A stretch of DNA of 64,000 bases from IMG/VR virus record IMGVR_UViG_3300033148_003055, positions 17,559 to 81,558 of that record, one strand, 5' to 3'. The position numbers and the translations under genes are program-made. The DNA is from a virus. The notes below the pieces were generated by a model. The model saw only the letters and a program-made list of their open reading frames with translations. It searched no databases and was not told the DNA's origin. Of this stretch, positions 1 through 64,000 are shown piece by piece (position 1 is the stretch's first letter; each line of letters opens with the position of its first letter).

Positions 1-2484
1 CGGGCCGTCGTGGACCCAGTACTTCCCGCCGTGCCACAGGTTCACCCAGCGAGGGGAGCCTTGAGGGAGGCCCGCCGCGATCCATTCCTCGAGGCCAGTC
101 CAGATTTCGTCGCCGTCGAGGAGGAGATGATAATTGCCTTGGAGCTTCGAGGTACCCCACGCCCGCATGGCCTTCTTGTTCGGCCAGACGTCGCGGACCT
201 CGAGTGTGATCTTGTTGTCTGGGTCGGGGAAGGCGCGAAGCCGGTCGAGGCTCCCGTCGTCGATCTCCGGAGCGAGGCGCACGCGCCCGAATGCGATCTT
301 GATCTCGTCGACGTGGGGGTAGATGGACTCGAGGCTCTGGGGGACGAAGCCCCAGTACGCGATCATGTGTGCTGAGACGTGACGCTCCCGGACGCCGAGG
401 AACGGGATGGCCTCGAGCTCGGCTCGCATCGTCGCGTGCCCGAACTTGGCGACGTGGGGGGCCGGGTCGATTACCTTCTTAGGCCGGGTGGCGTACTCCC
501 TGACCTTCTCGGTGAAGGCGTCTTCGTCCCCCCACGCCACGTACTCGAGCACGTCGCCGTACTCTTCCCTCATGACCGGAAGGTCGTACACGAGCGCGGG
601 CGTCCCACTGCACAACGCTTCCATTGGGACCATCCCGAACCCCTCGAACTTCGACGGCGCCAGCGCCATGTGCGCCGCGCGGAGCAGGGCGTACTTCTCG
701 ACATCCGGGCGGTTGGGGTAGGTGTAGAGCTTGTGGAGGGCGGTCTCGGGAAGCTTGCAGTTGGGGTGCCCGAAGGTGACGATGTCGAACGGAACGTCCA
801 GAGCCCAGATCGCCTTCATCGCAATGTCGCCGCCCTTGTACTTCGACGGCCTCGCCGACCAGAGGGCGAACGGGCGGGTCGGCAGCTCCACGTCCGCCGT
901 CTTCGACATCTCGAGGGCGTACGTGTTGACCTTCGGCGCGTTGACGTATACAGGCTTGTCGGTCTCGAGCCATTTCTGAAGGTACCTGCCGGACTCCCTG
1001 GAGTTGGCGATGAGAGCGTCCGCGTCGGCGAAGTTCTCCTTCTCCTGCCCGCCGAGGGCGACGGCGTAGTCGGGGAGGAACTCGTGGACCCAGTTCGGCG
1101 TCTCGAAGTTCACGCAAGCGAACGGCCGTCCGCGAGCCTCCGCCCACTCCTGGGCCTTCTGCCCGAAGCCAACCTTGGAGTCGGTGATGGCAACGTCGAT
1201 GTCCTCAGGGATCGGGTCGACCCCACTGATGATGAGGTGGATGCGTTCGGTGGCGGCGTAGTCCTTCGCCCAGCGCGGAGCCCCGCCGGTGATCAGGAAT
1301 ACTTCGGCCCCGAGGTCGGCCGCCCAGGTGATCGCGTCCTGGTACATGTGAATGCGCCCGCCCGAGTAGCTGCCCGAGTTGGCGAGCCAGATTCCGAATC
1401 GTTTCGTGAACGTCCCGGCGAGGTCGCTGAAGGTATCCTCGAGCGCGTTGTCGTCGTCGAGGAGGAGGCCCTTCCGGGCGCGGAGCTGGTAGCGGTAGGT
1501 GTTGGTGCCCTGCTTCGCGGCCATCTTCGTCGACATGGAACTCTGCGTCCGACGGCACCAGGCGAGCCTTTGTTCAAGGGCGACGATCTGCCTCCCCTCC
1601 GTGGCCATCTCGAACCGCAGGAACATCGCGCAGTCGCCCGCGGGGATTTCCTTCTCTCTCCAACCGCCGACGTAGTCGTACAGGCTCTTCCGGTACGCCC
1701 GCACGCCGCACACGTAGCAGCCGTCCGATAGGATCGACCCGGAGCGGTAGAGAGGTTTGTCGAAGCGACGGAAGGCGAGGCCCTCCCCGACGGATGCCTG
1801 GTCCTCCTCGACGAACCAGTCCTCCGGTTGGAAGTTGGGGTGGAGGTGGTCGGCCGCGGCAAACATCATCGCCCCGCCATACACGAAGCTGTTCCCGGCC
1901 CGCATCGCGTTACGCATGAGACGCAACGCTCCGGGGCAGAGCAGGTCGTGGTCGTCCAGCTCGACGACCATCGCCTCGTCGGGCACGTGCGCCATCCCCG
2001 TGGTCCTCGGGACGTTCGGTGCGCCGGTGTGTTCAGGCAGCCCTTCCACGATGACCTTCGTGGTGATCGTTGAGCACGCTTTCTTCACGATCTTTGTGAC
2101 CTCGTCCAAACCCTCCGGCCCGTCGTTGATCACAACGATGCCGGCTGGCTCGAGGTCCTGGGCGACGAGAGACTTGAGGCACTGTCCAAGGTGGAGGCTA
2201 CGGTCGAACGTCGGAATCACAACCCAGATCGGGCCGGGGTCGGCCTTCGCGATCTTGTACTGGCCCGACGGCCGGGACGAACGCTTGGGTGTCGGGGTTG
2301 GGGTCGGGGTGGCAGTCTCGAGTTGCTTGCGACGGTGTGGGTCGACGCCACATTCGACCGCCTGCTTATTCGCGAGCAGGAGGTTGGCGTCGTCGTCAGT
2401 AATTCTACCAGGGGACCGAAGGACCGCGCCGACGGCGTAGGATTCGCCACCGACCTCGCAACTCTCGATGAGCTTGACTAGCAC
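1..2484 (-). CDS. Multi-domain glycosyltransferase (GT2 / GT4 / GT2-like), 3' end off window
   Basis: Open from a GTG at 2484 through base 1 (at least 828 residues, no stop). The start is chosen because GAGGAGGGG sits just upstream. Three glycosyltransferase-like blocks follow one another. The first is a GT-A domain with WVVIPTFDR near residue 88 and DDHD near 177. The second is a GT-B domain with SKFEGFGMVPMEAL and PALVYDLPV. The third is a short GT-A-like segment with LLLDGDE near residue 790. A Thr-Pro run (about 60-67) links an N-terminal extension to the first domain. It follows the capsid gene, so it may glycosylate virion proteins or alter host surface sugars; the substrate is not visible. 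Confidence 0.85.
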   Translation of the reverse strand, partial: MLVKLIESCEVGGESYAVGAVLRSPGRITDDDANLLLANKQAVECGVDPHRRKQLETATPTPTPTPKRSSRPSGQYKIAKADPGPIWVVIPTFDRSLHLGQCLKSLVAQDLEPAGIVVINDGPEGLDEVTKIVKKACSTITTKVIVEGLPEHTGAPNVPRTTGMAHVPDEAMVVELDDHDLLCPGALRLMRNAMRAGNSFVYGGAMMFAAADHLHPNFQPEDWFVEEDQASVGEGLAFRRFDKPLYRSGSILSDGCYVCGVRAYRKSLYDYVGGWREKEIPAGDCAMFLRFEMATEGRQIVALEQRLAWCRRTQSSMSTKMAAKQGTNTYRYQLRARKGLLLDDDNALEDTFSDLAGTFTKRFGIWLANSGSYSGGRIHMYQDAITWAADLGAEVFLITGGAPRWAKDYAATERIHLIISGVDPIPEDIDVAITDSKVGFGQKAQEWAEARGRPFACVNFETPNWVHEFLPDYAVALGGQEKENFADADALIANSRESGRYLQKWLETDKPVYVNAPKVNTYALEMSKTADVELPTRPFALWSARPSKYKGGDIAMKAIWALDVPFDIVTFGHPNCKLPETALHKLYTYPNRPDVEKYALLRAAHMALAPSKFEGFGMVPMEALCSGTPALVYDLPVMREEYGDVLEYVAWGDEDAFTEKVREYATRPKKVIDPAPHVAKFGHATMRAELEAIPFLGVRERHVSAHMIAYWGFVPQSLESIYPHVDEIKIAFGRVRLAPEIDDGSLDRLRAFPDPDNKITLEVRDVWPNKKAMRAWGTSKLQGNYHLLLDGDEIWTGLEEWIAAGLPQGSPRWVNLWHGGKYWVHDGP

Positions 2485-2520
2485 TAGACCCCTCCTCGCT
2501 TAGGGGTGGGCGGGGCGGCG

Positions 2521-2545
2521 AGATTGCCGCCCCAACCCAGGTTTG
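2521..2545 (-). terminator. Hairpin between capsid and glycosyltransferase genes
   Basis: GGGGCGGC and GCCGCCCC flank a six-base loop, giving an eight-pair GC stem just after the capsid stop codon on the minus strand. No T-run follows, so it may stabilise the capsid transcript 3' end rather than terminate it. Confidence 0.5.
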
Positions 2546-2557
2546 CTACATCACGGC

Positions 2558-3703
2558 TTAGACGCCCGTGATGTCCTTGCCGAGCGCGAAGGCGTCTTCG
2601 AGCGCGACCTTTCCGTCGAAGCGGCCGACCATCTTGACGCCGGTCGTGCCCTGCTCCCAGAAGCGTCCGCCGGACTCCGTGGAGAAGTCGAGCTTCATGC
2701 GGTCGAACCACATGTAGGACATCAGGTCACCGAGGTAGAGGACGTCGGTGGCGAAGTCGTCCTGACGCGAGTAAGCGAATCCTGCGATCGTTGCGGGCTG
2801 ACCCTCAACGATACCCCGCTCGAAGATCGGGCGGTTCTGAAGGTCGACGAGACCTGCGATCTCATCGATAACGCTCGTGTTTCCGATCCAGCGAGCATTC
2901 TTCCGGTACTTGGCCGGAAGCTTCTTCTTGATCTCGATCAGGCCAGCATACGTGATGCTGTTCGAGAGCGAGACGGACTGGGTGATCGTCGCCGAAGCGA
3001 TACCGGTCGGCTGCGTGGTGCCAGCGCCGATTGCGACCATCTTGTCCTGTTCCTCGATCAGTCCCTGGGTGAAGAGACGCGTGACGTCGGCGATGACGTT
3101 GATCGGGGAATCCTGCAGGAGGTAGTAGGAAACCTCGGTGAACAGATAGCACTCGTACGCGGTGAACGTGATCTGGCCGTAGGCCGGATCGCTCGCCGTG
3201 TAGGCAGCTGCCTCTGTGCGGTTCCAGCGCCGCGTTACCGCGGAGCCTTCCTTGGGGACCGTGCCCGTGTCGCTCGTCACCGGAACCCGGCGAACGTGCG
3301 GCATGAGCTCGGAGAAGTCTCCCGCCTTCTCGATCATCTGGGCGATGTACTCGACGGGCGTGAGGTCCGCTCCTTCGGTGCTCTCTGTGAGGGCCTTCTG
3401 GCGAATGTCCTCGACGTACGGCAGCGTGCTGTTGAGCCACGACTGCTTGGCGAGCATCTGGGCCTTGGCGATGTGAACCGCCTGGTCCGGGCCCTGCTTG
3501 CCGGCGAGCACCTTGTAGAGGTACCACTGGCCGAGCAGCTGCTCGGGCGTCAGGTCATTGATGCCCTTCTTCTCGGCACCGAAGACCATCTCGACGCGCT
3601 TGTCCTTGTTCATCGCAGCTGCCTTCTTCTCGATCTCGCTCGCCACCATCTTGGGGATGGAGTCTGCGATCTCGCCGAGCGCTGCCTTCAGCTTCTCATT
3701 CAT
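2558..3703 (-). CDS. HK97-fold major capsid protein
   Basis: 381 residues, the usual size for phage_capsid-family coat proteins, directly after the protease-scaffold gene in the standard order. An N-terminal helical segment (about 1-110), rich in Lys/Glu/Ala, may be the delta/scaffold arm. The body from about 130 has features seen in this family, such as RRVPVTSDTG, the aromatic segment near YLFTEVSYYLL and the C-terminal FDGKVALEDAFALGK. Ribosome site: GGAAGGACCC before ATG. Residue-level fold assignment is inferred from pattern and gene order. Confidence 0.85.
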   Translation of the reverse strand: MNEKLKAALGEIADSIPKMVASEIEKKAAAMNKDKRVEMVFGAEKKGINDLTPEQLLGQWYLYKVLAGKQGPDQAVHIAKAQMLAKQSWLNSTLPYVEDIRQKALTESTEGADLTPVEYIAQMIEKAGDFSELMPHVRRVPVTSDTGTVPKEGSAVTRRWNRTEAAAYTASDPAYGQITFTAYECYLFTEVSYYLLQDSPINVIADVTRLFTQGLIEEQDKMVAIGAGTTQPTGIASATITQSVSLSNSITYAGLIEIKKKLPAKYRKNARWIGNTSVIDEIAGLVDLQNRPIFERGIVEGQPATIAGFAYSRQDDFATDVLYLGDLMSYMWFDRMKLDFSTESGGRFWEQGTTGVKMVGRFDGKVALEDAFALGKDITGV

Positions 3704-3791
3704 GTCGGGTCCTTCCGTTCTCCTCGCAAGTTGTTGTCGTCGTCGGTGGCCTGCGACTTTCAGCCCGGAGGGCCTGCGCCTTTCAGCCTTC

Positions 3792-5336
3792 TTAGTCGAG
3801 CACGCGACCGAGGTGCTTGTCGATCTCGCGCTTTACCGTCTCCACGATCCGCTCCTTCAGGTCCGCGGCGAACTCCTTGGCCTCGTCGTCGGTGACCTCG
3901 TCGTCGTCTTCCGGTTCCTCGTGTCCGGCATCCTTATCGGTTGCTGGGGGTGCCTCCTTCAAGCCGATCTTGTCACGAAGTTCGACAAGCCTCTCGAGGG
4001 TCTCGGCCGTCTCCTTCATCTCGTCCCGCAGTTCGACGAGCGCGACCTTGGCCTGGGTGGTGTCGAGCTCGAGTTCGGCCTTGATGACTGCGACCCGTTC
4101 GTTGACCTGATCTTCGACGTAGTCAATGATCGCATCGGCAGCTTCGTCGCTTACACCGAAGGTGTCCTGGAGGCCCTGGCGAAGTGCTTCCTCGGCGTCG
4201 TCTTCAGCATCGCTCCCGTCGTCGGTCTCCTCGTCTTCGCCATCGTCGTCGTCTGCTTCGGGCTCGTCGACCGTGTCGCCGTCGGCGGGCTTCCCTTCGT
4301 CCTCCGGGTCGGTCTCAACCGCACTGTCATCGGACGCGGGTTCCTCAGGCGCGGCTTCGCCTTCGTCGTCCCCCGCGTCCGTTTCCCCCTCGGAGTCCTC
4401 GACCGGTTCGGCGGACCCGTCGGCCTCGTCGCCTTCTGCGGGAGCTCCATCGCCACTGGGCGCGGGGGTCGCGTCGGGAGTCTCCTCGGGGGTGCCACCC
4501 TCATCGGGCTCCGGCGCATTGGTCTCTTCCGGTGTCTCTATGACGTCGTCGGCATCCTTGCCGGTGCCGGGGCGCTTCGCCCTCCGCATCTCGCCACCGC
4601 ACTCCGGGCACTCGATCTCGCGGCAGTGTTCGTCGGACGACATCTTGTGCCCACAGTCCAGGCACTCGCATTCGTACTTCATCTCCTCGTCCTCCTCGCT
4701 CTTGATCCCCTTCTCTCTCATCTCGTGCGCCCAGTCAGCGACGGACTTGACGACGTCCGCCGTTGTGCCGGTATGCATGGCGTTGGTCAAGGCGCTGGGG
4801 CAGGCGCCGACGGTGACGGCGGACAGCTCGAGGAGTTCCCACGACTTGATGTCAACCGGACCCCACAACTCTCCGTCACTGTCCTTGTCGCCTTCGATGG
4901 CGTCCCACTTGAGCGGGATGAAGCCGATACTCCAGGCGCTCATGAAGCCGTTCTTGTACAGGTAGAGGAGTTCCATTCCGAGAGCGGTCTCGGCGAACTT
5001 GACCTTGGCGGTCACAGAACCGGCACCCTTCTTGATGGAGCCCTTAACGACCTTCCCGACGGCGGGCAGATCGTTGCGGTGACCGAAGAGGACCACCGAG
5101 TTCTTCCGGTAGTTCTGGAGCTTGGCTCCGCTGGAGCGAACGATGTCGCCGTGGCGGTCGGTCTCGGTCGCGGTCATGGTGACCTCGATCTCGTCCTCCG
5201 CCAGGCCCGCGCCCTTCGTTCGAATCGACGGGGTGATCGTCATTGCGATCATGTCCGGACCGCGGTGCTCCGCCCCCTTGCACTCCCGCTGGAACCGGGC
5301 GACCAGCTCCTTGCGTTCCGTCATGTTAATGTCCAT
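3792..5336 (-). CDS. Prohead protease fused to a scaffold-like acidic/coiled-coil region
   Basis: 514 residues, about twice a typical HK97-type S78 protease. The protease domain covers about 30-200, with likely catalytic His86 (VLFGHRND) and a serine in FMSAWSIGF (about 131-139). Then come a zinc-ribbon-like stretch (CECLDCGHK, CPECGGEM, about 225-250), a very acidic low-complexity region (about 260-375) and a charged coiled coil to the C-terminus that looks like a scaffold. It probably directs capsid assembly and then cleaves itself and the capsid arm. It lies between portal and capsid genes. Confidence 0.85.
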   Translation of the reverse strand: MDINMTERKELVARFQRECKGAEHRGPDMIAMTITPSIRTKGAGLAEDEIEVTMTATETDRHGDIVRSSGAKLQNYRKNSVVLFGHRNDLPAVGKVVKGSIKKGAGSVTAKVKFAETALGMELLYLYKNGFMSAWSIGFIPLKWDAIEGDKDSDGELWGPVDIKSWELLELSAVTVGACPSALTNAMHTGTTADVVKSVADWAHEMREKGIKSEEDEEMKYECECLDCGHKMSSDEHCREIECPECGGEMRRAKRPGTGKDADDVIETPEETNAPEPDEGGTPEETPDATPAPSGDGAPAEGDEADGSAEPVEDSEGETDAGDDEGEAAPEEPASDDSAVETDPEDEGKPADGDTVDEPEADDDDGEDEETDDGSDAEDDAEEALRQGLQDTFGVSDEAADAIIDYVEDQVNERVAVIKAELELDTTQAKVALVELRDEMKETAETLERLVELRDKIGLKEAPPATDKDAGHEEPEDDDEVTDDEAKEFAADLKERIVETVKREIDKHLGRVLD

Positions 5337-5343
5337 CTTCCCC

Positions 5344-7506
5344 TCAACCTTCCTGCTCTTGGATGAGCTTATCGAACGCGGCGAGCTCCCGCTTGCCCTG
5401 ATCCCGGAATGACTTCGACATGGTCGTCTTCATCGAGGCGTAGCCTCTGCTCTGCACGCCCTCCGCGATGACGGCGTGGGCGAACTTGACCTCGTACGAG
5501 GCGCCCTTGTTCTTGTAGACCCCGAGGGCGGTGCAGTTGCAGTTGACCGTCTCGGCGGGCGAGCCGCTGAAGTCGCCAGGCCTGAACAGCACTGAATCCC
5601 CTACGTTGAAATAGCCGTCGTTCTTCACGACCTGACCGTTCGCCGAGGCGTGCGTGTCTCGGGTGTTGACGAAGATCGCAGACCACTCCTTGTACGGCAC
5701 CTTCATAGCCGTCCGCACGTCCTGGCTCGCGGCGTTCTGGGCGTCGGTGGCCTCGGTGCGCGCGATGCGGTCGGCCCGGTAGTCGGACTGGCCCTTGTAG
5801 ACCTCCTTGACCCTGTCCCTCAACTGTTGCCACGTCTCGCCAGCCTCAAGGCCCTGGGCGAGCGTCGCGGACAGCTTGGCCCGCGTGGAGGCGAGCAGGT
5901 CGTCGAAGTACTCCAGGTCCTTGCCCTCGAGGTACTCCGTGATGAACGGGTCGAAGTCGGGGATGTCCTCGGCCCCGGGGACGTTCGCCATCTCGAGGTC
6001 CCAGCCGCCCTTGAAGACGGTGCGGTACCGAGGCGTCATGACCCCGGACATCGTCGCCGCCTCTTCGGACCAATCCAGCGAGCCCGCGACCCAGACGTCC
6101 GGGCGGAAGCCTCCGGCGGGATCGTCAAGGCCCTTCTGTTGCTCCGGAGCGTTGGTTGCTCCGGAGGGATTCGAACCCCCGTGACGCGGTCCAGGGCCGC
6201 GCATCTTGCCGCTAGATGACGGAGCAACCGTCGTCTCTGTCTCTTCCGGTATCCCGGTGTCTGCGATGGGGATGAGCCGGTTGTTGACCATGAGCGCGTC
6301 GGCGTTCTCATCCTGCGACGGCTCCACTCCGATCTGCTCACGGGCCTCGTTGCGGGAGATGATCCCGGCGTCCACATCCTCCTTGCGGCGGGTGTGCATA
6401 GCCTGCTCGTCAAGTGGGATGACCGAGTCGAACTCGCAGAAGAGGCGCTCGTCGAACGCCTGGCACACCTCGATGGTCAGGAGGTCCTGCCACTGACGGA
6501 GCAGGGGCGTGACCGTGTTCGACTTGAAGCCGTAGTCGGCGGACGCAGACGACGCCCGGTTGGCGTCCTTCAGGATGCCGAGGATCGCCTCCGACACTCC
6601 GTACACCCCGAGCAGCTCTTCGCGGTTCGCCTGGCTCGACTCGAGGTAGTTCATTTCCTTCGGCGACATGCGCCACGGCGTAGCCGTCAGGCCACCACCC
6701 AGGAGCAGGGACTTGCCGGCGTTGGCCGAGCCCTCGTACTTCGCCCGGAGCTGGGTGCGGATACGCTCGATCTGCTCCTTGCCGAGCTCCTGTTCGGAGG
6801 TGATGAGGAGCGACGGGTCGGCGCCCTGGGAGAAGGTCTTGTCCTGAGACTCGTGGATGGCCCGGTGGACGTTGACGGCCTCGGTGGCGGCCTGCAACGG
6901 ACTGACCCCGTACACCTCACTCTGCGGATCGGGGTAGAGCCCGTGTCCTACCTGATCGGCGTCGAAGGTCTTGCGGTTCCCGAAGCTGATGTTGTACTGG
7001 AACTGCGGCTCCCCGCCGACGCCGACGGAGATGTCGACCTTGTCGGGGAGGAGAATCCAGAGCTTGTCGATCCGCCCGAGCCCCTCGCGATCCTTGAGGA
7101 AGTAGCAGTCCCCGGTGAGGTCGAGGTAGACCTGCTGCTTGTATATCCACTGCCACCACGTCTGGAGCGGGTTGGGCCGATTGAGAAGCTGAACGACGCG
7201 CCCGGCTCCGGCTTCGTTCGCCACAACCTCGCGCCGGTCCCCGTCCGGGAGGCGGACGTAGACCCGCAGCTTGGCCTGGGCGACGGCGGTGGCACGGGCG
7301 TTGACCGCGGCGTATATCCAGTGCTTGAAGTGCTTGAGTTGCTCGGCGGGGTCCTGGTTCTCTGATAGGCGCGTGCCAGAGTTCCCGCTGAACGCCTCGA
7401 GGAGCCCGGCCCCAGGACCGCCTCCCGTAATGCTGGTGACCGCCTTCCCCTTTGCGTCAACCCCCCGGAGGTAATCGAGCGCCCTGCGGATGATCGACCT
7501 CGGCAT
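5344..7506 (-). CDS. Portal protein fused to MuF / SPP1 gp7-like head morphogenesis domain
   Basis: 720 residues from the ATG at 7506, which overlaps the preceding stop (TAATG). The portal domain occupies about 1-400 (NRPNPLQTWWQW; SEAILGILKDAN). A linker of about 405-465 follows, then a MuF-like domain to the end (RTETD-type motif IARTEATDAQNAAS; NCNCTALGVYK). The portal forms the packaging ring; MuF domains are minor head proteins. Unusually, linker codons 427-452 are also a complete tRNA gene (separate entry). A longer upstream start is possible but would overlap the previous gene more. Confidence 0.88.
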   Translation of the reverse strand: MPRSIIRRALDYLRGVDAKGKAVTSITGGGPGAGLLEAFSGNSGTRLSENQDPAEQLKHFKHWIYAAVNARATAVAQAKLRVYVRLPDGDRREVVANEAGAGRVVQLLNRPNPLQTWWQWIYKQQVYLDLTGDCYFLKDREGLGRIDKLWILLPDKVDISVGVGGEPQFQYNISFGNRKTFDADQVGHGLYPDPQSEVYGVSPLQAATEAVNVHRAIHESQDKTFSQGADPSLLITSEQELGKEQIERIRTQLRAKYEGSANAGKSLLLGGGLTATPWRMSPKEMNYLESSQANREELLGVYGVSEAILGILKDANRASSASADYGFKSNTVTPLLRQWQDLLTIEVCQAFDERLFCEFDSVIPLDEQAMHTRRKEDVDAGIISRNEAREQIGVEPSQDENADALMVNNRLIPIADTGIPEETETTVAPSSSGKMRGPGPRHGGSNPSGATNAPEQQKGLDDPAGGFRPDVWVAGSLDWSEEAATMSGVMTPRYRTVFKGGWDLEMANVPGAEDIPDFDPFITEYLEGKDLEYFDDLLASTRAKLSATLAQGLEAGETWQQLRDRVKEVYKGQSDYRADRIARTEATDAQNAASQDVRTAMKVPYKEWSAIFVNTRDTHASANGQVVKNDGYFNVGDSVLFRPGDFSGSPAETVNCNCTALGVYKNKGASYEVKFAHAVIAEGVQSRGYASMKTTMSKSFRDQGKRELAAFDKLIQEQEG
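6153..6226 (-). tRNA. tRNA-Gln(CUG) embedded in the portal-MuF reading frame
   Basis: 74 nt with encoded CCA. The acceptor stem TGCTCCG/CGGAGCA is perfect and carries the U1-A72 pair typical of Gln tRNAs. D arm is ATCT/AGAT, anticodon stem CGCGG/CCGCG with loop CCCTGGA (anticodon CUG), T arm GGGGG-TTCGAAT-CCCTC, discriminator A. Position 33 is C instead of the near-universal U. The same bases encode linker residues of the portal fusion without a stop. A 12-bp copy of the tRNA 3' end follows at about 6139-6150. Structure is seen directly; expression is not known. Confidence 0.85.
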
Positions 7507-7628
7507 TACTTCTTCTCCTTGAGGTCGCGGATGGCCCTGTAGATCAGCCACATCATCGCGACCTGGACGAACGGGATAAACGGCGAAACCGCCGCGACCA
7601 TCATCTCGAATAGCGAGGGCTGGGGCAT
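7506..7628 (-). CDS. Small single-span membrane protein
   Basis: 40 residues, reading MPQPSLFEMM then a hydrophobic segment (about 9-30) and a basic RDLKEKK tail. It overlaps both neighbours by one base, which supports coding. It could be a small holin-like or membrane anchor protein, but nothing specific can be assigned. Confidence 0.6.
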   Translation of the reverse strand: MPQPSLFEMMVAAVSPFIPFVQVAMMWLIYRAIRDLKEKK

Positions 7629-7807
7629 CACTTGAGCATCACCCTTCGGGGCTCGCGATCGGGATCGGGGCGGACCTCGCCAGACCCTCGGTGGCAGACC
7701 GAGCACGTCAGGATGCTGGCAGTCTTCGTCGTGACCAGGGTCGTCTTCCCACCGCAGAAGCGACAGGTCCCGTTACGATGGATCGTTGCTACCTTCGGGT
7801 TCGTCAT
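7628..7807 (-). CDS. Small zinc-ribbon protein
   Basis: 59 residues. ATG at 7807 has TTGGAGAA seven bases upstream. Two knuckles, CRFCGG and CSVCHRG, about 20 residues apart form a probable zinc ribbon. It overlaps the upstream gene by 35 bases and the next gene by one. Function unknown; nucleic-acid or protein binding is likely for the fold. Confidence 0.6.
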   Translation of the reverse strand: MTNPKVATIHRNGTCRFCGGKTTLVTTKTASILTCSVCHRGSGEVRPDPDREPRRVMLK

Positions 7808-8099
7808 CCGGTTCTCCAATCACGTCTCGCTCGATGGCCTGGAACTGCTCGAACCCCTTCCGCGTCATCGACGGCTCCGCGCCTGTGACGATGTCGATGA
7901 GGTGGTTGGTCAGCAGCGTGTCGAATTCCTCCAGGTCTACGCACTCGACCCACCCGTCGGTGAGCCCGAACACCCGGCCGCTGTAGCCGAGCATGTAGAT
8001 ACGCCGGGGTCTGTCTTCGTCTTCCATGCGCTCGTTCACGCGGAGGACTTCGACGGACTCTATGCTGGCGAGCTCTGCGATGAATTCGCGCTCGGTCAT
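7773..8099 (-). CDS. Hypothetical acidic protein
   Basis: 108 residues beginning MTEREFIAEL and ending in an acidic/Ser tail. A beta-rich middle (RIYMLGYSGRVFGL) precedes EEFDTLLTNHLIDIV. No family recognised. It starts the short run of genes leading to the portal. Confidence 0.55.
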   Translation of the reverse strand: MTEREFIAELASIESVEVLRVNERMEDEDRPRRIYMLGYSGRVFGLTDGWVECVDLEEFDTLLTNHLIDIVTGAEPSMTRKGFEQFQAIERDVIGEPDDEPEGSNDPS

Positions 8100-8153
8100 A
8101 TCACCCCCTTATCGGTACGGGAGCGATTTGATTTCAAGGGGTTTTACGAAGCG

Positions 8154-8177
8154 CCCCCGACCAGGACGATCGGGGGA
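8154..8177 (-). terminator. Hairpin downstream of the 8192-8377 gene
   Basis: CCCCCGA and TCGGGGG make a seven-pair stem with a ten-base loop 15 bases after the stop codon. No T-run follows; a weak terminator or RNA end is possible. Confidence 0.4.
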
Positions 8178-8191
8178 GTGGGGTGATTCTA

Positions 8192-8377
8192 CTATCGGTT
8201 CGAGATTGCCGCTTCGATAGCGGCCCGAACCTCCTCGTTCTTCTCTTGATCCAGGCTCATGTTAAAGCACTGCCCCCGTTCCTTGCCCTGGTCGTCCGTC
8301 CAGAACAGGGTATAGAAGTAGCGCCCGGTCCCGTCCGGCCCTCTATGAATTTCAGCGCGGATTGTTTTCTTACGCAT
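8192..8377 (-). CDS. Hypothetical small protein
   Basis: 61 residues: basic start (MRKKTIRAEI), a beta-like aromatic middle (RYFYTLFWTDDQGKERG) and a helical end. ATG at 8377. It sits within co-directional small genes. No function recognised. Confidence 0.55.
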   Translation of the reverse strand: MRKKTIRAEIHRGPDGTGRYFYTLFWTDDQGKERGQCFNMSLDQEKNEEVRAAIEAAISNR

Positions 8378-8386
8378 TTGGTTTCC

Positions 8387-8647
8387 TCACATCATGACGG
8401 TGATGGTTTTCACGCAGTCGCCAAGGTCGCTAACGGCCTGCTTCGGCAGCTGGACGCCGAGTCTGCGCGCCGACTCTACGGCGTCCAACACTTCCTCGAA
8501 GGCCTTGGTCAGTCTGGTCTTGGCCGTCTCGCGCATAAAGGAGGAGTAGCACTTGCCGCAGATGCTATCGTGCATTCCTTTTTCGCAGGCAGCCAACTTG
8601 ACGCCACACGTGCTGCAGGTCTCTTCGGTCTTCGTCTTGGTCGTCAT
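8387..8647 (-). CDS. Small protein with CxxC zinc knuckles
   Basis: 86 residues. CSTCGVKLAACEKG and CGKC suggest one zinc site in the first 40 residues, followed by a helical tail (TRLTKAFEEVLDAVESA). Function unknown. Confidence 0.6.
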   Translation of the reverse strand: MTTKTKTEETCSTCGVKLAACEKGMHDSICGKCYSSFMRETAKTRLTKAFEEVLDAVESARRLGVQLPKQAVSDLGDCVKTITVMM

Positions 8648-8693
8648 GGTTTTGTTCTCCTCAGCGTCCCACCACGGGCCGCCACTCCCGACC

Positions 8694-8713
8694 CCCCCTT
8701 CCAGAGGGGGCGG
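8694..8713 (-). terminator. GC hairpin after the 8724-8942 gene
   Basis: CCCCC and GGGGG pair around CTTCCAGA, downstream of the stop. A similar hairpin follows the paralogous cassette gene at 53407. Termination is inferred from position only. Confidence 0.4.
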
Positions 8714-8723
8714 GGTGGGGGTC

Positions 8724-8942
8724 CTAGATGGTGATGGACTCGATGGCCTTCTCCACGGCCTTGGAGGCGCGGTGGCAGGTGCTGCGAGTGGCGGGGTCGA
8801 GCTCGGCAGCGTCGGCCTTCATCTCGGTGTAGTCGTTGACGATGAACTTGAGAAGGAGGATGTCCTTGGCAGTGAGCGTCACGTTCTTCGTTACGTCGAT
8901 CATGATTCCGGTCTCCTTGGTTGCGGTCGTTGTGTTGTTCAT
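8724..8942 (-). CDS. Small protein of promoter cassette 1
   Basis: 72 residues; ATG at 8942 with TAGGGGACAG upstream. A Thr-rich N-terminus (MNNTTTATKETG) precedes helices (TAKDILLLKFIVNDYTEMK). It is the first gene behind a strong promoter, and the same promoter/gene/hairpin layout recurs at 53407-53760. A high expression level is therefore likely. Function unknown. Confidence 0.6.
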   Translation of the reverse strand: MNNTTTATKETGIMIDVTKNVTLTAKDILLLKFIVNDYTEMKADAAELDPATRSTCHRASKAVEKAIESITI

Positions 8943-8965
8943 TTCTCTGTCCCCTATCTACTAGT

Positions 8966-9042
8966 AATATACACCATCTATCGGCGGATGCAAGGACAAA
9001 ATCCACGGATTCTGAAAATAATTTTAATGGCCCGTAGACCCC
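8966..9042 (-). promoter_or_regulatory. Sigma70-type promoter with conserved upstream block (cassette 1)
   Basis: On the minus strand TTGCAT (8988-8993) and TATATT (8966-8971) are 16 bp apart. Upstream, 8995-9042 closely matches 53710-53757 (GGATTTTGTC, ATTATTTTCAGAA, GGGTCTAC), suggesting an UP element or operator shared by two promoters. Confidence 0.6.
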
Positions 9043-9079
9043 TGTACGAGGCATTCTACGGGGGTCACGGCCTGAGGCC
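9031..9079 (-). terminator. Hairpins after the large terminase gene
   Basis: CCCGTAGA (9031-9038) pairs with TCTACGGG (9055-9062), and GGCC-TGA-GGCC lies at 9069-9079. Both fall between the TerL stop and the next promoter. They probably end the TerL transcript; there is no T-run. Confidence 0.45.
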
Positions 9080-9151
9080 CTGATGGGGAATCCGTGGACT
9101 CCTCACGATGGGGGCGTCTCGGGCGGTCATCCGGACGCCACGCCCGGGACC

Positions 9152-10510
9152 TCAGAGAAGGACGGCCTGCGGCTTCGGGGGAGGGGGCTTCGGCGGGACG
9201 AACGTGAGGGCGAGAGCGTCGGCGTGGTCGGGCGAGCGGCCGACCCGGGCCTTGACCTTCTCCTTGGCCTCGAGCTGGATACGGCCCTTGCCGTCGAACT
9301 TCTTGGAGATGGCGGCGAGCTGCCCGCCGAGCGCGGACCCCGCTCCCTTCAGCGAGAACTCCTCGTCGCGGAGGGCGAGCATCAGGTTCCAGTACATCTC
9401 GGCCCGGACGTTCTTGAACTGGTCGGGGTCGGTGGCGGACTCGGAGAAGATCACGGGGTTGACGTGGATGTCCTGCTCTTTGAGGATGTCGACTGCGCCG
9501 CCACCGTACCCTCCAGTGTTGTCGACGTTGACGTTGGTCGGGTCGAGCTTCCAGTCCTTGATCAGGTTAATGATCGTGCCGGCGGTCTCGGTCTCCCGCA
9601 TCGAGCGGTGCCCCTCGACGTGAAGGACGCCGCCGTTGTCCCGGACGATGAAGACGTTCTCGTCCCCGCCGAACCGGGCGGTGTCGACTCCCATCTTCCT
9701 GGCGCCACCCTTGGCGTGGTCCCTGGCCTCGGCCTCTTCGATCAGCGACAGGGCGATGAGCGCGTCGACGGCAGCGTCGGGGAACTCGCCCAGGACTCGG
9801 CTCTGCCACGCCGGGCTGCCCTCGCCCCACTCCTTCCGTCGCAGTTCGATCCACGCTTTGTCAGTCAGACCAGGGACGCCATCGGGTAGGTCGAAGGCGC
9901 TGATGTGGAGGTGATCCCACTCGTCAGCGATCTTCCCACGGAACGCTTCGTAGAACGGACCTGAGGGTCGAAGAGGGTTGCCGGAGTAAATGAGGACGCA
10001 GTTACCGGACGACATGTTCCCCTCGAAGGCCTCTGCCATTCCCGCAGTGAGGCCCGACGATTCATCGACGATCTGGAGTACGTGCGGAGCGTGAAGGCCC
10101 GACGCGCTGTCGGGTCGGGCTGGCGACAGAACGTGGGCGAACCACTTGGGCCCGAGTTGCCATCCGGTCTTCTGCATATCCCCGCCTAACCGCTCCTTCG
10201 AGTTGGCGTGCAGTCGGCGGACCTCGGCCCAGACTGTGGTCAAGGCCTGCTCCCAGGTGTTGGCGGTGACGACGGCGATGGAATCTTCGTGGCAGGCAGT
10301 GAACCAGAGCAGGAGGACTGCTAGGCACCAGCTTTTCCCAGAACCGTGTGAGGATCGCACCGCCAGCCGAACCGCTCCCTCTGGGTTGGAGGCAGCGAGC
10401 CGGAGGATACGCTGTTGCTTCCCCCACGGCTCGACCCCGAGGATGTTGCGGGCGAACCAGACTGGGTCGGTGGTGGCTTCTTCGATTACGAACTCGTCGC
10501 CCTTGATCAT
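9152..10510 (-). CDS. terL: Terminase large subunit
   Basis: 452 residues, a normal TerL size. The ATPase domain has Walker A SSHGSGKS (53-60) and Walker B LQIVDES (about 145-151). The C-terminal RNase H-like nuclease has GVDTARFGGDE (about 272), VDNTGGYGG (about 330) and SPDHADAL (about 430) as likely metal-binding acidic positions. The protein ends in a Pro-rich tail. It cuts and pumps DNA into the prohead. Its start overlaps the upstream coiled-coil gene (ATGA). Confidence 0.93.
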   Translation of the reverse strand: MIKGDEFVIEEATTDPVWFARNILGVEPWGKQQRILRLAASNPEGAVRLAVRSSHGSGKSWCLAVLLLWFTACHEDSIAVVTANTWEQALTTVWAEVRRLHANSKERLGGDMQKTGWQLGPKWFAHVLSPARPDSASGLHAPHVLQIVDESSGLTAGMAEAFEGNMSSGNCVLIYSGNPLRPSGPFYEAFRGKIADEWDHLHISAFDLPDGVPGLTDKAWIELRRKEWGEGSPAWQSRVLGEFPDAAVDALIALSLIEEAEARDHAKGGARKMGVDTARFGGDENVFIVRDNGGVLHVEGHRSMRETETAGTIINLIKDWKLDPTNVNVDNTGGYGGGAVDILKEQDIHVNPVIFSESATDPDQFKNVRAEMYWNLMLALRDEEFSLKGAGSALGGQLAAISKKFDGKGRIQLEAKEKVKARVGRSPDHADALALTFVPPKPPPPKPQAVLL

Positions 10511-10830
10511 AGCTTCTCTACCTCGGACAGCCCGGGGACGGCCGCGTCCTGCAGGCGCTTGACCTCGGCTTCAAGCTCGGCGATGCGGAGGCGCTTCCGC
10601 TCGATCGTCCTGCACGCCTGGCTGTACGCCCAGGCAGTCGGGTACGGCTGCCAATCGTGTGCGACGGCCAGGTCACGCTCCTCCTTGACCCGAATGAGTT
10701 GAGCCTCGAGTTCCTGATACTTGGACATGGCACCCTTCGGTGGGTCGCCCAGCTTCCGGTCGGTCTCAGGCTGGTACGCCCGCGGCCACCCAAACTCTAT
10801 TCGCCCGACCTTCATGTCGTCGCCGCTCAT
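10507..10830 (-). CDS. Coiled-coil protein upstream of terL
   Basis: 107 residues with a predicted coiled coil over about 38-95 (KYQELEAQLIRVKEERD; IERKRLRIAELEAEVKRL). Four-base overlaps on both sides. No known family; a packaging accessory role would be a guess. Confidence 0.6.
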   Translation of the reverse strand: MSGDDMKVGRIEFGWPRAYQPETDRKLGDPPKGAMSKYQELEAQLIRVKEERDLAVAHDWQPYPTAWAYSQACRTIERKRLRIAELEAEVKRLQDAAVPGLSEVEKL

Positions 10831-11135
10831 AGTTTCACCTCGCTCTCGTTAAGGGCGGGGGCAGTGATAAGCGCCTTGAGCCGTTTCACTTCGGCGATCA
10901 ACGCTGGCACGTCCTGACGAGATTGGGCGATGAAGTCGAGGTCGGCCTCGCACTGCTTATGATGCGCCATCCAACGCATGGCACACGCCGCCCACTTGAA
11001 CGGATTGAGCCTCCCCACGATAGTCGTCGGCATGATCGGGTTGCCGGTCCACACGATGCCACAGTCGCCATGCCACGGCCCAGCAGTTGCCGCGTCGCAC
11101 CTCTCCTTGATTGCTTTCAGATCGTCGTCGCTCAT
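10827..11135 (-). CDS. Ead/Ea22-like phage protein
   Basis: 102 residues with the hallmark ends of this phage family: LKAIKERCDAATAGPWH at the start and DFIAQSRQDVPALIAEVKRL near the end. Function of the family is unknown. Overlaps both neighbours by four bases. Confidence 0.65.
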   Translation of the reverse strand: MSDDDLKAIKERCDAATAGPWHGDCGIVWTGNPIMPTTIVGRLNPFKWAACAMRWMAHHKQCEADLDFIAQSRQDVPALIAEVKRLKALITAPALNESEVKL

Positions 11136-11482
11136 ATCCCACTCCCCTCCTTCTGCTCATCGGGGTCGTCCTCCGGCCCCGGGCCCATCACACCGATCCG
11201 CAGACCATCCTCGAGGATGAGGACTTCGTGGTTCGGGAAGACGTCCTTGAGGTGGTCGATGATCCGCTCGCTGTTGGCCTGACCGAGACGCTTCTCTGTG
11301 ATGATCACCACCGTGTCACCGGGCTCGAGCCGGACGCGCTTCAGCTCCGTCACCTCGATCATGTCCTCCGGGGTCGGTGGGGTCTCGGCGACCTCGGCGC
11401 CGTCGTGACTGAAACTGCCCGGTGACGTGCAGCCGGTGCGCTTCACGCCGCCTGTCTTGAACGAGTCCTTGGTCATTGCCAT
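11132..11482 (-). CDS. Hypothetical protein
   Basis: 116 residues. The N-terminal 40 are low complexity (Pro/Thr/Ser). A small alpha/beta region follows (DTVVIITEKRLGQANSE; NHEVLILEDGLRI), then an acidic tail. First protein gene after the tRNA cluster. No family recognised. Confidence 0.5.
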   Translation of the reverse strand: MAMTKDSFKTGGVKRTGCTSPGSFSHDGAEVAETPPTPEDMIEVTELKRVRLEPGDTVVIITEKRLGQANSERIIDHLKDVFPNHEVLILEDGLRIGVMGPGPEDDPDEQKEGSGI

Positions 11483-11497
11483 GTCGCTCTCCTCAGT

Positions 11498-11574
11498 TGG
11501 TAGCGGGAGCAGGATTCGAACCTGCGATCTCCGGCTTATGAAACCGGTGTGCTAGACCACTGCACCATCCCGCC
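11498..11574 (-). tRNA. tRNA-Met(CAU)
   Basis: 77 nt including encoded CCA. Acceptor GGCGGGA/TCCCGCT with a G1-U72 wobble, D arm GTGC/GCAC, anticodon loop TTCATAA, T arm GCAGG-TTCGAAT-CCTGC, discriminator A. A CAU anticodon could also be a lysidine-modified Ile tRNA. Confidence 0.85.
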
Positions 11575-11587
11575 CGCTACTCTCCAA

Positions 11588-11661
11588 TGGGGTGACCGGT
11601 GGGGGACGATCCCACGTCTGCTGGTACACAGCCAGCTATTCTTCCGTTGAACTACGGCCAC
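11588..11661 (-). tRNA. tRNA-His(GUG)
   Basis: 74 nt with CCA. Acceptor GTGGCCG/CGGTCAC, anticodon stem GCTGG/CCAGC with loop CTGTGTA, discriminator C as expected for His. The T loop (ATCGTCC) lacks U54 and A58. The base before G1 is A, so the usual encoded G-1 is absent. Confidence 0.8.
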
Positions 11662-11669
11662 TATTAAGG

Positions 11670-11761
11670 GTCCTCGACCAGGATTCGAACCTGGATTACC
11701 GGCGGACCGGTGTTCCGACCTACCGCCGTCGCGCGCAGCACGGCTATTGGAAGACCGAGGA
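11670..11761 (-). tRNA. tRNA-like element, class II size, anticodon not assignable
   Basis: Acceptor arms TCCTCGG/TCGAGGA and a perfect T arm (CCAGG-TTCGAAT-CCTGG) are clear, and a hairpin ACCGG-TCCG-CCGGT could be a long variable arm. The D and anticodon arms do not fold canonically, and no CCA follows. Degenerate tRNA or an unusual Leu/Ser/Tyr-type molecule. Confidence 0.4.
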
Positions 11762-11774
11762 CCATTCTCTTCTC

Positions 11775-11849
11775 TGGCGCCCTGACGGGGTGTCGATCCC
11801 CGCTCTCCCGCTAGACAGGCGGGTGTTCTGGCCGATGAACTACCAGGGC
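11775..11849 (-). tRNA. tRNA-Asp(GUC)
   Basis: 75 nt with CCA. Acceptor GCCCTGG/TCAGGGC, D arm GTTC/GAAC, anticodon stem CCCGC/GCGGG with loop CTGTCTA, T arm CGGGG-ATCGACA-CCCCG, discriminator G as in Asp tRNAs. U54 is replaced by A. Confidence 0.88.
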
Positions 11850-11861
11850 GCGCTGTGTATC

Positions 11862-11937
11862 TGGCAGGGCAGGAGGGATTCGAACCCCCAATCGCCCGGT
11901 CCGTAGCCGGGTGCCTTATCCGTTGGGCCACTGCCCC
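11862..11937 (-). tRNA. tRNA-Arg(ACG)
   Basis: 76 nt with CCA. Acceptor GGGGCAG/CTGCCCT, anticodon stem CCCGG/CCGGG with loop CTACGGA, T arm GGGGG-TTCGAAT-CCCTC, discriminator G. A34 presumably becomes inosine to read CGN codons. Confidence 0.9.
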
Positions 11938-11939
11938 GA

Positions 11940-12015
11940 TGGTCGGTGGGGGAGGATTTGAACCTCCGCCTTCACGCTTATCAGGCGCGTGCTCTGACCC
12001 CTGAACTACCCACCG
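11940..12015 (-). tRNA. tRNA-Ile(GAU)
   Basis: 76 nt with CCA. Acceptor CGGTGGG/CCCACCG, D arm GTTC/GAGC, anticodon loop CTGATAA, T arm GGAGG-TTCAAAT-CCTCC, discriminator A. Only two bases separate it from tRNA-Arg. Confidence 0.9.
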
Positions 12016-12026
12016 ACTCGTCGTAC

Positions 12027-12114
12027 TGGAGGAAGGCGGAGGACTTGCACCCCACCCCGTGAAGGGCGAACTGTTTTCTAAACAGGCCCGGCACGCTTGA
12101 CCGGTTCGCCTTCC
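12027..12114 (-). tRNA. tRNA-Ser(AGA), class II (tentative identity)
   Basis: 88 nt with CCA. Acceptor GGAAGGC/GCCTTCC, D arm CCGG/CCGG, anticodon loop TTAGAAA (AGA), long variable hairpin CCC-TTCAC-GGG. The T loop (TGCAAGT) and discriminator (U) are atypical, so amino acid identity is less certain than the class. Confidence 0.65.
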
Positions 12115-12122
12115 AGTTACTA

Positions 12123-12198
12123 TGGCGGGCCGCACAGGGGTCGAACCTGCACCCTCCTGATTTGGAATCAGGCGCTCTACCCTCTGAGCTTCCGACCC
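12123..12198 (-). tRNA. tRNA-Trp(CCA)
   Basis: 76 nt with encoded 3' CCA. Acceptor GGGTCGG/GCGGCCC with a G-G mismatch at 7-66, D arm GCTC/GAGC, anticodon stem CCTGA/TCAGG with loop TTCCAAA, T arm GCAGG-TTCGACC-CCTGT, discriminator G. Confidence 0.85.
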
Positions 12199-12206
12199 TC
12201 GGACGC

Positions 12207-12282
12207 TGGACCGGACGGAGGGACTTGAACCCTCACCTCCAGCATGGCGAGCTGGCGTGCAGCCGTTGAACACCACGCCCGG
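12207..12282 (-). tRNA. tRNA-Gly(GCC)
   Basis: 76 nt with CCA. Acceptor CCGGGCG/CGTCCGG, anticodon stem CCAGC/GCTGG with loop TCGCCAT, T arm GAGGG-TTCAAGT-CCCTC, discriminator U. Position 33 is C rather than U, as in the portal-embedded tRNA-Gln. Confidence 0.85.
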
Positions 12283-12293
12283 TCGAATACTTT

Positions 12294-12369
12294 TGGTGGA
12301 GACGGTCGGAATCGAACCGACCACACGGACCTTGCAAGGGTCTGTCGCCCCCTTGGAACATGCGCCCCC
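12294..12369 (-). tRNA. tRNA-Ala(UGC)
   Basis: 76 nt with CCA. Acceptor GGGGGCG/CGTCTCC contains the G3-U70 wobble that identifies Ala tRNAs, and discriminator A fits. Anticodon loop is CTTGCAA; T arm GTCGG-TTCGATT-CCGAC. The junction between the D and anticodon stems is one base short. Confidence 0.82.
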
Positions 12370-12380
12370 ACTCTCGACTA

Positions 12381-12456
12381 TGGTAGGACTGGTGGGCTTC
12401 GAACCCACAACCGTCAGATTAAGAATCTGCTGCTCGTCCACTTGAGCTTCAGTCCT
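12381..12456 (-). tRNA. tRNA-Lys(CUU)
   Basis: 76 nt with CCA. Perfect acceptor AGGACTG/CAGTCCT, D arm GCTC/GAGC, anticodon loop TTCTTAA, T arm GTGGG-TTCGAAG-CCCAC, discriminator A. Confidence 0.9.
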
Positions 12457-12464
12457 CTCGTTCC

Positions 12465-12557
12465 TGGTTGGGCCGCCTGGACTTGAACCAGGAACCTCCC
12501 GATTTCGGGTGCTCTGCCTCGCGAACTGGTACCCCAGCCGCTCTGAACTACAGCGCC
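12465..12557 (-). tRNA. tRNA-like element with deleted anticodon loop (probable pseudo-tRNA)
   Basis: The 3' half is tRNA-like (CCTGG-TTCAAGT-CCAGG, then CGGCCCA-A-CCA). The 5' side offers two poor acceptor partners: TGGGGTA at 12536 and GGCGCTGTAGTTC at 12557. The would-be anticodon arm CCCGA-AA-TCGGG has only a two-base loop. It sits in the regular spacing of the cluster, so it is probably a decayed tRNA. Confidence 0.4.
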
Positions 12558-12566
12558 TTCGTATCT

Positions 12567-12641
12567 TGGTCGGCGTGGCAGGGATCGAACCTGCGACGTC
12601 CTGCTCCCAAAGCAGGCCCCCTACCGCTGGGTCACACGCCG
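12567..12641 (-). tRNA. tRNA-Pro(UGG)
   Basis: 75 nt with CCA. Perfect acceptor CGGCGTG/CACGCCG, anticodon stem CCTGC/GCAGG with loop TTTGGGA, T arm GCAGG-TTCGATC-CCTGC, discriminator A. Its 5' ten bases overlap the 3' end of the upstream small CDS. Confidence 0.9.
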
Positions 12642-12862
12642 ACGATCATGTCCCCGGTCCTCCCGCACGCAGGGCAGACGACAGCGTAGAAGCTCGACGT
12701 CTGCCCAATCTGCAGGCGACCGTCCACGTAAAGCATCGGCGCACCACATCCGGTCTTACTGCACAGCACCCCGGCCTCCCTCTTTGTGGCCTCCTCTTGG
12801 GCGTCCTTCGCCCGCCTCATCGCCGCTCGGTTGTGGTCCGCCAACGTTTCCATCTCACCCAT
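12632..12862 (-). CDS. Small zinc-ribbon protein inside the tRNA cluster
   Basis: 76 residues from ATG at 12862, with GGGGAAG upstream. A helical N-terminus precedes LCSKTGCGAPM and CPACGRTG, a likely zinc site. It lies between tRNA-Thr and tRNA-Pro and overlaps the latter. Function unknown. Confidence 0.55.
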   Translation of the reverse strand: MGEMETLADHNRAAMRRAKDAQEEATKREAGVLCSKTGCGAPMLYVDGRLQIGQTSSFYAVVCPACGRTGDMIVGV

Positions 12863-12877
12863 GTCGCTTCCCCTATC

Positions 12878-12952
12878 TGGAGCCGGCGGAGGGTCTCGAA
12901 CCCCCGTCTGCACTTTACGAGAGTGCTGCTAAGCCAACTCAGCTACGCCGGC
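12878..12952 (-). tRNA. tRNA-Thr(CGU)
   Basis: 75 nt with CCA. Perfect acceptor GCCGGCG/CGCCGGC, anticodon stem GCACT/AGTGC with loop CTCGTAA, T arm GGGGG-TTCGAGA-CCCTC, discriminator U. Confidence 0.9.
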
Positions 12953-12962
12953 CCTTGTGAAC

Positions 12963-13031
12963 TGGTGGGCGGGGGCGCCCCATCGGCAAACAGCGGATTC
13001 GCCGTCGGAGTCTCGAACGCCTCCCCCGCCC
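12963..13031 (-). ncRNA. tRNA-like element lacking a normal T arm
   Basis: 69 nt. Acceptor-like arms GGGCGGG/CCCGCCC are followed by A-CCA. Inside are a hairpin GGAG/CTCC with loop GCGTTCGAGA, a seven-pair stem CGGCGAA/TTTGCCG with a seven-base loop TCCGCTG, and a short GGGG-CG-CCCC. It has no canonical T loop. It could be a decayed tRNA or a CCA-ended tRNA mimic. Confidence 0.3.
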
Positions 13032-13038
13032 CTTCCTA

Positions 13039-13099
13039 TGGTGCCGGCCTCCCGTCAGTCCGGGGCCCCGCGTGCTACACGGGGGTGCTAGCGGCCGGC
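13039..13099 (-). ncRNA. Short tRNA-like element with encoded CCA
   Basis: 61 nt. Perfect seven-pair acceptor GCCGGCC/GGCCGGC followed by A-CCA, with only two internal hairpins (CCCCG/CGGGG; CCCG/CGGG). It lacks a D arm and the TTC of a T loop. It heads the tRNA cluster. Decayed tRNA or mimic; not assignable. Confidence 0.3.
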
Positions 13100-13119
13100 G
13101 TCGTTGCCTTATCGGTCCA

Positions 13120-13293
13120 TCATCCCCAGACTTCAATGCCTTGTAGGGCGGCGTGTTGCCTGCATCCGAAGGCGGTGTGGATACTGCCCTTGAACTTCCC
13201 TTTCTGTACCGGGATCGAGGGGCTCCCCTCGAGCGGCCCGAAGCACGCCATGCACACCTTCCGGAAGTCCTGGGTCGGCTTGCGCTTGATCAT
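13120..13293 (-). CDS. Small Cys-containing protein
   Basis: 57 residues from ATG at 13293, beginning MIKRKPTQDFRKVC. CMACFGPLEG and FGCRQHAALQG suggest a small metal-binding site. It fits between the membrane protein gene and the tRNA cluster, with no overlap. Unknown function. Confidence 0.5.
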   Translation of the reverse strand: MIKRKPTQDFRKVCMACFGPLEGSPSIPVQKGKFKGSIHTAFGCRQHAALQGIEVWG

Positions 13294-13308
13294 CTCGTAT
13301 CCACCCCC

Positions 13309-13419
13309 CTACAGCTTCGAGTCCAGGTAATAGATCGCCACCCCGACCGACACAGCGAAGCCCACCCACAGGGTCAGCACCCCGAGCGCGATCCCGAGGA
13401 GGAGCCAGAGGATGGTCAT
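13309..13419 (-). CDS. Very small membrane protein
   Basis: 36 residues from ATG at 13419, nearly all hydrophobic (TILWLLLGIALGVLTLW; VGVAIYYLDSKL): one or two spans. Its start overlaps the upstream stop (ATGA). Possibly holin or antiholin related, but unproven. Confidence 0.55.
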   Translation of the reverse strand: MTILWLLLGIALGVLTLWVGFAVSVGVAIYYLDSKL

Positions 13420-13658
13420 GACTTCCTCCCCCACCTGGCGAGCCGGACGCCAAGCGTAGCCACGGCTTGGAACGGCCAGGTCACTGCACACGCGATCGCC
13501 ACGACCAGGATGACCGCGGCCATCACCGGCCAGAAGAACAGGGCGATGGCGACCAGCTTCCAGTCTTCGTCATCGATCTTCGAGGGAGCGTACCGGAGTA
13601 ACCCCACCCCCGTCAGGAACCCGACCAGTAGGTACCCCACTATCGCTAGGTATATCAC
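13416..13658 (-). CDS. Small membrane protein, paralogue of the adjacent upstream gene
   Basis: 80 residues from GTG at 13658, overlapping the upstream stop. Two hydrophobic segments (VIYLAIVGYLLVGF; FFWPVMAAVILVVAIACAV). The N-terminus matches that of the next gene (VGYLLVG plus LR), suggesting tandem duplication. Confidence 0.6.
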   Translation of the reverse strand: MIYLAIVGYLLVGFLTGVGLLRYAPSKIDDEDWKLVAIALFFWPVMAAVILVVAIACAVTWPFQAVATLGVRLARWGRKS

Positions 13659-13879
13659 TCCCCACCCCCGTCTCTGGGCTTGCACACCGTCGCCAGCCAC
13701 TGTACCGCCTTCGCCCACAACGCCAGTATCGTCAAGAGCAAAGCGATAGGCCAGCCGAAGACGAGGAACACGTTGAAGCCTTGGACCTCCAGCTCCGGCT
13801 GCGGGTCGAGCCAGCGCAGGTAAACAACCGCGAACACCGACCCGACCAACAGATACCCCACCACGTATACGGCGATCAC
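13655..13879 (-). CDS. Small membrane protein, paralogue of the adjacent downstream gene
   Basis: 74 residues from GTG at 13879 (GTGA overlap). VIAVYVVGYLLVG, then a polar stretch and a second span (FLVFGWPIALLLTILALW). Function unknown. Confidence 0.6.
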   Translation of the reverse strand: MIAVYVVGYLLVGSVFAVVYLRWLDPQPELEVQGFNVFLVFGWPIALLLTILALWAKAVQWLATVCKPRDGGGE

Positions 13880-15525
13880 TCCCCACCCCCCGTCTTGCGG
13901 ACCACGTCGCACTCCGTAGGCGCCAGCGGCATACGCTTGAGCGCAATCTCTGCGGCGACCCGGCTCTCATACCGACCCAGCGGCCTGAGGGCATTCATGC
14001 ACCACACCTCCCAAGGCAGCGGCGCGGGGCGGGCCATCACCCGCTTGACCTCATCCACGAGCGTCGGCGTGCCGTGGAAGCCCTTCGAGCCGAGGACCTT
14101 GTGCGCTTCGTCGATCACGCTCATCCTGCGGTCGGCCCTAGCCCTCAGGTCCTCCACCCTGTGGACCAGACTGTCAGGACCCCACTCTAATACCCCATAC
14201 ACTCCGAGGGCCTTGGCGATCCGGTTCTGGTACTGCCTGTAGACGTCGTTGAACTTGAGGTCGTACTTGAGCCGGTCGACCTCGTCCTGGGTCTTGGCGG
14301 CGATCACGACCATCTCGTCAAGCTCCCTCTCCAGCTGCCCGATCATCATCTGGGTGCCGGCCTCGGACCTGCGCTTGAGCTCGATCCAGTCGTGCTGCGA
14401 CTTGACCGCGTTCACGAGGTAGTCGACGTCCCACGGTTCCACGCCGTACACGTCCAGGGCCTTGGCTACCCCGACCTTGAAGTCGTCGAGCTTCTCCTCG
14501 AAGGTGTCCCGCTCCGTCCTGGTTTGTGACGCCCGCTCGTTCGCCTCGGTCAGCTTCGTCTCGAGTTCGACCCGCTTTTCGCGGATGAGTCTGACCTCGT
14601 CGACGATGTGGTCATCCTTCCCCCCGCTCAGGCTCCAGCCGAGGATGTTAAGCAGCGAGCCCCGCAGGGCGTAGTACCGCTTGTCCAGAGCGGCGTAGTT
14701 CTTCTTGAGCTCGTCCCGCCCCCTGATCGTCCTGGCGAGGGTCTCGCCGGTCACGGCGACGCCAGCCTTGTAGGCCTTGGTGTCTCGCTCTGCAGAATCC
14801 CGGTCCTCCCTGGCCTTGTGCGCCTCCACCACCCAGGCGTTGGCCTTGCGTTCGAGCTGACCGATCTTCTCCTGGTACCCGCGTACCTTCTCAGCTACGT
14901 CGATGAGGCTGGGTTGGACATTCGCCCCGATGAACGACATCCACACACTGTGAGCGCCGTCACGGATGCGAATGCCACCCATCTCAATGTCGACACTCCG
15001 GCCGAAGCCAACATCCTTCGTCGGCGGCTTCGGTGCGGTGACGGTGTTGGCGTTCATCCCGGTACATGCGCCGCAGTTGACGGGCACGTGCCCTGGACTG
15101 GCTACCGGGAACCTCACCCCGCACTGCTTGCATAGACTCGTGGTCACCCTGCGCTCGATGCGGAGACCATCGAAGTCGTCGTCCTTGGCCTTCGGCTTCC
15201 CCCGCTCACCGTAGCAGTCGCGGCAGACCATGCCGTCGTTCGCCACGACCATCGCCGCCCTGTAGTACATGAAACCACAGTCCAGGCACGGGACCTCGGG
15301 CTTGTCGGGGAACTTCTCGCCGTCGAGGATACGTTCGACTGTGTCCACAAGCCTGGCGCCCGCGTTGTCGTCCGGCTCGCCGAACATGTCGATGGTCCCG
15401 AACGTCTTCCAGTCGTCGTCGACCTTCAGCACCTGAACCGCGTCGTACCCCAGGTACGTCATCGCGGACATGAAGGCCATTGCCCTCTGTTCAGTCCGAT
15501 GGGTCACCTTCACCGTCTTGATCAT
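13876..15525 (-). CDS. Long coiled-coil protein with N-terminal zinc ribbons
   Basis: 549 residues from ATG at 15525, preceded by GAGGAG. Two Cys pairs (CLDCGFMY with CRDCYGE; CKQCGVRF with CGACTG, about residues 80-160) precede a long charged coiled coil (about 205-500). A repeated phrase, KALDVYGVEPW and KALGVYGVLEW, suggests internal duplication. It lies between TerS and the tRNAs. Could be structural or a packaging accessory; not recognised. Confidence 0.6.
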   Translation of the reverse strand: MIKTVKVTHRTEQRAMAFMSAMTYLGYDAVQVLKVDDDWKTFGTIDMFGEPDDNAGARLVDTVERILDGEKFPDKPEVPCLDCGFMYYRAAMVVANDGMVCRDCYGERGKPKAKDDDFDGLRIERRVTTSLCKQCGVRFPVASPGHVPVNCGACTGMNANTVTAPKPPTKDVGFGRSVDIEMGGIRIRDGAHSVWMSFIGANVQPSLIDVAEKVRGYQEKIGQLERKANAWVVEAHKAREDRDSAERDTKAYKAGVAVTGETLARTIRGRDELKKNYAALDKRYYALRGSLLNILGWSLSGGKDDHIVDEVRLIREKRVELETKLTEANERASQTRTERDTFEEKLDDFKVGVAKALDVYGVEPWDVDYLVNAVKSQHDWIELKRRSEAGTQMMIGQLERELDEMVVIAAKTQDEVDRLKYDLKFNDVYRQYQNRIAKALGVYGVLEWGPDSLVHRVEDLRARADRRMSVIDEAHKVLGSKGFHGTPTLVDEVKRVMARPAPLPWEVWCMNALRPLGRYESRVAAEIALKRMPLAPTECDVVRKTGGGE

Positions 15526-16129
15526 CGCCACTCTCCTCGCTTAGAGCTTCCGATCCGTTAGAACCCTCGGGGGGAATATACCCCACTTCCGAGGGGTCGT
15601 CAACCTTTTTCTTTGGAGAATCTGGATTCGTTGCCTTGACCTCAATCGTCTTCACCTTCGCGGCTTCGAGTTCCTTCCGTTTTTCTGCAGACAAGGCCTT
15701 GACCAGTTCCGTGAACGCCGGGACCTCAAGCCTCCCCTTGACCTCCACGCTCCTGGTATCTTGCCAGCCGCCTTTGTTAATCAACACGAAGACTTGGGCG
15801 CCGAAGTGGCCCATCCCGTCCTTGTCACCGTAAAGCGCCTTCCGGTACAGAGCATGCTCGACCTTGACGATGAGGTCGTCCTTCGCTTTGCGGATCGCCT
15901 CGGCGAACTCGGGCTTCGATTCCATCCACCGGTAGAAGGTTTGCTTCGAAATCTTGGCGGACCTGCATGCCATCTCCACGGTAGAGGCATGGCCGATCGC
16001 GTCGATCAGAACCTCCTCCTTTTTACGCGTCGCTTTCGTCACGTCTTTGCTGTTACTATTTGGTTTCTTTTTCGTAGCCTTTTCCGTAGACGTTTCAGTA
16101 GCCTTTTCCGTACCCTTTTTCTTACCCAC
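15491..16129 (-). CDS. Probable terminase small subunit (HTH, phBC6A51-like)
   Basis: 212 residues from GTG at 16129. The helix-turn-helix core (ACRSAKISKQTFYRWM, about 55-72) followed by AEAIRKAKDDLIVKVEHALY is the usual arrangement in small terminases of this type. The Lys/Thr-rich N-terminus contains a repeated TEKAT unit, and the tail is acidic. It would recognise the packaging site, partnering the TerL about 5 kb downstream. The separation from terL is unusual. Confidence 0.65.
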   Translation of the reverse strand: MGKKKGTEKATETSTEKATKKKPNSNSKDVTKATRKKEEVLIDAIGHASTVEMACRSAKISKQTFYRWMESKPEFAEAIRKAKDDLIVKVEHALYRKALYGDKDGMGHFGAQVFVLINKGGWQDTRSVEVKGRLEVPAFTELVKALSAEKRKELEAAKVKTIEVKATNPDSPKKKVDDPSEVGYIPPEGSNGSEALSEESGDDQDGEGDPSD

Positions 16130-16177
16130 TTACGTACCTGCTTCCGTGGTGAATTACATACACGATTACATACACGC
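16130..16177 (-). repeat. Degenerate 12-bp repeats at the TerS junction
   Basis: Minus-strand units resembling GGTACGGAAAAG and CGTGTATGTAAT run from the 3' end of the upstream gene through this gap into the first codons of the TerS gene. They are short tandem duplications, partly coding and partly not. Confidence 0.45.
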
Positions 16178-16798
16178 TTACGTACCCTTATCGGTAGACA
16201 CTACCGTCTCCTTCAAGGCCTCCGCGTGCTCCTTCTTCAGCCGCGCGATCGTCGCGTCGTTCATCTTGCAGACCTTGTGCGCGGTGTCCCTCTCCTGCCG
16301 GGCAGCGTTGCGTTGGATCACGACCGCCGCGGTCTCCCGCTGGGCCTTCGCCACGTTATCCCGACAGGCGTCCCGTGAAACGGTCAACTCGTCGATTGCC
16401 AACGCCCGGTCCGCACACCCTGGACAAGCACCGACTTCATCACCGATCGTTCCCTCGTGGTGCTTCAGGTCGTTCAGCAACCTGACGACTTCCGATTCTG
16501 CGGTCGCAAGCCGCTTCTTCAGCTTCACATCCATGCCGGCCTTCTTCTGTCTCTCGACGGTGAGCTTCCGCTCCATGTCCCGAGCGGAGTGCTCTGCCGC
16601 GGACGCCCGCGACTCTGCCGAGGCCACCTGGCGTATCTTCTCGAGGTCGGCCTTCCGCTCTGCCTGGAGCTCGGCAACCAGCTTCTCCGATTTCCCCAGG
16701 TCCTTCAGCACGGTCTCGACCTTCGCCTGCTGCGCTTTGAAACCGGCCTGCGCGTTGTCCCGTTCCTTCCGTGCCTGTACCAACGCATCACTCATCAT
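16178..16798 (-). CDS. Coiled-coil protein with a Cys pair
   Basis: 206 residues, almost entirely predicted coiled coil (ARKERDNAQAGFKAQQAKVE; ARDMERKLTVERQKKAG), with one CPGC. It overlaps the sigma factor gene and shares style with the 13876 protein. Unknown function. Confidence 0.55.
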   Translation of the reverse strand: MMSDALVQARKERDNAQAGFKAQQAKVETVLKDLGKSEKLVAELQAERKADLEKIRQVASAESRASAAEHSARDMERKLTVERQKKAGMDVKLKKRLATAESEVVRLLNDLKHHEGTIGDEVGACPGCADRALAIDELTVSRDACRDNVAKAQRETAAVVIQRNAARQERDTAHKVCKMNDATIARLKKEHAEALKETVVSTDKGT

Positions 16799-17297
16799 CG
16801 ACTCCTTCCAGGTCCAGTCGGACCCTCAGTTCCTTGATAGCCTCCTCAACGATCTGGCCCACCCGGGCCTTCGACACCCCCTCCACCTCCGCCACCTCCG
16901 CGAGGGTCCACCCCTCCCACATCCGCCACACCAACACCCGACGCTGCCGCGGGGTCAGCATCTTCAGCAGCGACTCAGCCTCGCCTCGGTCGGACAGCAG
17001 CTCGGGCACCCCCACCCCAGGGGCCTCGATGGTACCCGGTAGCATGTCCAGCCGGATTACTGGCTCCTCCAGTAGTCCCCGCGCATAGTCCGTCATCGCT
17101 CCCCATGCTACGGTCCGGACGTAGGTGCCGCGAGTCGATGCTCCGTCCCGGAGCCTCGACCGGGCACGAAGCATGGCTTCGTACCCAGGCCACATCAACT
17201 CATCGACGTCGAACTCCACGCCCGACCACCTGGCCCGCACACCCTTCGCAATTCGCTCCAGCATCCGCCAGTCAAGCGGGTCGATGTCGTCTCTCAC
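16788..17297 (-). CDS. Phage RNA polymerase sigma factor (sigma-70 family)
   Basis: 169 residues from GTG at 17297, with TTTTGGAGT six bases upstream. An N-terminal region-2-like part (DELMWPGYEAMLRARSR; TYVRTVAWGAMTDYARG) and a clear region 4 (LTPRQRRVLVWRMWEG, then an HTH in TLAEVAEVEGVSKARVGQ) are present. It is the first gene behind repeat element A and ahead of TerS, TerL and head genes, which fits a late-gene sigma factor. Confidence 0.85.
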   Translation of the reverse strand: MRDDIDPLDWRMLERIAKGVRARWSGVEFDVDELMWPGYEAMLRARSRLRDGASTRGTYVRTVAWGAMTDYARGLLEEPVIRLDMLPGTIEAPGVGVPELLSDRGEAESLLKMLTPRQRRVLVWRMWEGWTLAEVAEVEGVSKARVGQIVEEAIKELRVRLDLEGVDDE

Positions 17298-17302
17298 TGC
17301 GC

Positions 17303-17460
17303 ACTCCAAAAGGTAAAACGTTCAAAATTACATTCTAACAATAGGGGGGGGGTGGGGGTCTCTTTCTTTAAGAGTCATATATAACTTTTTAAATATTACC
17401 CTTAAGATGGGTACCACACCCCCCCCTGTTATTGAAGTGTAATTTTGGGCGTTTTTACAA
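17303..17460 (-). promoter_or_regulatory. Dispersed element A: AT-rich core flanked by inverted G/C-tract arms
   Basis: About 155 bp. Arms 17312-17358 and 17417-17457 are imperfect inverted repeats (AAAACGTTCAAAATTACA against AAAACGCCCAAAATTACA, each ending in a G-run). The core carries TTACCCTTAAGATGG at 17396-17410. Element B at 48840 matches it. The position upstream of the sigma gene suggests an operon promoter; the minus-strand pattern TTAAGG-16 bp-TATATA is a possible phage promoter. Confidence 0.6.
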
Positions 17461-17527
17461 TCTACCATGTAAGTCCTATCTCCTAGGGGACTTAGATTTT
17501 CAGTCCAAACTCATCAATTTCACCTTC
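17461..17527. other. AT-rich gap
   Basis: No gene is visible. Sequence is AT-richer than average. It joins element A to the 3' end of the GIY-YIG gene and may include that transcript's end. Confidence 0.4.
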
Positions 17528-18196
17528 TCACCTAATCGAAGCTATTCGGTAGTCGAAAACGACCGGAAGCCACCGATCTTCAGTCGCTTCCAGGTCTTCG
17601 GCGAGCTCGATTCCTGGTGACATTCCGTCTTCCTGGTACACCATTCGGTTGGCGGAGATCATTTCGATGTCGTGATCGTCATAAATTTCACCGAGCGCCG
17701 CAACAAATGCTTTGCTCATCCCGGCCCAAAAGATGATATGTGGGTTCAGGTCCGTCGAGAATTTGTGGGTGCCATCCGAGTCGATGCCGGCGTCGTCTAA
17801 CTCCCTCGCCATCTCAACGAACGAGACGCCAGTCCCCATTCTCCGGAAGAGTTTCAGTAGTACCTTCTTCGCCATCTGGGCAGCTGTCAATACTCGCATA
17901 AACAACGGCTGTGCAACGACGGCAACGCTACCATCGTACACACTTTCCAACCACAACAAGTACTTCTTGTCATCATCGTCAAGCCTGAACCACTCCCCTC
18001 TTGCCCTCTTCTCTTTGAACCTCCAGTGGAGATCGGTCTCGATATCGTACTCGAAGAGCATCCACAAGCGCAGTTCCTGGGGCTGTGCCCCCTGCAAGTT
18101 CCTAAGCCTGCGTGTGACGTTTGCCGTCTTCCCTATCTTACAAAACCCCGTCCCAACCTGCTCGATCACGTAGGTGAGCATGACGTCGTCCCCCAT
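17528..18196 (-). CDS. GIY-YIG-like protein (T5orf172 / MUG113 type)
   Basis: 222 residues from ATG at 18196 (alternative ATG at 18181). N-terminal LTYVIEQVGTGFCKIGKT, then TRRLRNLQGAQPQELRL and HWRFKEKRARGEWFRL are the standard blocks of T5orf172 GIY-YIG domains, often homing nucleases. About 120 further residues have no recognised domain. It is the last gene before element A. The leader upstream contains a strong hairpin. Confidence 0.72.
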   Translation of the reverse strand: MGDDVMLTYVIEQVGTGFCKIGKTANVTRRLRNLQGAQPQELRLWMLFEYDIETDLHWRFKEKRARGEWFRLDDDDKKYLLWLESVYDGSVAVVAQPLFMRVLTAAQMAKKVLLKLFRRMGTGVSFVEMARELDDAGIDSDGTHKFSTDLNPHIIFWAGMSKAFVAALGEIYDDHDIEMISANRMVYQEDGMSPGIELAEDLEATEDRWLPVVFDYRIASIR

Positions 18197-18262
18197 AACA
18201 AAAACGACTCCCCTAACGGTTGGACAGAACTTATCCCGGAAGCCGGGGTTCACCGCTAGGGG
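18186..18262 (-). terminator. Two-armed hairpin with T-run in the GIY-YIG leader
   Basis: On the minus strand GGCTCCCCTAGCGGT pairs with ACCGTTAGGGGAG around an inner CCCCGG/CCGGG hairpin, followed by TCGTTTTTG. The structure resembles an intrinsic terminator or attenuator just before the start codon. Stem pairing is seen; regulation is inferred. Confidence 0.5.
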
Positions 18263-18336
18263 AGCCGTTATCGTTAACACCTTAGCAAGTCCTGTCCGCT
18301 TACTTATCGGTGCTCTGGAGGAAGTTTTCAAGCCAT

Positions 18337-18573
18337 TCACGAGCACGGTTTCTCCTCGCACCCCGGACACAGCACGTTGGGATCGGAGCAGGCATCCAGC
18401 CTCTTGGTCATCGAGCGCGACGGTACCGCATCCGGTTCGACCCACCCGTCCTCGCAGTCGGGGCAGGCCGCTAATGCCAGCTCGCCGTCATCGCAGAGGC
18501 GCTCGACCTTCTGGGTCCCCCCGCACGTCGGACACCTCCTGCGGCCACACTTGAAACAGCGATCGCCGATCAT
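18337..18573 (-). CDS. Small zinc-finger protein
   Basis: 78 residues; ATG shares its A with the upstream TGA. DnaJ-type ribbons CFKCGRRRCPTCGG and CPDCEDG, plus CPGCEEKPC at the end, suggest two zinc sites. Function unknown. Confidence 0.6.
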   Translation of the reverse strand: MIGDRCFKCGRRRCPTCGGTQKVERLCDDGELALAACPDCEDGWVEPDAVPSRSMTKRLDACSDPNVLCPGCEEKPCS

Positions 18574-19049
18574 CACTCTAACCCTCCAGGAGTCCTCGAT
18601 GGCAGATCGTACACGTAAACGTCAGCCTCCACGATCTCGTCCAGCACATCCTCCACCCTCGCCCACTTCCCCCCCGCGAGCCCGCATCCGATCCTGGGCA
18701 TATGGATCGACGCGTCGAGGGCATCAGCCATCGCTTCGACCTTCAGCAGGCACGTGCGCAGTGCCTCGTACCGAATCGGCGCGCGCCCCTCACGACTTCG
18801 ACGCGTGCCGTGCTGCGCAACCATGTTCGCGACCCACAACTCGTCTTCCACCCTGACCAGCTGGACCTTCCCGAGCTTGAGCTTGTACTTGCGCTTGAGC
18901 CTGAACACCTCCTCCGGCTCCGGCCACCTCCGTGACACCGCCAGCACGAACCCTTTACCCCACGCCCCGATGTCATTGCACACGTGCGCGATGATCGCCG
19001 GCCCTCGCCCTTCCGGTCTCGTTGCGTCTCCGCAAAGATACGTCGGCAT
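18573..19049 (-). CDS. Macro-domain protein (ADP-ribose binding)
   Basis: 158 residues, a single macro domain. GDATRP at the start, IIAHVCNDIGAWGKGFVLAV as the first ligand loop, and HMPRIGCGLAGGKW as the glycine-rich second loop. Related enzymes hydrolyse ADP-ribose-1''-phosphate or remove ADP-ribose. In a phage it could recycle tRNA-splicing or NAD products, or counter ADP-ribosyl defences. The substrate is not visible. Confidence 0.8.
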   Translation of the reverse strand: MPTYLCGDATRPEGRGPAIIAHVCNDIGAWGKGFVLAVSRRWPEPEEVFRLKRKYKLKLGKVQLVRVEDELWVANMVAQHGTRRSREGRAPIRYEALRTCLLKVEAMADALDASIHMPRIGCGLAGGKWARVEDVLDEIVEADVYVYDLPSRTPGGLE

Positions 19050-19315
19050 CAGCTACCTCCCAACAGTTCCTTCGCCGCGGCCACCTGGGCGCGCAGCGTG
19101 CCCTTCGACTTCTTAACCTCGAGTTCGAGCTCCGCGATCCGGTCGTCCCGTTCGAGCAGGGCCGCGTCAATCTCTGCGGCGAGCGCCATGACCTCGGCCT
19201 CCCCGTCGTCGACTACAAGCATCCACGCCTTCGCGAACCTCCGCAGCTTCCCCTCCAGGCACCTCCGGTGATACGTCCAGCACTTCTCGTGATGCGTCTT
19301 CGCGTCTACACTCAT
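19049..19315 (-). CDS. Hypothetical coiled-coil protein
   Basis: 88 residues from ATG at 19315. A short His/Cys-containing start (KTHHEKCWTYHRRC) is followed by helices and a coiled coil (LERDDRIAELELEVKKS). No family recognised. Confidence 0.55.
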   Translation of the reverse strand: MSVDAKTHHEKCWTYHRRCLEGKLRRFAKAWMLVVDDGEAEVMALAAEIDAALLERDDRIAELELEVKKSKGTLRAQVAAAKELLGGS

Positions 19316-19488
19316 AGCAGGTACTCCACAACAGCGAGCCCTGCTGCAACGGCACCAGCGGCCAACGCGATGACGAGGGCGTATCCACCCGCACCCCACC
19401 CGTCGGGGTAGAACAGATTGTCGTAGAGTTCCAACCCATCCTCGCAACACCCCCGCTTCACCAGCTCCTCTCGCGTCACGGTTATCAT
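19312..19488 (-). CDS. Small membrane protein
   Basis: 58 residues from ATG at 19488. MITVTREELVKRGCCEDGLE resembles short N-terminal modules common in phage proteins, followed by one hydrophobic span (YALVIALAAGAVAAGLAVV). Four-base overlaps on both sides. Confidence 0.55.
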   Translation of the reverse strand: MITVTREELVKRGCCEDGLELYDNLFYPDGWGAGGYALVIALAAGAVAAGLAVVEYLL

Positions 19489-20660
19489 CGTTTCGCCTCC
19501 TCGTCGATAGCCGCCTTCAGCGTGTCGATCATGCGCCGCTGGACATAGCCGACGTTCGGGGCGAGGTACAGGTCGGCAAGCACCTTCTCCGCCGCCGTCC
19601 GCAACCCCTTCGCGTCGTCCCGCGTCTCGAGGTTCACGTCCATCACCGGTATCCTCGACCCCGGCAGGAGTGCCGGGAAGTCCGGCGACCGGACGACGAA
19701 GACGACCACGTCCGGCACCGTCGGGTCCTGGAAGCACCGCATGATCTTCGGCTCGCTCACCGGGTCCAGGATTTCGGATGCGCCAGTCCCGCGTTCGAGG
19801 ACCATCGCGAACACCTCGAACGACACCTTCACCAGCTTCAGACGGTCGTCCAGCTCCGCCGGCAGATCGTTGGCGAAGCACCTCCGCCAGAGGTCCTTCA
19901 GGTACCCGTGCATCTCACGGGCCTTCTGGCGAAGCTCTTCCATGTCCTCCTCGTCGGCGTCCCCGTCACACTCTTCCTCGATCCGATCCCGAACCGCTGA
20001 CCAACGTCCGTAGACGGTGTCCTCGCCGCAACCCTGCCCGTCCCGCTTCAGCAGGCAGTTCTTGCAGCCTTCGTCGTCGGAGTCGACCGCATCGCACACG
20101 TCGCATAAGGGCTCGTCCATCATCGGGTCCTCGATCAGCTTTGCCCACTTGCTATGTATCGACTGGGAGATGGCATCCTTGACCGCCTTGGGACACCTGT
20201 GCGTCGGCTTGCCGTCGAGCACCGACGGGATCGGGTCCGCCGCCGGCATGATGTCCGGCGGGTCGACGGCGCAGTTGTAGACGTGCAGGTCCCCGAACTT
20301 GACCTCACCCGCCTTCAGCTTCGGGTTGAGCAAGACTGGCTTCCCGAACAGCATCTGCTCCGTCTCGATCACGCACCGGTCGCGAAGACCCCGGAAATAG
20401 TCGAGCACCTTCCCGATCGCCACACCGGTCCACTCCGCCTCCGGATACGAGACGGCCATGTCTCTGCAACCTCGCCTCCCGAGGTCCTTATGAACCGGGC
20501 AACGGTCGTCGCAGTCGCCGAGCATCTCGTGATACGCTATGCAGAGCGGAACGTCCTCGTTAGTTCGTGCCGGGTCCTCTACCCTCGTCGAGAACACTTC
20601 GATCGTCTTGACCAGAAGGTCGTACGCCTCCTGCGTCACGGTTATTCTGCTAAGGGCCAT
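19485..20660 (-). CDS. Hypothetical Cys-rich protein
   Basis: 391 residues from ATG at 20660. Several Cys clusters (CDDRCPVH; CDVCDAVDSDDEGCKNC) suggest metal binding. The rest is mixed helix/strand with an acidic patch (DGDADEEDMEEL). The second N-terminus, ITVTQEAYDLLVKTI, resembles that of the preceding small protein. No family recognised. Confidence 0.55.
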   Translation of the reverse strand: MALSRITVTQEAYDLLVKTIEVFSTRVEDPARTNEDVPLCIAYHEMLGDCDDRCPVHKDLGRRGCRDMAVSYPEAEWTGVAIGKVLDYFRGLRDRCVIETEQMLFGKPVLLNPKLKAGEVKFGDLHVYNCAVDPPDIMPAADPIPSVLDGKPTHRCPKAVKDAISQSIHSKWAKLIEDPMMDEPLCDVCDAVDSDDEGCKNCLLKRDGQGCGEDTVYGRWSAVRDRIEEECDGDADEEDMEELRQKAREMHGYLKDLWRRCFANDLPAELDDRLKLVKVSFEVFAMVLERGTGASEILDPVSEPKIMRCFQDPTVPDVVVFVVRSPDFPALLPGSRIPVMDVNLETRDDAKGLRTAAEKVLADLYLAPNVGYVQRRMIDTLKAAIDEEAKR

Positions 20661-21241
20661 CACAGCACCGCCTTCCAGTCGAAGCCGAGCTTGCCGGCCG
20701 CCTCAATGTCGAGCGGGTACGCGGTCGAGTGCTTACTAGCGTAACAGAGACCCCACCGACGATCACCGTCCGCGTTCACGGGGATGAGCGGTGTGTAGTT
20801 CGTGCTGTTCATCCCTTTCTCCCACACGGAATCCTTCTTCACCCGGATGTAGACCACGTCATCGTCGATCCCCATCAGAGTGAACGGCTGACCGAGGGGC
20901 ATCCCCCCGACCGTGATCCTCTCCTTCTTCAAGACCAGCCGCTTCCCGAGGGCCCGCAGGTAGTCGAGTTCCCGGCCCTTGTTCTCGGCGGTGGGGTTCG
21001 CACGTGCGTCGCGGAACGGGGTGCCGTAGCACTCGTACTTTCCGGTGTCCGCCATGATCGGGCAGTCCTTGCAGGTGTTGCCGCCGTCGCCGCTGGCGTA
21101 CTTTTTCTTTCTCCCGAGAACGCAGTACGCACACTCCTTCATACTGTCCCACCCCTCTTCCTTCACCCGCTCCTCCCACATGGCCTCGCTCGCCTTATGC
21201 GCGTCCATCGTCTCCTGGTCCACTTCGATCTTCGTACTCAT
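20660..21241 (-). CDS. Hypothetical Cys-containing protein
   Basis: 193 residues from ATG at 21241, with AGGGAG six bases upstream. A GTG at 21322 that overlaps the upstream stop would add 27 residues. Cysteines cluster in CAYCVLGRKKKY and CKDCPIM. DUF-like middle (FTLMGIDDDVVYIRV). Function unknown. Confidence 0.55.
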   Translation of the reverse strand: MSTKIEVDQETMDAHKASEAMWEERVKEEGWDSMKECAYCVLGRKKKYASGDGGNTCKDCPIMADTGKYECYGTPFRDARANPTAENKGRELDYLRALGKRLVLKKERITVGGMPLGQPFTLMGIDDDVVYIRVKKDSVWEKGMNSTNYTPLIPVNADGDRRWGLCYASKHSTAYPLDIEAAGKLGFDWKAVL

Positions 21242-21318
21242 CTCGAACTCCCTCGCTTTCTTGATCGCCCGTTTCAATGCCGCACATAACCTATCCGTGC
21301 TGGCCGTGAATACACACG

Positions 21319-21657
21319 TCACCCCCGCACCGCCCTCTCCGCCTTCCGCCCGAGCCGGTCGGCTTCTCGCTCCTCCATCTCCACCCCAGGGAAGGTGAGG
21401 CCGTCCGCCTCGATCCTGAGGTGGCCGAGTTCGTGGGCGAGGTCTTTGGTGTGCGCCCTGGGGAGCCAGACCGTCGCCGCCTTGTCGTCCTCGTCCGCTA
21501 CTACCGCCGCCTCCGCCCCCGGGAAATCCCTGGGGTAGACGTGAACCTCGACCGTCCAGTCCGTCAGCCCCAACGCCTCGAGCATCCGGTCGCACAGGCG
21601 CCGGAGCTTCGACGTCGGCATCTCGTCCAACCGTACCCGGTAGACGGTCGCGCTCAT
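21319..21657 (-). CDS. Zincin-like metallopeptidase domain protein
   Basis: 112 residues. LAHELGHLRIE (about 76-86) gives the HExxH zinc motif, and EREADRLG downstream could supply the third ligand. Small HExxH proteins of this kind occur in phages and mobile elements (ImmA/IrrE relatives). It could process a repressor or host protein, but the substrate is unknown. Confidence 0.65.
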   Translation of the reverse strand: MSATVYRVRLDEMPTSKLRRLCDRMLEALGLTDWTVEVHVYPRDFPGAEAAVVADEDDKAATVWLPRAHTKDLAHELGHLRIEADGLTFPGVEMEEREADRLGRKAERAVRG

Positions 21658-21911
21658 TCCGTCGCCTCCTCTTCCACCGGAGGGTGGTAGTACGAATTCC
21701 GGGGGGTAACGGTAACTGCCAGGTAGCCCATCTCGACGGCTTTCCTCAGGCGACGACGCATGGTCGACTCGGAAATGTCCTCACCCTCCGCCTGCTTCTC
21801 CAACCGCGCCTCCGTGACCGTCACTGAATCGGGCGGACGATGCCCCGGCGACGCCGGGTTCGCTTTGTCAAGAGTATTGTCCAGGTCCCAGCTTCTTCCC
21901 TCACTCATCAT
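21654..21911 (-). CDS. Small winged-helix-like protein
   Basis: 85 residues. The C-terminal half (SESTMRRRLRKAVEMGYLAV, then TPRNSYYHPP) looks like a recognition helix and wing. It overlaps the metallopeptidase gene by four bases; a regulator plus peptidase pair is possible. Confidence 0.45.
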   Translation of the reverse strand: MMSEGRSWDLDNTLDKANPASPGHRPPDSVTVTEARLEKQAEGEDISESTMRRRLRKAVEMGYLAVTVTPRNSYYHPPVEEEATE

Positions 21912-23049
21912 CGCCTCCGATCGGATCGACCACGGGTTCCCGCGTCGGGGTGTAGATGCCCGTCTCGGGGTCCGGTTTCAGGATGGGTACGTCGCCCAGG
22001 CGTATCTTGTACTCGGCAGTCAAGCCCTGCTCGTGGTGCATGAACCAGACCGTCTGGCTCGGGGTCATGGCAGCCTTGAGCACCTGCACGCTGAAGTTCG
22101 TCGGGCCCGGCCACGAGCCGTTGACCATGAGGGTCTGGTCCGGACCGATGGAGATGCCGGCGGTCTGGTGGTGGTGCGCCCGTAGGTGGAAGTGGATCGG
22201 GAAGCGGAAGATGCCGAGAGCCTTGAGCCCGTCGCGCTGCAGGCCGTAGTACGGCAGCCCCATCCAGCCCCGCGTCTCGTCACCGTGGCTGATGACGAAG
22301 CCCCACTTCTCCTGTATCTGTACGGCGGCGAAGCCGGGGTGGCAGTGGTGGATGCGTACACCCTCGACCCGGCAGAACGCCTGGGCCAGCCCAAGGATGA
22401 AGAAGTCGTCGAGGTTCGCCTTGATGACCCCGCGCTTGCCGAGGCGCCCGTGGTTGCCGGGTACGGCGATGAGGTCGATGCCCTCGTTGAACTCCCCCTC
22501 GATGTAGAGCCGGTAGATGGCCTTGGCGGTGACCGCGGTGCCCCATGCCACCTGATCGAAGCCGTCCATGTCGAGGTGCCACGCCTGCCCAGGGAAGATG
22601 TCCTCGCCCTCGACGTAATCACCGAGGCCCCAGATGACGAGCTTGTTCACCGGATGGTCCGCCCGCTGCACCTCGAGGATGCGAAGCTTCTTGTCCACCC
22701 ACATGTCGAGGGCCTTGAGGTAGCTGTCGCGGTTCCACCCTCCCAGCCCCGACGTGTTCACGGCCTTGGCCTTCGTCCCGATCTGGGTGTCGCTGAATGC
22801 GCTGTGCATCTCCTCGGCGCTCGACTGCGGACGCTTGGACTTGCGGCGCTTCCTCGGCGTCCACGGGGGCAACGGAGTGTAGACCTCCCGGATCACCCGG
22901 TCGAAGGTGGCGTGGGCGGACTCCAACTTCCGGACGTTCGCCTTCAGTATCTCGTTTGCACGGATGAGGTCCTCAAAGCTCGGGGGCTCGTCCTTCTTCG
23001 CCGCCTTGTCCAGGGCGTCTTGCACGCCCTTCGGTATCTTCTTACCCAT
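21901..23049 (-). CDS. Calcineurin-like metallophosphoesterase
   Basis: 382 residues. Metal-binding blocks in order: FSDTQIG (about 85), GLGDYVEG (about 142), VPGNHGR (about 197), ISHGDE (about 255) and RAHHHQTAG (about 292). An N-terminal coiled coil (ANEILKANVRKLESAH) precedes the domain. Phage members act on nucleotides or nucleic acid ends; the substrate here is unknown. Confidence 0.85.
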   Translation of the reverse strand: MGKKIPKGVQDALDKAAKKDEPPSFEDLIRANEILKANVRKLESAHATFDRVIREVYTPLPPWTPRKRRKSKRPQSSAEEMHSAFSDTQIGTKAKAVNTSGLGGWNRDSYLKALDMWVDKKLRILEVQRADHPVNKLVIWGLGDYVEGEDIFPGQAWHLDMDGFDQVAWGTAVTAKAIYRLYIEGEFNEGIDLIAVPGNHGRLGKRGVIKANLDDFFILGLAQAFCRVEGVRIHHCHPGFAAVQIQEKWGFVISHGDETRGWMGLPYYGLQRDGLKALGIFRFPIHFHLRAHHHQTAGISIGPDQTLMVNGSWPGPTNFSVQVLKAAMTPSQTVWFMHHEQGLTAEYKIRLGDVPILKPDPETGIYTPTREPVVDPIGGDDE

Positions 23050-23387
23050 TATTCAGGTCCTCCGCCAGTGACGATGTAGTCGCCTTTCCTTCGGTCTATC
23101 AAGTTTCCAAGGGCGCTACGGTTCCAGTTAGATATACTGCTGTAGTAACCAACTATTCTGGTCATGTGGTCGATCACCTTCACGGCCTCGCGACCCTCGA
23201 AGATCGCTTCGAGCGTCCGCCAGTCGTTCTTGGCGACCGCGTCCGGGGTGATCCGCCACTTTGCCCCGGTCTTCGGATGGTCGACGCGGATGTACCGCAC
23301 ACCCTCATCGAAGTCGGGTTCCGTGACACCGACGTACTCGAGTTCCTCGTGCTCATCTACAGCGTCCCAGAAGTCTTCGCCCTTCAT
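23049..23387 (-). CDS. Stand-alone glycyl-radical-type (NrdD C-terminal-like) protein
   Basis: 112 residues from ATG at 23387. The end (HMTRIVGYYSSISNWNRSA, then DRRKGDY) matches the C-terminal pattern of anaerobic ribonucleotide reductase-like phage proteins. No catalytic barrel is present, so it is not a complete reductase. The GYYS glycine would be the radical site if functional. The neighbour is thioredoxin-like. Confidence 0.55.
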   Translation of the reverse strand: MKGEDFWDAVDEHEELEYVGVTEPDFDEGVRYIRVDHPKTGAKWRITPDAVAKNDWRTLEAIFEGREAVKVIDHMTRIVGYYSSISNWNRSALGNLIDRRKGDYIVTGGGPE

Positions 23388-23779
23388 ATCCACACCGTCC
23401 TCTCGTGGTTGTCTGGGTCGGGTGTCCCCAGTTTCTTGGTCTCCGAGTCGTACACCCAAGGCATCCGGTTCGGGTCCAGCCCCGCCGTCGCCCAAGAGGC
23501 CAACGCCTCCGCCGCCAACATCCGGTGCTCCGGCGGTACGAGCATGTCGTACACGACGACTAGCCGATCCCCGTACTCCTTCTGCAGGACGGGCAGCCAG
23601 GTCTGGCAGTACCCTCCGATCACGCAAGCCCCCGTCGTAAACAGGTAGGCCATGACGTCTCCGACTTCCCTCTCCTCGATGGTGTCAACTCGACCACGGC
23701 ACCGCACGCGGTCCGCTTCCTTCCTCAGGTCCCCGTGCCGGTACCCCGCCGGCGGTATCTTGGATCGCTTGCGCTGCAT
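23384..23779 (-). CDS. Glutaredoxin/thioredoxin-like protein with N-terminal extension
   Basis: 131 residues. A basic stretch of about 45 residues precedes MAYLFTTGACVIGGYCQTW, where the two cysteines lie at the end of the first strand as in thioredoxin folds, but six apart instead of CxxC. VVVYDML and a Pro follow. It could reduce the neighbouring radical protein. A second start at the internal MAYLF is possible. Confidence 0.45.
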   Translation of the reverse strand: MQRKRSKIPPAGYRHGDLRKEADRVRCRGRVDTIEEREVGDVMAYLFTTGACVIGGYCQTWLPVLQKEYGDRLVVVYDMLVPPEHRMLAAEALASWATAGLDPNRMPWVYDSETKKLGTPDPDNHERTVWI

Positions 23780-24300
23780 CACCGAGCCTCCTGCTCGCAC
23801 TCGCGTTCGTATATCTCAAAGTGCCGATCCCCCTTGTTGAGATCATAGACGACCGCCTCGTCGGCATCCTCGTCCCATTCCTGCCACAGGTCTTCGCTAA
23901 CCGAGGTTCCGTGAAAGCCGATAGCTTCGGCGCTGGACGCCTCTATTAGGTCGGCCCACGCCGGGACGTGATCGACGCTGCCCGATGGGGCTGGGTTCAG
24001 CGCCACGAACCCACGCAAGTCTGCCGCCACCTTGCCGAAGTTCTCGCGGCGGATGATCGCGTAGTCAAACGTAGCCAGCATCGTGATTCTCTCACATGGC
24101 TCCAGCTTCTCGCTGGTCGCCAGCGCCCACAGCTTCGTTTCGTAGTCCATCAGCCAGGAGTCGTACTCCTTGGCGGGGTCTTTCATGTACTTGTCATAGA
24201 GCGAGGTCCAGATTCGCGCAGCGCCTCCCCACGAGTTCGGGAACTCCGCATATGTATCGGGCTTCCCGTCTTTGAACTCTATCACGTAGCACCTGCTCAC
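23779..24300 (-). CDS. Hypothetical protein
   Basis: 173 residues from GTG at 24300 (GTGA overlap). Starts CYVIEFKDGKPDTYAEF, aromatic and acidic, no motif recognised. Phage-type protein of unknown function. Confidence 0.5.
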   Translation of the reverse strand: MSRCYVIEFKDGKPDTYAEFPNSWGGAARIWTSLYDKYMKDPAKEYDSWLMDYETKLWALATSEKLEPCERITMLATFDYAIIRRENFGKVAADLRGFVALNPAPSGSVDHVPAWADLIEASSAEAIGFHGTSVSEDLWQEWDEDADEAVVYDLNKGDRHFEIYERECEQEAR

Positions 24301-24497
24301 GCCGTCACCCCCTCCTCGGCCGGCAGCGCCATCGGCTCTAGGCCCTTGAGCTTCTGGTTCTCGATCATGAAACGGCGGATGATCCGGTCCGCCTGCTTCG
24401 CCCCGGACTCGAGCTTCGCAACGCGGGTCTCCAGCCGGTTGACCTCGCCCTTGAGTTCCCTGATCTTCGTGTCCTTCTCTGCGCTCGTTCTACCCAC
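24297..24497 (-). CDS. Small coiled-coil protein
   Basis: 66 residues from GTG at 24497, chosen for AGGAGGT six bases upstream. A coiled coil (DTKIRELKGEVNRLETRVA) fills the centre. It overlaps the preceding stop. Confidence 0.55.
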   Translation of the reverse strand: MGRTSAEKDTKIRELKGEVNRLETRVAKLESGAKQADRIIRRFMIENQKLKGLEPMALPAEEGVTA

Positions 24498-24858
24498 GGT
24501 CCACCTCCTGCTTCGACTCAAGTGCGTAGGCCATGCCCATCATCGGCCACTGGTGATTCGCATGAGCGTCACCGAAAGCGAACACGGCCCGTTTCTCTGC
24601 ACACCGGAACCGGTCCTCGCGGTCCTTCATGATCGCCGCCGGGAACATCAGGACCTTCCCGCTCTCGATGCAGCGTTCGCTGTGCAGACGACCCGCAGCG
24701 ATCGCGCACCCGCGCTTGCGGTTGAAGTTGTCGAGCGGGGAGCAGACCGCGGTCGCCACCCCGTACTGCCCGTCCTCACGTTCCTCCACGGCCACCGTCA
24801 CGCCTCCCCGGGCGATCCCCGAATCCAGCCTCAGCCTGAAGTGATAGAACCAGATCAT
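24490..24858 (-). CDS. Hypothetical protein
   Basis: 122 residues; ATG at 24858 shares its A with the upstream stop. Beta-rich start (IWFYHFRLRLDSGIARGGVT) and several Cys/His. The pattern does not match a known family. Confidence 0.5.
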   Translation of the reverse strand: MIWFYHFRLRLDSGIARGGVTVAVEEREDGQYGVATAVCSPLDNFNRKRGCAIAAGRLHSERCIESGKVLMFPAAIMKDREDRFRCAEKRAVFAFGDAHANHQWPMMGMAYALESKQEVDRG

Positions 24859-25175
24859 CACCGTCTCCTCTTCTTCTTTGGCGCCGGCGCGGGAGTCATC
24901 GCGAGCTCCCTCACCACCTTGTCCAGCGCCTCACTCTCATCTTCCAACCAATCCCGTAGTTCCTCGATCGACCCGCCGAAGCAGACCACGACGCTGTGCC
25001 GCTTCCCTGGGGGGAAGACCCGAACGTCAACGTTGACCCCGTGGGCCACCCGCCTTCCTATGACGATCGCCTTGTGACCGAACCGCGCTGAGAAGTCCAG
25101 CATGTCGGTCCCAGAAACCTTCACCGGCTTGGCCTGAGCGACAGGGCGGCGCTTGATCTTACGCTTCGTCGGCAT
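24858..25175 (-). CDS. Hypothetical protein with basic tags at both ends
   Basis: 105 residues. Starts MPTKRKIKRRPVA and ends PKKKRRR. The middle has alternating strands (KAIVIGRRVAHGVNVDVRVF; SVVVCFGG) and an acidic helix. The N-terminal tag recurs in several replication and modification proteins of this phage. Confidence 0.5.
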   Translation of the reverse strand: MPTKRKIKRRPVAQAKPVKVSGTDMLDFSARFGHKAIVIGRRVAHGVNVDVRVFPPGKRHSVVVCFGGSIEELRDWLEDESEALDKVVRELAMTPAPAPKKKRRR

Positions 25176-25866
25176 CCCGCCTCCTACGCTTCACCGAGCG
25201 CCGCATGACCTTCCGCTCCCAGGAGTTCATCTTCAACCACTCGTCCCCGGTGTCGAGGGGGAGCATGTACCCGATCGCCCGCTGGCCCGTCTCGACCCCG
25301 ACGCTCCGGACCAGGAAGCCGTCGGTCTCCGACTCCCCGAACTCGATGAAGGCCGAGTTGTCCGGGTTCGGGCAGGCCGACTCCATCGCCTGGAGCAACT
25401 TGATGAGGGCCTTGCGGTCGACGCAGACACGATGCTTGCACGCCTTCCGGGCACGTTGGAGGACGGGCCTCCATTCAGAGAACCGGCGGCGGGAGAGCTG
25501 CCCCTCCACCTTCAGGTTCTTGTTGAGGTCCGTCGCTGTCAACTCGATCGTCCCATCTTCTTCATTATACCCCGTAACCGCCACGAATCCAAGCTCTAAT
25601 CCGAGATTTCCTTTGGGGATATTCCGGAGGGCCTCGGTCACGATCTCAGGGGGAATACCGGCCCCATCCTCCCCTACGTCGGTCTCGGTCTTGAAGTCGG
25701 GCATGGCCGCCGGGCGGTCGTCGATGGGCTCCACCGCCAGAATCGCGGAGCCGTCAGAGGCGACGGTGGTCCCGTCAGCCTCAACCCGGAGTTGGTGCAG
25801 GACTTGGTCCCGCTTGTCCGCCCCGGCCACCTTGATCGGGGCCAGGTTCGCTTTACTCAGTAACAC
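25159..25866 (-). CDS. Possible DNA sliding-clamp-like protein
   Basis: 235 residues from GTG at 25866, with CAGGAGGC upstream. The opening pattern (LRVEADGTTVASDGSAILAV) resembles the ATDGHRLA block of beta clamps. A two-domain length, strand-rich content and location among replication genes agree. It ends in a basic patch (RRSVKRRRRDADEA). Fold-level assignment is tentative. Confidence 0.42.
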   Translation of the reverse strand: MLLSKANLAPIKVAGADKRDQVLHQLRVEADGTTVASDGSAILAVEPIDDRPAAMPDFKTETDVGEDGAGIPPEIVTEALRNIPKGNLGLELGFVAVTGYNEEDGTIELTATDLNKNLKVEGQLSRRRFSEWRPVLQRARKACKHRVCVDRKALIKLLQAMESACPNPDNSAFIEFGESETDGFLVRSVGVETGQRAIGYMLPLDTGDEWLKMNSWERKVMRRSVKRRRRDADEA

Positions 25867-26026
25867 GGCGCCTCCTGATCTTCCGCTTCTTCTTCCCGCG
25901 GAAGGGGCGGACCACGATGGAGTGGTGGTCCTCTTCGGTGTAGGTCCACAGCGGGATCACCTCGACGGCGAGGCCGCGCTTCTGGAGCGAGGCCACCGCT
26001 TCCCTCAGCTGGCGCTCCGACCTCAC
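25853..26026 (-). CDS. Small basic-tailed protein
   Basis: 57 residues from GTG at 26026 (GTGA overlap with upstream stop). Helix, strand (AVEVIPLWTY) and a GKKKRKIRRRRVTE tail. Function unknown. Confidence 0.5.
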   Translation of the reverse strand: MRSERQLREAVASLQKRGLAVEVIPLWTYTEEDHHSIVVRPFRGKKKRKIRRRRVTE

Positions 26027-26382
26027 CACATCAGACTCCGGAACCGCGTCACCTTCTTGACGCTCATGTTGCTGGTCTTGAGCAGCTTGACGGCGGCCTT
26101 CCACTCCCGGACGGCGACGTCCTTGATGACCCACCGGCTCTTCGTAGCATTCTCCCAGGACTTCTTGCTGCCGTGCCGGATGATCCGCCGGTCGGTGTCC
26201 CGGTCGGCGCAGCAGCTCTTGACGGCCTTGATGGCGGAGAGCATGTCCCCCTGGAACCGGTCCGGCCCCCCGACCATGACCTCCCCCGGCCCTTTGTTCG
26301 GCTCCGGTGGTGTGAACACCAACCCGAAGACGAACGAGTCCTTGTCCCCATCCTGTGCACGTAGGATGTACTTCTCTCTCAT
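26023..26382 (-). CDS. Hypothetical protein
   Basis: 119 residues from ATG at 26382 (ATGA overlap). Starts MREKYILRAQDGDKDSFV. CCADRD and a basic C-terminal part (SVKKVTRFRSLMW). No family recognised. Confidence 0.5.
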   Translation of the reverse strand: MREKYILRAQDGDKDSFVFGLVFTPPEPNKGPGEVMVGGPDRFQGDMLSAIKAVKSCCADRDTDRRIIRHGSKKSWENATKSRWVIKDVAVREWKAAVKLLKTSNMSVKKVTRFRSLMW

Positions 26383-26609
26383 GTCCTCTCCTTCGCTTTC
26401 CGAGACCACGTCACCCACCCGTAAATCGCAAGACCCGCGTAGACGAGGAACAGGGCCGCCTGCGGGTAGGCCACCTTGTAGACGCTATACCCCGTGAACG
26501 CCAGGTTCGTCGTGATCCAGATCGGGAAGCACCATATCTTCTGCTTCGCGTTCGCGATCGTCCCGACGATCGCCGCCACGGTCACGCACCACATCACTGC
26601 CTCGATCAT
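26379..26609 (-). CDS. Small PnuC-like membrane protein
   Basis: 76 residues from ATG at 26609. Three hydrophobic segments. NAKQKIWCFPIWITTNL and YPQAALFLVYAGLAIYGW are reminiscent of PnuC-type nicotinamide riboside transporters, though only about a third of full length. It could be a minimal NAD-precursor channel or an unrelated membrane protein. Confidence 0.5.
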   Translation of the reverse strand: MIEAVMWCVTVAAIVGTIANAKQKIWCFPIWITTNLAFTGYSVYKVAYPQAALFLVYAGLAIYGWVTWSRKAKERT

Positions 26610-27145
26610 CACTCCCCCTCCCATAACTGGTTGAACCTATCAAGGAAGTCCGTGGCGATCGTTGGCGGGTCCGCTCCGATCACGGCGACGTTGCTGTACG
26701 GCTCCGGCAGAGGTTGCCAGTCGAACGTCGCCGGCGCCATGAGCTGTTGCTTTTCCGTCGCACACATCCGTTGGTCAACCTCCTTCACCCGCGGGTCTGG
26801 TGGCCAAGGGAGATTGAACGCCGCGGCGACGGCGGTCTCGATCGCAACGAATATCTCCCGGACGTCGTGCGAGGTCTCGAAGAGGAGCTTCTTGAAGTCT
26901 GCCTGCACATCCGGCGTGTAGGCCTCCGCCGCATCGTGCATGAGCCCCTGCAAAGCGAGCTCCGGCGGGACCACCCGGCTTACGAGGATGCTATGCTCGC
27001 CCACCGAGTAGAACCGGGTGCAGGCCCCGTTGAACCGGCACGTCTTCGAGAGGTGCATCGCGATGTCAAGGATGTTGATGGACTCCGGGTCGGTGTTGAC
27101 GAACTCGAACTTCTTCCCCGTATACGTCTGCATCTTCGCGTTCAT
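26609..27145 (-). CDS. HD-domain phosphohydrolase (YfbR-like nucleotidase)
   Basis: 178 residues from ATG at 27145. MHLSKTCRFNG, YSVGEHSILVS, and LMHDAAEAYTPDV with later D give the HD-superfamily metal site. The family hydrolyses deoxynucleoside monophosphates. It is adjacent to the dNMP kinase gene, in keeping with nucleotide pool control. Confidence 0.78.
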   Translation of the reverse strand: MNAKMQTYTGKKFEFVNTDPESINILDIAMHLSKTCRFNGACTRFYSVGEHSILVSRVVPPELALQGLMHDAAEAYTPDVQADFKKLLFETSHDVREIFVAIETAVAAAFNLPWPPDPRVKEVDQRMCATEKQQLMAPATFDWQPLPEPYSNVAVIGADPPTIATDFLDRFNQLWEGE

Positions 27146-27687
27146 TCCCAGCCTCCTTCCATCCACGTCGTCACGCAACGACGGGTCTCCTGCTGAAGCC
27201 AGTCGATCGTGTTGACGTTTGACAGCTTCACGTCACACAGCTCCAACGTCTCGCCTATCGCCGTCTCGGTTGGGTCGTCGGCGAGGTCGCCTTCGAGCCC
27301 ACCGCGATCGATGATGCCGATGAGGATGCCGCCCTTCGCCTTGACCCAGTGCGCCTCGACGGGGAATCGGATGTTCGGGATGTAGTACCCATCGGGGGGC
27401 GCAAGGATACCGTCGATCTCCAACTGGAGCATGCGGCCCCACATCTTGTCAAGCCAGAACGTCGGGCGCTTCGCTCTCCCGAGGTTGCCCGCCTCCTGAA
27501 AGCGTGCACGGGTCTCGGGGTCCGCGGTCCGCAGCTCATACGGCGCCTGCCCGAGCAGCATCCCAACGAGCACAGCGATCTCGTCCGCGACCCCGGCCCG
27601 GTAGAAGTTCCGGTCGAGCAGCGCCTTCCCCGCGGTGTCCTTCCCCGAGCGGGCCTTCCCCACGAATCCAATGATCGGCTTGTCCAT
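27142..27687 (-). CDS. Deoxynucleoside monophosphate kinase
   Basis: 181 residues from ATG at 27687. P-loop GFVGKARSGKDTAG (about 7-20), FPVEAHWVK-type acidic region and RGGLEGDLADDPTE lid-like stretch, as in T4-type dNMP kinases. It would phosphorylate dNMPs, including modified ones. The gene lies close to several methyltransferase genes. Confidence 0.72.
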   Translation of the reverse strand: MDKPIIGFVGKARSGKDTAGKALLDRNFYRAGVADEIAVLVGMLLGQAPYELRTADPETRARFQEAGNLGRAKRPTFWLDKMWGRMLQLEIDGILAPPDGYYIPNIRFPVEAHWVKAKGGILIGIIDRGGLEGDLADDPTETAIGETLELCDVKLSNVNTIDWLQQETRRCVTTWMEGGWE

Positions 27688-27689
27688 GA

Positions 27690-28073
27690 CTACTCCTTCG
27701 TCTCGCGTAGATACGCGAAAGCACGGTCCAGAGCCGACTCGATCTCTCCGATGTACCACGTCACGTCCTCGGACGGATACCCGAACATCGCCCCGCGGAA
27801 GGCCGCGTCCTCAGACTTCATGCAGGTCACGAAGGACTTCACCATCCGCCGCCGGAGGCTGGCCGGGGTGTCCGGTGTGCAGGCGAGAACCTGCCAGTGG
27901 GGAAGGACGTCGAGGACTTCGAGCTCTTGCTCCCTGAAATACGCAACGATCCCCTCGCGAGTCTCATCGTAGCCGATGCTGGTCCAGACGAACTTCCGAG
28001 CGTGCTCGGGGTCGACCGCCTCCGCGACCTCGCTCTGATAGTCGTCGTCGATGGTCCGCAGCTTATCGTTCAT
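27690..28073 (-). CDS. Hypothetical protein
   Basis: 127 residues; ATG shares its A with the upstream TGA. Acidic, helical, with EHARKFVWTSIGYDETREGI in the middle. No family recognised. Confidence 0.5.
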   Translation of the reverse strand: MNDKLRTIDDDYQSEVAEAVDPEHARKFVWTSIGYDETREGIVAYFREQELEVLDVLPHWQVLACTPDTPASLRRRMVKSFVTCMKSEDAAFRGAMFGYPSEDVTWYIGEIESALDRAFAYLRETKE

Positions 28074-29131
28074 CACACCTTCCTCCTCTTGATTTTCTTA
28101 CGCGGGCGATCAAGGGTTTCATGAATTGCTGACGCGACGGTCCGTATCATGAACGGCGGGACGGCGTTGCCCAGTTGTTTACCGGTACTCAATAAGCTGG
28201 AATCCGCCCACCCAAACTGATCCGGAAACCCCATCAACCGTGTTGCTTCCCGGAAATTGATGTATCTCGGATGTTCCCAGTGGAAAATTCCTGTGGTTCT
28301 TGCCCCACCTTTTCCGGGCAACCGCTGAATAGTCGGGGAAGGTTTCATTGGGTCCAGTTTTCGACATGAAAACCAATGGCCGTCCGGATGCACGGAGTCA
28401 AAACCTTTCCCGAGTTTGCATCGAATCCAAGTAGACATTATGGCATTACTGGTAATTCCTTTCCTTGTGTCTTCCGGCAACCCAGTGAAAGCTTCGGCTG
28501 CCGTAACGACCTTCCCGAACGGCCGTGGGAATTCGAAATCCAACCGCAGACCTTTCCTCGTCCCCACGAAAATCAACCTCTGACGCGTTTGCGGAACCCC
28601 ATAATTTGCGGCGTTCATGATCCTGCACCGGACGTGGTAACCGCACCGTTTCAATTCGGTCATGATGGCGGCGAACACGATCCGCATTCTGCCTTTCACC
28701 ATCCCGACGACGTTCTCCATCACGAACGTCTGCGGTTTCACCCCGATCAACAGTCTACAAAATTCTTTGAACAACGTGTTGCGTTCGTCCCCGATCTTAC
28801 GTTTCCCCGACGTGCTGAACCCCTGACATGGTGGGGAACCGTCGAGCACGGTCAGCTCACCCTTTGCCAAACCAATCCGCCGCAGTAACTTCTTCGCATC
28901 GATGTTGGTGATGTCGTCCTCGCACACGACCATGTCGTCGAAATTCAACCGGAGGGTGTCACACGCGTCGGCATCCCATTCCACCGCCGCCAATTCACGG
29001 AACCCGGCCATTCGATACCCCAACCCGGAACCGCCGCAACCTGCGAATGTTGAGACCACGGTCGGTGCGTTTTTCCCTCGGGGTCGTATCGACGCTGACC
29101 ATGCCTCATTCAGTTCTTCCGTGTACTTCAT
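28073..29131 (-). CDS. DNA (cytosine-5) methyltransferase
   Basis: 352 residues from ATG at 29131. Motif I TFAGCGGSGLGYRMAG (about 40), catalytic motif IV GSPPCQGFS (about 112), motif VI VMENVVG (about 152), motif VIII QTRQRL (about 195), then a target-recognition region and motifs IX-X (RLMGFPDQF; GNAVPP). It ends with basic tag RKKIKRRKV. No restriction enzyme is adjacent, so self-protection or regulation is likely. Confidence 0.92.
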   Translation of the reverse strand: MKYTEELNEAWSASIRPRGKNAPTVVSTFAGCGGSGLGYRMAGFRELAAVEWDADACDTLRLNFDDMVVCEDDITNIDAKKLLRRIGLAKGELTVLDGSPPCQGFSTSGKRKIGDERNTLFKEFCRLLIGVKPQTFVMENVVGMVKGRMRIVFAAIMTELKRCGYHVRCRIMNAANYGVPQTRQRLIFVGTRKGLRLDFEFPRPFGKVVTAAEAFTGLPEDTRKGITSNAIMSTWIRCKLGKGFDSVHPDGHWFSCRKLDPMKPSPTIQRLPGKGGARTTGIFHWEHPRYINFREATRLMGFPDQFGWADSSLLSTGKQLGNAVPPFMIRTVASAIHETLDRPRKKIKRRKV

Positions 29132-29730
29132 CACTTCCCCCACTTCGGGATGAAGTGATTCCCACACTCCGGGCACTTCACTTCCGCCATGGATTCGTCA
29201 ACGTCTTTTTCGTCGTACACCTTTTTGGGTCGGACGAACCCGTCTATTTCCAGTTGACTGAACCCTGTCACTTTCTCGAGCTCGGCCACCTCAATCTTGC
29301 GGCGGGACTTGAACATCTTCGCCAGCTTGGCGTGATCCCAGTCCGCGAACTCGCCCGCCTTGTTGTCGGACAGGGCGAACTCCTCGGCGGCCTTCCGAGT
29401 GTCGAAGGTCCTCCAGTGGACCCACACCGTCTCGGCCTGCTCCCACCCCTCCTTGCGGAGCTGGAGCAGGGCCTTGTATCGCGTGTTGCCGGCCCAGATC
29501 GTTCCGTCGGGTGTGGCGACGATCGTCCCGGCGAAGCCGTGTTCCTTGATGAGCTTGGCCACCTTCGGGACGGCGTCCTCGTTGAACCGCGGGTTGTCCG
29601 CCCACGGCGTCAGGTCGTCGAGCGACACCTCCTGATACTGGGCCTTTAACCGTGCCCGCTGGAGCTTGGTGTGCCCCCAGGGGGACGGCTCCGCCTTGAT
29701 CGGGCGGCGTTTCACCGTTCGCTTCGCCAT
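29131..29730 (-). CDS. ParB/Srx-fold protein
   Basis: 199 residues. SLDDLTPWADNPRFNE, VAKLIKEHGFAGTIVA and TIWAGNTRYKALLQLRKEGW are the ParB N-terminal blocks. A C-terminal CPECG plus H may bind zinc. Phage ParB-like proteins often sit beside methyltransferases, as here. It starts with KRTVKRRP. Confidence 0.85.
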   Translation of the reverse strand: MAKRTVKRRPIKAEPSPWGHTKLQRARLKAQYQEVSLDDLTPWADNPRFNEDAVPKVAKLIKEHGFAGTIVATPDGTIWAGNTRYKALLQLRKEGWEQAETVWVHWRTFDTRKAAEEFALSDNKAGEFADWDHAKLAKMFKSRRKIEVAELEKVTGFSQLEIDGFVRPKKVYDEKDVDESMAEVKCPECGNHFIPKWGK

Positions 29731-31982
29731 TACTTACTCCTCGCATTTTGGATACGATCGTTCGCTATATCACACGACTCTTGATCCTTCTCGAACCCCA
29801 AGAATGGTCTGTCTTCCAACACGCACGCCACCCCTGTCGACCCCGACCCTGCGAATGGGTCGAGCACGAGCCCACCGGTCGGCGAACTCAGGAGGGTGAG
29901 CAGGTACCGCATCAGCTTCAACGGTTTTACCGTAGGATGGCCATTCTTAGTGCCAGCAGGCAGACCCGCGTTGCGTTCCGCCTTGCTGGCCTTGGCGCAG
30001 TAGAAGAATCGCGACGCGCCTCCCGTATCACCATAGCAAGAGTCACTATCATAGCGACCGCCTCCGAAAGCAGCATTACTGCTATGCGTCGGTACTTGCG
30101 GATGACTGCCGGGGCATTCACCGCTCTGCTCATCGAGCATCGCTCCGGCTTCCTCATCCAGAATCAGATTCGCGGGCCAGCGGCCAGCTTGGCACCTCGT
30201 GCTAATCGACGGTTTGGGAGTGCTGCCCTGGCTCCCCCAATTACAACCATTAGATTGCCCGCGATCTTCCCTGAAATTACCGCCATCACCATCGGCAATC
30301 TTTATCCTCCCCCCATCCACGTTCAGCCCTGCCACGCCATGCTCTTGCGCATTCGCAGCGTATGTCCCATCGAGCGGCTTCATGGCAAGGATGATCGGCT
30401 CCCAGGCTGGCTTCAGCGCCGTCCCCCAGCCATCCCACAACTTGGCGGCGTCGGTGGCGGGGGCTGTGACAACAGCTTCGTGACTCGGACCTAACCTCTT
30501 ATTGTTTGGGTCTGTCGTAGCACCAACTGGGAGATTGCCCTTTCTGCCCCGATCTGCATACTTGCCCTGACCTACCACTGCCCGCTCTGCCCCAGCCGCC
30601 TTGTCTATCGCCTTGCTGATATCATGTGACTTCGGGAAACCCGAATTGCCGGTGACAAACACTTTACCGTTACGGCGAGCGACGAATGCCCCCGTTGGAA
30701 CTTTCACACACCAGACCTTTCCGACGTAATGAAAGGGACTGATCCTCGCCAGATCGGTTCTGGTGTGCCGTGTGCCTCGAACAGTTTGTGGTCCCGGTTG
30801 CTTCTGAACAGTGCTAGGTTGCAAAGCCGGTTGTCCTGTGGCTTGTGATTCATGTGATGGACCGTCTCGACCCGTTGTAGACATCGCCCTAATGCTTGCG
30901 CTACAAGAAGTCTGTGCTCCATCACGTAACCGTCCTTGCGGGCCATCGCCCGGAATTCCTGCGGGCATCTGACATACTTGATCGCCGGATAATTCCCGTG
31001 CTTCCTGAAGTACGTCACCCCGCCCTTCCATGCAGGATTGTTTGGCCCCATCATCTTTTTCCTGTAAGACTCCATTGATGTTTCCGTCCACCCGGCACGT
31101 CCTTTGTGTCCGTGCTTGCCCCATTCTTCCCCGCGCAACTTCCCGTTGCACTTTCGGGAGCAAGTCGGTTTTGCTGCTCGCACAAGGTGGCTCGGCGCAC
31201 GGTGAAACCGCTTTCCGCACACAGCGCAAGTCGCGTTCAGCTTCGCCGTTCGTCTCTCTGGCCGCGGACCCATTATCGCTTTTGCCGCACACGCTTTCCC
31301 GCATGTCTTGTTCCGTGCCGCCTGCTCCCTCGTGCGACAAGGGAAAGGCTTGGAGCAGACCTTGCACATCTTCCAGAACGGGTACACGCACTTGGCGTTT
31401 GCGTGCGGCTTCTTCAGCAAGCTGGAATACGAAAGCTCCGCCTTGTTCAACAAGGCAGCGATGATTTCTGGAGACGATCTGGTCTGTAGAATCCGATTGA
31501 ATTCTGAACGCGGTATCGTCGTAGTCGTAAACATACAGGGCCTCAATTTCTTGCCATGAGTACTCATCTCTGACATTATTATAGCATAATGCGAGACGCC
31601 CTGTCAAGGCTTTATTGTAAGGCTCCCACCGCCCGTCTACAAGAATCTCTGTGTCCTCACTCAGACATCCGTACAACCACATCAGACAATCGCGTATCTC
31701 CCAGCCCGCGTCCTCGATAGCGCACATCAGCCGGTGATGGGTTCGCGTGCCGCCGAAGGCCAGCATCATGGCTCCGGGCTTGCAAACACGCAGGGCAGCT
31801 TCCCAGAACTCGACACCGGGTACGCCCTTATCCCAGCCCTTGCCCATGAACTCCAGACCGTATGGCGGATCGGTGACGATGAAGTCGACTGACTCGGCCT
31901 CCATCTCGGCCATGCCTTCACGACAGTCCATGCACTGAACCGGAAGCGGACGTCGTTTGATAATTCGACGACGCTTGACCAT
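29730..31982 (-). CDS. DNA methyltransferase (DPPY type) interrupted by an intein
   Basis: 750 residues before splicing. Starts with the basic tag KRRRIIKRRP. N-extein has VTDPPYGLEF (about 36) and MMLAFGGTRTHH. The intein begins at Cys106 and ends at an Asn followed by Ser, rejoining MWLYG to SGFPKSHDIS. C-extein has HPTVKPLKLM and DPFAGSGSTG, so motif order is that of N4-cytosine/N6-adenine (beta/gamma-like) enzymes. It shares its start with the primase stop. Confidence 0.9.
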   Translation of the reverse strand: MVKRRRIIKRRPLPVQCMDCREGMAEMEAESVDFIVTDPPYGLEFMGKGWDKGVPGVEFWEAALRVCKPGAMMLAFGGTRTHHRLMCAIEDAGWEIRDCLMWLYGCLSEDTEILVDGRWEPYNKALTGRLALCYNNVRDEYSWQEIEALYVYDYDDTAFRIQSDSTDQIVSRNHRCLVEQGGAFVFQLAEEAARKRQVRVPVLEDVQGLLQAFPLSHEGAGGTEQDMRESVCGKSDNGSAARETNGEAERDLRCVRKAVSPCAEPPCASSKTDLLPKVQREVARGRMGQARTQRTCRVDGNINGVLQEKDDGAKQSCMEGRGDVLQEARELSGDQVCQMPAGIPGDGPQGRLRDGAQTSCSASIRAMSTTGRDGPSHESQATGQPALQPSTVQKQPGPQTVRGTRHTRTDLARISPFHYVGKVWCVKVPTGAFVARRNGKVFVTGNSGFPKSHDISKAIDKAAGAERAVVGQGKYADRGRKGNLPVGATTDPNNKRLGPSHEAVVTAPATDAAKLWDGWGTALKPAWEPIILAMKPLDGTYAANAQEHGVAGLNVDGGRIKIADGDGGNFREDRGQSNGCNWGSQGSTPKPSISTRCQAGRWPANLILDEEAGAMLDEQSGECPGSHPQVPTHSSNAAFGGGRYDSDSCYGDTGGASRFFYCAKASKAERNAGLPAGTKNGHPTVKPLKLMRYLLTLLSSPTGGLVLDPFAGSGSTGVACVLEDRPFLGFEKDQESCDIANDRIQNARSK
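30704..31534 (-). CDS. HNH homing endonuclease nested within the intein in a different frame
   Basis: 276 residues from ATG at 31534, chosen because TTGAGG lies upstream and the promoter lies just before. Cys-knuckles (CKVCSKPFPC; CGKAC; CAVCGKRF; CSRKC) precede an HNH_3-like module (YVMEHRLLVAQALGR, VHHMNHKPQDNRLCNLALF). The gene is entirely inside the intein codons, same strand, shifted frame. It presumably mobilises the intein. Confidence 0.82.
   Translation of the reverse strand: MFTTTTIPRSEFNRILQTRSSPEIIAALLNKAELSYSSLLKKPHANAKCVYPFWKMCKVCSKPFPCRTREQAARNKTCGKACAAKAIMGPRPERRTAKLNATCAVCGKRFHRAPSHLVRAAKPTCSRKCNGKLRGEEWGKHGHKGRAGWTETSMESYRKKMMGPNNPAWKGGVTYFRKHGNYPAIKYVRCPQEFRAMARKDGYVMEHRLLVAQALGRCLQRVETVHHMNHKPQDNRLCNLALFRSNRDHKLFEAHGTPEPIWRGSVPFITSERSGV
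31578..31607 (-). promoter_or_regulatory. Consensus sigma70 promoter for the nested HNH gene
   Basis: On the minus strand TTGACA (31602-31607) and TATAAT (31578-31583), both exact, are 18 bp apart and lie within intein codons. The expected transcription start falls about 30-40 bases before the chosen HNH start codon. Confidence 0.75.
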
Positions 31983-34075
31983 CACTCACTCCTCTTCTTG
32001 GAAGGCCTCTTACGTTTCACACTCGCCTTCGACTTGAGCCAGTTCTCGTCCTGGGAATACAGTCCCAACGGACGCATCATCCGAAGCAAAGTCCTGCTCA
32101 GGCGCCACCGCTCCCCGCCGTACCCGCGTGTCTTCTCCGGGTCCTTCTGGAGCGTCCGTAGGAGCTCGAGGTCCTGAAGCAGGGAGAGCACAGTGGGCCG
32201 TGGCAGGTTGCAGGCCTTCGCGATCTCCGACGTCTCCATGTAATCGTCCCGGGCGTTGAGGTAGACCTGCTTGACGACCTCCTCGACCTTGTCCGGGATC
32301 GTACTGCGGGCGACGTCGACCACGACCCGGTAGGCGGTGTCGTTCACTGTCTTGGAGCCGTGGAACATCGCCACGCCCATCCCGAGACGGGCGAACTGCT
32401 TCGCCAGGCGGGTCGCCTTCTCCTGGGTCGGCTTGAACTCGACCTCCCTGGTGTACCGCTCCCGGCGGACGATCCCCCGGAGCACTGCCACCCACTGGGC
32501 GAGCTGGAGAATCTTCAGCCGGACGTCCCGGGTCATCGTCGGGGGCTCTGTCGTCGAGACCGCCACGTTGAGCGCCTCCCGTGCGGTGTCCCGGAGGTCC
32601 TCCCGCATCTTGGTCTCCTTGCCGATGTTGGCAAGGGCTCGGTCGATCAACTCCCGGTCCGCCTTCAGGTGCCCGGACTGGGGGATGCGATACTTGAGGA
32701 ACCGCTCGCCGAGCATCGAGCTCGACGCGCCGAACGATTCGATCACGGGGGTGACCCCGCCGATGATCCCGAAGGTGGACTTGTAGAATCGCTCGAGGCC
32801 GTTCCCGTATATCTTCTTCGTCTCCCCATCGTAGGCGTCCCGCAGGATGCCGAAGATTTCGTCCCGCTGGATCGTGGGCAAGGCGAGGATCGTGGTGAAG
32901 TCCTTGATCGTGAGGACCTTGCCGTCCAGCTTCGGGATCAGGCTCGGGTCCTCGTTCCCCTGGTTGGGCATCCCTGAGATCAGGGCGTGCGGTGTGAGCG
33001 AGGTTGTGCTCACGATGAGCGGGGCGTCATTCAGGCTCATGATGAGCTCGGACTTCATCCCGCCAGGCGGGGCCACGAGGAAGAGCCAGATCGGGTCGCC
33101 GTCCAGCCGGTTCGCCAGGACCGCCCCGAACATGACGGACAGCACCTCGGCGTTCGGCATGTACAGCCACTTCCGGTACCGCTCAACGACCTCGGCCACC
33201 GAGAGGCCGTCGCCGTCGAAGGAGGGGGAGTCCTCCCCTAACTCCCCCTCCCCGCCGTCCACCCCATGAATGGTCCCCGGGGCGAGCGGCTGCATCAGCT
33301 TCTTCAGGACTACGATCGTCTTCTTGCCGCGCTTCCCGTAGAGGTCCCGCACGTCATAGCCGTCGGGGAACCGCTCGGGCCAGTGAACGAACTTGAGGTC
33401 CTTGGCGATCCCCTTCAGCATGTTCTGGATGCGGACGCTGCCGCGCTCGCCGCCGTCATCGTGGTCGAGGCAGCAGAACACCCGCTTCTTCTGGAAGTAG
33501 GGGAGGGCGTGCTTCGGGAATGTGTTCGCCCCCGGGACGACGACGACCGACCCGTGGGCTCCGTTCTCCTGGAGGCATTCCCAGAGCGCCATGCCGTCCC
33601 ATTCTCCTTCTGCGATGAAAACGACGTCGGTGTCCGGGTCGTCGATGCCAATCAGTGATACGTTCCCACCGGTAGACCCGAGCATCTTCCGGCCGATCCG
33701 GTACCGGCGGAGGTCGTACGTCTTCCCGCAGAAGTCGACGGGGATCGTGTAAGACTCACCGTCCCACCCGACCCGCCAGGCCCGCAGCGTCTTGACCTTG
33801 AGCCCACGGCTCTTCGCCAACTTCTTCGCGATGGTCCCCTGGAGGTTCTCGGCGTTGATGATGGCGCGCTTCTCGAAGAAGGTCTTGACGTTTCCTGACT
33901 CGCCACACTTCTTGCAGTCCCACTGACCGGTCTTCGTGTTCAGGTAGAATTTGTCGGCCTTCCCGCAGAACGGGCAGTCGCCCCTCGCGTGTCCGGACCC
34001 CGCCGGTTCGAGGTAGACGTTGTGCTGCCGGAAGGTGTCGATCGGCCCCTTGGCCTTACTTTTGCTCGACGCCAT
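31982..34075 (-). CDS. Primase-helicase
   Basis: 697 residues. CHC2-like zinc finger (CPFCGKADKFYL and CKKCGESGN, about 33-60), TOPRIM-like domain (VVFIAEGEWDGMAL; VFCCLDHDDGG, about 150-210), then an ATPase-like region with APPGGMKSEL as a degenerate Walker A (about 343), a C-terminal winged-helix stretch (TSEIAKACNLPRPTVLSLL) and basic tail. It would make primers and unwind DNA at the fork. It shares its start with the next gene's stop (TAATG). Confidence 0.82.
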   Translation of the reverse strand: MASSKSKAKGPIDTFRQHNVYLEPAGSGHARGDCPFCGKADKFYLNTKTGQWDCKKCGESGNVKTFFEKRAIINAENLQGTIAKKLAKSRGLKVKTLRAWRVGWDGESYTIPVDFCGKTYDLRRYRIGRKMLGSTGGNVSLIGIDDPDTDVVFIAEGEWDGMALWECLQENGAHGSVVVVPGANTFPKHALPYFQKKRVFCCLDHDDGGERGSVRIQNMLKGIAKDLKFVHWPERFPDGYDVRDLYGKRGKKTIVVLKKLMQPLAPGTIHGVDGGEGELGEDSPSFDGDGLSVAEVVERYRKWLYMPNAEVLSVMFGAVLANRLDGDPIWLFLVAPPGGMKSELIMSLNDAPLIVSTTSLTPHALISGMPNQGNEDPSLIPKLDGKVLTIKDFTTILALPTIQRDEIFGILRDAYDGETKKIYGNGLERFYKSTFGIIGGVTPVIESFGASSSMLGERFLKYRIPQSGHLKADRELIDRALANIGKETKMREDLRDTAREALNVAVSTTEPPTMTRDVRLKILQLAQWVAVLRGIVRRERYTREVEFKPTQEKATRLAKQFARLGMGVAMFHGSKTVNDTAYRVVVDVARSTIPDKVEEVVKQVYLNARDDYMETSEIAKACNLPRPTVLSLLQDLELLRTLQKDPEKTRGYGGERWRLSRTLLRMMRPLGLYSQDENWLKSKASVKRKRPSKKRSE

Positions 34076-35100
34076 TATATTCCTTTCCTTATCCGCTCCC
34101 GTGCCAGTGCGCAGTAATCAGCATTCAATTCTATCCCGATGAATCTCCTGCCTTCCACCAGAGCCACAGAACCCGTAGTTCCAGAGCCCATGAATGGATC
34201 GAGAACGATTCCACCTTCTGGGCATCCTGCTAGAATGCACGGCTCGACCAGCTTCGGAGGGAACGTAGCGAAGTGTGCACCCGTATACGATCGCGTCGCA
34301 ATCGCCCATACGTCACGACGATTGCGTTTGAGTGCGACCTCTTTGTCCGTTCGCTTCCGGTTCCCTGCTTGATCCGTCTGCCCCGGTGATGAGTTTCCAC
34401 AACCCGTGGTGTCGTGATGATTCCTGCCTACGGTCGGTTCCTTCACTGCTTCATGATCATAGTAGTACCGCTTGCTCTTGGCCATCAGGAATAGGTACTC
34501 ATGAGCCTTGGTGGGGCGGTCTGTAACCGACTCCGGCATGGGGTTCGGCTTGTGCCAGATGATATCCGACCTCAACCACCAGCCGTCGGCCTGGAGGGCG
34601 AAGGCGACACGCCAAGGCATCCCGACGAGGTCCTTGGGCTTCAAACCTTTCTGCGGCATTCGGTTAGGCTGGGTCCTCGGTCCCATCGCCTTGAGCGACG
34701 GACCATGCTTCCCAGAATTCTCCGCAGTGTGCGTACCGCGGTTTCCCTTCCACTTAGCTCCTTGCCTTCCACCCCCCGGGTGATCGCCGACCTTGCCGGC
34801 TCCGGTAGCATAGCAGTCGCCGTAATTGAGCCAGAGCGTCCCGTCCTTCCGAAGCACCCGACGGACCTCGGTGAAGACCTCCACCATCCTCTTGATATGT
34901 TCTTCATACGTAACCTCGATGCCGAGTTGCCCCTCCACGCCATAGTCCCGAAGTCCCCAATAGGGTGGGCTTGTCACCACGCAATGGACCGAATCGTCAT
35001 CGATCTGCCCGAGGCCGGTTAGAACATCGGCGTTGATGATCCTACATTCCTCAGGATCAATAATTCGTCGCCGTTCAATCTTACGACGTTTCGCGGCCAC
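34075..35100 (-). CDS. DNA methyltransferase (SPPYW type, N4-cytosine/N6-adenine)
   Basis: 341 residues from GTG at 35100, preceded by AAGGGGGG. Begins [13 protein letters not shown], then [19 protein letters not shown] (motif IV), [31 protein letters not shown] and [10 protein letters not shown] (motif I) near the end, the order of beta-class enzymes. Modification specificity is unknown. Confidence 0.9.
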
Positions 35101-35242
35101 GTCGGCCCCCCTTCCCGGCGACCATCGCCGCGAGCACCCGCTCGAGTTCCTGCTTGTCGAGGTACGTGTAACTCGGCCGCCTCCGTTCCGGAATCCCTGC
35201 TTCCTTGCAGATCGCCTTGATGAGGTCAAGTCTGTAAATCAT
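35081..35242 (-). CDS. Small helical protein
   Basis: 53 residues from ATG at 35242 (ATGA overlap). [19 protein letters not shown] then [19 protein letters not shown]: looks like a compact SAP/rho-N-type DNA-binding hairpin, tentative. Overlaps the methyltransferase start. Confidence 0.5.
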
Positions 35243-35880
35243 TTGCGTGCCTCCTTAACCGCAGGCAGCATTGTCTCGAACACTGCCTGTGCAAATCCAC
35301 GAGGGGTGATAGACCCTAGCTCTGGTCTGTCTTTCCCAGACAAATAGTGAATGAAGTTCGGGTCCGTGATCTCTGTTTCCTTCTGAGGGGGTTGCTGGAA
35401 ACCTGCCCCGCACCATATACAAGTCCTCTTCGGGTACCCATCCACCGGTGGGTCGAAGTATCCCCCGTACTCCCAAGGATGGAAGGTCCAGTCGGGCTTC
35501 CTCCATGCTCGCGTCAAGCGCCCTACGGGGTTCTCCAACATCCACGGGGCTCCGGCGGCTGTAAGCAAGTCACGGCAGCGGAAGGCGAGATGGGTCGCCT
35601 CGTGGTAGACTGGGGCGCCCTTACCTTCCCACCACCTAGCCCCGGACCCGGCTAAGTCGGTACACGGCGGGAACGCGAATCCGATCGCGACGCGTGACAA
35701 CGGGAACGGGGGCGCCCAAGTTAGAACATTGGCTGCCACCCGCATTATACCGTCGGCCCCAAAACCTCGGCTGGTCAGGGCCGAGTCAACTATCCAGCAG
35801 TCGAAGCCTTCCTCAACCCACGGCCTTACCATGATCCCGGATTTATCACAGAGACTCAGTACGATCCGGCGCCCTTTCAC
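35239..35880 (-). CDS. Cytosine-C5 methyltransferase-like protein
   Basis: 213 residues from GTG at 35880. SLCDKSGIMVRPWVEEGFD resembles motif I, AFPPCTDLAGSGARWW motif IV with a catalytic-position Cys, and WMLENPVGRL motif VI. It is shorter than classical enzymes and lacks an obvious target-recognition domain. It may be a minimal methyltransferase or a hypermodification enzyme. A CIWCG knuckle near residue 158 is an extra feature. Confidence 0.65.
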   Translation of the reverse strand: MKGRRIVLSLCDKSGIMVRPWVEEGFDCWIVDSALTSRGFGADGIMRVAANVLTWAPPFPLSRVAIGFAFPPCTDLAGSGARWWEGKGAPVYHEATHLAFRCRDLLTAAGAPWMLENPVGRLTRAWRKPDWTFHPWEYGGYFDPPVDGYPKRTCIWCGAGFQQPPQKETEITDPNFIHYLSGKDRPELGSITPRGFAQAVFETMLPAVKEARK

Positions 35881-37643
35881 TTCGGCACCTCCACTTCGCG
35901 TTTGCGTTCCCAGCTGATGGTCGACAGCTCCGCCTCGATCTCGAGGGGAACGTCGAACATCGGGAAATCAATCATCAGCACACGGATGTCCTTCAGATAC
36001 CCCGGCAGGTCGCGGAGCCGGGCCCGTGGGTACTCGATCACGATCTCGTCGTGGATCGGGAGCAGGATACGGACCTCACCGCCGGTCGCCTGCTCGTTGT
36101 AGCGGTGGACCCGGTTCTGCGCCCGCTTCAGGATACCGGCCGCCGTCCCCTGGACGTAGTAGTTCGTGCCCATGTAGGCCTTGTCCCTGGGGACGTAGAG
36201 CCGGCGGCCGAAGGCGGTCGTTACGTAACCCTGCGCCTTGACGATCTCTGAGATCGTATCGCAGAGCCCGGTATACTTCGGGAACCGGGCCCGGTACGCC
36301 TGGATGCCGACCCGTGCCGCCTTGCCGGACAGGCCCAGGGTCACCGCCAGCTTCCGGTCGGTGGCTCCGTAGGGCGCGGCGAAGTTCGCGTTCTTGGCGG
36401 CGGTCCTGAGGGTCTTCCGCATGGCCTTCTTGGCGTCCTTCCATCGTCCACCGTAGACGTAGAACTCGGACCCGGCGAGGGAGTGCATGTCCCCGTCGCC
36501 GAAGTTGATGCACTTCAGCATCTCGTCGTCCCTCGACTCGTGGACGAGGATGCGAGCCTCGATGCCGGCGTAGTCGACGTGGATGTTGACGTACCCGGGG
36601 CGCGGCATGAATGCCTCGCGGGCCGGGACCGTGAACGGGTTCAGGAGCACAGAGGACTTCGCCACGTTCTGGAGGTTGGGGTTCTCACAGCTCTGCCGCG
36701 AGGTAACCGCCGCGCAGGTGTTGATCGTCGGATGGATGATCGCGTCGTCCCCAGCGAGCTCGAGGTACTTCTCCAAGGTCGTGGCCCCCTTCGAGAAGGT
36801 CCGTATCTTCATAATGAGGTCCAGGGCCGGGTGCGCCGTCTGCTCCCGGAGTTCCATGAGGACGAACTTGTTCGTCGACGCCTTTCGGTCCTTCTTGGTC
36901 AAGGCCAAGACCGGCATCCCCAGGTCCCGGTAGAGGAATTGGCGTAGCTGCGGTGGGCTGTCGATGTTGAACCGGCGTCCGGCGATGTCGAAGAGATCGT
37001 CGCGGAGCGTCTCCGTGTCTGCGCTGAGTACGCGTATCATCTTCTCGGTCCGCTTGCGGTTGACCATCAGGCCACGCTCTTCCATTCGCATCGTCGCCCA
37101 GATGAGTTCGATCTCGGTGTTGTAGCATTCCACCCACCGCGGGTCGGCCTGAATCTTTGGCCAGAAGAACAGGTACAGGAGCATCCCCCGCTCGGCATCT
37201 GCGTGCTGGTACTCGGTCATGATATGCTCGGGGACCTTGTGGTAACCTCCGCACTTGTTCGCCATCTTCTTGACCGGGGAGTCCACCTTCGGATACTCCG
37301 CCAGTTCCCAAGCGAGGTTGTCGAGCGAGTGACCGTAGTGATGGTTCTGGAGCAATTTCGACATCATGAGGGTGTCGTGAACGGTGTGCTCGTCGAGCCT
37401 GCGCCCTAGCCATTTCTCCGTCATCTGCGCGTCGAACTTGAGATTGTGGCAACACTTCGCCACCGACGTGTCGGACCAGAACTTCGCCAGCCTCTTCTTC
37501 CCCTGAAGCTGGCGGAGCGGTCGCCCGTCGAGCCGCTGGACGAATGTTTTCCCATCCTCATCGCACGTGCTGTACGAGAACATCCCGGCGCCATGATGGG
37601 CCCGGAGTCCCGTCGTCTCTGTGTCGTAAGCGATGGTCTTCAT
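35877..37643 (-). CDS. Family A DNA polymerase with 3'-5' exonuclease
   Basis: 588 residues. Exonuclease motifs YDTETTG (5-11), CHNLKFDAQM and YQHADAE region are present. Polymerase motif A HVDYAGIEARIL (about 350), motif B RTAAKNANFAAPYG with intact R-x3-K-x7-YG, and motif C LPIHDEIVIEY (about 525). No 5' nuclease domain. It is the replicative polymerase candidate. Its start overlaps the stop of the repeat-encoded ORF. Confidence 0.93.
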   Translation of the reverse strand: MKTIAYDTETTGLRAHHGAGMFSYSTCDEDGKTFVQRLDGRPLRQLQGKKRLAKFWSDTSVAKCCHNLKFDAQMTEKWLGRRLDEHTVHDTLMMSKLLQNHHYGHSLDNLAWELAEYPKVDSPVKKMANKCGGYHKVPEHIMTEYQHADAERGMLLYLFFWPKIQADPRWVECYNTEIELIWATMRMEERGLMVNRKRTEKMIRVLSADTETLRDDLFDIAGRRFNIDSPPQLRQFLYRDLGMPVLALTKKDRKASTNKFVLMELREQTAHPALDLIMKIRTFSKGATTLEKYLELAGDDAIIHPTINTCAAVTSRQSCENPNLQNVAKSSVLLNPFTVPAREAFMPRPGYVNIHVDYAGIEARILVHESRDDEMLKCINFGDGDMHSLAGSEFYVYGGRWKDAKKAMRKTLRTAAKNANFAAPYGATDRKLAVTLGLSGKAARVGIQAYRARFPKYTGLCDTISEIVKAQGYVTTAFGRRLYVPRDKAYMGTNYYVQGTAAGILKRAQNRVHRYNEQATGGEVRILLPIHDEIVIEYPRARLRDLPGYLKDIRVLMIDFPMFDVPLEIEAELSTISWERKREVEVPK

Positions 37644-38062
37644 GTCCTGACTACGCCCCTAATGGTGGGGGCGGGGTGTCCCGCCCCCGGTCGCTCTGCA
37701 AGTTTGATTCTCTCAGCCCGGATGGCTCGCTCATGAAAGATGGTTCTCTCTCCGTCCGTGGCTCGCTCGTACGTTATGGTTCTCTCGTAACGTTTGGCTC
37801 GCTCTGCGTCGCTGGTTCTCTCCGGCACTTTGGCTCGCTCGAACCGCTTGGTTCTCTCACAAAGAATGGCTCGCTCGCGGACTGTGGTTCTCTCGAGGGC
37901 GGTGGCTCGCTCTGGCAACGTGGTTCGCTCATGAGCAATGGCTCGCTCCGGCAACGTGGTTCTCTCCGAAGGTCTGGCTCGCTCTTCAATTCTGGTTCCC
38001 TCGACGGTAGTGGCTCGCTCCTTTGCATTGGTTCTCTCAAGACAAATGGCTCGATCTCTCAT
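37640..38062 (-). CDS. Hexapeptide-repeat ORF read through the 18-bp array
   Basis: 140 residues, almost wholly ERAxxx/ERTxxx repeats. Its ATG overlaps the upstream stop (TAATG) and its stop overlaps the polymerase ATG, the same coupling as real neighbours. However, the invariant bases leave only two free codons per unit, so an open frame could survive by chance. It may encode a highly charged helical protein, or be an incidental frame through a DNA or RNA element. Another frame reads REPxxxSEP for part of the array. Confidence 0.45.
   Translation of the reverse strand: MRDRAICLERTNAKERATTVEGTRIEERARPSERTTLPERAIAHERTTLPERATALERTTVRERAILCERTKRFERAKVPERTSDAERAKRYERTITYERATDGERTIFHERAIRAERIKLAERPGAGHPAPTIRGVVRT
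37666..37691 (-). terminator. Strong hairpin between array and polymerase start
   Basis: GGGGGCGGG and CCCGCCCCC pair around a four-base loop (GTGT), within the end of the repeat ORF and about 25 bases before the polymerase ATG. It could block ribosomes, end a short array transcript or stabilise an RNA end. Confidence 0.5.
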
Positions 38063-38064
38063 TA
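37687..38064 (-). repeat. 21-unit tandem array, 18-bp units with alternating 10-bp repeats and 8-bp variable spacers
   Basis: Plus-strand units TGGCTCGCTC and TGGTTCTCTC alternate strictly, each followed by eight variable bases, from 37687 to 38056 with exact 18-bp phase. The end units are degenerate (CCGGTCGCTC, TGATTCTCTC; TGGCTCGATC). Spacers look unrelated to each other (for example CTTTGCAT, GAACCGCT, GCGGACTG). A strong hairpin follows on the polymerase side. The array sits between the Transposase_20-domain gene and the DNA polymerase gene. Confidence 0.92.
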
Positions 38065-38955
38065 CTTTGGCTCGATCACATGCACGTGGTCACCGTGGGC
38101 GATCGGGTACGGCAGCGGAACCGGAAGGCCCAACTGCTCTCGCCCCACCTGCCAGTAGTGCGAGATGAAGAGCTTGACGGCGTACCGCTTCGCCCTCGAC
38201 TGGATGTGACCCGGGGGCAGCATCGGTGTACCCTCCCCCACCTCCAGCTTGGTCAGCTTCTTCGCCCAGTCGGAGGGGGCAAGCCCTTCCATCCTGAGGG
38301 CCTTCACATCGTCACCGTTGAATCTGGCGGCGTACCACGGGTGGGCGTCGGTACTCTTGCCAACGCGGTCCGCCCCCGCGGCGGCCTGCTCGGAGTAATC
38401 GCCGACCTCGTTCTTGGCCGCCTCGTAAGCCTTCCGCTCCTGGTAGTACCGGGCGTAGGTGGCCTTGTCATTGTTCGAGACTTTGACGAAGCTCTCCCCG
38501 ATCTTCCAGCAGAGCACCTTCAGCTTGGCATTCCACGGACGCTTCTGCCCCTTCGCCCACACGGACGAGGGGTCCAACCCCGCGAACCGCCAGACCGCGC
38601 CCGCCGTCTGCGCCTTGTGGATGTCGATATGGGCCAGCAAACCGGCGGCGATCACGGGTCCGATCCCGAGCTGCGACCGCGCCCACTCGCCCAGAGGGTT
38701 CGATTTGCTGTACTTGTCGAGGGCCTTCTTCACCTCGTTCTCCAGCAGCCGGGCGTTCTCGCCGAGCCACCCCACGACCGTATGCGGCTCTTCACTCTTG
38801 GTGAGAGCCCTGACCTGATTCTCGGCCCGCTTTCGGTTGTCCTGCATCTGGTAGTAGGAATCGACCAGATACCGAACCTCCTGGGGCGACAGGGTCGTGG
38901 CTGCGTTCCGTATGTCCTTGGTCATCTTCTGGGCCGCTTCGAGTTCTACACTCAT
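38062..38955 (-). CDS. Transposase_20 (IS110-type C-terminal) domain protein without catalytic domain
   Basis: 297 residues from ATG at 38955, preceded by AAGGAGAG. LGIGPVIAAGLLAHIDIH and FAGLDPSS (about 96-130), then WNAKLKVLCWKIGESF and ARYYQERKAYE match the helix-hairpin-helix/C-terminal part of IS110/IS116 transposases. The N-terminal 90 residues are helical and lack the RuvC-like DEDD domain. It may bind branched or structured DNA or RNA, perhaps the array that follows. Nothing proves transposition. Confidence 0.72.
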   Translation of the reverse strand: MSVELEAAQKMTKDIRNAATTLSPQEVRYLVDSYYQMQDNRKRAENQVRALTKSEEPHTVVGWLGENARLLENEVKKALDKYSKSNPLGEWARSQLGIGPVIAAGLLAHIDIHKAQTAGAVWRFAGLDPSSVWAKGQKRPWNAKLKVLCWKIGESFVKVSNNDKATYARYYQERKAYEAAKNEVGDYSEQAAAGADRVGKSTDAHPWYAARFNGDDVKALRMEGLAPSDWAKKLTKLEVGEGTPMLPPGHIQSRAKRYAVKLFISHYWQVGREQLGLPVPLPYPIAHGDHVHVIEPK

Positions 38956-38979
38956 CACACTCTCCTTTCGAAGCTACGG

Positions 38980-39012
38980 CTTCGGGGTGGGCGGTGTCCT
39001 TAGTCCTGCCCA
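38980..39012 (-). terminator. Hairpin upstream of the Transposase_20-domain gene
   Basis: GGGTGGGC and GCCCACCC pair around a 15-base loop between this gene and the next membrane protein gene. No T-run. Confidence 0.4.
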
Positions 39013-39032
39013 CCCGTCAGCCGCTCCCCTCG

Positions 39033-39341
39033 CTACGTTGATGCCCTCACGGCCCTCGACACGGGGCCGTACCATATCGTCGCGATCACCAGCAGGATGA
39101 TAGCGGGCTCCGCTACGCGGACCCAGTTCTCCATCTGCCGGTACGCCTGAATGCGGGCGTACCCGTCCCAGTCGTCCACGAGCTGGGAGACGGCTTCGGT
39201 CTGTATCTCGTCAACCTCAGCCCGCAGGATGTGCTGGCCGAGCGCCGCGACCACGGCCACGAGCGCCGTCGTCAGTAACACCCGAACCCCCAGGCCGAAC
39301 GGCGAGTCCGTCTTCGGTCTCTCCAGCTCCCCGTAGATCAC
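39033..39341 (-). CDS. Two-span membrane protein
   Basis: 102 residues from GTG at 39341, with AGGAGGTGACGA upstream. Spans about 20-42 (VRVLLTTALVAVVAALG) and about 78-95 (EPAIILLVIATIWYG) flank an acidic helix. Holin-like topology, but it is in a replication operon, so the role is open. Confidence 0.6.
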   Translation of the reverse strand: MIYGELERPKTDSPFGLGVRVLLTTALVAVVAALGQHILRAEVDEIQTEAVSQLVDDWDGYARIQAYRQMENWVRVAEPAIILLVIATIWYGPVSRAVRAST

Positions 39342-39355
39342 TCGTCACCTCCTTC

Positions 39356-39382
39356 CGACCGGGGGCGTTAGACCTCGCCCCC
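39356..39382 (-). terminator. Hairpin after the DUF669-like gene
   Basis: CCGGGGGCG and CGCCCCCGG form a nine-pair stem, eight-base loop, 17 bases after the stop. No T-run. Likely a transcript 3' end or processing site. Confidence 0.5.
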
Positions 39383-39398
39383 GGCCTAGCCGCCGTGG

Positions 39399-40289
39399 CT
39401 ACTTCTTCGTCTTCTTCTTCTTCTTGGACTTCTTCTTCTTCTTGTCCTTGGCCTTGGGCTTGTCCTTGGACTTCTTCTTCGCCTTGGCCTTCTTCTTGGA
39501 CTTCGGCTCGGGCTCCGGCTCCGACAGCTTGATGCCGTGCTTCTCACAGAGCTCGACCTCTTCCTCGACCAGCTCGCTCGAGTCGTACTCGAACTTCTTG
39601 AGGCGCTTGACGAGGGACTCGACGTCGTCGTCCTCCTTGACCTTGGCCTCGAGGGTCTGGGCCAGGGCGATCAGCTCGTCCAGGTCCTCTTCCTCGTCGT
39701 CCCCGCCTTCGTCCTCGTCCTCGCCGTCCTCGTCTCCGTCGGAGTCGTCGCCGTCCTCATCGGCGTCTTCCTCTCCGTCCTCGTCCCCATCGTCGTCGTC
39801 CGCGTCCCCGTCCTCTTCGGCATCCTCATCCTCGGGCTCGCCATCGTCCTCGCCACCGACCACGGCAGCGTCCCCGTCGAGCAGGCGGGTGATGGTGATG
39901 TTGGTGAACCCGTCCTTGCTGGTCTTGACCTTGACCATGACGATCGGGTTCGCGTCGGCGATCTCTTCGATGACTTCCTCGAGGTCTGCCATCTGGTCGG
40001 GGACCTCGCGGCCGAGCTTCTCGATCCGCTGCATCGCGAACTTCCTAGCCCAGTCGCTCTCGCTCTCGAGCTGCGAGTAGTCGCGGATGTTCTCCCCGGC
40101 CATGTCGCCCTCGAGGCAAACCCATCCCCACTTGATCATGAGCTTGCTGGTGTTCTGGGACTCGACGAGCTCCGCGTCCTCAAGCTGGAGCTTGTAGATT
40201 CCGTCCTCGAACTCGGTGCCGCCCAGCGACTTGCTGGACTCCCAGTTGCCCTGCATCTTGCCAAGGCGTTTCCCGAAACTGCTACCCAT
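39399..40289 (-). CDS. DUF669-like / ssDNA-binding candidate with acidic and Lys-rich tails
   Basis: 296 residues from ATG at 40289. The first 130 residues (FEDGIYKLQLEDAELVES; GWVCLEGDMAGENIRDY) have the DUF669 pattern found beside phage recombinases. Then come about 60 nearly uninterrupted Asp/Glu residues and a C-terminal Lys-rich run. Acidic tails are typical of SSBs, but a Lys tail after it is unusual. It follows the Sak4-like ATPase gene. Confidence 0.62.
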   Translation of the reverse strand: MGSSFGKRLGKMQGNWESSKSLGGTEFEDGIYKLQLEDAELVESQNTSKLMIKWGWVCLEGDMAGENIRDYSQLESESDWARKFAMQRIEKLGREVPDQMADLEEVIEEIADANPIVMVKVKTSKDGFTNITITRLLDGDAAVVGGEDDGEPEDEDAEEDGDADDDDGDEDGEEDADEDGDDSDGDEDGEDEDEGGDDEEEDLDELIALAQTLEAKVKEDDDVESLVKRLKKFEYDSSELVEEEVELCEKHGIKLSEPEPEPKSKKKAKAKKKSKDKPKAKDKKKKKSKKKKKTKK

Positions 40290-40315
40290 TCCCGTATCCT
40301 CCTTCTGGTAAATGA

Positions 40316-41302
40316 TTAGAGAGCACGTCGCCCGACCTTCCGCTTCCCTCCCTCCTTGGATTTCTTCTTGGACTTCCTCCTGGGCCGACGCGCTTCTTCC
40401 TTGCCCGCCTTCCTGAAGAACTTCTTCACCACAGAGCTGGCCGTCGCCGTCGGCACCAGAGTCTTCGGGTCGAGCCCGACGTCCTCCCCGTTGAAGGCGG
40501 CCTGCAGAATCTCGAACCCTCCCTCCTTGGTGAGCGGTATGAACCGCGGCAGAGGGGCTCCGATCTCCCGGGCGCCCGCCCAGATGACCTCGTCCCCTTC
40601 GGTGATGATGACACGCTCCGTCGTCCCTGCGGACGAACGGATGTACTCGACGTAGAAGAACAGGTCGACCAGAGCCTCGACGACCCCGCGTGCCTGTCCG
40701 CTCATCGTCGGCGTGATCCGGGTGTACTCCTCGCCGCCCTGGGGTTTGATACTGACCTCCTTGGCGTGCGAGGTGAAGCAGAGACCCCGGCCCGTCTGGA
40801 GGATGCGGTGGACCGTCGTCATGAACTCGGACCTGACCGCCGCCCACCCCTTGCCGTACGCCTCTTCTGACGGGTGGTCGATGCCGAGCTTCTCCCGGCA
40901 GATGTACTCCATGCACATGTCGTACGCCCGGTCGACCGTATCGATGACGACGGTCTTGAACCGGTCCGTCTTCTCCAGGAGATCGACCGCCGCCTTGAGC
41001 AGCTTCCAGTTCTTGCACCCACCACTCTCGTGGTTGTACTCGAATATCTCAAGGCCTTTCGTCCCCGGCTCCGTCGTCAGGAACAGGGTGTCCGGGTACG
41101 ACGACAGGAACGTCGACTTCCCGATCTTCTCCCGCCCGTAGAGCAGGAGCGTGTACTGGAGCAGGTCCGTGATCGCCTCCTTCTTCTCGTCCGGCAGCTC
41201 CGGGGGCGGTGCCGGCTTCGCGAATTTACGCTTTCCTCCTTTTGACTTTGCGCTTTTGCTTGGCCGCTTTTTCTCCACCTTCTCCACTGCCATCGTCATC
41301 AT
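40316..41302 (-). CDS. Sak4-like RecA-fold ATPase
   Basis: 328 residues. Walker A YGREKIGKSTFLSS (about 54-67), Walker B-like TVVIDTVDRAYD (about 117), and GLCFTSHAKE sensor-like segment. This family is the phage Sak4 single-strand annealing/recombination ATPase. Basic, low-complexity ends include GKRKVGRRAL. It overlaps the nuclease gene by 77 bases and precedes the ssDNA-binding candidate, a typical recombination set. Confidence 0.8.
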   Translation of the reverse strand: MMTMAVEKVEKKRPSKSAKSKGGKRKFAKPAPPPELPDEKKEAITDLLQYTLLLYGREKIGKSTFLSSYPDTLFLTTEPGTKGLEIFEYNHESGGCKNWKLLKAAVDLLEKTDRFKTVVIDTVDRAYDMCMEYICREKLGIDHPSEEAYGKGWAAVRSEFMTTVHRILQTGRGLCFTSHAKEVSIKPQGGEEYTRITPTMSGQARGVVEALVDLFFYVEYIRSSAGTTERVIITEGDEVIWAGAREIGAPLPRFIPLTKEGGFEILQAAFNGEDVGLDPKTLVPTATASSVVKKFFRKAGKEEARRPRRKSKKKSKEGGKRKVGRRAL

Positions 41303-42230
41303 CCTCCAATTCGCGGAACAGTTTGCGCGTCTGCGCGAAGCCTACGTTGTCACCCGATGCACACATGTCCAGGAACTCGCACGACCACATCCCGACGCAC
41401 GCCTGTCGGCGACGGTAGGTCGGAAGGTCGCCCGCCACCCAGGCGGCGAAGTCCTTCAGGATCGCCTCGAGCTCGTCCTCGAAGGTCTTCACAACCACCT
41501 TCGGGAATGTCAGCTCGAACCGCTTGAAGTAATGGTCGGGACGCTCGTAGGCGTCCTTCCGAATACGGGCGATGAACCCGGTCTCGTCCTCCCCCTTCTT
41601 CTGCTTGAGCTGCGGGTTGCGGATGATGTTGTACAGCGCCCCCTTCACCGGGTCGTCCATCATCGCCTTCAGGGCCGTCAAGTAGAAGAGAGTCTGCCAG
41701 TCAAACGACAGGGACGACGTGAGGGCGTCCTCGGAGATTCTGCCCTTGGTCTTCGTCTCCAGCATCCAGACTGACTTCGCCTTCCTGAAAACCCCGTCGA
41801 TCCTGCCGCGGAGGCGGAACCCACGGAACATCACGTCGAACACCGGCTCGACCGCGATCCACTCCCGCTTGATGTCGGAGGTGTGCTCGTTCAGGTACTC
41901 CCCCAGGACGGCCCGGGCCCGGTTCGCCTCGAGCTCCATCTCCTGGGCTTGGTAGGCGTCCGAGCTGCCGACGATGTTCTTCCTCAGGGATTTGGTGATG
42001 CTCCGCTCGATCACCCGCTCCAGATTCCCGACGGCTCCCCTCCCCATCGCCTTGTATAGTTCCTCAAGTGCGGAGTGGACCATCGACCCAAACCGCATCG
42101 CCGACTTCGAGCTTGTCTTCTTCTCCCAGCCGGAGAGGGTCAAGCCCATCCTCTCCCGGCAGTCGAGGAACGCCGCCAGCATAGATTGCGTGGCGCCGTC
42201 TTCGATAGTGTACCCGGTCTTCCAAGTCAT
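41226..42230 (-). CDS. RecB/Cas4-like PD-(D/E)XK nuclease
   Basis: 334 residues from ATG at 42230, with AAGGAGGTGACGGA upstream. SAMRFGSMVHSALEELYK, then LRGRIDGVF with WMLETKTKG give the nuclease D and ExK residues, and DWQTLFYLTAL the QxxxY motif. A Cys cluster (CVGMWSCEFLDMC) near the C-terminus could hold an iron-sulfur cluster. It would resect DNA ends for Sak4. Ends KRKVKRRKA. Confidence 0.85.
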   Translation of the reverse strand: MTWKTGYTIEDGATQSMLAAFLDCRERMGLTLSGWEKKTSSKSAMRFGSMVHSALEELYKAMGRGAVGNLERVIERSITKSLRKNIVGSSDAYQAQEMELEANRARAVLGEYLNEHTSDIKREWIAVEPVFDVMFRGFRLRGRIDGVFRKAKSVWMLETKTKGRISEDALTSSLSFDWQTLFYLTALKAMMDDPVKGALYNIIRNPQLKQKKGEDETGFIARIRKDAYERPDHYFKRFELTFPKVVVKTFEDELEAILKDFAAWVAGDLPTYRRRQACVGMWSCEFLDMCASGDNVGFAQTRKLFRELEDDDDGSGEGGEKAAKQKRKVKRRKA

Positions 42231-42247
42231 TCCGTCACCTCCTTCTC

Positions 42248-42649
42248 TCACCCTACCACATTTCTGGTCCGCCATCCAGCCTGAAAATATCTCGACCCCG
42301 CGCAGATGCGGACGCCCTCGCTGCCCTTATCGTACGGAACGTCCCCCTTGTTGTCTGGCCAAGGCTTGTACGGCATCAGCTTGTCTGGGTCGAACCGACC
42401 GCCGAAGTACGACGGGCGCTTCTCCCTGCCGGTCATGGCCGGGAACACGAACCGCGTCGGGAGCTGGAACGGAAGCTCGAGTTCCCACCGCTCCTCGCAC
42501 CGGGAGCAGAGGCACTTCGCGATCCCGACTGCCAGCTTGCTCTGGGAAGAGTACCCGGTCATCGTCACCTCGTAAGACCCGCACTTCGGGCACTTAGCCC
42601 GCCAGTCCAGCAGGTGGGCGACCACTATGTCCTTCGGCAGGAAACTCAT
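42248..42649 (-). CDS. Zinc-ribbon protein
   Basis: 133 residues from ATG at 42649. CPKCGSYEV and CLCSRCEERW form a ribbon in the first 55 residues; a basic/aromatic C-terminal half follows. Unknown function. Confidence 0.55.
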   Translation of the reverse strand: MSFLPKDIVVAHLLDWRAKCPKCGSYEVTMTGYSSQSKLAVGIAKCLCSRCEERWELELPFQLPTRFVFPAMTGREKRPSYFGGRFDPDKLMPYKPWPDNKGDVPYDKGSEGVRICAGSRYFQAGWRTRNVVG

Positions 42650-42673
42650 CACCGTGCTCTCATTTCTCGAAGG

Positions 42674-42862
42674 TTAGCCACCATGTGCCTTCTCTTCACC
42701 AAACACGTCATCGACTCCCCGCACCACCAGCCTATCAACGATGGCACGCAAAACCCCCTCCCGCTCAGCTGTAACGTCGGCGTGCGGGCGAAGGTCGTGG
42801 CGTCGGCATAACTCCCGGTGGATATGGTCTCGCAAGACCTCTAGCATCGTCTGCACTTCCAC
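42674..42862 (-). CDS. Small helical protein
   Basis: 62 residues. LEVLRDHIHRELCRRH then ADVTAEREGVLRAIVDRLVVRG. It stands between two recurrent junction motifs. Function unknown. Confidence 0.5.
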   Translation of the reverse strand: MEVQTMLEVLRDHIHRELCRRHDLRPHADVTAEREGVLRAIVDRLVVRGVDDVFGEEKAHGG

Positions 42863-42897
42863 GCCGCACCTCCTTCACTTGGTAGCCAACCATGTGC

Positions 42898-43194
42898 CTA
42901 TTCGTCCTCGACATAGCCGCCGCACTCGGAACACCGCTTCGTGGACATGTACTCCATGCACCACAGGAACATCGCTAGATTGGCAGTGTCTACGGCCTGG
43001 TCTGGGCAGCCGCGCGCAGTGTCCGCAGAATGGTCGAGCAATGCCTGTTCGAGAACCTGCTTCCGGGAGGGGTCGTCCCATCCTGACCACCCATCACGCC
43101 CCTTTCTCAGCAGCTTGCGCTCCATCTCGCTCCAAAACGCCTCCATCGCGCGCGTCAGCTTCACTCTCTCGTCCTCTAGTGGTCTTGCCATCAT
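42898..43194 (-). CDS. Small Cys-ended protein
   Basis: 98 residues. Helical body (ERVKLTRAMEAFWSEMERK) with late RCSECGGYVEDE zinc knuckle. Overlaps the upstream stop. Function unknown. Confidence 0.5.
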   Translation of the reverse strand: MMARPLEDERVKLTRAMEAFWSEMERKLLRKGRDGWSGWDDPSRKQVLEQALLDHSADTARGCPDQAVDTANLAMFLWCMEYMSTKRCSECGGYVEDE

Positions 43195-43406
43195 GCCCCC
43201 TTGGCGCCATTGCGCCTAAACGATCTGCACTGGTCGCAGTCCATGCACCATCCTGCGGATCTTATTTCGCGCCGAGGCCCCGGGCCGCAAGACTTGGGCC
43301 TTGTGGCACTAGCCACCCGCGCGGGCGCGGTGCACCGGTATATGCCCAGCTTGGTCCTGCGCCGCTTCCTGAACCGGCAGTCGAAACAGCAGCTATTCCG
43401 CGACAT
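43191..43406 (-). CDS. Small Cys-rich basic protein
   Basis: 71 residues from ATG at 43406. Six cysteines (CCFDC; YRC; CGPG; CMDCDQC) in a basic background; probably a metal-binding fold. Unknown function. Confidence 0.5.
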   Translation of the reverse strand: MSRNSCCFDCRFRKRRRTKLGIYRCTAPARVASATRPKSCGPGPRREIRSAGWCMDCDQCRSFRRNGAKGA

Positions 43407-43438
43407 CACTCCCCCTCGTCTCTCGAAGGTTGCATACC

Positions 43439-43705
43439 TTATGCCTCGCTGTCTATGATCTTGAAGTCGTCTTCCTTGAGCCACCAGCAGAGCGCCCACC
43501 GTTTGGCTGCGGACGCCTCAGAGAAGCGGCCCCAGGCCTCGCCGCTCTCCACGTCCACCACCTCCCACCTCAACGCGGCGGTCCTGTGTTCACGGCAGTA
43601 ATTCATCGCCCCGCGCCCCTCAGCGAACTCAAACCAGCAGCCGCAGGGCAGCTTATGACGAACAGCGTTGCCCTCGTGGGCTCCACAACAGTTACAGCGT
43701 TCCAT
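43439..43705 (-). CDS. Small zinc-binding protein
   Basis: 88 residues from ATG at 43705, which shares its A with the PAPS-reductase stop. MERCNCCGAHEG and LPCGCWFEF with CREH form a compact Cys/His cluster. Function unknown. Confidence 0.5.
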   Translation of the reverse strand: MERCNCCGAHEGNAVRHKLPCGCWFEFAEGRGAMNYCREHRTAALRWEVVDVESGEAWGRFSEASAAKRWALCWWLKEDDFKIIDSEA

Positions 43706-44637
43706 CACTCCCCTCCGTTCTGCACGTTTCTGCATGGCTGCATGCCTTGTGCCTTTTCACCAAACGGCATATCCATGAACTCCAGCACCTCGCGCAGCCC
43801 CAGCTTGTCCATGCAGTACGTCCAGAGCCTGGGGTGCGTCTCCTTCATGCGCTCAAAGCGGTTAGGACGCCCCTCCATGTGGAGCCCGAAGCAGCAGAAC
43901 ACGCAGCCGGTCCGGCCGTAACCCATGTCGTAGATGTCCGAATACGGCACGTTGTTGTCATTGAGGTACTGCCAGACATCATCTTCGAGCCAGAACGACA
44001 GCGGCCTAGACAGTGGCGTTTTGGTATCGAAGGCGTTACACCCAGTAGCGAGGTAGCGTTGCCGACGGTTATTGGAGTCAGACGCCATTTCCCCGGTGAT
44101 CCCGTGCAGCCCCGACTCCTTCTCGAACTTGTGGAACGGTCGCTTCTTCATCACCGCACAGCATCCCTCGCCAATCTTGAACGGGGCGTCCAAGAGCCAC
44201 TTCCACTTCTCGCTTATCTTGCCCTTCGGGCCATTCGGGAAACCCCAGAGGCGATAGAACTTCTGCACCTCCGACTTCGTGTTGTTGTACCGGCTGATTG
44301 CCATGGCCTGCTCCTTGGACACCACCGGCCACCCGTACTTGTCTATAACCTCACGGAACCGCATCTTCGGCTTGAGCCAGACGACGTTCTCTGTAGCCCG
44401 AACAAACCGCACAACCTCGGGGAACTCCAGCCCGGTGTTGCAGAACACGGCCGGGACGCGTGGGTAGATACTCCTTACGAGATGGAGTAGCGCAGTAGAG
44501 TCCTTCCCGCCAGAGAACGACACGTACACGTCACCCCGCCAATGGTCGTGCCATTCGCGGATACGCCGATCCGACATGATAACCTTGCCGTCAAGCGGTT
44601 GGCCTTGCCGTTGAGCTAGTGTGGCCCTGCTGATCAT
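43705..44637 (-). CDS. PAPS reductase / DndC-like protein
   Basis: 310 residues. The PP-loop SFSGGKDSTALLHLV (about 41-55) activates via ATP, followed by VFCNTGLEFPEV, CCAVMKKRPF and late cysteines (GRTGCVFCCFG). The family includes PAPS/adenylylsulfate reductases and phosphorothioation enzymes. With no DndD/E here, the substrate is open: sulfur metabolism or a base or backbone modification are possible. Confidence 0.8.
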   Translation of the reverse strand: MISRATLAQRQGQPLDGKVIMSDRRIREWHDHWRGDVYVSFSGGKDSTALLHLVRSIYPRVPAVFCNTGLEFPEVVRFVRATENVVWLKPKMRFREVIDKYGWPVVSKEQAMAISRYNNTKSEVQKFYRLWGFPNGPKGKISEKWKWLLDAPFKIGEGCCAVMKKRPFHKFEKESGLHGITGEMASDSNNRRQRYLATGCNAFDTKTPLSRPLSFWLEDDVWQYLNDNNVPYSDIYDMGYGRTGCVFCCFGLHMEGRPNRFERMKETHPRLWTYCMDKLGLREVLEFMDMPFGEKAQGMQPCRNVQNGGE

Positions 44638-44640
44638 TCA

Positions 44641-44672
44641 CCCCTCCGTCACATGGTACTTAACCATGTGAC
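44641..44672 (-). promoter_or_regulatory. Perfect hairpin at a gene junction
   Basis: GTCACATGGT and ACCATGTGAC (ten pairs, TTAAG-type loop) span the intergenic gap directly upstream of the PAPS-reductase gene. It is one of seven related junction motifs between 42.6 and 45.2 kb. Confidence 0.5.
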
Positions 44673-44914
44673 TATTCGATCCGCTCCACGGTGATCTTAA
44701 CGTTGCACTTGTCGCCGCCCTTAAGACCGCACGCTTCCTCAAGTGCTTGTCCTAGAGGCCCAAGCGCGTCAACGTGAATGCACCACGGCGACGTGAACCC
44801 GTGCCATAGACCTACTTGGTTGCACTTGATGCCCAGCCCAAGCACGAGCCGCCTCTCTCCGCAACTGGCCGCCATTGCGTCCTTGCCAACCTCGGCCTCG
44901 AAACTGGTCGCCAT
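44672..44914 (-). CDS. Hypothetical small protein
   Basis: 80 residues from ATG at 44914, with AAGGAGGA upstream. MATSFEAEVGKDAMAASC, then strand-rich with CNVKITVERIE end. No family recognised. Confidence 0.5.
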   Translation of the reverse strand: MATSFEAEVGKDAMAASCGERRLVLGLGIKCNQVGLWHGFTSPWCIHVDALGPLGQALEEACGLKGGDKCNVKITVERIE

Positions 44915-44945
44915 CATTCCTCCTTGCCGCTCGATGGTTGCGTCC

Positions 44946-45161
44946 TCATGCCTTTGGCCCGATATGGAAGTCGCATGTGCCGTCAGCCTCACACGCTTCC
45001 GGGTTGCACGGCACCTTAACCCCGGCATGGCAATTGCCGCAATCCTCGCAGCACGTCATGATGTCATTGAGTCCACAGCCGCAGTCCTCGCCGTAAAGCC
45101 CGTCGTAGCCGTTCGCCTTCAGGTACTCATAGACGATCTCGTATACCGTAGGGTTCTTCAT
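44946..45161 (-). CDS. Small Cys-rich protein
   Basis: 71 residues from ATG at 45161. A short N-terminal helix (VYEIVYEYLKANGYDGLY) then nine cysteines (CGCGLND, CCEDCGNC, CNPEAC, C) before FHIGPKA. Probably two metal sites. Function unknown. Confidence 0.55.
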   Translation of the reverse strand: MKNPTVYEIVYEYLKANGYDGLYGEDCGCGLNDIMTCCEDCGNCHAGVKVPCNPEACEADGTCDFHIGPKA

Positions 45162-45192
45162 CTCGCCTCCCGTTCTGCACACTTCTGCATGG

Positions 45193-46788
45193 CTAGTTAC
45201 CAAGTGCCTCCACCAATCGGAATACGTCCATCAACCCCCGCACGAACATCCGGTATTCGGTGCTCTGCTCCCGGCCACGCCGCAGGATGTATGCGGGGTG
45301 GACGAGGTGAATCGTATCGGGCCAGTGGGTCTTGCAGACCCGTTCGGCCTCCCGGCCCAGGGCGATGATGTAGACGGGTTTGACCGCCCGCTCGATCCGG
45401 TGGAGCCTCGGCCAACAGGCCATCTGCTCCTCCTGGGTCGGGGGGCGGTTGTCGCCGCGCTTGCGATCTGTGGGCCGGCAGTTGTGAACCACCGCACCAG
45501 CCGTGACGAAGTTGTGCGCCTCTTCAACGTCGATACAATACACCAAATCTGGCGTCGCGTCGTACGGTACCACGATCGCCGGTTTGAAATAACTGGTGGC
45601 CGGCTCTGGAGCGTAATACTCTTCGCAGAATTTCACATCCCGGAGGTTGGGCGGAAGCTTGTACTTCAAAGTCGGTGGTACGAGGTGGGCGATCTCAGTC
45701 AAGAAACGCCTCGCGTCTACGGAGCGAAAGTACAACCTCCATGTTGCGAACTTCTTGATCCTAGGGCTGTACCCGCGTCGTTCGAACTCAGCCTTCGCGA
45801 TTTCTGCATTGGCCTCTTCGAGGGGCAGTGCGAACTCAAGACCCTTCGACTGTCCTCCCTTGTTAGCCCGCTGGTGGCCATCGTCCAAGAACCAAACAGC
45901 CAATCCCAACGGACCTAGCTTGCGGAGAGACTCAGGGTGGAACACCTTCCCATGAGGATACCAGGTCTTCCAAAGGTCGCGCATGAACGGGCACAGTTTG
46001 GTCTCGGTACGCAGTATCACGTGACACGGCTCCAGGGTTTGGTGCCGGGCAGAAACCCTTGAATCAAACCCGTCTAAGACTGCGGCCTTTAGACGAAGAT
46101 ACTCAGCTTGTCGTTCGGAATGGGATATTGCAAATTGCCCAAATGAGCTAACGGTTCCATCCCCAAGCATAGAGCCTATGATAATCTGCTCTGCTCGAGG
46201 TCCAGGTGCTGGGGTCCCTGTCGATACCAAATCCCCGTCCCTGATTTCGGCGGCAGGTATCCACCCCCGTGAAGTTGAGACGAGATGATCCTCCGTCAAT
46301 CGAACCCCGGTGAACCCCTTGGGGTTACCTCTTATCCCTTCAAAACTCAAGTGCAGCAACTTCCTACCATCTCTACGAGTTCGGTGCCAGCCTACGATTT
46401 CTCTTAGAGCGAGTTCGCCGTTTGGAAGTACACAATGAACGCGACCAGACCATCGATGTTTCACGATCCAGTTGATCCGCTTTGGGCCTTCTTCGGTCCG
46501 CACTTGAGCATATCCGTCTAAGCACGCTACACTATTTGTTATGAAGTAGGTCGGGGTGAAGTCCACCTTGTCGCCGGCGAGCTCGATAGCTCCGTGGAGC
46601 AGGCGTCCGGACGGACCGACGAACGGACGGCCCATGAGGTCCTCATTCTTCCCTGGGGCCTCCCCGACGAAGAGCAGGTCCGCCGGCAGGTCACCCTCAC
46701 CGAGGACGATCTTCCGGCGGAACTCCGCCAGGCCGCACCGGGTACACGTCCCGAAGTCAGCCTTGAACTTTTTCCCTAGCTTCTTCAT
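45193..46788 (-). CDS. Uracil-DNA glycosylase (family 4, Fe-S type) interrupted by an intein
   Basis: 531 residues before splicing. N-extein: CTRCGLAE (Cys15, Cys18), VGEAPGKNEDLMGRPFVGPSG (the active loop, broken here as GEAPGKNED), YFITNSVA. Intein residues 89-436. C-extein from CRPTDRKRGDNRPPTQEE, ACWPRL (fourth Cys) and HPAYILRR. Removes uracil from DNA. Splicing is needed to bring the iron-sulfur ligands together. ATGA overlap with the resolvase gene. Confidence 0.9.
   Translation of the reverse strand: MKKLGKKFKADFGTCTRCGLAEFRRKIVLGEGDLPADLLFVGEAPGKNEDLMGRPFVGPSGRLLHGAIELAGDKVDFTPTYFITNSVACLDGYAQVRTEEGPKRINWIVKHRWSGRVHCVLPNGELALREIVGWHRTRRDGRKLLHLSFEGIRGNPKGFTGVRLTEDHLVSTSRGWIPAAEIRDGDLVSTGTPAPGPRAEQIIIGSMLGDGTVSSFGQFAISHSERQAEYLRLKAAVLDGFDSRVSARHQTLEPCHVILRTETKLCPFMRDLWKTWYPHGKVFHPESLRKLGPLGLAVWFLDDGHQRANKGGQSKGLEFALPLEEANAEIAKAEFERRGYSPRIKKFATWRLYFRSVDARRFLTEIAHLVPPTLKYKLPPNLRDVKFCEEYYAPEPATSYFKPAIVVPYDATPDLVYCIDVEEAHNFVTAGAVVHNCRPTDRKRGDNRPPTQEEQMACWPRLHRIERAVKPVYIIALGREAERVCKTHWPDTIHLVHPAYILRRGREQSTEYRMFVRGLMDVFRLVEALGN
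45478..46524 (-). mobile_element. Intein with LAGLIDADG-type homing endonuclease in the uracil-DNA glycosylase
   Basis: About 348 residues, from Cys89 (CLDGYAQVRT) to VTAGAVVHN followed by Cys. Hint blocks: VKHRWSGRVHCVLPNGE and TEDHLVSTSRGWIPA. The endonuclease carries two LAGLIDADG-like motifs, IIIGSMLGDGTVS and LAVWFLDDGHQ. Both catalytic acidic residues appear present, so homing may be active. Insertion is exactly before a Cys that ligates the Fe-S cluster. Confidence 0.88.
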
Positions 46789-47315
46789 AACACCCTCTGC
46801 ATCGCGAGGCCCATCCCGACCGCGTCTGAAACGTGGTTCCCGAACGCGAGCCCGAGGGCCCTGTCGATCCTGCGGTCGACCGCCTTCTTCGACAGCTGCC
46901 CCTTCCACTCCCCCGGCTTCACGAGCACGACCTCCGCCCCGGCGTCGTACGCGACCTGGGCGAGACGTCCAGTCAAGAACGTCAGCTTGAAGAGGTCCCC
47001 CTTCGATCCCGCCGCCATGCTCGTCGAGCTCCCAGACCAGAGCTCCTGGAACTCGAAGACGACGCAAGTCGGCGACTCGAGGTCCTCGTCCAGCATTGAC
47101 ATGAACGCCTCGACGATCCCGTCCACCTTCGCCCGCCACCCTTTGCGGCGGGATACTATCGAGACCGTTTCGATCGGGGCCTCTTCAGAGCTGATGAACT
47201 GGGCGACGCCTGTCCCCCCGATCCCGGGGTCGACGGTCCAGTAGTACCCCGGCAGCTTCGGCTCCAGGACCTTCCTGTCGAAGTACGGGTGGACGTCGGA
47301 CTTACGCTTTGGCAC
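46785..47315 (-). CDS. RuvC-like Holliday junction resolvase
   Basis: 176 residues. WTVDPGIGGTGVAQF (strand 1 Asp), VVFEFQELW (Glu), LVKPGEWKG and GNHVSDAVGMGLAM (final Asp) match RuvC/RNase H-fold nucleases. It would resolve recombination branches before packaging. Start MPKRKSDVHP; overlap with the helicase gene. Confidence 0.75.
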   Translation of the reverse strand: MPKRKSDVHPYFDRKVLEPKLPGYYWTVDPGIGGTGVAQFISSEEAPIETVSIVSRRKGWRAKVDGIVEAFMSMLDEDLESPTCVVFEFQELWSGSSTSMAAGSKGDLFKLTFLTGRLAQVAYDAGAEVVLVKPGEWKGQLSKKAVDRRIDRALGLAFGNHVSDAVGMGLAMQRVL

Positions 47316-48702
47316 GTCGAGCCTCCCTCTGCTTCTCCATGAGCTTCACGACACGCCCCATGTTCCACTTCTGGCCGTAGACCCGGGCCTGCAGGGAGTC
47401 AAGCATCGCCGTGTCCACCGAGTCCTCGACGACGAGGTCGATGATGAGCAGCGGGCCGTCCTTGTAGACCGCCAGGATGCGCTCTTCGCTTTGGGACCGG
47501 CGAAGCGGACCGTATGGGGGTGAGTAGTAGATCGCGGTGTCGGCGGCTGACAGATCGAGCCCGAAGTCCCCGATGGCGACCTGGAGCAGGAACACCCGGA
47601 ACCCGCCGTCCAGGAACTCGGCCTCAAGCCTTCGCCGGCCTTCTGGAGGTGTGTCGCCCGTCGCCCACTTCACGTCCACCTTCCGCTTCCGAAGGTACTG
47701 GAGGGCATCGTGGAGTTCGGCGTTGTATGAGAACCACACCACCACCTGATCCCGGGCGAGCTCGCCGTCCAGGAGTGACGCCAGCTCGATCAACTTCCCC
47801 TTCCACTTCAACTCACCGTCGACGTACCCGCCGCAAAGCTGGCGGAGCCAGTGCATCTTGACCGGGGCGTACGTCGTCCGCTTCACCTCCGCGCCGCGGT
47901 AGTCGAGGATCATATCCTCCTCGACCCCGTTGTACGCTTTGCGGAGGGTCTTCGGTAGCTCCAGGGTCCGACGCTCGTACACCTTCGGGACGTCGAGCCC
48001 GCACTCCTTACGGGTGAGGACGAAGGCCCGCTTGGCGACCTCCTGCTTGATCATAGTGGCCGCCCCGACCTTGGGCTGCCAATCGTACCCCCACGGTGGA
48101 CACTCGAAATACTTCGCCCGGAACCGCCAGTACGAATCACACCCGAACGCCTCCCCGTCGAGGAAGGCGAGCTGGCACCAGTAGTCGAGATCGCTTTGCG
48201 GATTCGGCGTCCCGGTCAGGACCCAGCGGTGCGGGACGTGGCGGAACTTCTTGAGGTGGAACTTGGTGATCTTGGGCTTAGGCTTGGAAATTGACGTGCT
48301 TTCGTCAATTACGACGGCGTCCCATTTGACGTCGGCGAGTTCTGGGATGGAGAGGTGGGCTTCCTTGTTGACGAGGTTCCACTGCTTCGGGTGGCGGAGA
48401 AGTTCAAGGCGCTGGTCCCGGGTTCCTTGCAGGAATTGCAGGTCGCGACCGAACCCTTCGGTCTGAAGCTCTCTCTCCCATGACCCCAGGGCGGAGTTAG
48501 GTGCGGCGATTAACACCCGAAGCCCCGCCCTGGGGTCCCGCGAACGATAGAGCTCTATCGTCCTGGTGGCGGTGAGCGTCTTCCCGAGGCGCATCTCCAT
48601 GAAGACGGCCGGGTGCGCCGTCCGCCTCGTATAGCGCATCGCCATCCGTTGAGGTTCTCGCAATCGCCGTCTCATCGCACCCCACTTATCACTCGGGTAC
48701 AT
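47302..48702 (-). CDS. SNF2/DEAD-type superfamily 2 helicase
   Basis: About 466 residues from ATG at 48702; the frame stays open to TTG at 48843. Motif I FMEMRLGKTLTA, Ia LIAAPNSALGSWE, motif II VIDESTSI (DExx-type), motif III WVLTGTPNPQ, motif V-VI LLQVAIGDFGLDLSAA and SQSEERILAVYKDG. Phage versions act in replication or recombination. It is the first gene behind element B. The correct start is uncertain because no clear ribosome site precedes either codon. Confidence 0.82.
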   Translation of the reverse strand: MYPSDKWGAMRRRLREPQRMAMRYTRRTAHPAVFMEMRLGKTLTATRTIELYRSRDPRAGLRVLIAAPNSALGSWERELQTEGFGRDLQFLQGTRDQRLELLRHPKQWNLVNKEAHLSIPELADVKWDAVVIDESTSISKPKPKITKFHLKKFRHVPHRWVLTGTPNPQSDLDYWCQLAFLDGEAFGCDSYWRFRAKYFECPPWGYDWQPKVGAATMIKQEVAKRAFVLTRKECGLDVPKVYERRTLELPKTLRKAYNGVEEDMILDYRGAEVKRTTYAPVKMHWLRQLCGGYVDGELKWKGKLIELASLLDGELARDQVVVWFSYNAELHDALQYLRKRKVDVKWATGDTPPEGRRRLEAEFLDGGFRVFLLQVAIGDFGLDLSAADTAIYYSPPYGPLRRSQSEERILAVYKDGPLLIIDLVVEDSVDTAMLDSLQARVYGQKWNMGRVVKLMEKQREARRAKA

Positions 48703-48992
48703 GAGCAATATACCCCGCCCAGGGGAAATGTCCACAACTTTCTCAGAATTATTTTCGGGCCTCGGAAGGCCGTTCATCATGAACCGACCGGGGACCCTAG
48801 GGGGCGCCGGCCACCGCCCTCCGGGACCCGAGGATAACTCCAAAAGGTAAAACGTTCAAAATTCCTTTTCGATAACAGGGGGGAGGGGGTGTCCCCTCTT
48901 TTACTCATATAAACTTTTAAAGATTACCCTTAAGATGGTACACCCCCACCCCCCTATTGTTGAAATGTAACTTTGAGCAAAATTCCTTTTTG
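48703..48992 (-). promoter_or_regulatory. Dispersed element B and leader of the helicase operon
   Basis: 48840-48985 matches element A: the CCAAAAGGTAAAACGTTCAA block, G-run arms in inverted orientation, the core TTACCCTTAAGATGG at 48924-48938 and the minus-strand TTAAGG-16 bp-TATATG. The stretch 48703-48839 may be N-terminal coding or untranslated leader. No other gene seen. Confidence 0.55.
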
Positions 48993-49154
48993 CTACACCC
49001 TAATCCGACGGGCCTTGCCCGTTCGCTCGAGGGCTTCCGCCTCGGAAACTCCGCAGGCAATGACGTTCCCGGCCACCCACCAGCGCCCCCGCCAGTAGAG
49101 GTCGGTGAGCACGTCGAGCTGTGTCGTACGTTCCGTCCTTGTTCCGTATTTCAT
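48993..49154 (-). CDS. Small basic protein
   Basis: 53 residues from ATG at 49154 (ATGA overlap). DVLTDLYWRGRWWVAGNV, then a helix with KARRIRV end. No family recognised. Last gene before element B. Confidence 0.45.
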   Translation of the reverse strand: MKYGTRTERTTQLDVLTDLYWRGRWWVAGNVIACGVSEAEALERTGKARRIRV

Positions 49155-49387
49155 AATGTGTTCCCCGCCTCAACAACGGTGACCCCGTCCTCGCTTACAA
49201 GATACCACGCCAAGTGAGCCTCGACGTCGGCCCATCGTTTCGAGTTCAGAAGTTCGGGGTGATGATCGAAGGCTAGCTCGATGGCTTGCTCCTTCAAGAT
49301 CGCATCGTCTACGATGACCACGATGTCGATCGTATCTCCGTACTCGCACGTGCTCACCGTCACGACCCAGACTCTACTCGTCTCCAC
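49151..49387 (-). CDS. Hypothetical small protein
   Basis: 78 residues from GTG at 49387. Beta-rich start (WVVTVSTCEYGDTIDIVV) and acidic/His helix. It resembles small phage orphan proteins; no function assigned. Confidence 0.5.
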   Translation of the reverse strand: METSRVWVVTVSTCEYGDTIDIVVIVDDAILKEQAIELAFDHHPELLNSKRWADVEAHLAWYLVSEDGVTVVEAGNTL

Positions 49388-49390
49388 AGC

Positions 49391-49510
49391 TCACCTCCCT
49401 CCACATAAACCGGCGAGCAACCTCGCCAGCGGCCACGACCAGATCAGCGAGACCGCGATCAACCCGACCGCGATCCCCGCCCACCATGCATCTCGGGTTC
49501 CATTTTCCAT
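49391..49510 (-). CDS. Very small membrane protein
   Basis: 39 residues from ATG at 49510. One hydrophobic span (AGIAVGLIAVSLIWSW), basic/Gly-rich tail. GGAGGGAGGTGA at its end provides the next gene's ribosome site. Confidence 0.5.
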   Translation of the reverse strand: MENGTRDAWWAGIAVGLIAVSLIWSWPLARLLAGLCGGR

Positions 49511-49617
49511 GTATTACCCCCTCTGGGGATTTCGGGCCATAGATGCTCTCTAAGGGACGATCTCCCGAGACCCCCGTCGGGCGTCGTCTGGGGCCCGATC
49601 GCCGCGTCCTGCCCCGG

Positions 49618-49815
49618 TTACGTCCCAGGGTCGGGCGCTGGGCGCGCTGGTTCCCCCTCTACGGTCGCGGCCTCCGGAACGTACACGACGACCTTCCCAC
49701 GCTTGTTCACGAGGGGGATGTCCCGCCGTTCGCAGTGGGCCTTGTATCGGTCCTCGAACGGGGCCTCCCAGTACTCGAGCGGGTTACCCCCGACCAGCTT
49801 TTTACTCCTGGGCAC
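49618..49815 (-). CDS. Hypothetical small protein
   Basis: 65 residues from GTG at 49815, with GGGAGGAC upstream. Starts PRSKKLVGGNPLEYWEAP, ends in a Pro-rich tail. It overlaps the upstream gene's stop by 14 bases. Confidence 0.5.
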   Translation of the reverse strand: MPRSKKLVGGNPLEYWEAPFEDRYKAHCERRDIPLVNKRGKVVVYVPEAATVEGEPARPAPDPGT

Positions 49816-49960
49816 GTCGTCCTCCCTTCTTCTGAGACGCGGGCCGCCGCTTGATGTGGCGCCCGTCTCGGCACGTCTTGCAGATGAGACCGCCCCCAGG
49901 GAAGTGCTCCTCCCGGAGGACCTGCTTGCACCGATCGCACCGCCAGTACGTCGTGGTCAT
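49802..49960 (-). CDS. Small zinc-finger protein
   Basis: 52 residues from ATG at 49960. YWRCDRCKQVL and LICKTCRDGRH make one zinc site; basic tail follows. Function unknown. Confidence 0.55.
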   Translation of the reverse strand: MTTTYWRCDRCKQVLREEHFPGGGLICKTCRDGRHIKRRPASQKKGGRRAQE

Positions 49961-49962
49961 CT

Positions 49963-50229
49963 CTACAACCCTCCGGTGTCTGCCGCCTTCAGGTACCACC
50001 ACTCCGACCGGTGGAGTTCGACGACGATGAACGGCTCGCTCTCGCCGGTAAACCCTCCGCCCGGACCGGTGATCGCCTTCGAGCAATGGGTTACCTTCAC
50101 GACACAAAGTTCGATCCCCCCATCGGCAGCCACGTACTCGCCCTTCCGCGGGACGGCTGTGAATACCTCGGGCCACTTCTCCTTCTGGAACTTGTCCAGG
50201 TTTGTGAAACACGTTCCTTTGATCTGCAT
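49963..50229 (-). CDS. Hypothetical beta-rich protein
   Basis: 88 residues. CFTNLDKFQKEKWP and strands FTAVPRKGEYVAAD, KVTHCSKAITGPGGG, PFIVVELH. No family recognised. Confidence 0.5.
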   Translation of the reverse strand: MQIKGTCFTNLDKFQKEKWPEVFTAVPRKGEYVAADGGIELCVVKVTHCSKAITGPGGGFTGESEPFIVVELHRSEWWYLKAADTGGL

Positions 50230-50230
50230 G

Positions 50231-50431
50231 TCACTCCCCTTCCTGAGCCTCCACGACCCAGCGACCGATCACATCCTTGTGGACGCCCGACACCTCCGCC
50301 AGGTGATCCAAGATCGCCTTGGCGTTCACGGTGTGCGACGGGTTCGAGTACAGGAGAGCACTCTCACTCTCCGCATGTGTCGCGACGAAGGTCACTATCG
50401 ACTTGACGAGGTCAATTCCTGAGATGAACAT
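50231..50431 (-). CDS. Hypothetical helical protein
   Basis: 66 residues from ATG at 50431. DLVKSIVTFVATHAESE and HTVNAKAILDHLAEVSGV. No family recognised. Overlaps the upstream gene's end. Confidence 0.5.
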   Translation of the reverse strand: MFISGIDLVKSIVTFVATHAESESALLYSNPSHTVNAKAILDHLAEVSGVHKDVIGRWVVEAQEGE

Positions 50432-50717
50432 CGTCCCCCTCCAATCCGACGAAGGCGTCCCGGAGCGCCGACCCCATCGTCTGCAGGGCGAGGCGCTGCC
50501 CGACCTCGATCGCCTTGGCCGAGTAGTCACAGCACTGCCGGCCGGCGTCTAGAGCGTCGGCGGCCTCGTCGGCCATCTCTTCCTCCCCTGTCCAGCACAT
50601 GATGTACAGACTGAGGGCCGCCCGTTCGGCGACGGTGCGGTTGGGGTCGTGGAGTTTCCTGGCGAGCTCGAGGACCTCGGGGTCCGTCGTCACGTCGGTC
50701 ATTCTGTTGGTGTTCAT
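50412..50717 (-). CDS. Hypothetical helical protein
   Basis: 101 residues from ATG at 50717 (ATGA overlap). Ala/Glu-rich helices (PNRTVAERAALSLYIMCW; EEMADEAADALDAG). No family recognised. Confidence 0.5.
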   Translation of the reverse strand: MNTNRMTDVTTDPEVLELARKLHDPNRTVAERAALSLYIMCWTGEEEMADEAADALDAGRQCCDYSAKAIEVGQRLALQTMGSALRDAFVGLEGDDVHLRN

Positions 50718-51136
50718 TTCGCACTTCCCTTCTTCGCAGGCAGCCCAGGAGGCGCCACATCATCCGCAAGGTTTTCGTCATCGTCATCGTCCTCGTCCTC
50801 GGGTTCGGGTTCCGACTCGACGTCCGGCGGGGATGCCCCTTCGATCTCGATCGCTTCCAGGAGCTCACCCAGTTCCCCGAGGTACGGGTCGATCTTCTGG
50901 TCGAGGCAGTCCTGTATTCTCCGGATCGCTACGTACATGTTTGGGGCGAACCGCAGGAGGGCACGATCCCCAGGCTTCTTGATCTCGATCTCGTATGAGC
51001 CACATCCCGCGTACTCGATGACCTCCTCATCCCCAGGCCCCGAGAGCCCTCCGTAGATTCCCTTGGCCGCGTCGATAACGTCCCGCGGCCACCCAGGGTC
51101 GAATGCCCAGGTCCACGGCACCTTCGTGTGAATCAC
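50714..51136 (-). CDS. Hypothetical acidic protein
   Basis: 140 residues from GTG at 51136 (GTGA overlap). Trp-rich start (VIHTKVPWTWAFDPGWP), then helices and a very acidic tail. No family recognised. Confidence 0.5.
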   Translation of the reverse strand: MIHTKVPWTWAFDPGWPRDVIDAAKGIYGGLSGPGDEEVIEYAGCGSYEIEIKKPGDRALLRFAPNMYVAIRRIQDCLDQKIDPYLGELGELLEAIEIEGASPPDVESEPEPEDEDDDDDENLADDVAPPGLPAKKGSAK

Positions 51137-51348
51137 GCTCCACCTCCCTTCGGGGCGCGGATGCGCTCCCGTTTTCCATTCGGCCAGATCACCCACACCG
51201 CAGGACTCCGGAGGCCCTCTTCTTCCCGCATGCTCGTGAGGAGTCCACGGGCGGAGTCCCTGATCTCGGTACGCGACCCCTCACGGATCGCCCAGAACAT
51301 GACCGGGTCCCTGGGGCGGTCCCGGTAGTTGATCTCCGCGCGGATCAT
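51133..51348 (-). CDS. Hypothetical small protein
   Basis: 71 residues from ATG at 51348, with GGAGGTAAGTG upstream. Basic with VMFWAIREGSRTEIRD and AVWVIWPNG. Its end (KGGGA) supplies the next gene's overlapped start. Confidence 0.45.
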   Translation of the reverse strand: MIRAEINYRDRPRDPVMFWAIREGSRTEIRDSARGLLTSMREEEGLRSPAVWVIWPNGKRERIRAPKGGGA

Positions 51349-51360
51349 CACTTACCTCCG

Positions 51361-51627
51361 TTATCGTATCTCTTTGATCTCGACCACGTCGTCCGTGTTC
51401 CAAATCCACAGGCGACCTTCTTCGTCGACGAACCGCGTTACACCGTCCCACGTGTGGTGGTAGTCGTCGGCCCGTAGCACCGTTCCGTTTTTGTGCTTGA
51501 CCATGTAGTCCTTGTCGTAGGCGACTGAATACGCCTTAATGGCGACGACTCCACAGTACACGATCACCGCGAACAACGCAAGCACAAACACCGCGCACCC
51601 GACTTCCGCAACGTCGTCCCTGCTCAT
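51361..51627 (-). CDS. Small membrane-anchored protein
   Basis: 88 residues from ATG at 51627. One span near 8-30 (VGCAVFVLALFAVIVYCGV), then a soluble beta-rich domain (DGVTRFVDEEGRLWIWN). Function unknown. Confidence 0.5.
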   Translation of the reverse strand: MSRDDVAEVGCAVFVLALFAVIVYCGVVAIKAYSVAYDKDYMVKHKNGTVLRADDYHHTWDGVTRFVDEEGRLWIWNTDDVVEIKEIR

Positions 51628-52091
51628 CACTTGCCTCCCATCAGCTTGATACACTCCGGGCCGTACCCCGACTCGATGGACTCGGGGACCGTGAGGCGCC
51701 GGCCACACCGACCGCACCGACCCTCGTGGAAGACCTGAACGTTCACCGGCATCGGCTCCTCCTTCTGGAGCCGGGCCAGAATCCACCGGAAGGCGCGGAC
51801 GCTCGAAGCGTCGTCGGCGATCTTCGACTTTCGCCCGTGAGAGTACGTGCGTATTTTCGGGTACCTCGACGGGCTGACCCAGACGCAGCCCAGGTACTTG
51901 TAATGGGCGCCGTTGTCCGGGCCGGTCAGGACCTTGACGAACCAAGGCCCCCGGGCCGTGGCATCCTTGGCTTTCGTCACCTTGAAGGTGAAGCGGTGCC
52001 CGTTGCTGGAGTTGAGGATCGTGAAGATGGCCTTGCCGGCCATCATGAACTTGAGCGGGTCCTTCAGCCCTGGGACTGTTGTTGCGGTCAT
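51627..52091 (-). CDS. DUF6011-like zinc-knuckle protein
   Basis: 154 residues. The C-terminal GRCGRCGRRLTVPESIES then GYGPEC is characteristic of DUF6011, found at the ends of many phage proteins. The first 110 residues are beta-rich and basic. Function unknown; probably nucleic-acid binding. Confidence 0.65.
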   Translation of the reverse strand: MTATTVPGLKDPLKFMMAGKAIFTILNSSNGHRFTFKVTKAKDATARGPWFVKVLTGPDNGAHYKYLGCVWVSPSRYPKIRTYSHGRKSKIADDASSVRAFRWILARLQKEEPMPVNVQVFHEGRCGRCGRRLTVPESIESGYGPECIKLMGGK

Positions 52092-52279
52092 CGACTACCC
52101 CCCATGATGTGGTCGAGGTACTTGTCGCAGGCGCGGTTGGCGAGGACGCTGGTGAAGAGCATGCGCCCCGCGACCAGCTTCCCCCGCGGAAGTACGCCGC
52201 GCCGGATCAGCCCGCGAAGGGCGCCCGGCGTCACGCGCAGCACCTGGGCAAGCTCCTGAGTCGTTATCGTCTGTATCAC
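52088..52279 (-). CDS. MerR/excisionase-type HTH protein
   Basis: 63 residues from GTG at 52279 (GTGA overlap). TITTQELAQVLRVTPGALRG, LIRRGVLPRGKLVAGRMLFT is a classic HTH_17/excisionase domain with wing. It could be an excisionase or small regulator; no integrase is in this window. Confidence 0.7.
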   Translation of the reverse strand: MIQTITTQELAQVLRVTPGALRGLIRRGVLPRGKLVAGRMLFTSVLANRACDKYLDHIMGGSR

Positions 52280-52503
52280 ACCGCACCCCCGATCCATGCC
52301 TTGACTTCGTCCCTCATCCGTCCGTGCATCGTCGGGCTGATCGTCCGGTCCTGCTTCGCCCAGGATAGCATCCGAATCGCTTCGACCACCGCGTCACGGT
52401 CACCACCCTCAGCCTTGACCTTGAGCGAGCGTAGCTCGGCCTTCAGGACGGCTCGGGTCTCCGCCCGATGGCGGTTGCGGGTTTCGCGTTCGACGTCGTT
52501 CAC
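52276..52503 (-). CDS. Hypothetical helical protein
   Basis: 75 residues from GTG at 52503, with GAGGAGGTGTGAA upstream. Charged helices (ETRNRHRAETRAVLKAELR). No family recognised. Precedes the HTH gene. Confidence 0.5.
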   Translation of the reverse strand: MNDVERETRNRHRAETRAVLKAELRSLKVKAEGGDRDAVVEAIRMLSWAKQDRTISPTMHGRMRDEVKAWIGGAV

Positions 52504-52504
52504 T

Positions 52505-53149
52505 TCACACCTCCTCGGCGGCGGTGAAGGTTCCACCGAGCGACTTACAGAATGTGGCGGCGGTCTTCTGGAACCGCTTGACCTCGGGCTTACCCCAGTC
52601 CCCGACCCGTGCCCAACCGTTCAGGGTCTCCCGGTAATCGACGGTGGCGTCCAGTGCCTTCGACGCGGACTCCATCGTCTTCATCGCCCGGTTCTCCTTC
52701 GGGGTGAACTTGAGAGTGTAGTTGGGGAGCCGGGGGTCGTTCTTCGACGAGTGGTGCGCCGCCTGTTCCATCGTCCTGACCCGCGGGTCGTTCCACCACG
52801 GCTGTTTGAGCCCGGCGGTCCGGGCGGCGGCCTCCTTCTTCTCCGCCTTCCGTATCTTCTTCATGACGGGGTCGGCGTTCATGGACTTCGCCGCTTCCTT
52901 GAGCAGGAACCTGAGTCCGGCTGCGGCTCTGACCCCGGCGCAGTCGGTGCAGAAGACGCCGTCGCCGTGGACAGGCTTCTCGTGGAGGGCAGACGTGGAC
53001 TGGTAGCTGGACCGGGGACTTTGGTAGCTGTGCATGTCATCGCCGCACGCACAACAGTGACCCTCTTCGACCTCCGGCAGTCTCCAGTACAGGCGGCCGT
53101 CCGCGGCCCGCCCCAGGTGTTCGTCGTACCAGTTCTTCGCCTTCTTCAT
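52505..53149 (-). CDS. Hypothetical Cys-containing protein
   Basis: 214 residues from ATG at 53149, with GAGGAGGAC upstream. CCACGDDMH and CTDCAGV flank about 40 residues. A basic helical middle (KKIRKAEKKEAAARTAG) follows. First gene after a 250-base non-coding stretch. No family recognised. Confidence 0.5.
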   Translation of the reverse strand: MKKAKNWYDEHLGRAADGRLYWRLPEVEEGHCCACGDDMHSYQSPRSSYQSTSALHEKPVHGDGVFCTDCAGVRAAAGLRFLLKEAAKSMNADPVMKKIRKAEKKEAAARTAGLKQPWWNDPRVRTMEQAAHHSSKNDPRLPNYTLKFTPKENRAMKTMESASKALDATVDYRETLNGWARVGDWGKPEVKRFQKTAATFCKSLGGTFTAAEEV

Positions 53150-53152
53150 CAC

Positions 53153-53406
53153 GTCCTCCTCGGTTCGATCCTCGGCTTACCTCATCAGCGGGTCGGGAGC
53201 CACCCGACTCGGACGGCCTCGAGGGGCGAGGCCGTTTCGGTTGTCTGCTACTCCGGCTTGCCGGGTGACGCCCGCGTCACCGATCCAGCTTCCGGACCGC
53301 ACTGCCTTCGGGCCGTTTTCCCCGGCGCTCCCGGCAGGCTATTCAGTTGTCAAAGACCAGGGCACTCGCTCCGGAGCCCTCCGGGGGAGGGCGCCGGGCG
53401 GGGGTC
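53153..53406 (-). other. Non-coding GC-rich leader with several hairpins
   Basis: No gene seen. Hairpins: GGCCTCG/CGAGGCC near 53217, GGTGACG/CGTCACC near 53263 and CCCTC/GAGGG near 53376. On the minus strand CTTTGACAACTGAATAG includes TTGACA but no good -10 box follows. It could be a structured 5' leader or contain a promoter for the 53149 gene. Confidence 0.4.
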
Positions 53407-53658
53407 CTAGCTCAGAAAATCCACGATGTCCTCGAGCCCCTCTTGCACATAGGCGAGGTCGCCGGCGAATCCCCAGTTGGTCCTGTCGCCGTTCTTGAAC
53501 GTCTCGTCATGCTCTTCAAGCTTCTTGGCGATCTGCTCGATGAGGCTTTTGACACTGGCCCTGCGCTCTTCGTACGCAGTGATTGCGGTCCTGTGGGCGG
53601 TCGTTTCGGTCGTCATCGTTCTGGCCTCCTGAGTTTGGGTTTCGTCTTGGGTTCTCAT
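53407..53658 (-). CDS. Small protein of promoter cassette 2
   Basis: 83 residues from ATG at 53658, with GAGGAGGACGG upstream. Thr/Gln-rich start (RTQDETQTQEARTMTTE) and a coiled coil (RASVKSLIEQIAKKLEE). Same layout as the 8724 gene but different sequence after the Thr-rich part. Function unknown; promoter strength suggests abundance. Confidence 0.6.
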   Translation of the reverse strand: MRTQDETQTQEARTMTTETTAHRTAITAYEERRASVKSLIEQIAKKLEEHDETFKNGDRTNWGFAGDLAYVQEGLEDIVDFLS

Positions 53659-53680
53659 CCCGTCCTCCTCTTTCACCAGT

Positions 53681-53757
53681 ATCTTACCATATATATCGGC
53701 GCGGTCAACGACAAAATCCATGTTTTCTGAAAATAATCCTAGTGGTCGGTAGACCCC
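53681..53757 (-). promoter_or_regulatory. Sigma70-type promoter with conserved upstream block (cassette 2)
   Basis: On the minus strand TTGACC (53703-53708) and TAAGAT (53681-53686), 16 bp spacer. The upstream block 53710-53757 matches 8995-9042 (GGATTTTGTC, ATTATTTTCAGAA). CCTAGTGG/CCACTAGG adds a hairpin. Drives the 53407 gene. Confidence 0.65.
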
Positions 53758-53777
53758 ACTAGGGGGCATTATACGGA

Positions 53778-53802
53778 CCTCTAGACCCTTTGGGTCTAGA
53801 GG
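53778..53802 (-). terminator. Terminator hairpin at the end of the tail/rSAM operon
   Basis: CCTCTAGACCC and GGGTCTAGAGG form a perfect 11-pair stem with a three-base loop, 16 bases after the GT9 stop. The sequence after it is not T-rich on the minus strand. Because it is symmetric it may act in both directions. Confidence 0.6.
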
Positions 53803-53817
53803 GGTTTCCGTGGATTC

Positions 53818-54807
53818 TCAGAGCTGACCTGCTCGGCCGCGCGAATCCGGGCGGTTCACCTGGGCGAGGATTGCGCGGATCGCGGGCCCGACTGGGAGGT
53901 TTACGAGTCCCGGGCATCCGGCCTGCCGGCAGACGTCCGCGTCCCAGCCGACGGCGCGTTGGTAGTGGCACGGCGCGGTGCAGCCGCCCTCCCGTTCGAC
54001 GGGCTCGGCCTGGACGACCAGGGCGTCGGGATAGTGCTTGCAGATCAAGCGGCCGTCCGTCGGGCCGAACACCGACACGCTCGGCGTCCGTACCGCCGCC
54101 GCCATGTGGAGCATCCCCGAGTCTGCGGTCACCATCACGTCCGCCGCGCTGGCGGCGTAGGCGAGGTGCTCCTGCTGGAGCTCTACGAGTTGGGGGACGT
54201 TCGTCCCGGCGACTTTGCAGAGCCCCACGAACACCGGCTCCAGACCGCCCGCCTTCAGAACGTCGGCGAGTTCCTTCCACTTTTCGAGAGGCCATGTTCT
54301 GGCCCGGCAGGTCGCGTGGGGTTGGAGCATGACGACGGGGCGCCGGGTGTCGACTCTTGCCGCGGCGATCATCCCGCGACCGAAACCATACTGCTCACGG
54401 GTGATCCCGATGAACTGGCACTCCGCTTCAGACACGGGGAGTCCGGCCGCCGCAAAGAAGCAGTCGAGCCGGTCCTTGGTCGGGCGCCCCTTCGTCTCGA
54501 CCTCGTGGTCCCATCCCGGGCAGAACATGTTGACGTACTTGTCACGTCGCCCGCCCCTTGCGAAGTACTCCCGCTCGCGGACGCCCTCCTCCCAGTTGGC
54601 CTTACGCTCATACCGATTATTCCACCTTATAGAGGTAGGGATAGGCCAGGCCTTGTCGACGCCAGCAACCATCTCTGCGAACGGTGCGTAATAGGAGAGG
54701 GTGAAGGCATCGACCTGCCAGCCGGCCTTCTGGAGCTTACGCGCGACCGCCGCGCAACGCAGAACATCACCCAGGCCGCCCCCTTCTCTACAAATCGCTA
54801 GGCGCAT
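53818..54807 (-). CDS. GT9-family glycosyltransferase (heptosyltransferase-like)
   Basis: 329 residues. N-terminal GGLGDVLRCAAVARKL (about 10-25) and the C-terminal VTADSGMLHMAAAVRTPSV with SVFGPTDGR (about 228-250) are GT9 signatures; ADP-sugar use is typical of the family. The last gene of the tail operon, 20-base overlap with the HNH gene. It may glycosylate the tail or alter the host surface. Confidence 0.82.
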   Translation of the reverse strand: MRLAICREGGGLGDVLRCAAVARKLQKAGWQVDAFTLSYYAPFAEMVAGVDKAWPIPTSIRWNNRYERKANWEEGVREREYFARGGRRDKYVNMFCPGWDHEVETKGRPTKDRLDCFFAAAGLPVSEAECQFIGITREQYGFGRGMIAAARVDTRRPVVMLQPHATCRARTWPLEKWKELADVLKAGGLEPVFVGLCKVAGTNVPQLVELQQEHLAYAASAADVMVTADSGMLHMAAAVRTPSVSVFGPTDGRLICKHYPDALVVQAEPVEREGGCTAPCHYQRAVGWDADVCRQAGCPGLVNLPVGPAIRAILAQVNRPDSRGRAGQL

Positions 54808-55459
54808 AACGCTCCAAGATTTCCTTCGCCCACTTCACCATGTCGGAGACTCGCTGGCCGGGGAAGTGAGCGTCCCGTAGGCAGAGCTCGAGATTCTCTA
54901 TTCGGTTGTTACTCCGTATTCCGTTCTTATGATGGACTATCTCTTTTACGGTCAAGTAACGCCCGAGGGATTCTTCCATGACTAACCGGTGCTCTTGCAC
55001 GTAATTGTTGACCGCGTTTGGGTGCTCAGGACGATTGAGATAAACATACCCGTGATCGACTTTTCTTCCACCTGCCCAGGCGGGCCGGCACTTGCCTGAC
55101 GCTCCACAACTCCTGGTCTCGCCCTTAAACAACGAGTGTGCCGCGATGACTTTTTCAACTCCGCAGTCACACCTACAAAGCCAAGTCGCACTTCTATCTT
55201 TGTTGATGCCAACACGTTTCAGAACCAACAGCTTCCCGAAACGATTCCCTGTGATGTCGCGAGCGCGTACCGCGCGAACGCATCCACAGTGGGTGCTTGC
55301 ACCTTTCCTTAGAGCATTCCCGCGAACGAGCTTCTCTACTCCACAATCGCATCGGCACCACCACGCCGGTCCGCGGTTGAGCACCCCACGTCGCTCGAGG
55401 ACCGTCCATTTACCAAACTTTTTCCCGGTCAAGTCGATGTACGTGCCCGGTCTTGCCAT
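54788..55459 (-). CDS. HNH endonuclease with zinc ribbons
   Basis: 223 residues. Two repeats of about 55 residues, each with CRCDCGVEK and a following SCG/HCGC (about 30-65 and 88-123), precede an HNH_3 module: YVQEHRLVMEESLGRYL, VHHKNGIRSNNRIENLELC. Probably a free-standing homing nuclease inserted between radical SAM and GT9 genes. Confidence 0.85.
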   Translation of the reverse strand: MARPGTYIDLTGKKFGKWTVLERRGVLNRGPAWWCRCDCGVEKLVRGNALRKGASTHCGCVRAVRARDITGNRFGKLLVLKRVGINKDRSATWLCRCDCGVEKVIAAHSLFKGETRSCGASGKCRPAWAGGRKVDHGYVYLNRPEHPNAVNNYVQEHRLVMEESLGRYLTVKEIVHHKNGIRSNNRIENLELCLRDAHFPGQRVSDMVKWAKEILERYAPSDL

Positions 55460-55468
55460 CTGAGTCTC

Positions 55469-56836
55469 CTACGGGCAGCACCCCTCGGTTTTGATACCGA
55501 TGAACCGCTTGACCTCGTCAGGCTCGAGCTCTGACAGAATCCAGAGCGCGTTCTCAATCCACATCTTCTTGATCGCACACTCCACCGGGTGAGGTTTCGT
55601 GAGCGGGTATCCACCGACCAGGGAATACTCGCGACACCCGCCCCCGCACACCCACCGCAGATCACAGTCCGAGCATCCATCCCTGGCGTAGAATCTGTTC
55701 TCCATCCACTTGCACCGGTCTGCCTCGCGCAGACCGTCCCAGACATCACCGATCTTCGTAGGGCCCTCGCGGTGACAGGCGAAGACGTTGCCGTCCGCGT
55801 TCACCGTGACGATCCCGACGCCAGCCCCGCACTCCGTGCAAGCGAACTGCTGAACGGCTAGTCGCCGAACCATATGCTCCATCTGCCGAAAGCCGGCCTT
55901 GTTCCCGTTCTTGATCCGACGGACGACCCACTCAGCGGCATTGTCGTACTGCTCCCTGAACTGACCGACGTTGTCCTCAGTGATGGCTAGGCCGTGCCCC
56001 TCCACCAAGGCGGCGCACCCGTCTTCGGTCAGGTTGACCGGCTCCACCGATACGCCGTCGGCCAGGCCCTCGTCGCAAAGTCCGTTCAGGTACTCAAGAC
56101 GATCTACGAGGTCGACGCCTTCACCCGTGAACGTCCCGCGGAGCGTAATTCCTTTGACCCCATCGAGGCCCTTCAGGTTTTTAAGGCCTTTGAGTACAGC
56201 GGCATGCGATCCGGAACCATCAGGAAAAACCCGGTACTTGTCGTGGTCCTTCGCATCGCCGTCTAGGGAGACGATAAAGGAGAACTTGTGCTCAGAGAGC
56301 CAACGGGCCTTGTCCGGGTTGAGCAATACACCGTTGGTCGTGACATGGAATTGTGCTCCGCAACCTCTCTGGGCCGCAAGCATTTCAACGGTCGCCACAA
56401 TCTCCTGCAGCCGACGCCAGGCTACGAGAGGTTCACCCCCGAAGAAGGAGATTCGCATGGGCGGGTTCCGGTCTGATTTTGGGTTGAAGGGGAAAAAGTT
56501 AAGCGCGCGTCGGGCGACACGCAACGGCATAGTCGGGAACTCATGATCGGGATTGTAGTTGCGGACGAAGCAATAGGAGCACCTCAGGGGGCAACCATGC
56601 GTCACGTTGAAGACGACCTGTCGGACGAAGCCCTTCTGGTTCCCATTGTACTGCGGTTGGAAATCGCACGGAGCGGGGTAGCGGTCCTCAATGACCTCCG
56701 CCGCGAGGAGAGAATTAGCGTCGATCACTAATGACTTGCCCCGCACCGTACATTCGTAAAGTCTCGGTGCGCTCACCGGGACTGTCTTGATTCCCTTCGG
56801 CCCGTCTCCATAACCTTCTAAGTTGAGTCTGCGCAT
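55469..56836 (-). CDS. Radical SAM / SPASM peptide maturase
   Basis: 455 residues from ATG at 56836, with GCGAGGAGGACAGG upstream. Radical SAM motif CPLRCSYC (Cys82, 86, 89), SFFGGEPL (about 130-137), and a SPASM region with CTECGAGVGIVTVNADG, FACHREG and CSDCDLRWVCGGGCREY for two further Fe-S clusters. The N-terminal YECTVRGKSLVIDANS resembles maturases of Cys-rich peptides. It lies 25 bases downstream of a tail protein ending with 27 cysteines, which is the obvious substrate. Confidence 0.9.
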   Translation of the reverse strand: MRRLNLEGYGDGPKGIKTVPVSAPRLYECTVRGKSLVIDANSLLAAEVIEDRYPAPCDFQPQYNGNQKGFVRQVVFNVTHGCPLRCSYCFVRNYNPDHEFPTMPLRVARRALNFFPFNPKSDRNPPMRISFFGGEPLVAWRRLQEIVATVEMLAAQRGCGAQFHVTTNGVLLNPDKARWLSEHKFSFIVSLDGDAKDHDKYRVFPDGSGSHAAVLKGLKNLKGLDGVKGITLRGTFTGEGVDLVDRLEYLNGLCDEGLADGVSVEPVNLTEDGCAALVEGHGLAITEDNVGQFREQYDNAAEWVVRRIKNGNKAGFRQMEHMVRRLAVQQFACTECGAGVGIVTVNADGNVFACHREGPTKIGDVWDGLREADRCKWMENRFYARDGCSDCDLRWVCGGGCREYSLVGGYPLTKPHPVECAIKKMWIENALWILSELEPDEVKRFIGIKTEGCCP

Positions 56837-56861
56837 CCTGTCCTCCTCGCTAGAGTTCTCA

Positions 56862-59582
56862 TTATTCGAGTCCCGTCTGGCACTGCCCGGCCTCGCACTC
56901 GACCTCACAGTTACCTTGACACTGGCACTGGCACGTGATGACGCATGACTCCCCGCCTCCGCACCCCTGATCGGAGCAGGCGCACTTAGCCTGGTCTTGC
57001 GTCTCGCATCCAGCCTGGCACCCCGGTTCACATGCATCGGTGCAACTGCTTTGGCAAGAGATTATACACGGAGTATTGCATGAGGTCTCAAGCGCGGTCT
57101 CGGTGCCCGTCGTCGAGCATCCCCAGAGGTCCCCCGTCTCGACCCACTCGCAGTCGTCCGCCATCGCCGCTGTTGCGCAGATCAGCTCTGCCGCGGTAAC
57201 ACAAGTTAGGCTGCACATTCCCTGGGCCGCCGTCTCGCATACCCCCGAGCACGCAGACTCCTGCATCGACGTCTCACACCCGCCCGTCTCACAGAACGCC
57301 TGACACGAGTCCTTGTCCCACCCCCACCAGCCGTTCGCCTTGTAGGTGATCTCGTCCATCTGACCGTCTTTGCCGACGCCAGGGGTGTGGACGACCTCTA
57401 GGATGGTGACCTCAGCGTTGGTCCCGGCGTAGTTGGCGACATCAAGCAGGAGGGTGTCGTTGCGCTGGAGCTCGATCGTGTCCAGGTAGTCCTTCCACTC
57501 GTAGATCGGCAGGACCTCCTTCAGGCGATTGAGCCAGAAGTTCGCAATCGTCTGGACCTGCGGCCTAGACGTCACCGCCCAGCAGTTCATGTCGAGCTCT
57601 TTGCGCCCGAACGCGGCCTCCGCCGTCGCGTCGGTCACGACCAGTTCGTGCTCTTCGTTCTCCTGCATCCAGGTCGCCCGGACCCCGGTGCGAACCTCGG
57701 ACTCGAAGTCGATGCGGGACTTGACGAAGGAGTCCATGAGGCGCTTGTTGTCGGTGATCGTCGCGACGCTGGACTGCGGACCGTTGACGAGCCAGCGAAG
57801 GAACGCCACGCCGTCGTCCCAGTTGATCGACGTCCGGCACTGGAAGGCGAGGTCCTGAGCGATCTGCATGAGCTTGCCTGGACGTGTCAGGGAGAACCCG
57901 AAGACGAAGCCCTCCATCCGCCCTTCGGCGTCGGTGAAGGAGGTGTCGTCGGTCTCCCCGGCGCTCACACCTCCGACCGTCTCGAGGAAGTCCTTGATGA
58001 TGAGGGCCGGGTTGGTGATCACGGTCCCGGAGCCGTCACCGCTATCGTCGATCCCGGCGATGTCCACGAAGAGATCGTCGCTCCCGAAGTCGTACAGACC
58101 ATTGAGGGCCGGGGGGAGCCCGGTGAAGGTTATCGTCGTGCAGTTGTGCCCGAGCTCGGCGGAGAACTGGCTGTCGTTCAGGTCGACCGCGAACATGCTC
58201 GGCTCGATTACCGCCCACCCGTCCGTCTCGTTGCCGATCGCGCCGGAGACCTGAGACGGCGGGGTGAGCCCGGGGTCGACGCCTTCTGCGACAACGAGCT
58301 GTCCTGGCAACATGACCTGAAGTCTGGGCGCCGCCCCGAAGTTCATGAAGCCGTACGACCCGGCGGCGAGGCCGTCCATGTCATCCAGCATCATGTTCCG
58401 TGCACGCCGCTTCCCGTGCCCGAACACCGCGTCCACCCGTTCGCTGGGGTAGTCGTTGACAATGTAGACGTACTCGCCCAGCACCTCGAAGACCTGCTCG
58501 CCTTCCTGATGTGGGGTCGCCTTCGTGACGATGAGGGCGCCGGTGGCCGACGGGACATGCAGGACCATTCCACAGCCGAAGAGGTCGTCTGAGGCGACGT
58601 CGTCGAACTCCCCGACCCACCCCTGGTAGTAGAAGGGCATGTGGACTTCGATCTCGCCGCCCGCCGTCGAGCGGAGAATGCGCCGGGTCTGCCAGCCGAG
58701 TGTGCCGTCGTGCCCCTCGACCTGAATCTTGAGGAAGTAGCCGACGTACTGGCCGTCGACGCCAGTGAAGTTCGTCGCGAAGACGCGGGGGTTGGCGGCT
58801 GTGCCGGAGATGGAGCCGTTGTCAATCGTAGCGCCTCTGGCGGTCGGGGTGAAGGCGCGACCGGTGAAGGTGCCCGTGATGTGCTCGCGCCCGACGCGGA
58901 TCGTGATCTCTGTCGGGTCCTGCGTGAAGTCCTCGCCGCCCTCGATGTAGAACGTCTCGCTGGTGTCGGTGCCGCGAATCTCGTTGAGCAGGCGCCCGCG
59001 CTTCCCGCCCTTTGCCATGACCGTCGGTACCTTCTTCTTGTTCCCATAGACGATCGGGACCATGCGCCCCTCGTGGGCGTTGAGTACGTCGGGGAAGTCG
59101 TCCTTGATGACGAAGTTGGCGAAGTCTCGGTCGTAATGGGAGCCCATGTCGACGACGTCGAACTGAAGCTCGCGCCCGTCCTCGACCCACTGCATCGGCC
59201 CTGCAATCGTTCCCTTGAAGATGGTCGTCAGGTCAGCCTCGACCAGGCCGTCGAAGTATTGGTAGATCGTGACCGTCTTGTTCTCGAGGTCGACCGAGTT
59301 GAGGTTGTCGTGCAGGGCGAGGTCGTTGTCCATGAGGCGGATGCTGACGTCGCCGACCGACGGCTTCGGGTGAAGCGACGTCTTGGCGTAGATGCGTCCC
59401 CAGGAGTTGACGCGGGCCTCCGCGTTGTCCCAGGTCGACGCGTCCCCAGTTCCGATGGTCTGGTCCGAGTACCACTTCGTCCCGACGGCGCCGCCCCATT
59501 CCACCTTGACGATGTTGATGGGCTTGGTGCCCTTGGTGAGGTTCTTCTTCGTCGTGAAGTCGCCTGTTAGTGTGCGGGCCAT
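56862..59582 (-). CDS. Tail/baseplate hub-like protein with CxxxC-rich C-terminal domain
   Basis: 906 residues. The first 750 look like a tail-tip or baseplate hub protein: KPINIVKVEWGG, LHPKPSVGDVSIRLMDND, GRMVPIVYGNKKK, and later a region with receptor-contact type strands. Residues 759-906 hold 27 Cys in C-x3-C spacing (12 pairs), with Gln, Glu, Thr and Gly between, unlike the rest. A radical SAM maturase follows. The domain may be crosslinked into thioether-stabilised fibre or form disulfides. Confidence 0.75.
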   Translation of the reverse strand: MARTLTGDFTTKKNLTKGTKPINIVKVEWGGAVGTKWYSDQTIGTGDASTWDNAEARVNSWGRIYAKTSLHPKPSVGDVSIRLMDNDLALHDNLNSVDLENKTVTIYQYFDGLVEADLTTIFKGTIAGPMQWVEDGRELQFDVVDMGSHYDRDFANFVIKDDFPDVLNAHEGRMVPIVYGNKKKVPTVMAKGGKRGRLLNEIRGTDTSETFYIEGGEDFTQDPTEITIRVGREHITGTFTGRAFTPTARGATIDNGSISGTAANPRVFATNFTGVDGQYVGYFLKIQVEGHDGTLGWQTRRILRSTAGGEIEVHMPFYYQGWVGEFDDVASDDLFGCGMVLHVPSATGALIVTKATPHQEGEQVFEVLGEYVYIVNDYPSERVDAVFGHGKRRARNMMLDDMDGLAAGSYGFMNFGAAPRLQVMLPGQLVVAEGVDPGLTPPSQVSGAIGNETDGWAVIEPSMFAVDLNDSQFSAELGHNCTTITFTGLPPALNGLYDFGSDDLFVDIAGIDDSGDGSGTVITNPALIIKDFLETVGGVSAGETDDTSFTDAEGRMEGFVFGFSLTRPGKLMQIAQDLAFQCRTSINWDDGVAFLRWLVNGPQSSVATITDNKRLMDSFVKSRIDFESEVRTGVRATWMQENEEHELVVTDATAEAAFGRKELDMNCWAVTSRPQVQTIANFWLNRLKEVLPIYEWKDYLDTIELQRNDTLLLDVANYAGTNAEVTILEVVHTPGVGKDGQMDEITYKANGWWGWDKDSCQAFCETGGCETSMQESACSGVCETAAQGMCSLTCVTAAELICATAAMADDCEWVETGDLWGCSTTGTETALETSCNTPCIISCQSSCTDACEPGCQAGCETQDQAKCACSDQGCGGGESCVITCQCQCQGNCEVECEAGQCQTGLE

Positions 59583-59583
59583 G

Positions 59584-59991
59584 TTATTCCTCGCGTTCCT
59601 CGTCGTCCGGTCCGCCGGGGATATCTATCGCTATCACCAAATCCACCAGGGACACGTAACATGCCGGAGTGCTGAAATGCTTATACGGCACCTCTGGCCT
59701 CTCCGTGTCTAGCACTACCTCGGTTTCCAGCACCTTCCCAAGTGCGGCGAAGTACGCGGGCTGGTGCTCGACCGGAACGGCGTCCTGCCCCTTGTCATTC
59801 TTGTTCCCGTGCGCCCACTCGGTGACAAGTGATGTCTTGACGGCGTGGAATACTTTCAGTTCTGCGTTGACGGCGATTACGAAGCGCGCAATGGCAACGT
59901 GGAACTTGGCCGCTATGTTTGGCGCGTGCGACAATTCCCGCAGGGCCGGTGCCGCGTCTAGCAGCTTCTGATACGTGGTCTCAATCGGCAT
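59584..59991 (-). CDS. Tail-associated hypothetical protein
   Basis: 135 residues from ATG at 59991. Helical start (ETTYQKLLDAAPALREL), then YKHFSTPACYVSLVDLVIA and acidic end. Position between fibre and hub suggests a small tail or chaperone-like protein. Confidence 0.5.
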   Translation of the reverse strand: MPIETTYQKLLDAAPALRELSHAPNIAAKFHVAIARFVIAVNAELKVFHAVKTSLVTEWAHGNKNDKGQDAVPVEHQPAYFAALGKVLETEVVLDTERPEVPYKHFSTPACYVSLVDLVIAIDIPGGPDDEEREE

Positions 59992-60014
59992 AGTATCTCC
60001 CCTTGCTAACCCAG

Positions 60015-60230
60015 TTAATCCTCTGCGTGCTTGCGACAATACTCAAGTAGCCAGTTCGCCACGGCCTCTGGCAGTTCCCTGGCCTCGATCTGCAGCGTGG
60101 CCCCTTCGCCATCTGGGACGAGCTTGTACGGGACGTGGATTGTGCCAAGACGCACCGCCGTCAAGCTGTCGCGGGCGACGGGTACTTTCAGCAGCACCTC
60201 ATTCGTCGCGAGGATCGGTTCAATAGCCAT
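60015..60230 (-). CDS. Hypothetical small protein
   Basis: 71 residues. Beta-rich (EVLLKVPVARDSLTAVRL; HVPYKLVPDGEGATLQI) with helical end. Located in tail genes; no family recognised. Confidence 0.5.
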   Translation of the reverse strand: MAIEPILATNEVLLKVPVARDSLTAVRLGTIHVPYKLVPDGEGATLQIEARELPEAVANWLLEYCRKHAED

Positions 60231-60239
60231 CGTCGCTCC

Positions 60240-63200
60240 TTACCATGCCACTCCCTCAGAGTGGTCAAACAGAGTCCCGTAGTTTGTCGTTCCCCCGGCC
60301 TGACTAGCGACTAGAACGTCGCCGTCATCGCCCTTGCCCGTGCCGTCGGACATCCAGATAACATACTCGCCCTCTGCCGGTTCCGCCGGGTCAGTAGCCC
60401 TCTCGTACCCGGCCATCCCCTCGCGGTTCCAAAGGTAGCCGTTCACGAGTAGCGACTGGTCTGCGGTGGCCGCAGCGAACACCCCGTAAACCAACGCCTT
60501 CACCCGACCGTCAGCCTCGTTCGTGCGCTTGAGAACATCGATGAACAGTTTGGCACCGGCCGTCTCATAGTAGCCCGCCTGGTAACCGATCATTACGCCG
60601 TAGCTGTCAGTCACCAGCGAGTATCCAGAGTCCGCTCCGATCAGTGTGTTGTACTCGCCAGTCGTAAGAGCCCCGCCAGCGGAAGCACCAATCGCGACAT
60701 TGATGTCGCCAGTAGTCAGAGCGTCCATCGCTGACCAGCCTATAGCAACGTTGTATCCCGCATTAGTAAATGCGTTATACATCGCCCGGTAACCTATGGC
60801 GATGTTACTATGGCCGGTCGCGCCGGCAATGGCACCGAGTCCTGCCTGATAGCCAATGCATATGTTGTAGTTACCGGACCCAATATCGCGCCCCGCATTA
60901 TGTCCGACGTAAACACCACCGGCCCCGGTACTGTCTCGGCCAGTGGCCGCACCAACACCAATCGCGAAAGCCGACGTAGCTGCCTGACCGGCCCCGTAGC
61001 CGATGAATACATTATAAGTTTCAATCGTTAGCGCTCCACCGGCATTGTGCCCCGCCATGAGGTTGTAATTGCCAGTGGTGATCGCATCGCCAGCACTAAA
61101 CCCAAGTGCTAGATTGCTATCACCCTCGGTGACCGATAGCAGCGCGTGATAGCCTCCGGCCCAATTATACTGACCATCAGTAAGAGCAAGTAGCGCCGCC
61201 GTTCCCGCCCCCCAGTTACCGTTTCCGGTAAGTGTGAAGTTTCCCGCGAGTGAACCCATGAACAGATTATTGGTCCCGTAGGTGTGGAACACCCTATCCC
61301 CAGCCTGCGTGATATGCCCAGTCGTTGACGAAGTAGCCTCAAGCTCCAAGGTCGCCCCGCTGAAGGCAATCGTCCCGGCAGCGTTAAAGGTAATGAGCTC
61401 GTTGCCGTCGATCCCTAGCGTACCGCCGTCACCCACGAAGAGGTTCGGCACCACAATGTCCTGGTTGAAGGTGACCGCCCCGGTTGTGTCGAAAGCAAAC
61501 GCACCGCCATCCGAGTTGATGGCGTCAATCTGTAGCGTGTCGCCGTCGTGGACGTGGGCCTGCGGGGCGTTATCCCCCGTCACGTCGGCGCCCGCCGCAA
61601 TGGCGTCCAGCTTCGTAATCTGGGCAGCGGTCGCGACTCCCTTCTGCGCGTCCGTTGCATCCTGAATATCATCCGTGCCGTCAACGTGTTCGGCCGCATG
61701 TGCAGTAGGGTTCTGATTGTCTGCCAACTCTCCAGATAGGCCGGCGACGCTCATTTCGTCGCCCCCTGCGTTTTCATGAGACGCCGCGTGAGTCGCGGGC
61801 GGCGCCCACTTGAGGCCAGACGCCTCTCCTGAATCAGCGGTGAGAACATCATCGTCATCGCCGACATTCAAGACCTCGAGGGTGTCATCGGCCGACGCTC
61901 CAAGAAGATCGCCCTTCGCCGAGAAGTCTGACTCTAACAAGGTTCCCGCAGGAGCGGCAGGAGGAGCCCACTTCAGACCAGAGGCTTCTCCTGAGTCTGC
62001 GGTGAGAACGTCGTCGTCATCCCCGACGCCGAGGAGCTCCGGGGTATCATCGGCACTCGCAGAGATCAAGTCGCCCTTCGCGTCGAGATCGGCGTCCATC
62101 AGGGCACCGGCTCCTGCGACGTTCGTTGCGTCGGTTACGTCCGCCAATGCTTCGATGCCATCGAGCTTCGTAATCTGGACGTCGGTTGCAAGGCCGGTCA
62201 GCGCGTCGGTGGCGTCTTGCGTTGCCTCGGTGTGCTCCGCGCTGGTCAGGTGGTAGTATTCGTCCGCCGTCCCGCCCTGCAGACTGCCGAGATCGTTGTG
62301 GACCGTGACGGCGCTGGTAGCGAACGGGGTCTCGAACGGGGTCTCTATCGAGGCGTTGGCCAAGTCCGTCTCGCTCTTCTGTACGATGATCTTGCAGATG
62401 GGCAGCGAGAACTTGTCCGCCAAGTCAGGCAACGTGGCTGGCATCGTAGCAAGTTCCGCCTGTGCGGCGGTATAATTGCCCTGGCCGTAGACCAGCATGA
62501 GGTGGCCGTCGAAGTCGATGAAGCCCCAGTGGACGGCGTAGCGGTTCGCCGTCAGGGCGTGCAGCGTACCGGAGTCGTCGTCGTAATGTTCCACGTCAAC
62601 GTCAACGACGCCGGGGACTTCCGTCCAATCCACCCCGCCGTCTCGGTAGAACGAGCGGAACGTCCTGTCGTGTATGTGCCCGTCAACGGTGGCGTCAGGG
62701 ATCGCCTCCTCAACCTCAATGTCAGTCTCGTCATCGCCTACGTCATACGTCGCGCCCTCGACAGTGTAGACGCCGTCGTTGCCGGTAGACCCATGCACCA
62801 GGATGGACTCGCCATGCACGAAATGGTCTGCGATATCGCCAGATACCATGAACAGCTTATTGCCCTGATCGAGGTCAGTGATGGCTTCGCTGTTGCCGAT
62901 GTCGAAAGCGTCAATGGTGAACGGCGTGATGACCGCGTAGAGCGACCCAGCCGTCACCTGCAGCGCCAAGTCCTCATGCGCGCTCTTGCTGGTCAGCAGG
63001 CCAGACGCTCGGACGATGCCGACCGTGGACCGCAAGTACCGCAACAGCGTCGTGCCGAGTTCCGGCAGGCGCTGCCCGCCGTTCAGGATGTGTATGTGGT
63101 CATTGCCGTTCTTGTAGACCCGGCCCAACCCGATCTCGGTGCGCAGGTTAATCGTCGTCTGGTCGCCTGTCTTGGCAAAGACCGGAGGGGCTGCGTAGTT

Positions 63201-63656
63201 GACGTATATGAAGTTGACCCCGGCGTCCAGTGCGAACGAATCCTCCTTCGCTATGTCGAAAAACTGCGTGGTGCCAACTGCGCTGTCGGCCGTCTTTATC
63301 ATGCCAACGCCGGCCGAGATGTCTACGGTCCCGTCCTGCGCGGCGGCCTCCGTGATCTCGCAGCCCTCCACGATGACCGCACCCTGCGTCTTGTTCACCC
63401 AATCGTGGATGCTGTAGGTGCCGGACAGGTCGCTGAGGAGTAAGTCAACGAAGGTCGGTGTGCTGCCGGGCCCCAGCAGCTGATTGTGGACGGTCCTTTG
63501 CCAGACGGCGGCGCCGGTCGTGTTGTCGGTGCAGACCCACTCCTCAATAAAACTGGACGCGGGGTTGGTGACGATCACCCGACTGCCGACGAAATAGTTG
63601 TTGGCGCGGTCGTGGTTGACGCCGGGTCGACTTTCGCTGAGGCTTGTAAGCGCCAC
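60240..63656 (-). CDS. Tail fibre with internal duplications and YadA-type beta-roll repeats
   Basis: 1138 residues. N-terminal half has fibre-like strands. About 520-620 hold two nearly identical copies of a unit (AKGDLISASADDTPELL and AKGDLLGASADDTLEVL, each with SGEASGLKWAPPA). From about 790 on, repeats of NxxIGYxAG type (NVFIGYGAGQAA; NICIGYQAGLGA; NIAIGYRAM; NVAIGWSAM) form a trimeric beta-roll as in YadA adhesins. It would contact the host receptor. The end (GTLFDHSEGVAW) may be the tip. Confidence 0.85.
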   Translation of the reverse strand: MALTSLSESRPGVNHDRANNYFVGSRVIVTNPASSFIEEWVCTDNTTGAAVWQRTVHNQLLGPGSTPTFVDLLLSDLSGTYSIHDWVNKTQGAVIVEGCEITEAAAQDGTVDISAGVGMIKTADSAVGTTQFFDIAKEDSFALDAGVNFIYVNYAAPPVFAKTGDQTTINLRTEIGLGRVYKNGNDHIHILNGGQRLPELGTTLLRYLRSTVGIVRASGLLTSKSAHEDLALQVTAGSLYAVITPFTIDAFDIGNSEAITDLDQGNKLFMVSGDIADHFVHGESILVHGSTGNDGVYTVEGATYDVGDDETDIEVEEAIPDATVDGHIHDRTFRSFYRDGGVDWTEVPGVVDVDVEHYDDDSGTLHALTANRYAVHWGFIDFDGHLMLVYGQGNYTAAQAELATMPATLPDLADKFSLPICKIIVQKSETDLANASIETPFETPFATSAVTVHNDLGSLQGGTADEYYHLTSAEHTEATQDATDALTGLATDVQITKLDGIEALADVTDATNVAGAGALMDADLDAKGDLISASADDTPELLGVGDDDDVLTADSGEASGLKWAPPAAPAGTLLESDFSAKGDLLGASADDTLEVLNVGDDDDVLTADSGEASGLKWAPPATHAASHENAGGDEMSVAGLSGELADNQNPTAHAAEHVDGTDDIQDATDAQKGVATAAQITKLDAIAAGADVTGDNAPQAHVHDGDTLQIDAINSDGGAFAFDTTGAVTFNQDIVVPNLFVGDGGTLGIDGNELITFNAAGTIAFSGATLELEATSSTTGHITQAGDRVFHTYGTNNLFMGSLAGNFTLTGNGNWGAGTAALLALTDGQYNWAGGYHALLSVTEGDSNLALGFSAGDAITTGNYNLMAGHNAGGALTIETYNVFIGYGAGQAATSAFAIGVGAATGRDSTGAGGVYVGHNAGRDIGSGNYNICIGYQAGLGAIAGATGHSNIAIGYRAMYNAFTNAGYNVAIGWSAMDALTTGDINVAIGASAGGALTTGEYNTLIGADSGYSLVTDSYGVMIGYQAGYYETAGAKLFIDVLKRTNEADGRVKALVYGVFAAATADQSLLVNGYLWNREGMAGYERATDPAEPAEGEYVIWMSDGTGKGDDGDVLVASQAGGTTNYGTLFDHSEGVAW

Positions 63657-63659
63657 GAG

Positions 63660-64000
63660 TTACTCCCCGCGCTTGTTCAACTCGAGCCGGACCGATACCG
63701 ACCAGAGGTTCTTAGCCTGCTTCTCGAAGGGAAGCTCCGGGTCGAGGAACCGGGCGGTGTACTCGACGGCGCCGGTGTCAGTGTAGGTCCAGGTCGTATT
63801 GACCCCTGTGACCGTCGTGTTGAAAAAAGTCTCGAGGGTGTTCTTCTGGGTGTCGGAGAGCGTGTCGAACCTGAGGACGGCCTCGTACTTCGTGACGCCC
63901 TTGTCGTAGGAGTACGTCACACCCCCGGCGGTCTCGCCGAGGGCCTGACGCTTCTTGGTGATCATCGTGGAACCGGGGAAGGGGCCGGGGAGAGTGATGT
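63660..64000 (-). CDS. Tail protein, 5' end beyond the window
   Basis: The frame runs to the edge (before the ATG at 63965 it reads ITLPGPFPGST). TYSYDKGVTKYEAVLRFDTL and NLWSVSVRLELNKRGE are typical of small distal-tail or tail-completion proteins next to fibre genes. Protein continues upstream; family not certain. Confidence 0.6.
   Translation of the reverse strand, partial: ITLPGPFPGSTMITKKRQALGETAGGVTYSYDKGVTKYEAVLRFDTLSDTQKNTLETFFNTTVTGVNTTWTYTDTGAVEYTARFLDPELPFEKQAKNLWSVSVRLELNKRGE

What the first reader, a model, noticed from the sequence alone, without database searches (positions are those of the whole stretch)
55469..57308. Radical SAM/SPASM enzyme next to a tail protein with a 27-cysteine CxxxC tail
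Seen: a SPASM radical SAM gene starts 25 bases after a tail-hub-like gene whose last 148 residues contain 27 Cys, mostly in C-x3-C pairs, a composition unlike the rest of that protein. Known: SPASM radical SAM enzymes mature peptides, and several make thioether links in Cys-rich substrates. Inference: the phage post-translationally crosslinks its own virion protein, in effect a RiPP-like modification of a tail tip. I know of no phage system described this way.
Basis: partly seen in the sequence, partly recalled or inferred. Interest (0 to 1): 0.92.

Follow-up and report, generated by a model that had tools for sequence, protein, structure and literature searches.

The report
Phage tail tip with enzyme-modified cysteine ladder
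This phage, and more than two dozen related ones, carries a tail-tip protein ending in a long ladder of regularly spaced cysteines, next to a radical enzyme of the kind that stitches cysteines into peptides and usually a sugar-adding enzyme, so these viruses probably chemically staple and sugar-coat the part of the virus that touches the host.

Summary
The 906-aa protein at 59582..56862 (-) ends in 148 residues with 27 Cys (4 in the first 758), with 13 C-x3-C pairs against 4.7 expected. The radical SAM/SPASM gene starts 25 nt downstream. By predicted fold the tail protein is a siphophage baseplate hub (T5 pb3, lambda J). The enzyme is closest to thioether-forming maturases (PapB, CteB, QhpD), but it falls outside each curated family, in its own phage clade.

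The pair is not a one-off. Of 27 records with a close relative of the enzyme, 25 also carry a Cys-rich, mostly C-x3-C tail protein; the other two are short fragments. Hub homologues without the array (3 genomes) lack the enzyme. The arrays obey a rule, C-[E/Q]-x-x (81% E or Q after Cys, 1224 units), which suggests Glu/Gln as thioether acceptors.

Best reading: a phage cassette that radically crosslinks, and probably glycosylates, its own tail-tip fibre. Enzyme-array linkage is strongly supported; thioether chemistry is inferred; no biochemistry exists.

The parts
56862..59582 (-). Tail-tip baseplate hub protein (T5 pb3 / lambda J-like), 906 aa, stop included
   Evidence: ORF; PHROG 31 'central tail fiber J' E 8e-4; AF2 model pLDDT mostly 80-95 over the body, Foldseek to T5 tail tip 7zhj_b E 1e-19 and lambda J 8xcg E 2e-12
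56865..57308 (-). C-terminal cysteine array, residues 759-906: 27 Cys, C-[E/Q]-x-x ladder; proposed substrate of the cassette
   Evidence: Cys counts, shuffles, conservation and grammar; predicted disordered in unmodified form, pLDDT <50
56842..56847 (-). AGGAGG Shine-Dalgarno-like site ahead of the rSAM start, in the 25-nt gap
   Evidence: Sequence
55469..56836 (-). Radical SAM/SPASM enzyme, 455 aa; CX3CX2C at C82/C86/C89; SPASM Cys 336, 354, 388, 391, 397, 401, 420
   Evidence: Pfam Radical_SAM 2e-12; NCBIfam PapB 187 bits, SCIFF maturase 180, QhpD 162, all below cut-off; invariant and near-invariant Cys in 19 sequences; AF2 pLDDT 88.9, Foldseek best CteB 5wgg/5why E about 1e-26
54788..55459 (-). 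HNH endonuclease, probably a mobile insertion between rSAM and glycosyltransferase
   Evidence: Pfam HNH_3 4e-11, many PHROG HNH families; relatives have rSAM and GT adjacent
53818..54807 (-). GT9 (heptosyltransferase-like) glycosyltransferase with four conserved Cys (C276, C280, C293, C298); proposed third member of the cassette
   Evidence: Pfam Glyco_transf_9 2.5e-17; conserved next to the rSAM in relatives; conserved residues

Best explanation
A phage-encoded post-translational modification cassette for its own tail tip. The hub protein ends in a flexible C-[E/Q]-x-x array. While the host cytoplasm is still reducing, the neighbouring SPASM radical SAM enzyme, probably with an open site on its first auxiliary iron-sulphur cluster to hold a substrate Cys, takes a hydrogen from the side chain of a nearby acceptor (most likely the Glu/Gln next to the Cys) and closes Cys-to-carbon thioether links again and again along the array. 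The linked GT9 enzyme adds sugars, perhaps on the Ser/Thr of the repeats. The result would be a rigid, protease- and reduction-proof, sugar-coated spike at the distal end of the tail. Shown here by computation: tail-hub identity, array grammar, conservation, enzyme family, three-gene linkage. Inferred: action of the enzyme on the array (about 0.85), thioether chemistry (about 0.6), Glu/Gln acceptor (about 0.4), glycosylation of the array (about 0.5), role in adsorption.
For: (1) Linkage: of 27 distinct records with a close relative of the enzyme, 25 carry a Cys-array or Cys-rich tail protein in the same record, mostly just upstream on the same strand; the two exceptions are short fragments. 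(2) Array-first: all six records found by a CETx-repeat DNA pattern whose contig continues past the array have the rSAM; the three others break off first. (3) Hub-first: hubs with the array have the rSAM; three hubs without it have neither rSAM nor GT within about 8-10 kb. (4) Enzyme: nearest curated families include PapB, SCIFF maturase and QhpD, all thioether formers; best PDB match by sequence and by fold is CteB; seven SPASM Cys align with CteB's, whose aux I has an open site (PMC6231123). (5) Grammar: 1224 units, E 50% + Q 31% after Cys, entropy 2.08 bits vs 3.43 and 3.51 at the other positions. PapB links Cys to Asp/Glu with 0-6 residues between (PMC9413430), QhpD links Cys to Asp/Glu (PMC7876137), and NxxcA links Asn at Cys-3 (PMC8326336). 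(6) GT9 in 22 of 26 records with flanking sequence, often overlapping the rSAM by a few nt and once fused to it (L107); 0 of 78 bacterial rSAM loci.
Against: No mass spectrum or assay exists. The enzyme scores far below the cut-off of every named maturase family. P0001's N-terminal domain is predicted as strands only, without the helices of a full RRE, and the substrate is a C-terminal array with no evident leader peptide. The array in this particular phage is less regular than in relatives (2 E and 5 Q at +1 in its 13 units). The array-negative hubs are also more distant relatives, so lineage as well as function could explain their lack of the enzyme. Several contigs are fragments.
Confidence: 0.6

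Rival explanations
1. The enzyme does act on the array but makes something other than thioethers (epimers, C-C or C-O links, oxidation or another change at Glu/Gln), and the Cys have their own role, for example disulphides formed after lysis.
For: SPASM enzymes do many reactions; P0001 lies outside every curated thioether family; the aux I open site fits substrate Cys binding without proving bond formation; disulphides outside the cell are common (general knowledge).
Against: Nearest relatives by profile, fold and tree are thioether makers acting on Cys-rich or Cys/Glu substrates; Cys are the most conserved residues of the tail (25/27).
Confidence: 0.22
2. Glycosylation is the main modification: the GT9 enzyme decorates the array (Ser/Thr or Cys), as TibC does to repetitive autotransporters, and the radical enzyme serves the glycan or prepares the acceptor.
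For: GT9 is nearly as faithful a neighbour as the rSAM (22 of 26) and is fused to it once; its four conserved Cys sit in the C-terminal lobe like TibC's iron finger (PMC4358343); T/S are common at +2 and +3.
Against: Two cassettes have the rSAM and arrays but no GT9 found (L023; L008, which has another GT-like gene and an FkbM methyltransferase); Cys and E/Q, not Ser/Thr, are the conserved positions.
Confidence: 0.12
3. The array binds metal or forms disulphides, and the radical SAM gene is an unrelated auxiliary gene that happens to sit next to the hub.
For: Cys-rich repeats can bind metals; phages carry radical SAM genes of other kinds.
Against: The association recurs across highly diverged enzymes (32-58% identity to P0001) and two tail-protein families; array-less hubs lack it; C-x2-C and C-C metal motifs are absent.
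Confidence: 0.06

Closest known systems
PapB / ranthipeptide maturases (freyrasin)
   Same: SPASM radical SAM enzyme; Cys plus Asp/Glu repeats; PapB profile is the best NCBIfam match (187 bits); PapB tolerates Cys-Xn-Asp with n = 0-6 and accepts Glu (PMC9413430)
   Different: 187 bits against a cut-off of 340; substrate here is the C-terminus of a 906-aa virion protein, not a short leader-core peptide; no release of a small product is expected
CteB / SCIFF (thermocellin)
   Same: Best structure match (Foldseek E 7e-26, TM 0.75) and same seven SPASM Cys, with aux I open in CteB (PMC6231123)
   Different: 180 bits against a cut-off of 425; own clade in the tree; reduced N-terminal domain; substrate not a 45-residue peptide
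QhpD-QhpC (quinohemoprotein amine dehydrogenase)
   Same: A radical SAM enzyme that puts several Cys-to-Asp/Glu thioethers into a structural protein subunit rather than a secreted peptide (PMC7876137)
   Different: QhpC is a small subunit with a 28-residue leader; 162 bits vs cut-off 453; no array, no glycosyltransferase
TIGR04115 CXXX-repeat rSAM systems of bacteria
   Same: A radical SAM enzyme named for targets with CXXX repeats (model name)
   Different: P0001 scores 82 bits against 350; here the target is a phage tail hub; those systems are annotated only, and no paper was found
TibC/AAH autotransporter heptosyltransferases
   Same: Heptosyltransferase acting on a repetitive surface protein, with a four-Cys iron finger (PMC4358343)
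   Different: Cys spacing differs (C-x3-C-x12-C-x4-C here, C-x2-C-x15-C-x11-C in TibC); no TibC model or structure among the matches
T5 pb3 / lambda J baseplate hub
   Same: Fold of the first ~750 residues
   Different: Neither is known to me to carry a Cys ladder or a dedicated modifying enzyme

Membership tests
Radical SAM/SPASM enzymes | CX3CX2C cluster motif and radical SAM domain | tested here: met
   C82-x3-C86-x2-C89 invariant in 19 sequences; Pfam 2e-12
Radical SAM/SPASM enzymes | SPASM Cys set (an early pair, CX2CX5CX3C, a last Cys) | tested here: met
   C336...C354, C388-x2-C391-x5-C397-x3-C401, C420, at least 90% conserved
Ranthipeptide maturases (PapB, SCIFF, QhpD) | Score above a curated family cut-off | tested here: not met
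   PapB 187 vs 340, SCIFF 180 vs 425, QhpD 162 vs 453 bits: kept as a separate phage clade
Ranthipeptide maturases (PapB, SCIFF, QhpD) | Aux I with three protein Cys and an open site | tested here: inconclusive
   Seven SPASM Cys align one to one with CteB; the site itself needs a structure. P0001 has an extra, non-conserved C333
Ranthipeptide maturases (PapB, SCIFF, QhpD) | N-terminal RRE binding a leader peptide | tested here: inconclusive
   N-terminal ~65 residues modelled as strands only; longer in several relatives; no leader identified
Ranthipeptides (RiPP class) | Cys to non-alpha-carbon thioether in a ribosomal peptide | not testable with these tools
   Needs mass spectrometry
Ranthipeptides (RiPP class) | Short leader-core precursor | tested here: not met
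   Putative substrate is the C-terminus of a 906-aa tail hub
Siphophage tail-tip hub (pb3/J) | Hub domain fold | tested here: met
   T5 7zhj_b E 1e-19, lambda J 2e-12, GTA and Mu hubs
TibC/AAH protein heptosyltransferases | Family profile and iron-finger spacing C-x2-C-x15-C-x11-C | tested here: not met
   Only LPS heptosyltransferase models match, below cut-off; spacing C-x3-C-x12-C-x4-C
GT9 glycosyltransferases | Glyco_transf_9 domain with conserved motif residues | tested here: met
   Pfam 63.5 bits vs 22; D14, R170, D229, H234 invariant in 20 sequences

The most novel reading that the evidence does not exclude
A widespread, undescribed class of phages builds its tail tip by a dedicated chemistry set: a radical SAM enzyme knits up to about 130 Cys of a C-[E/Q]-x-x array into a thioether ladder and a partner glycosyltransferase coats it, giving a covalently ladder-crosslinked glycoprotein spike with no known counterpart in any virion.
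Probability: 0.4. Interest if true: 0.96.

Novelty: new variant of a known kind. Interest (0 to 1): 0.9.

Why it matters
Protein-modifying radical SAM enzymes of this group are known for making small peptides, and for QhpD. A virus that uses one to finish its own particle would be a new use of this chemistry, a new way to build a stable fibre where disulphides cannot form, and a direct molecular explanation for a large set of unexplained Cys-ladder tail proteins. It also offers a natural enzyme that may crosslink arrays of more than 100 sites, of interest for peptide and material engineering. Searches of 5.4 million open papers found no description of it.

Tried and rejected
Start at ATG 57037 for the rSAM gene: rejected, overlaps the tail array and ignores the conserved start. 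Classification as PapB, SCIFF, QhpD or TIGR04115 member: rejected on cut-offs. A chance or one-off pair: rejected by the comparative scans. Human-gut phage records with weaker rSAM matches (H3, H5, H6, H9, H12) were inspected and hold no Cys arrays. L012 first looked like an array without rSAM: its contig starts about 570 bp before where the rSAM begins in the near-identical L011. L015, L003, L004 and L314 are likewise cut off. tblastn of the hub against named phages found nothing, so no cultured phage with the system is known to me.
Full report
WHAT IS THERE. The window lies in an 81,558-base IMG/VR virus record (window = 17559-81558). On the minus strand, a 906-aa gene (59582..56862) is followed after 25 nt by a 455-aa radical SAM/SPASM gene (56836..55469), then an HNH endonuclease (55459..54788) and a GT9 glycosyltransferase (54807..53818). 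Portal, major head protein, DNA polymerase, primase and helicase genes confirm a tailed phage. It is the only radical SAM gene in the record.

THE ARRAY. The last 148 residues of the tail protein hold 27 Cys against 4 in the first 758. C-x3-C occurs 13 times (4.7 expected, p<=0.0005) and C-x7-C 11 times, while CC and C-x2-C never occur. E or Q follows Cys in 15 of 27 cases (6.5 expected, p=0.0002), and E or Q stands three residues before Cys in 12 (6.2 expected, p=0.005). In the nearest relative, L002 (61% identity overall), 25 of 27 Cys are kept but only 40 of 121 other tail residues, while the body keeps 478 of 748. Cys codons are mixed (19 TGC, 8 TGT), which points to selection on protein rather than a DNA repeat.

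WHAT THE TAIL PROTEIN IS. Sequence alone gives only a weak hit to lambda J (PHROG 31, E 8e-4). A model built from 15 sequences is confident over the body and disordered over 754-906. Foldseek puts it with the T5 tail-tip protein 7zhj_b (E 1e-19; from its length I take this to be the hub pb3), DT57C, lambda J and other hubs. The array is therefore at the C-terminus of the hub, where J carries its receptor-binding part (my knowledge).

WHAT THE ENZYME IS. The best NCBIfam models are PapB (187 bits), the SCIFF maturase (180), a ScfB-like orphan (163) and QhpD (162), all below cut-off. The closest solved structure by sequence is CteB (7e-44; profile 1e-71). The predicted structure (pLDDT 88.9) matches CteB best (E 7e-26, TM 0.75), ahead of anaerobic sulfatase maturases. 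The three radical SAM Cys and seven SPASM Cys are conserved in the relatives and align with CteB; in CteB this leaves an open site on aux I that a substrate Cys can occupy (PMC6231123). In a tree of 42 enzymes the phage enzymes form one group (support 98) apart from bacterial SCIFF-like enzymes and the QhpD-like L036 (support 89).

IT IS A RECURRENT CASSETTE. Scans of IMG/VR with enzyme and hub alignments and with a CETx-repeat DNA pattern, a genome-contig scan and Planctomycetota genomes give 27 distinct records with a close relative of the enzyme after merging near-copies (the window included). Twenty-five also hold a Cys-array or Cys-rich tail protein, up to 131 Cys in 615 aa (L006) and 133 in 613 (L115). 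A few (L107, L113, L119, L122) have looser arrays. The two without are a contig that starts 280 bp before the enzyme (L102) and a 6.9-kb fragment (L121). Twelve hold homologues of this hub, all with the array starting right after the conserved body. Others carry arrays on a second family of tail proteins.

CONTROLS. (a) 78 of 80 genome-contig loci fetched with the same enzyme profile have no array; the two that do, L022 and L023, are planctomycete MAG contigs with the phage hub itself. (b) Array-first: every record with a CETx array and enough downstream sequence has the enzyme (L002, L006, L011, L013, L017, L018); the others break off first. (c) Hub-first, without using Cys: array-bearing hubs have the enzyme (L002, L110/L111, L312, L318, L319) or are truncated (L003, L314), and L313 ends inside the hub; three hub homologues without an array (L315, L316, L325, in contigs of 7.7 Mb, 1.9 Mb and 444 kb) have neither enzyme nor GT9 nearby. 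These three are more distant relatives, which is a caveat.

THE GRAMMAR. Over 1224 C-x3-C units in this group the residue after Cys is Glu in 50% and Gln in 31% (entropy 2.08 bits), while the next two positions are loose (3.43 and 3.51 bits; T/S/V and G/S/A/T). E/Q thus sits one residue after a Cys and three before the next. Known enzymes of this group link Cys to Asp or Glu side-chain carbons: PapB with 0-6 residues between (PMC9413430), QhpD in a protein subunit (PMC7876137), and NxxcA Asn20 to Cys23, acceptor at Cys-3 (PMC8326336). More distant viral radical SAM loci carry C-[N/D]-x-x arrays or C-[S/T/G]-rich ones, as if acceptor type varies with the enzyme; this is a lead only.

THE THIRD GENE. 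A GT9 glycosyltransferase lies at or near the enzyme in 22 of 26 records with flanking sequence, usually directly downstream, often overlapping it by 3-39 nt, fused to it in L107, in two copies in L117, and as a divergent copy upstream in L007; 0 of 78 bacterial loci. In the window an HNH gene has come between. Its GT9 motif residues are invariant and four Cys (276, 280, 293, 298) are kept. TibC, a protein heptosyltransferase for repetitive adhesins, has a four-Cys iron finger needed for assembly and activity (PMC4358343); spacing differs, so this is likeness, not membership. L007 also has a cytidylyltransferase-like gene, the fold used in ADP-heptose synthesis (my knowledge).

MECHANISM AND CONFIDENCE. 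Proposed order: hub made with a disordered array; radical enzyme binds it, holding a Cys on aux I; hydrogen taken from an acceptor side chain (E/Q favoured); thioether closed; repeat along the array; GT9 adds sugar; the stiff, glycosylated spike is assembled into the tail tip. That the enzyme acts on the array: about 0.85. Thioether: about 0.6. E/Q acceptor: about 0.4. Glycosylation of the array: about 0.5. No step has been tested in the laboratory.

NOVELTY. The chemistry has known relatives, so I file it as a new variant of a known kind. Its use on a virion protein, with a linked glycosyltransferase, was not found in the literature held here; subscription papers and preprints could not be searched.

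Noticed in passing
L120:8809-11397; L124:8911-11451; L117:7720-10149; L124:11461-13155: Inteins (Hint/intein-splicing domains, some with HNH or LAGLIDADG parts) sit inside the phage rSAM genes; in L120 the intein is inserted at the conserved SPASM Cys (FAC/CHRE). A gene following the rSAM in L124 also carries one. Mobile elements here favour conserved motifs of the cassette.
   Followed up: partly
L107:8878-11289: Natural fusion of the radical SAM enzyme with the GT9 glycosyltransferase in one 803-aa ORF.
   Followed up: partly
L006:3482-4606; L130, L142, L160, L127, L149, L166: Some array loci carry two or three radical SAM/SPASM-like genes in a row.
   Followed up: partly
L126, L127, L128, L151, L155, L166 and L285, L295, L225, L233: More distant viral contigs pair other radical SAM enzymes with C-[N/D]-x-x, C-x-C or C-[S/T/G]-x-x arrays, which suggests several enzyme-acceptor pairings.
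   Followed up: partly
L312, L314, L318, L319 (Planctomycetota genomes): Array-bearing hubs occur in planctomycete genome assemblies, a hint at the hosts; misbinned phage contigs not excluded.
   Followed up: partly
L321:1-2443 vs L011:1041-1994: Two near-identical phages differ by a swapped segment next to the array genes that holds a different tail-fibre-like gene in one of them.
   Followed up: no
window 60240-63656: 1138-aa spike-like protein upstream of the hub; its C-terminal end is conserved at the same place in L002.
   Followed up: no
window 11498-12952: Cluster of ten tRNA genes on the minus strand.
   Followed up: no
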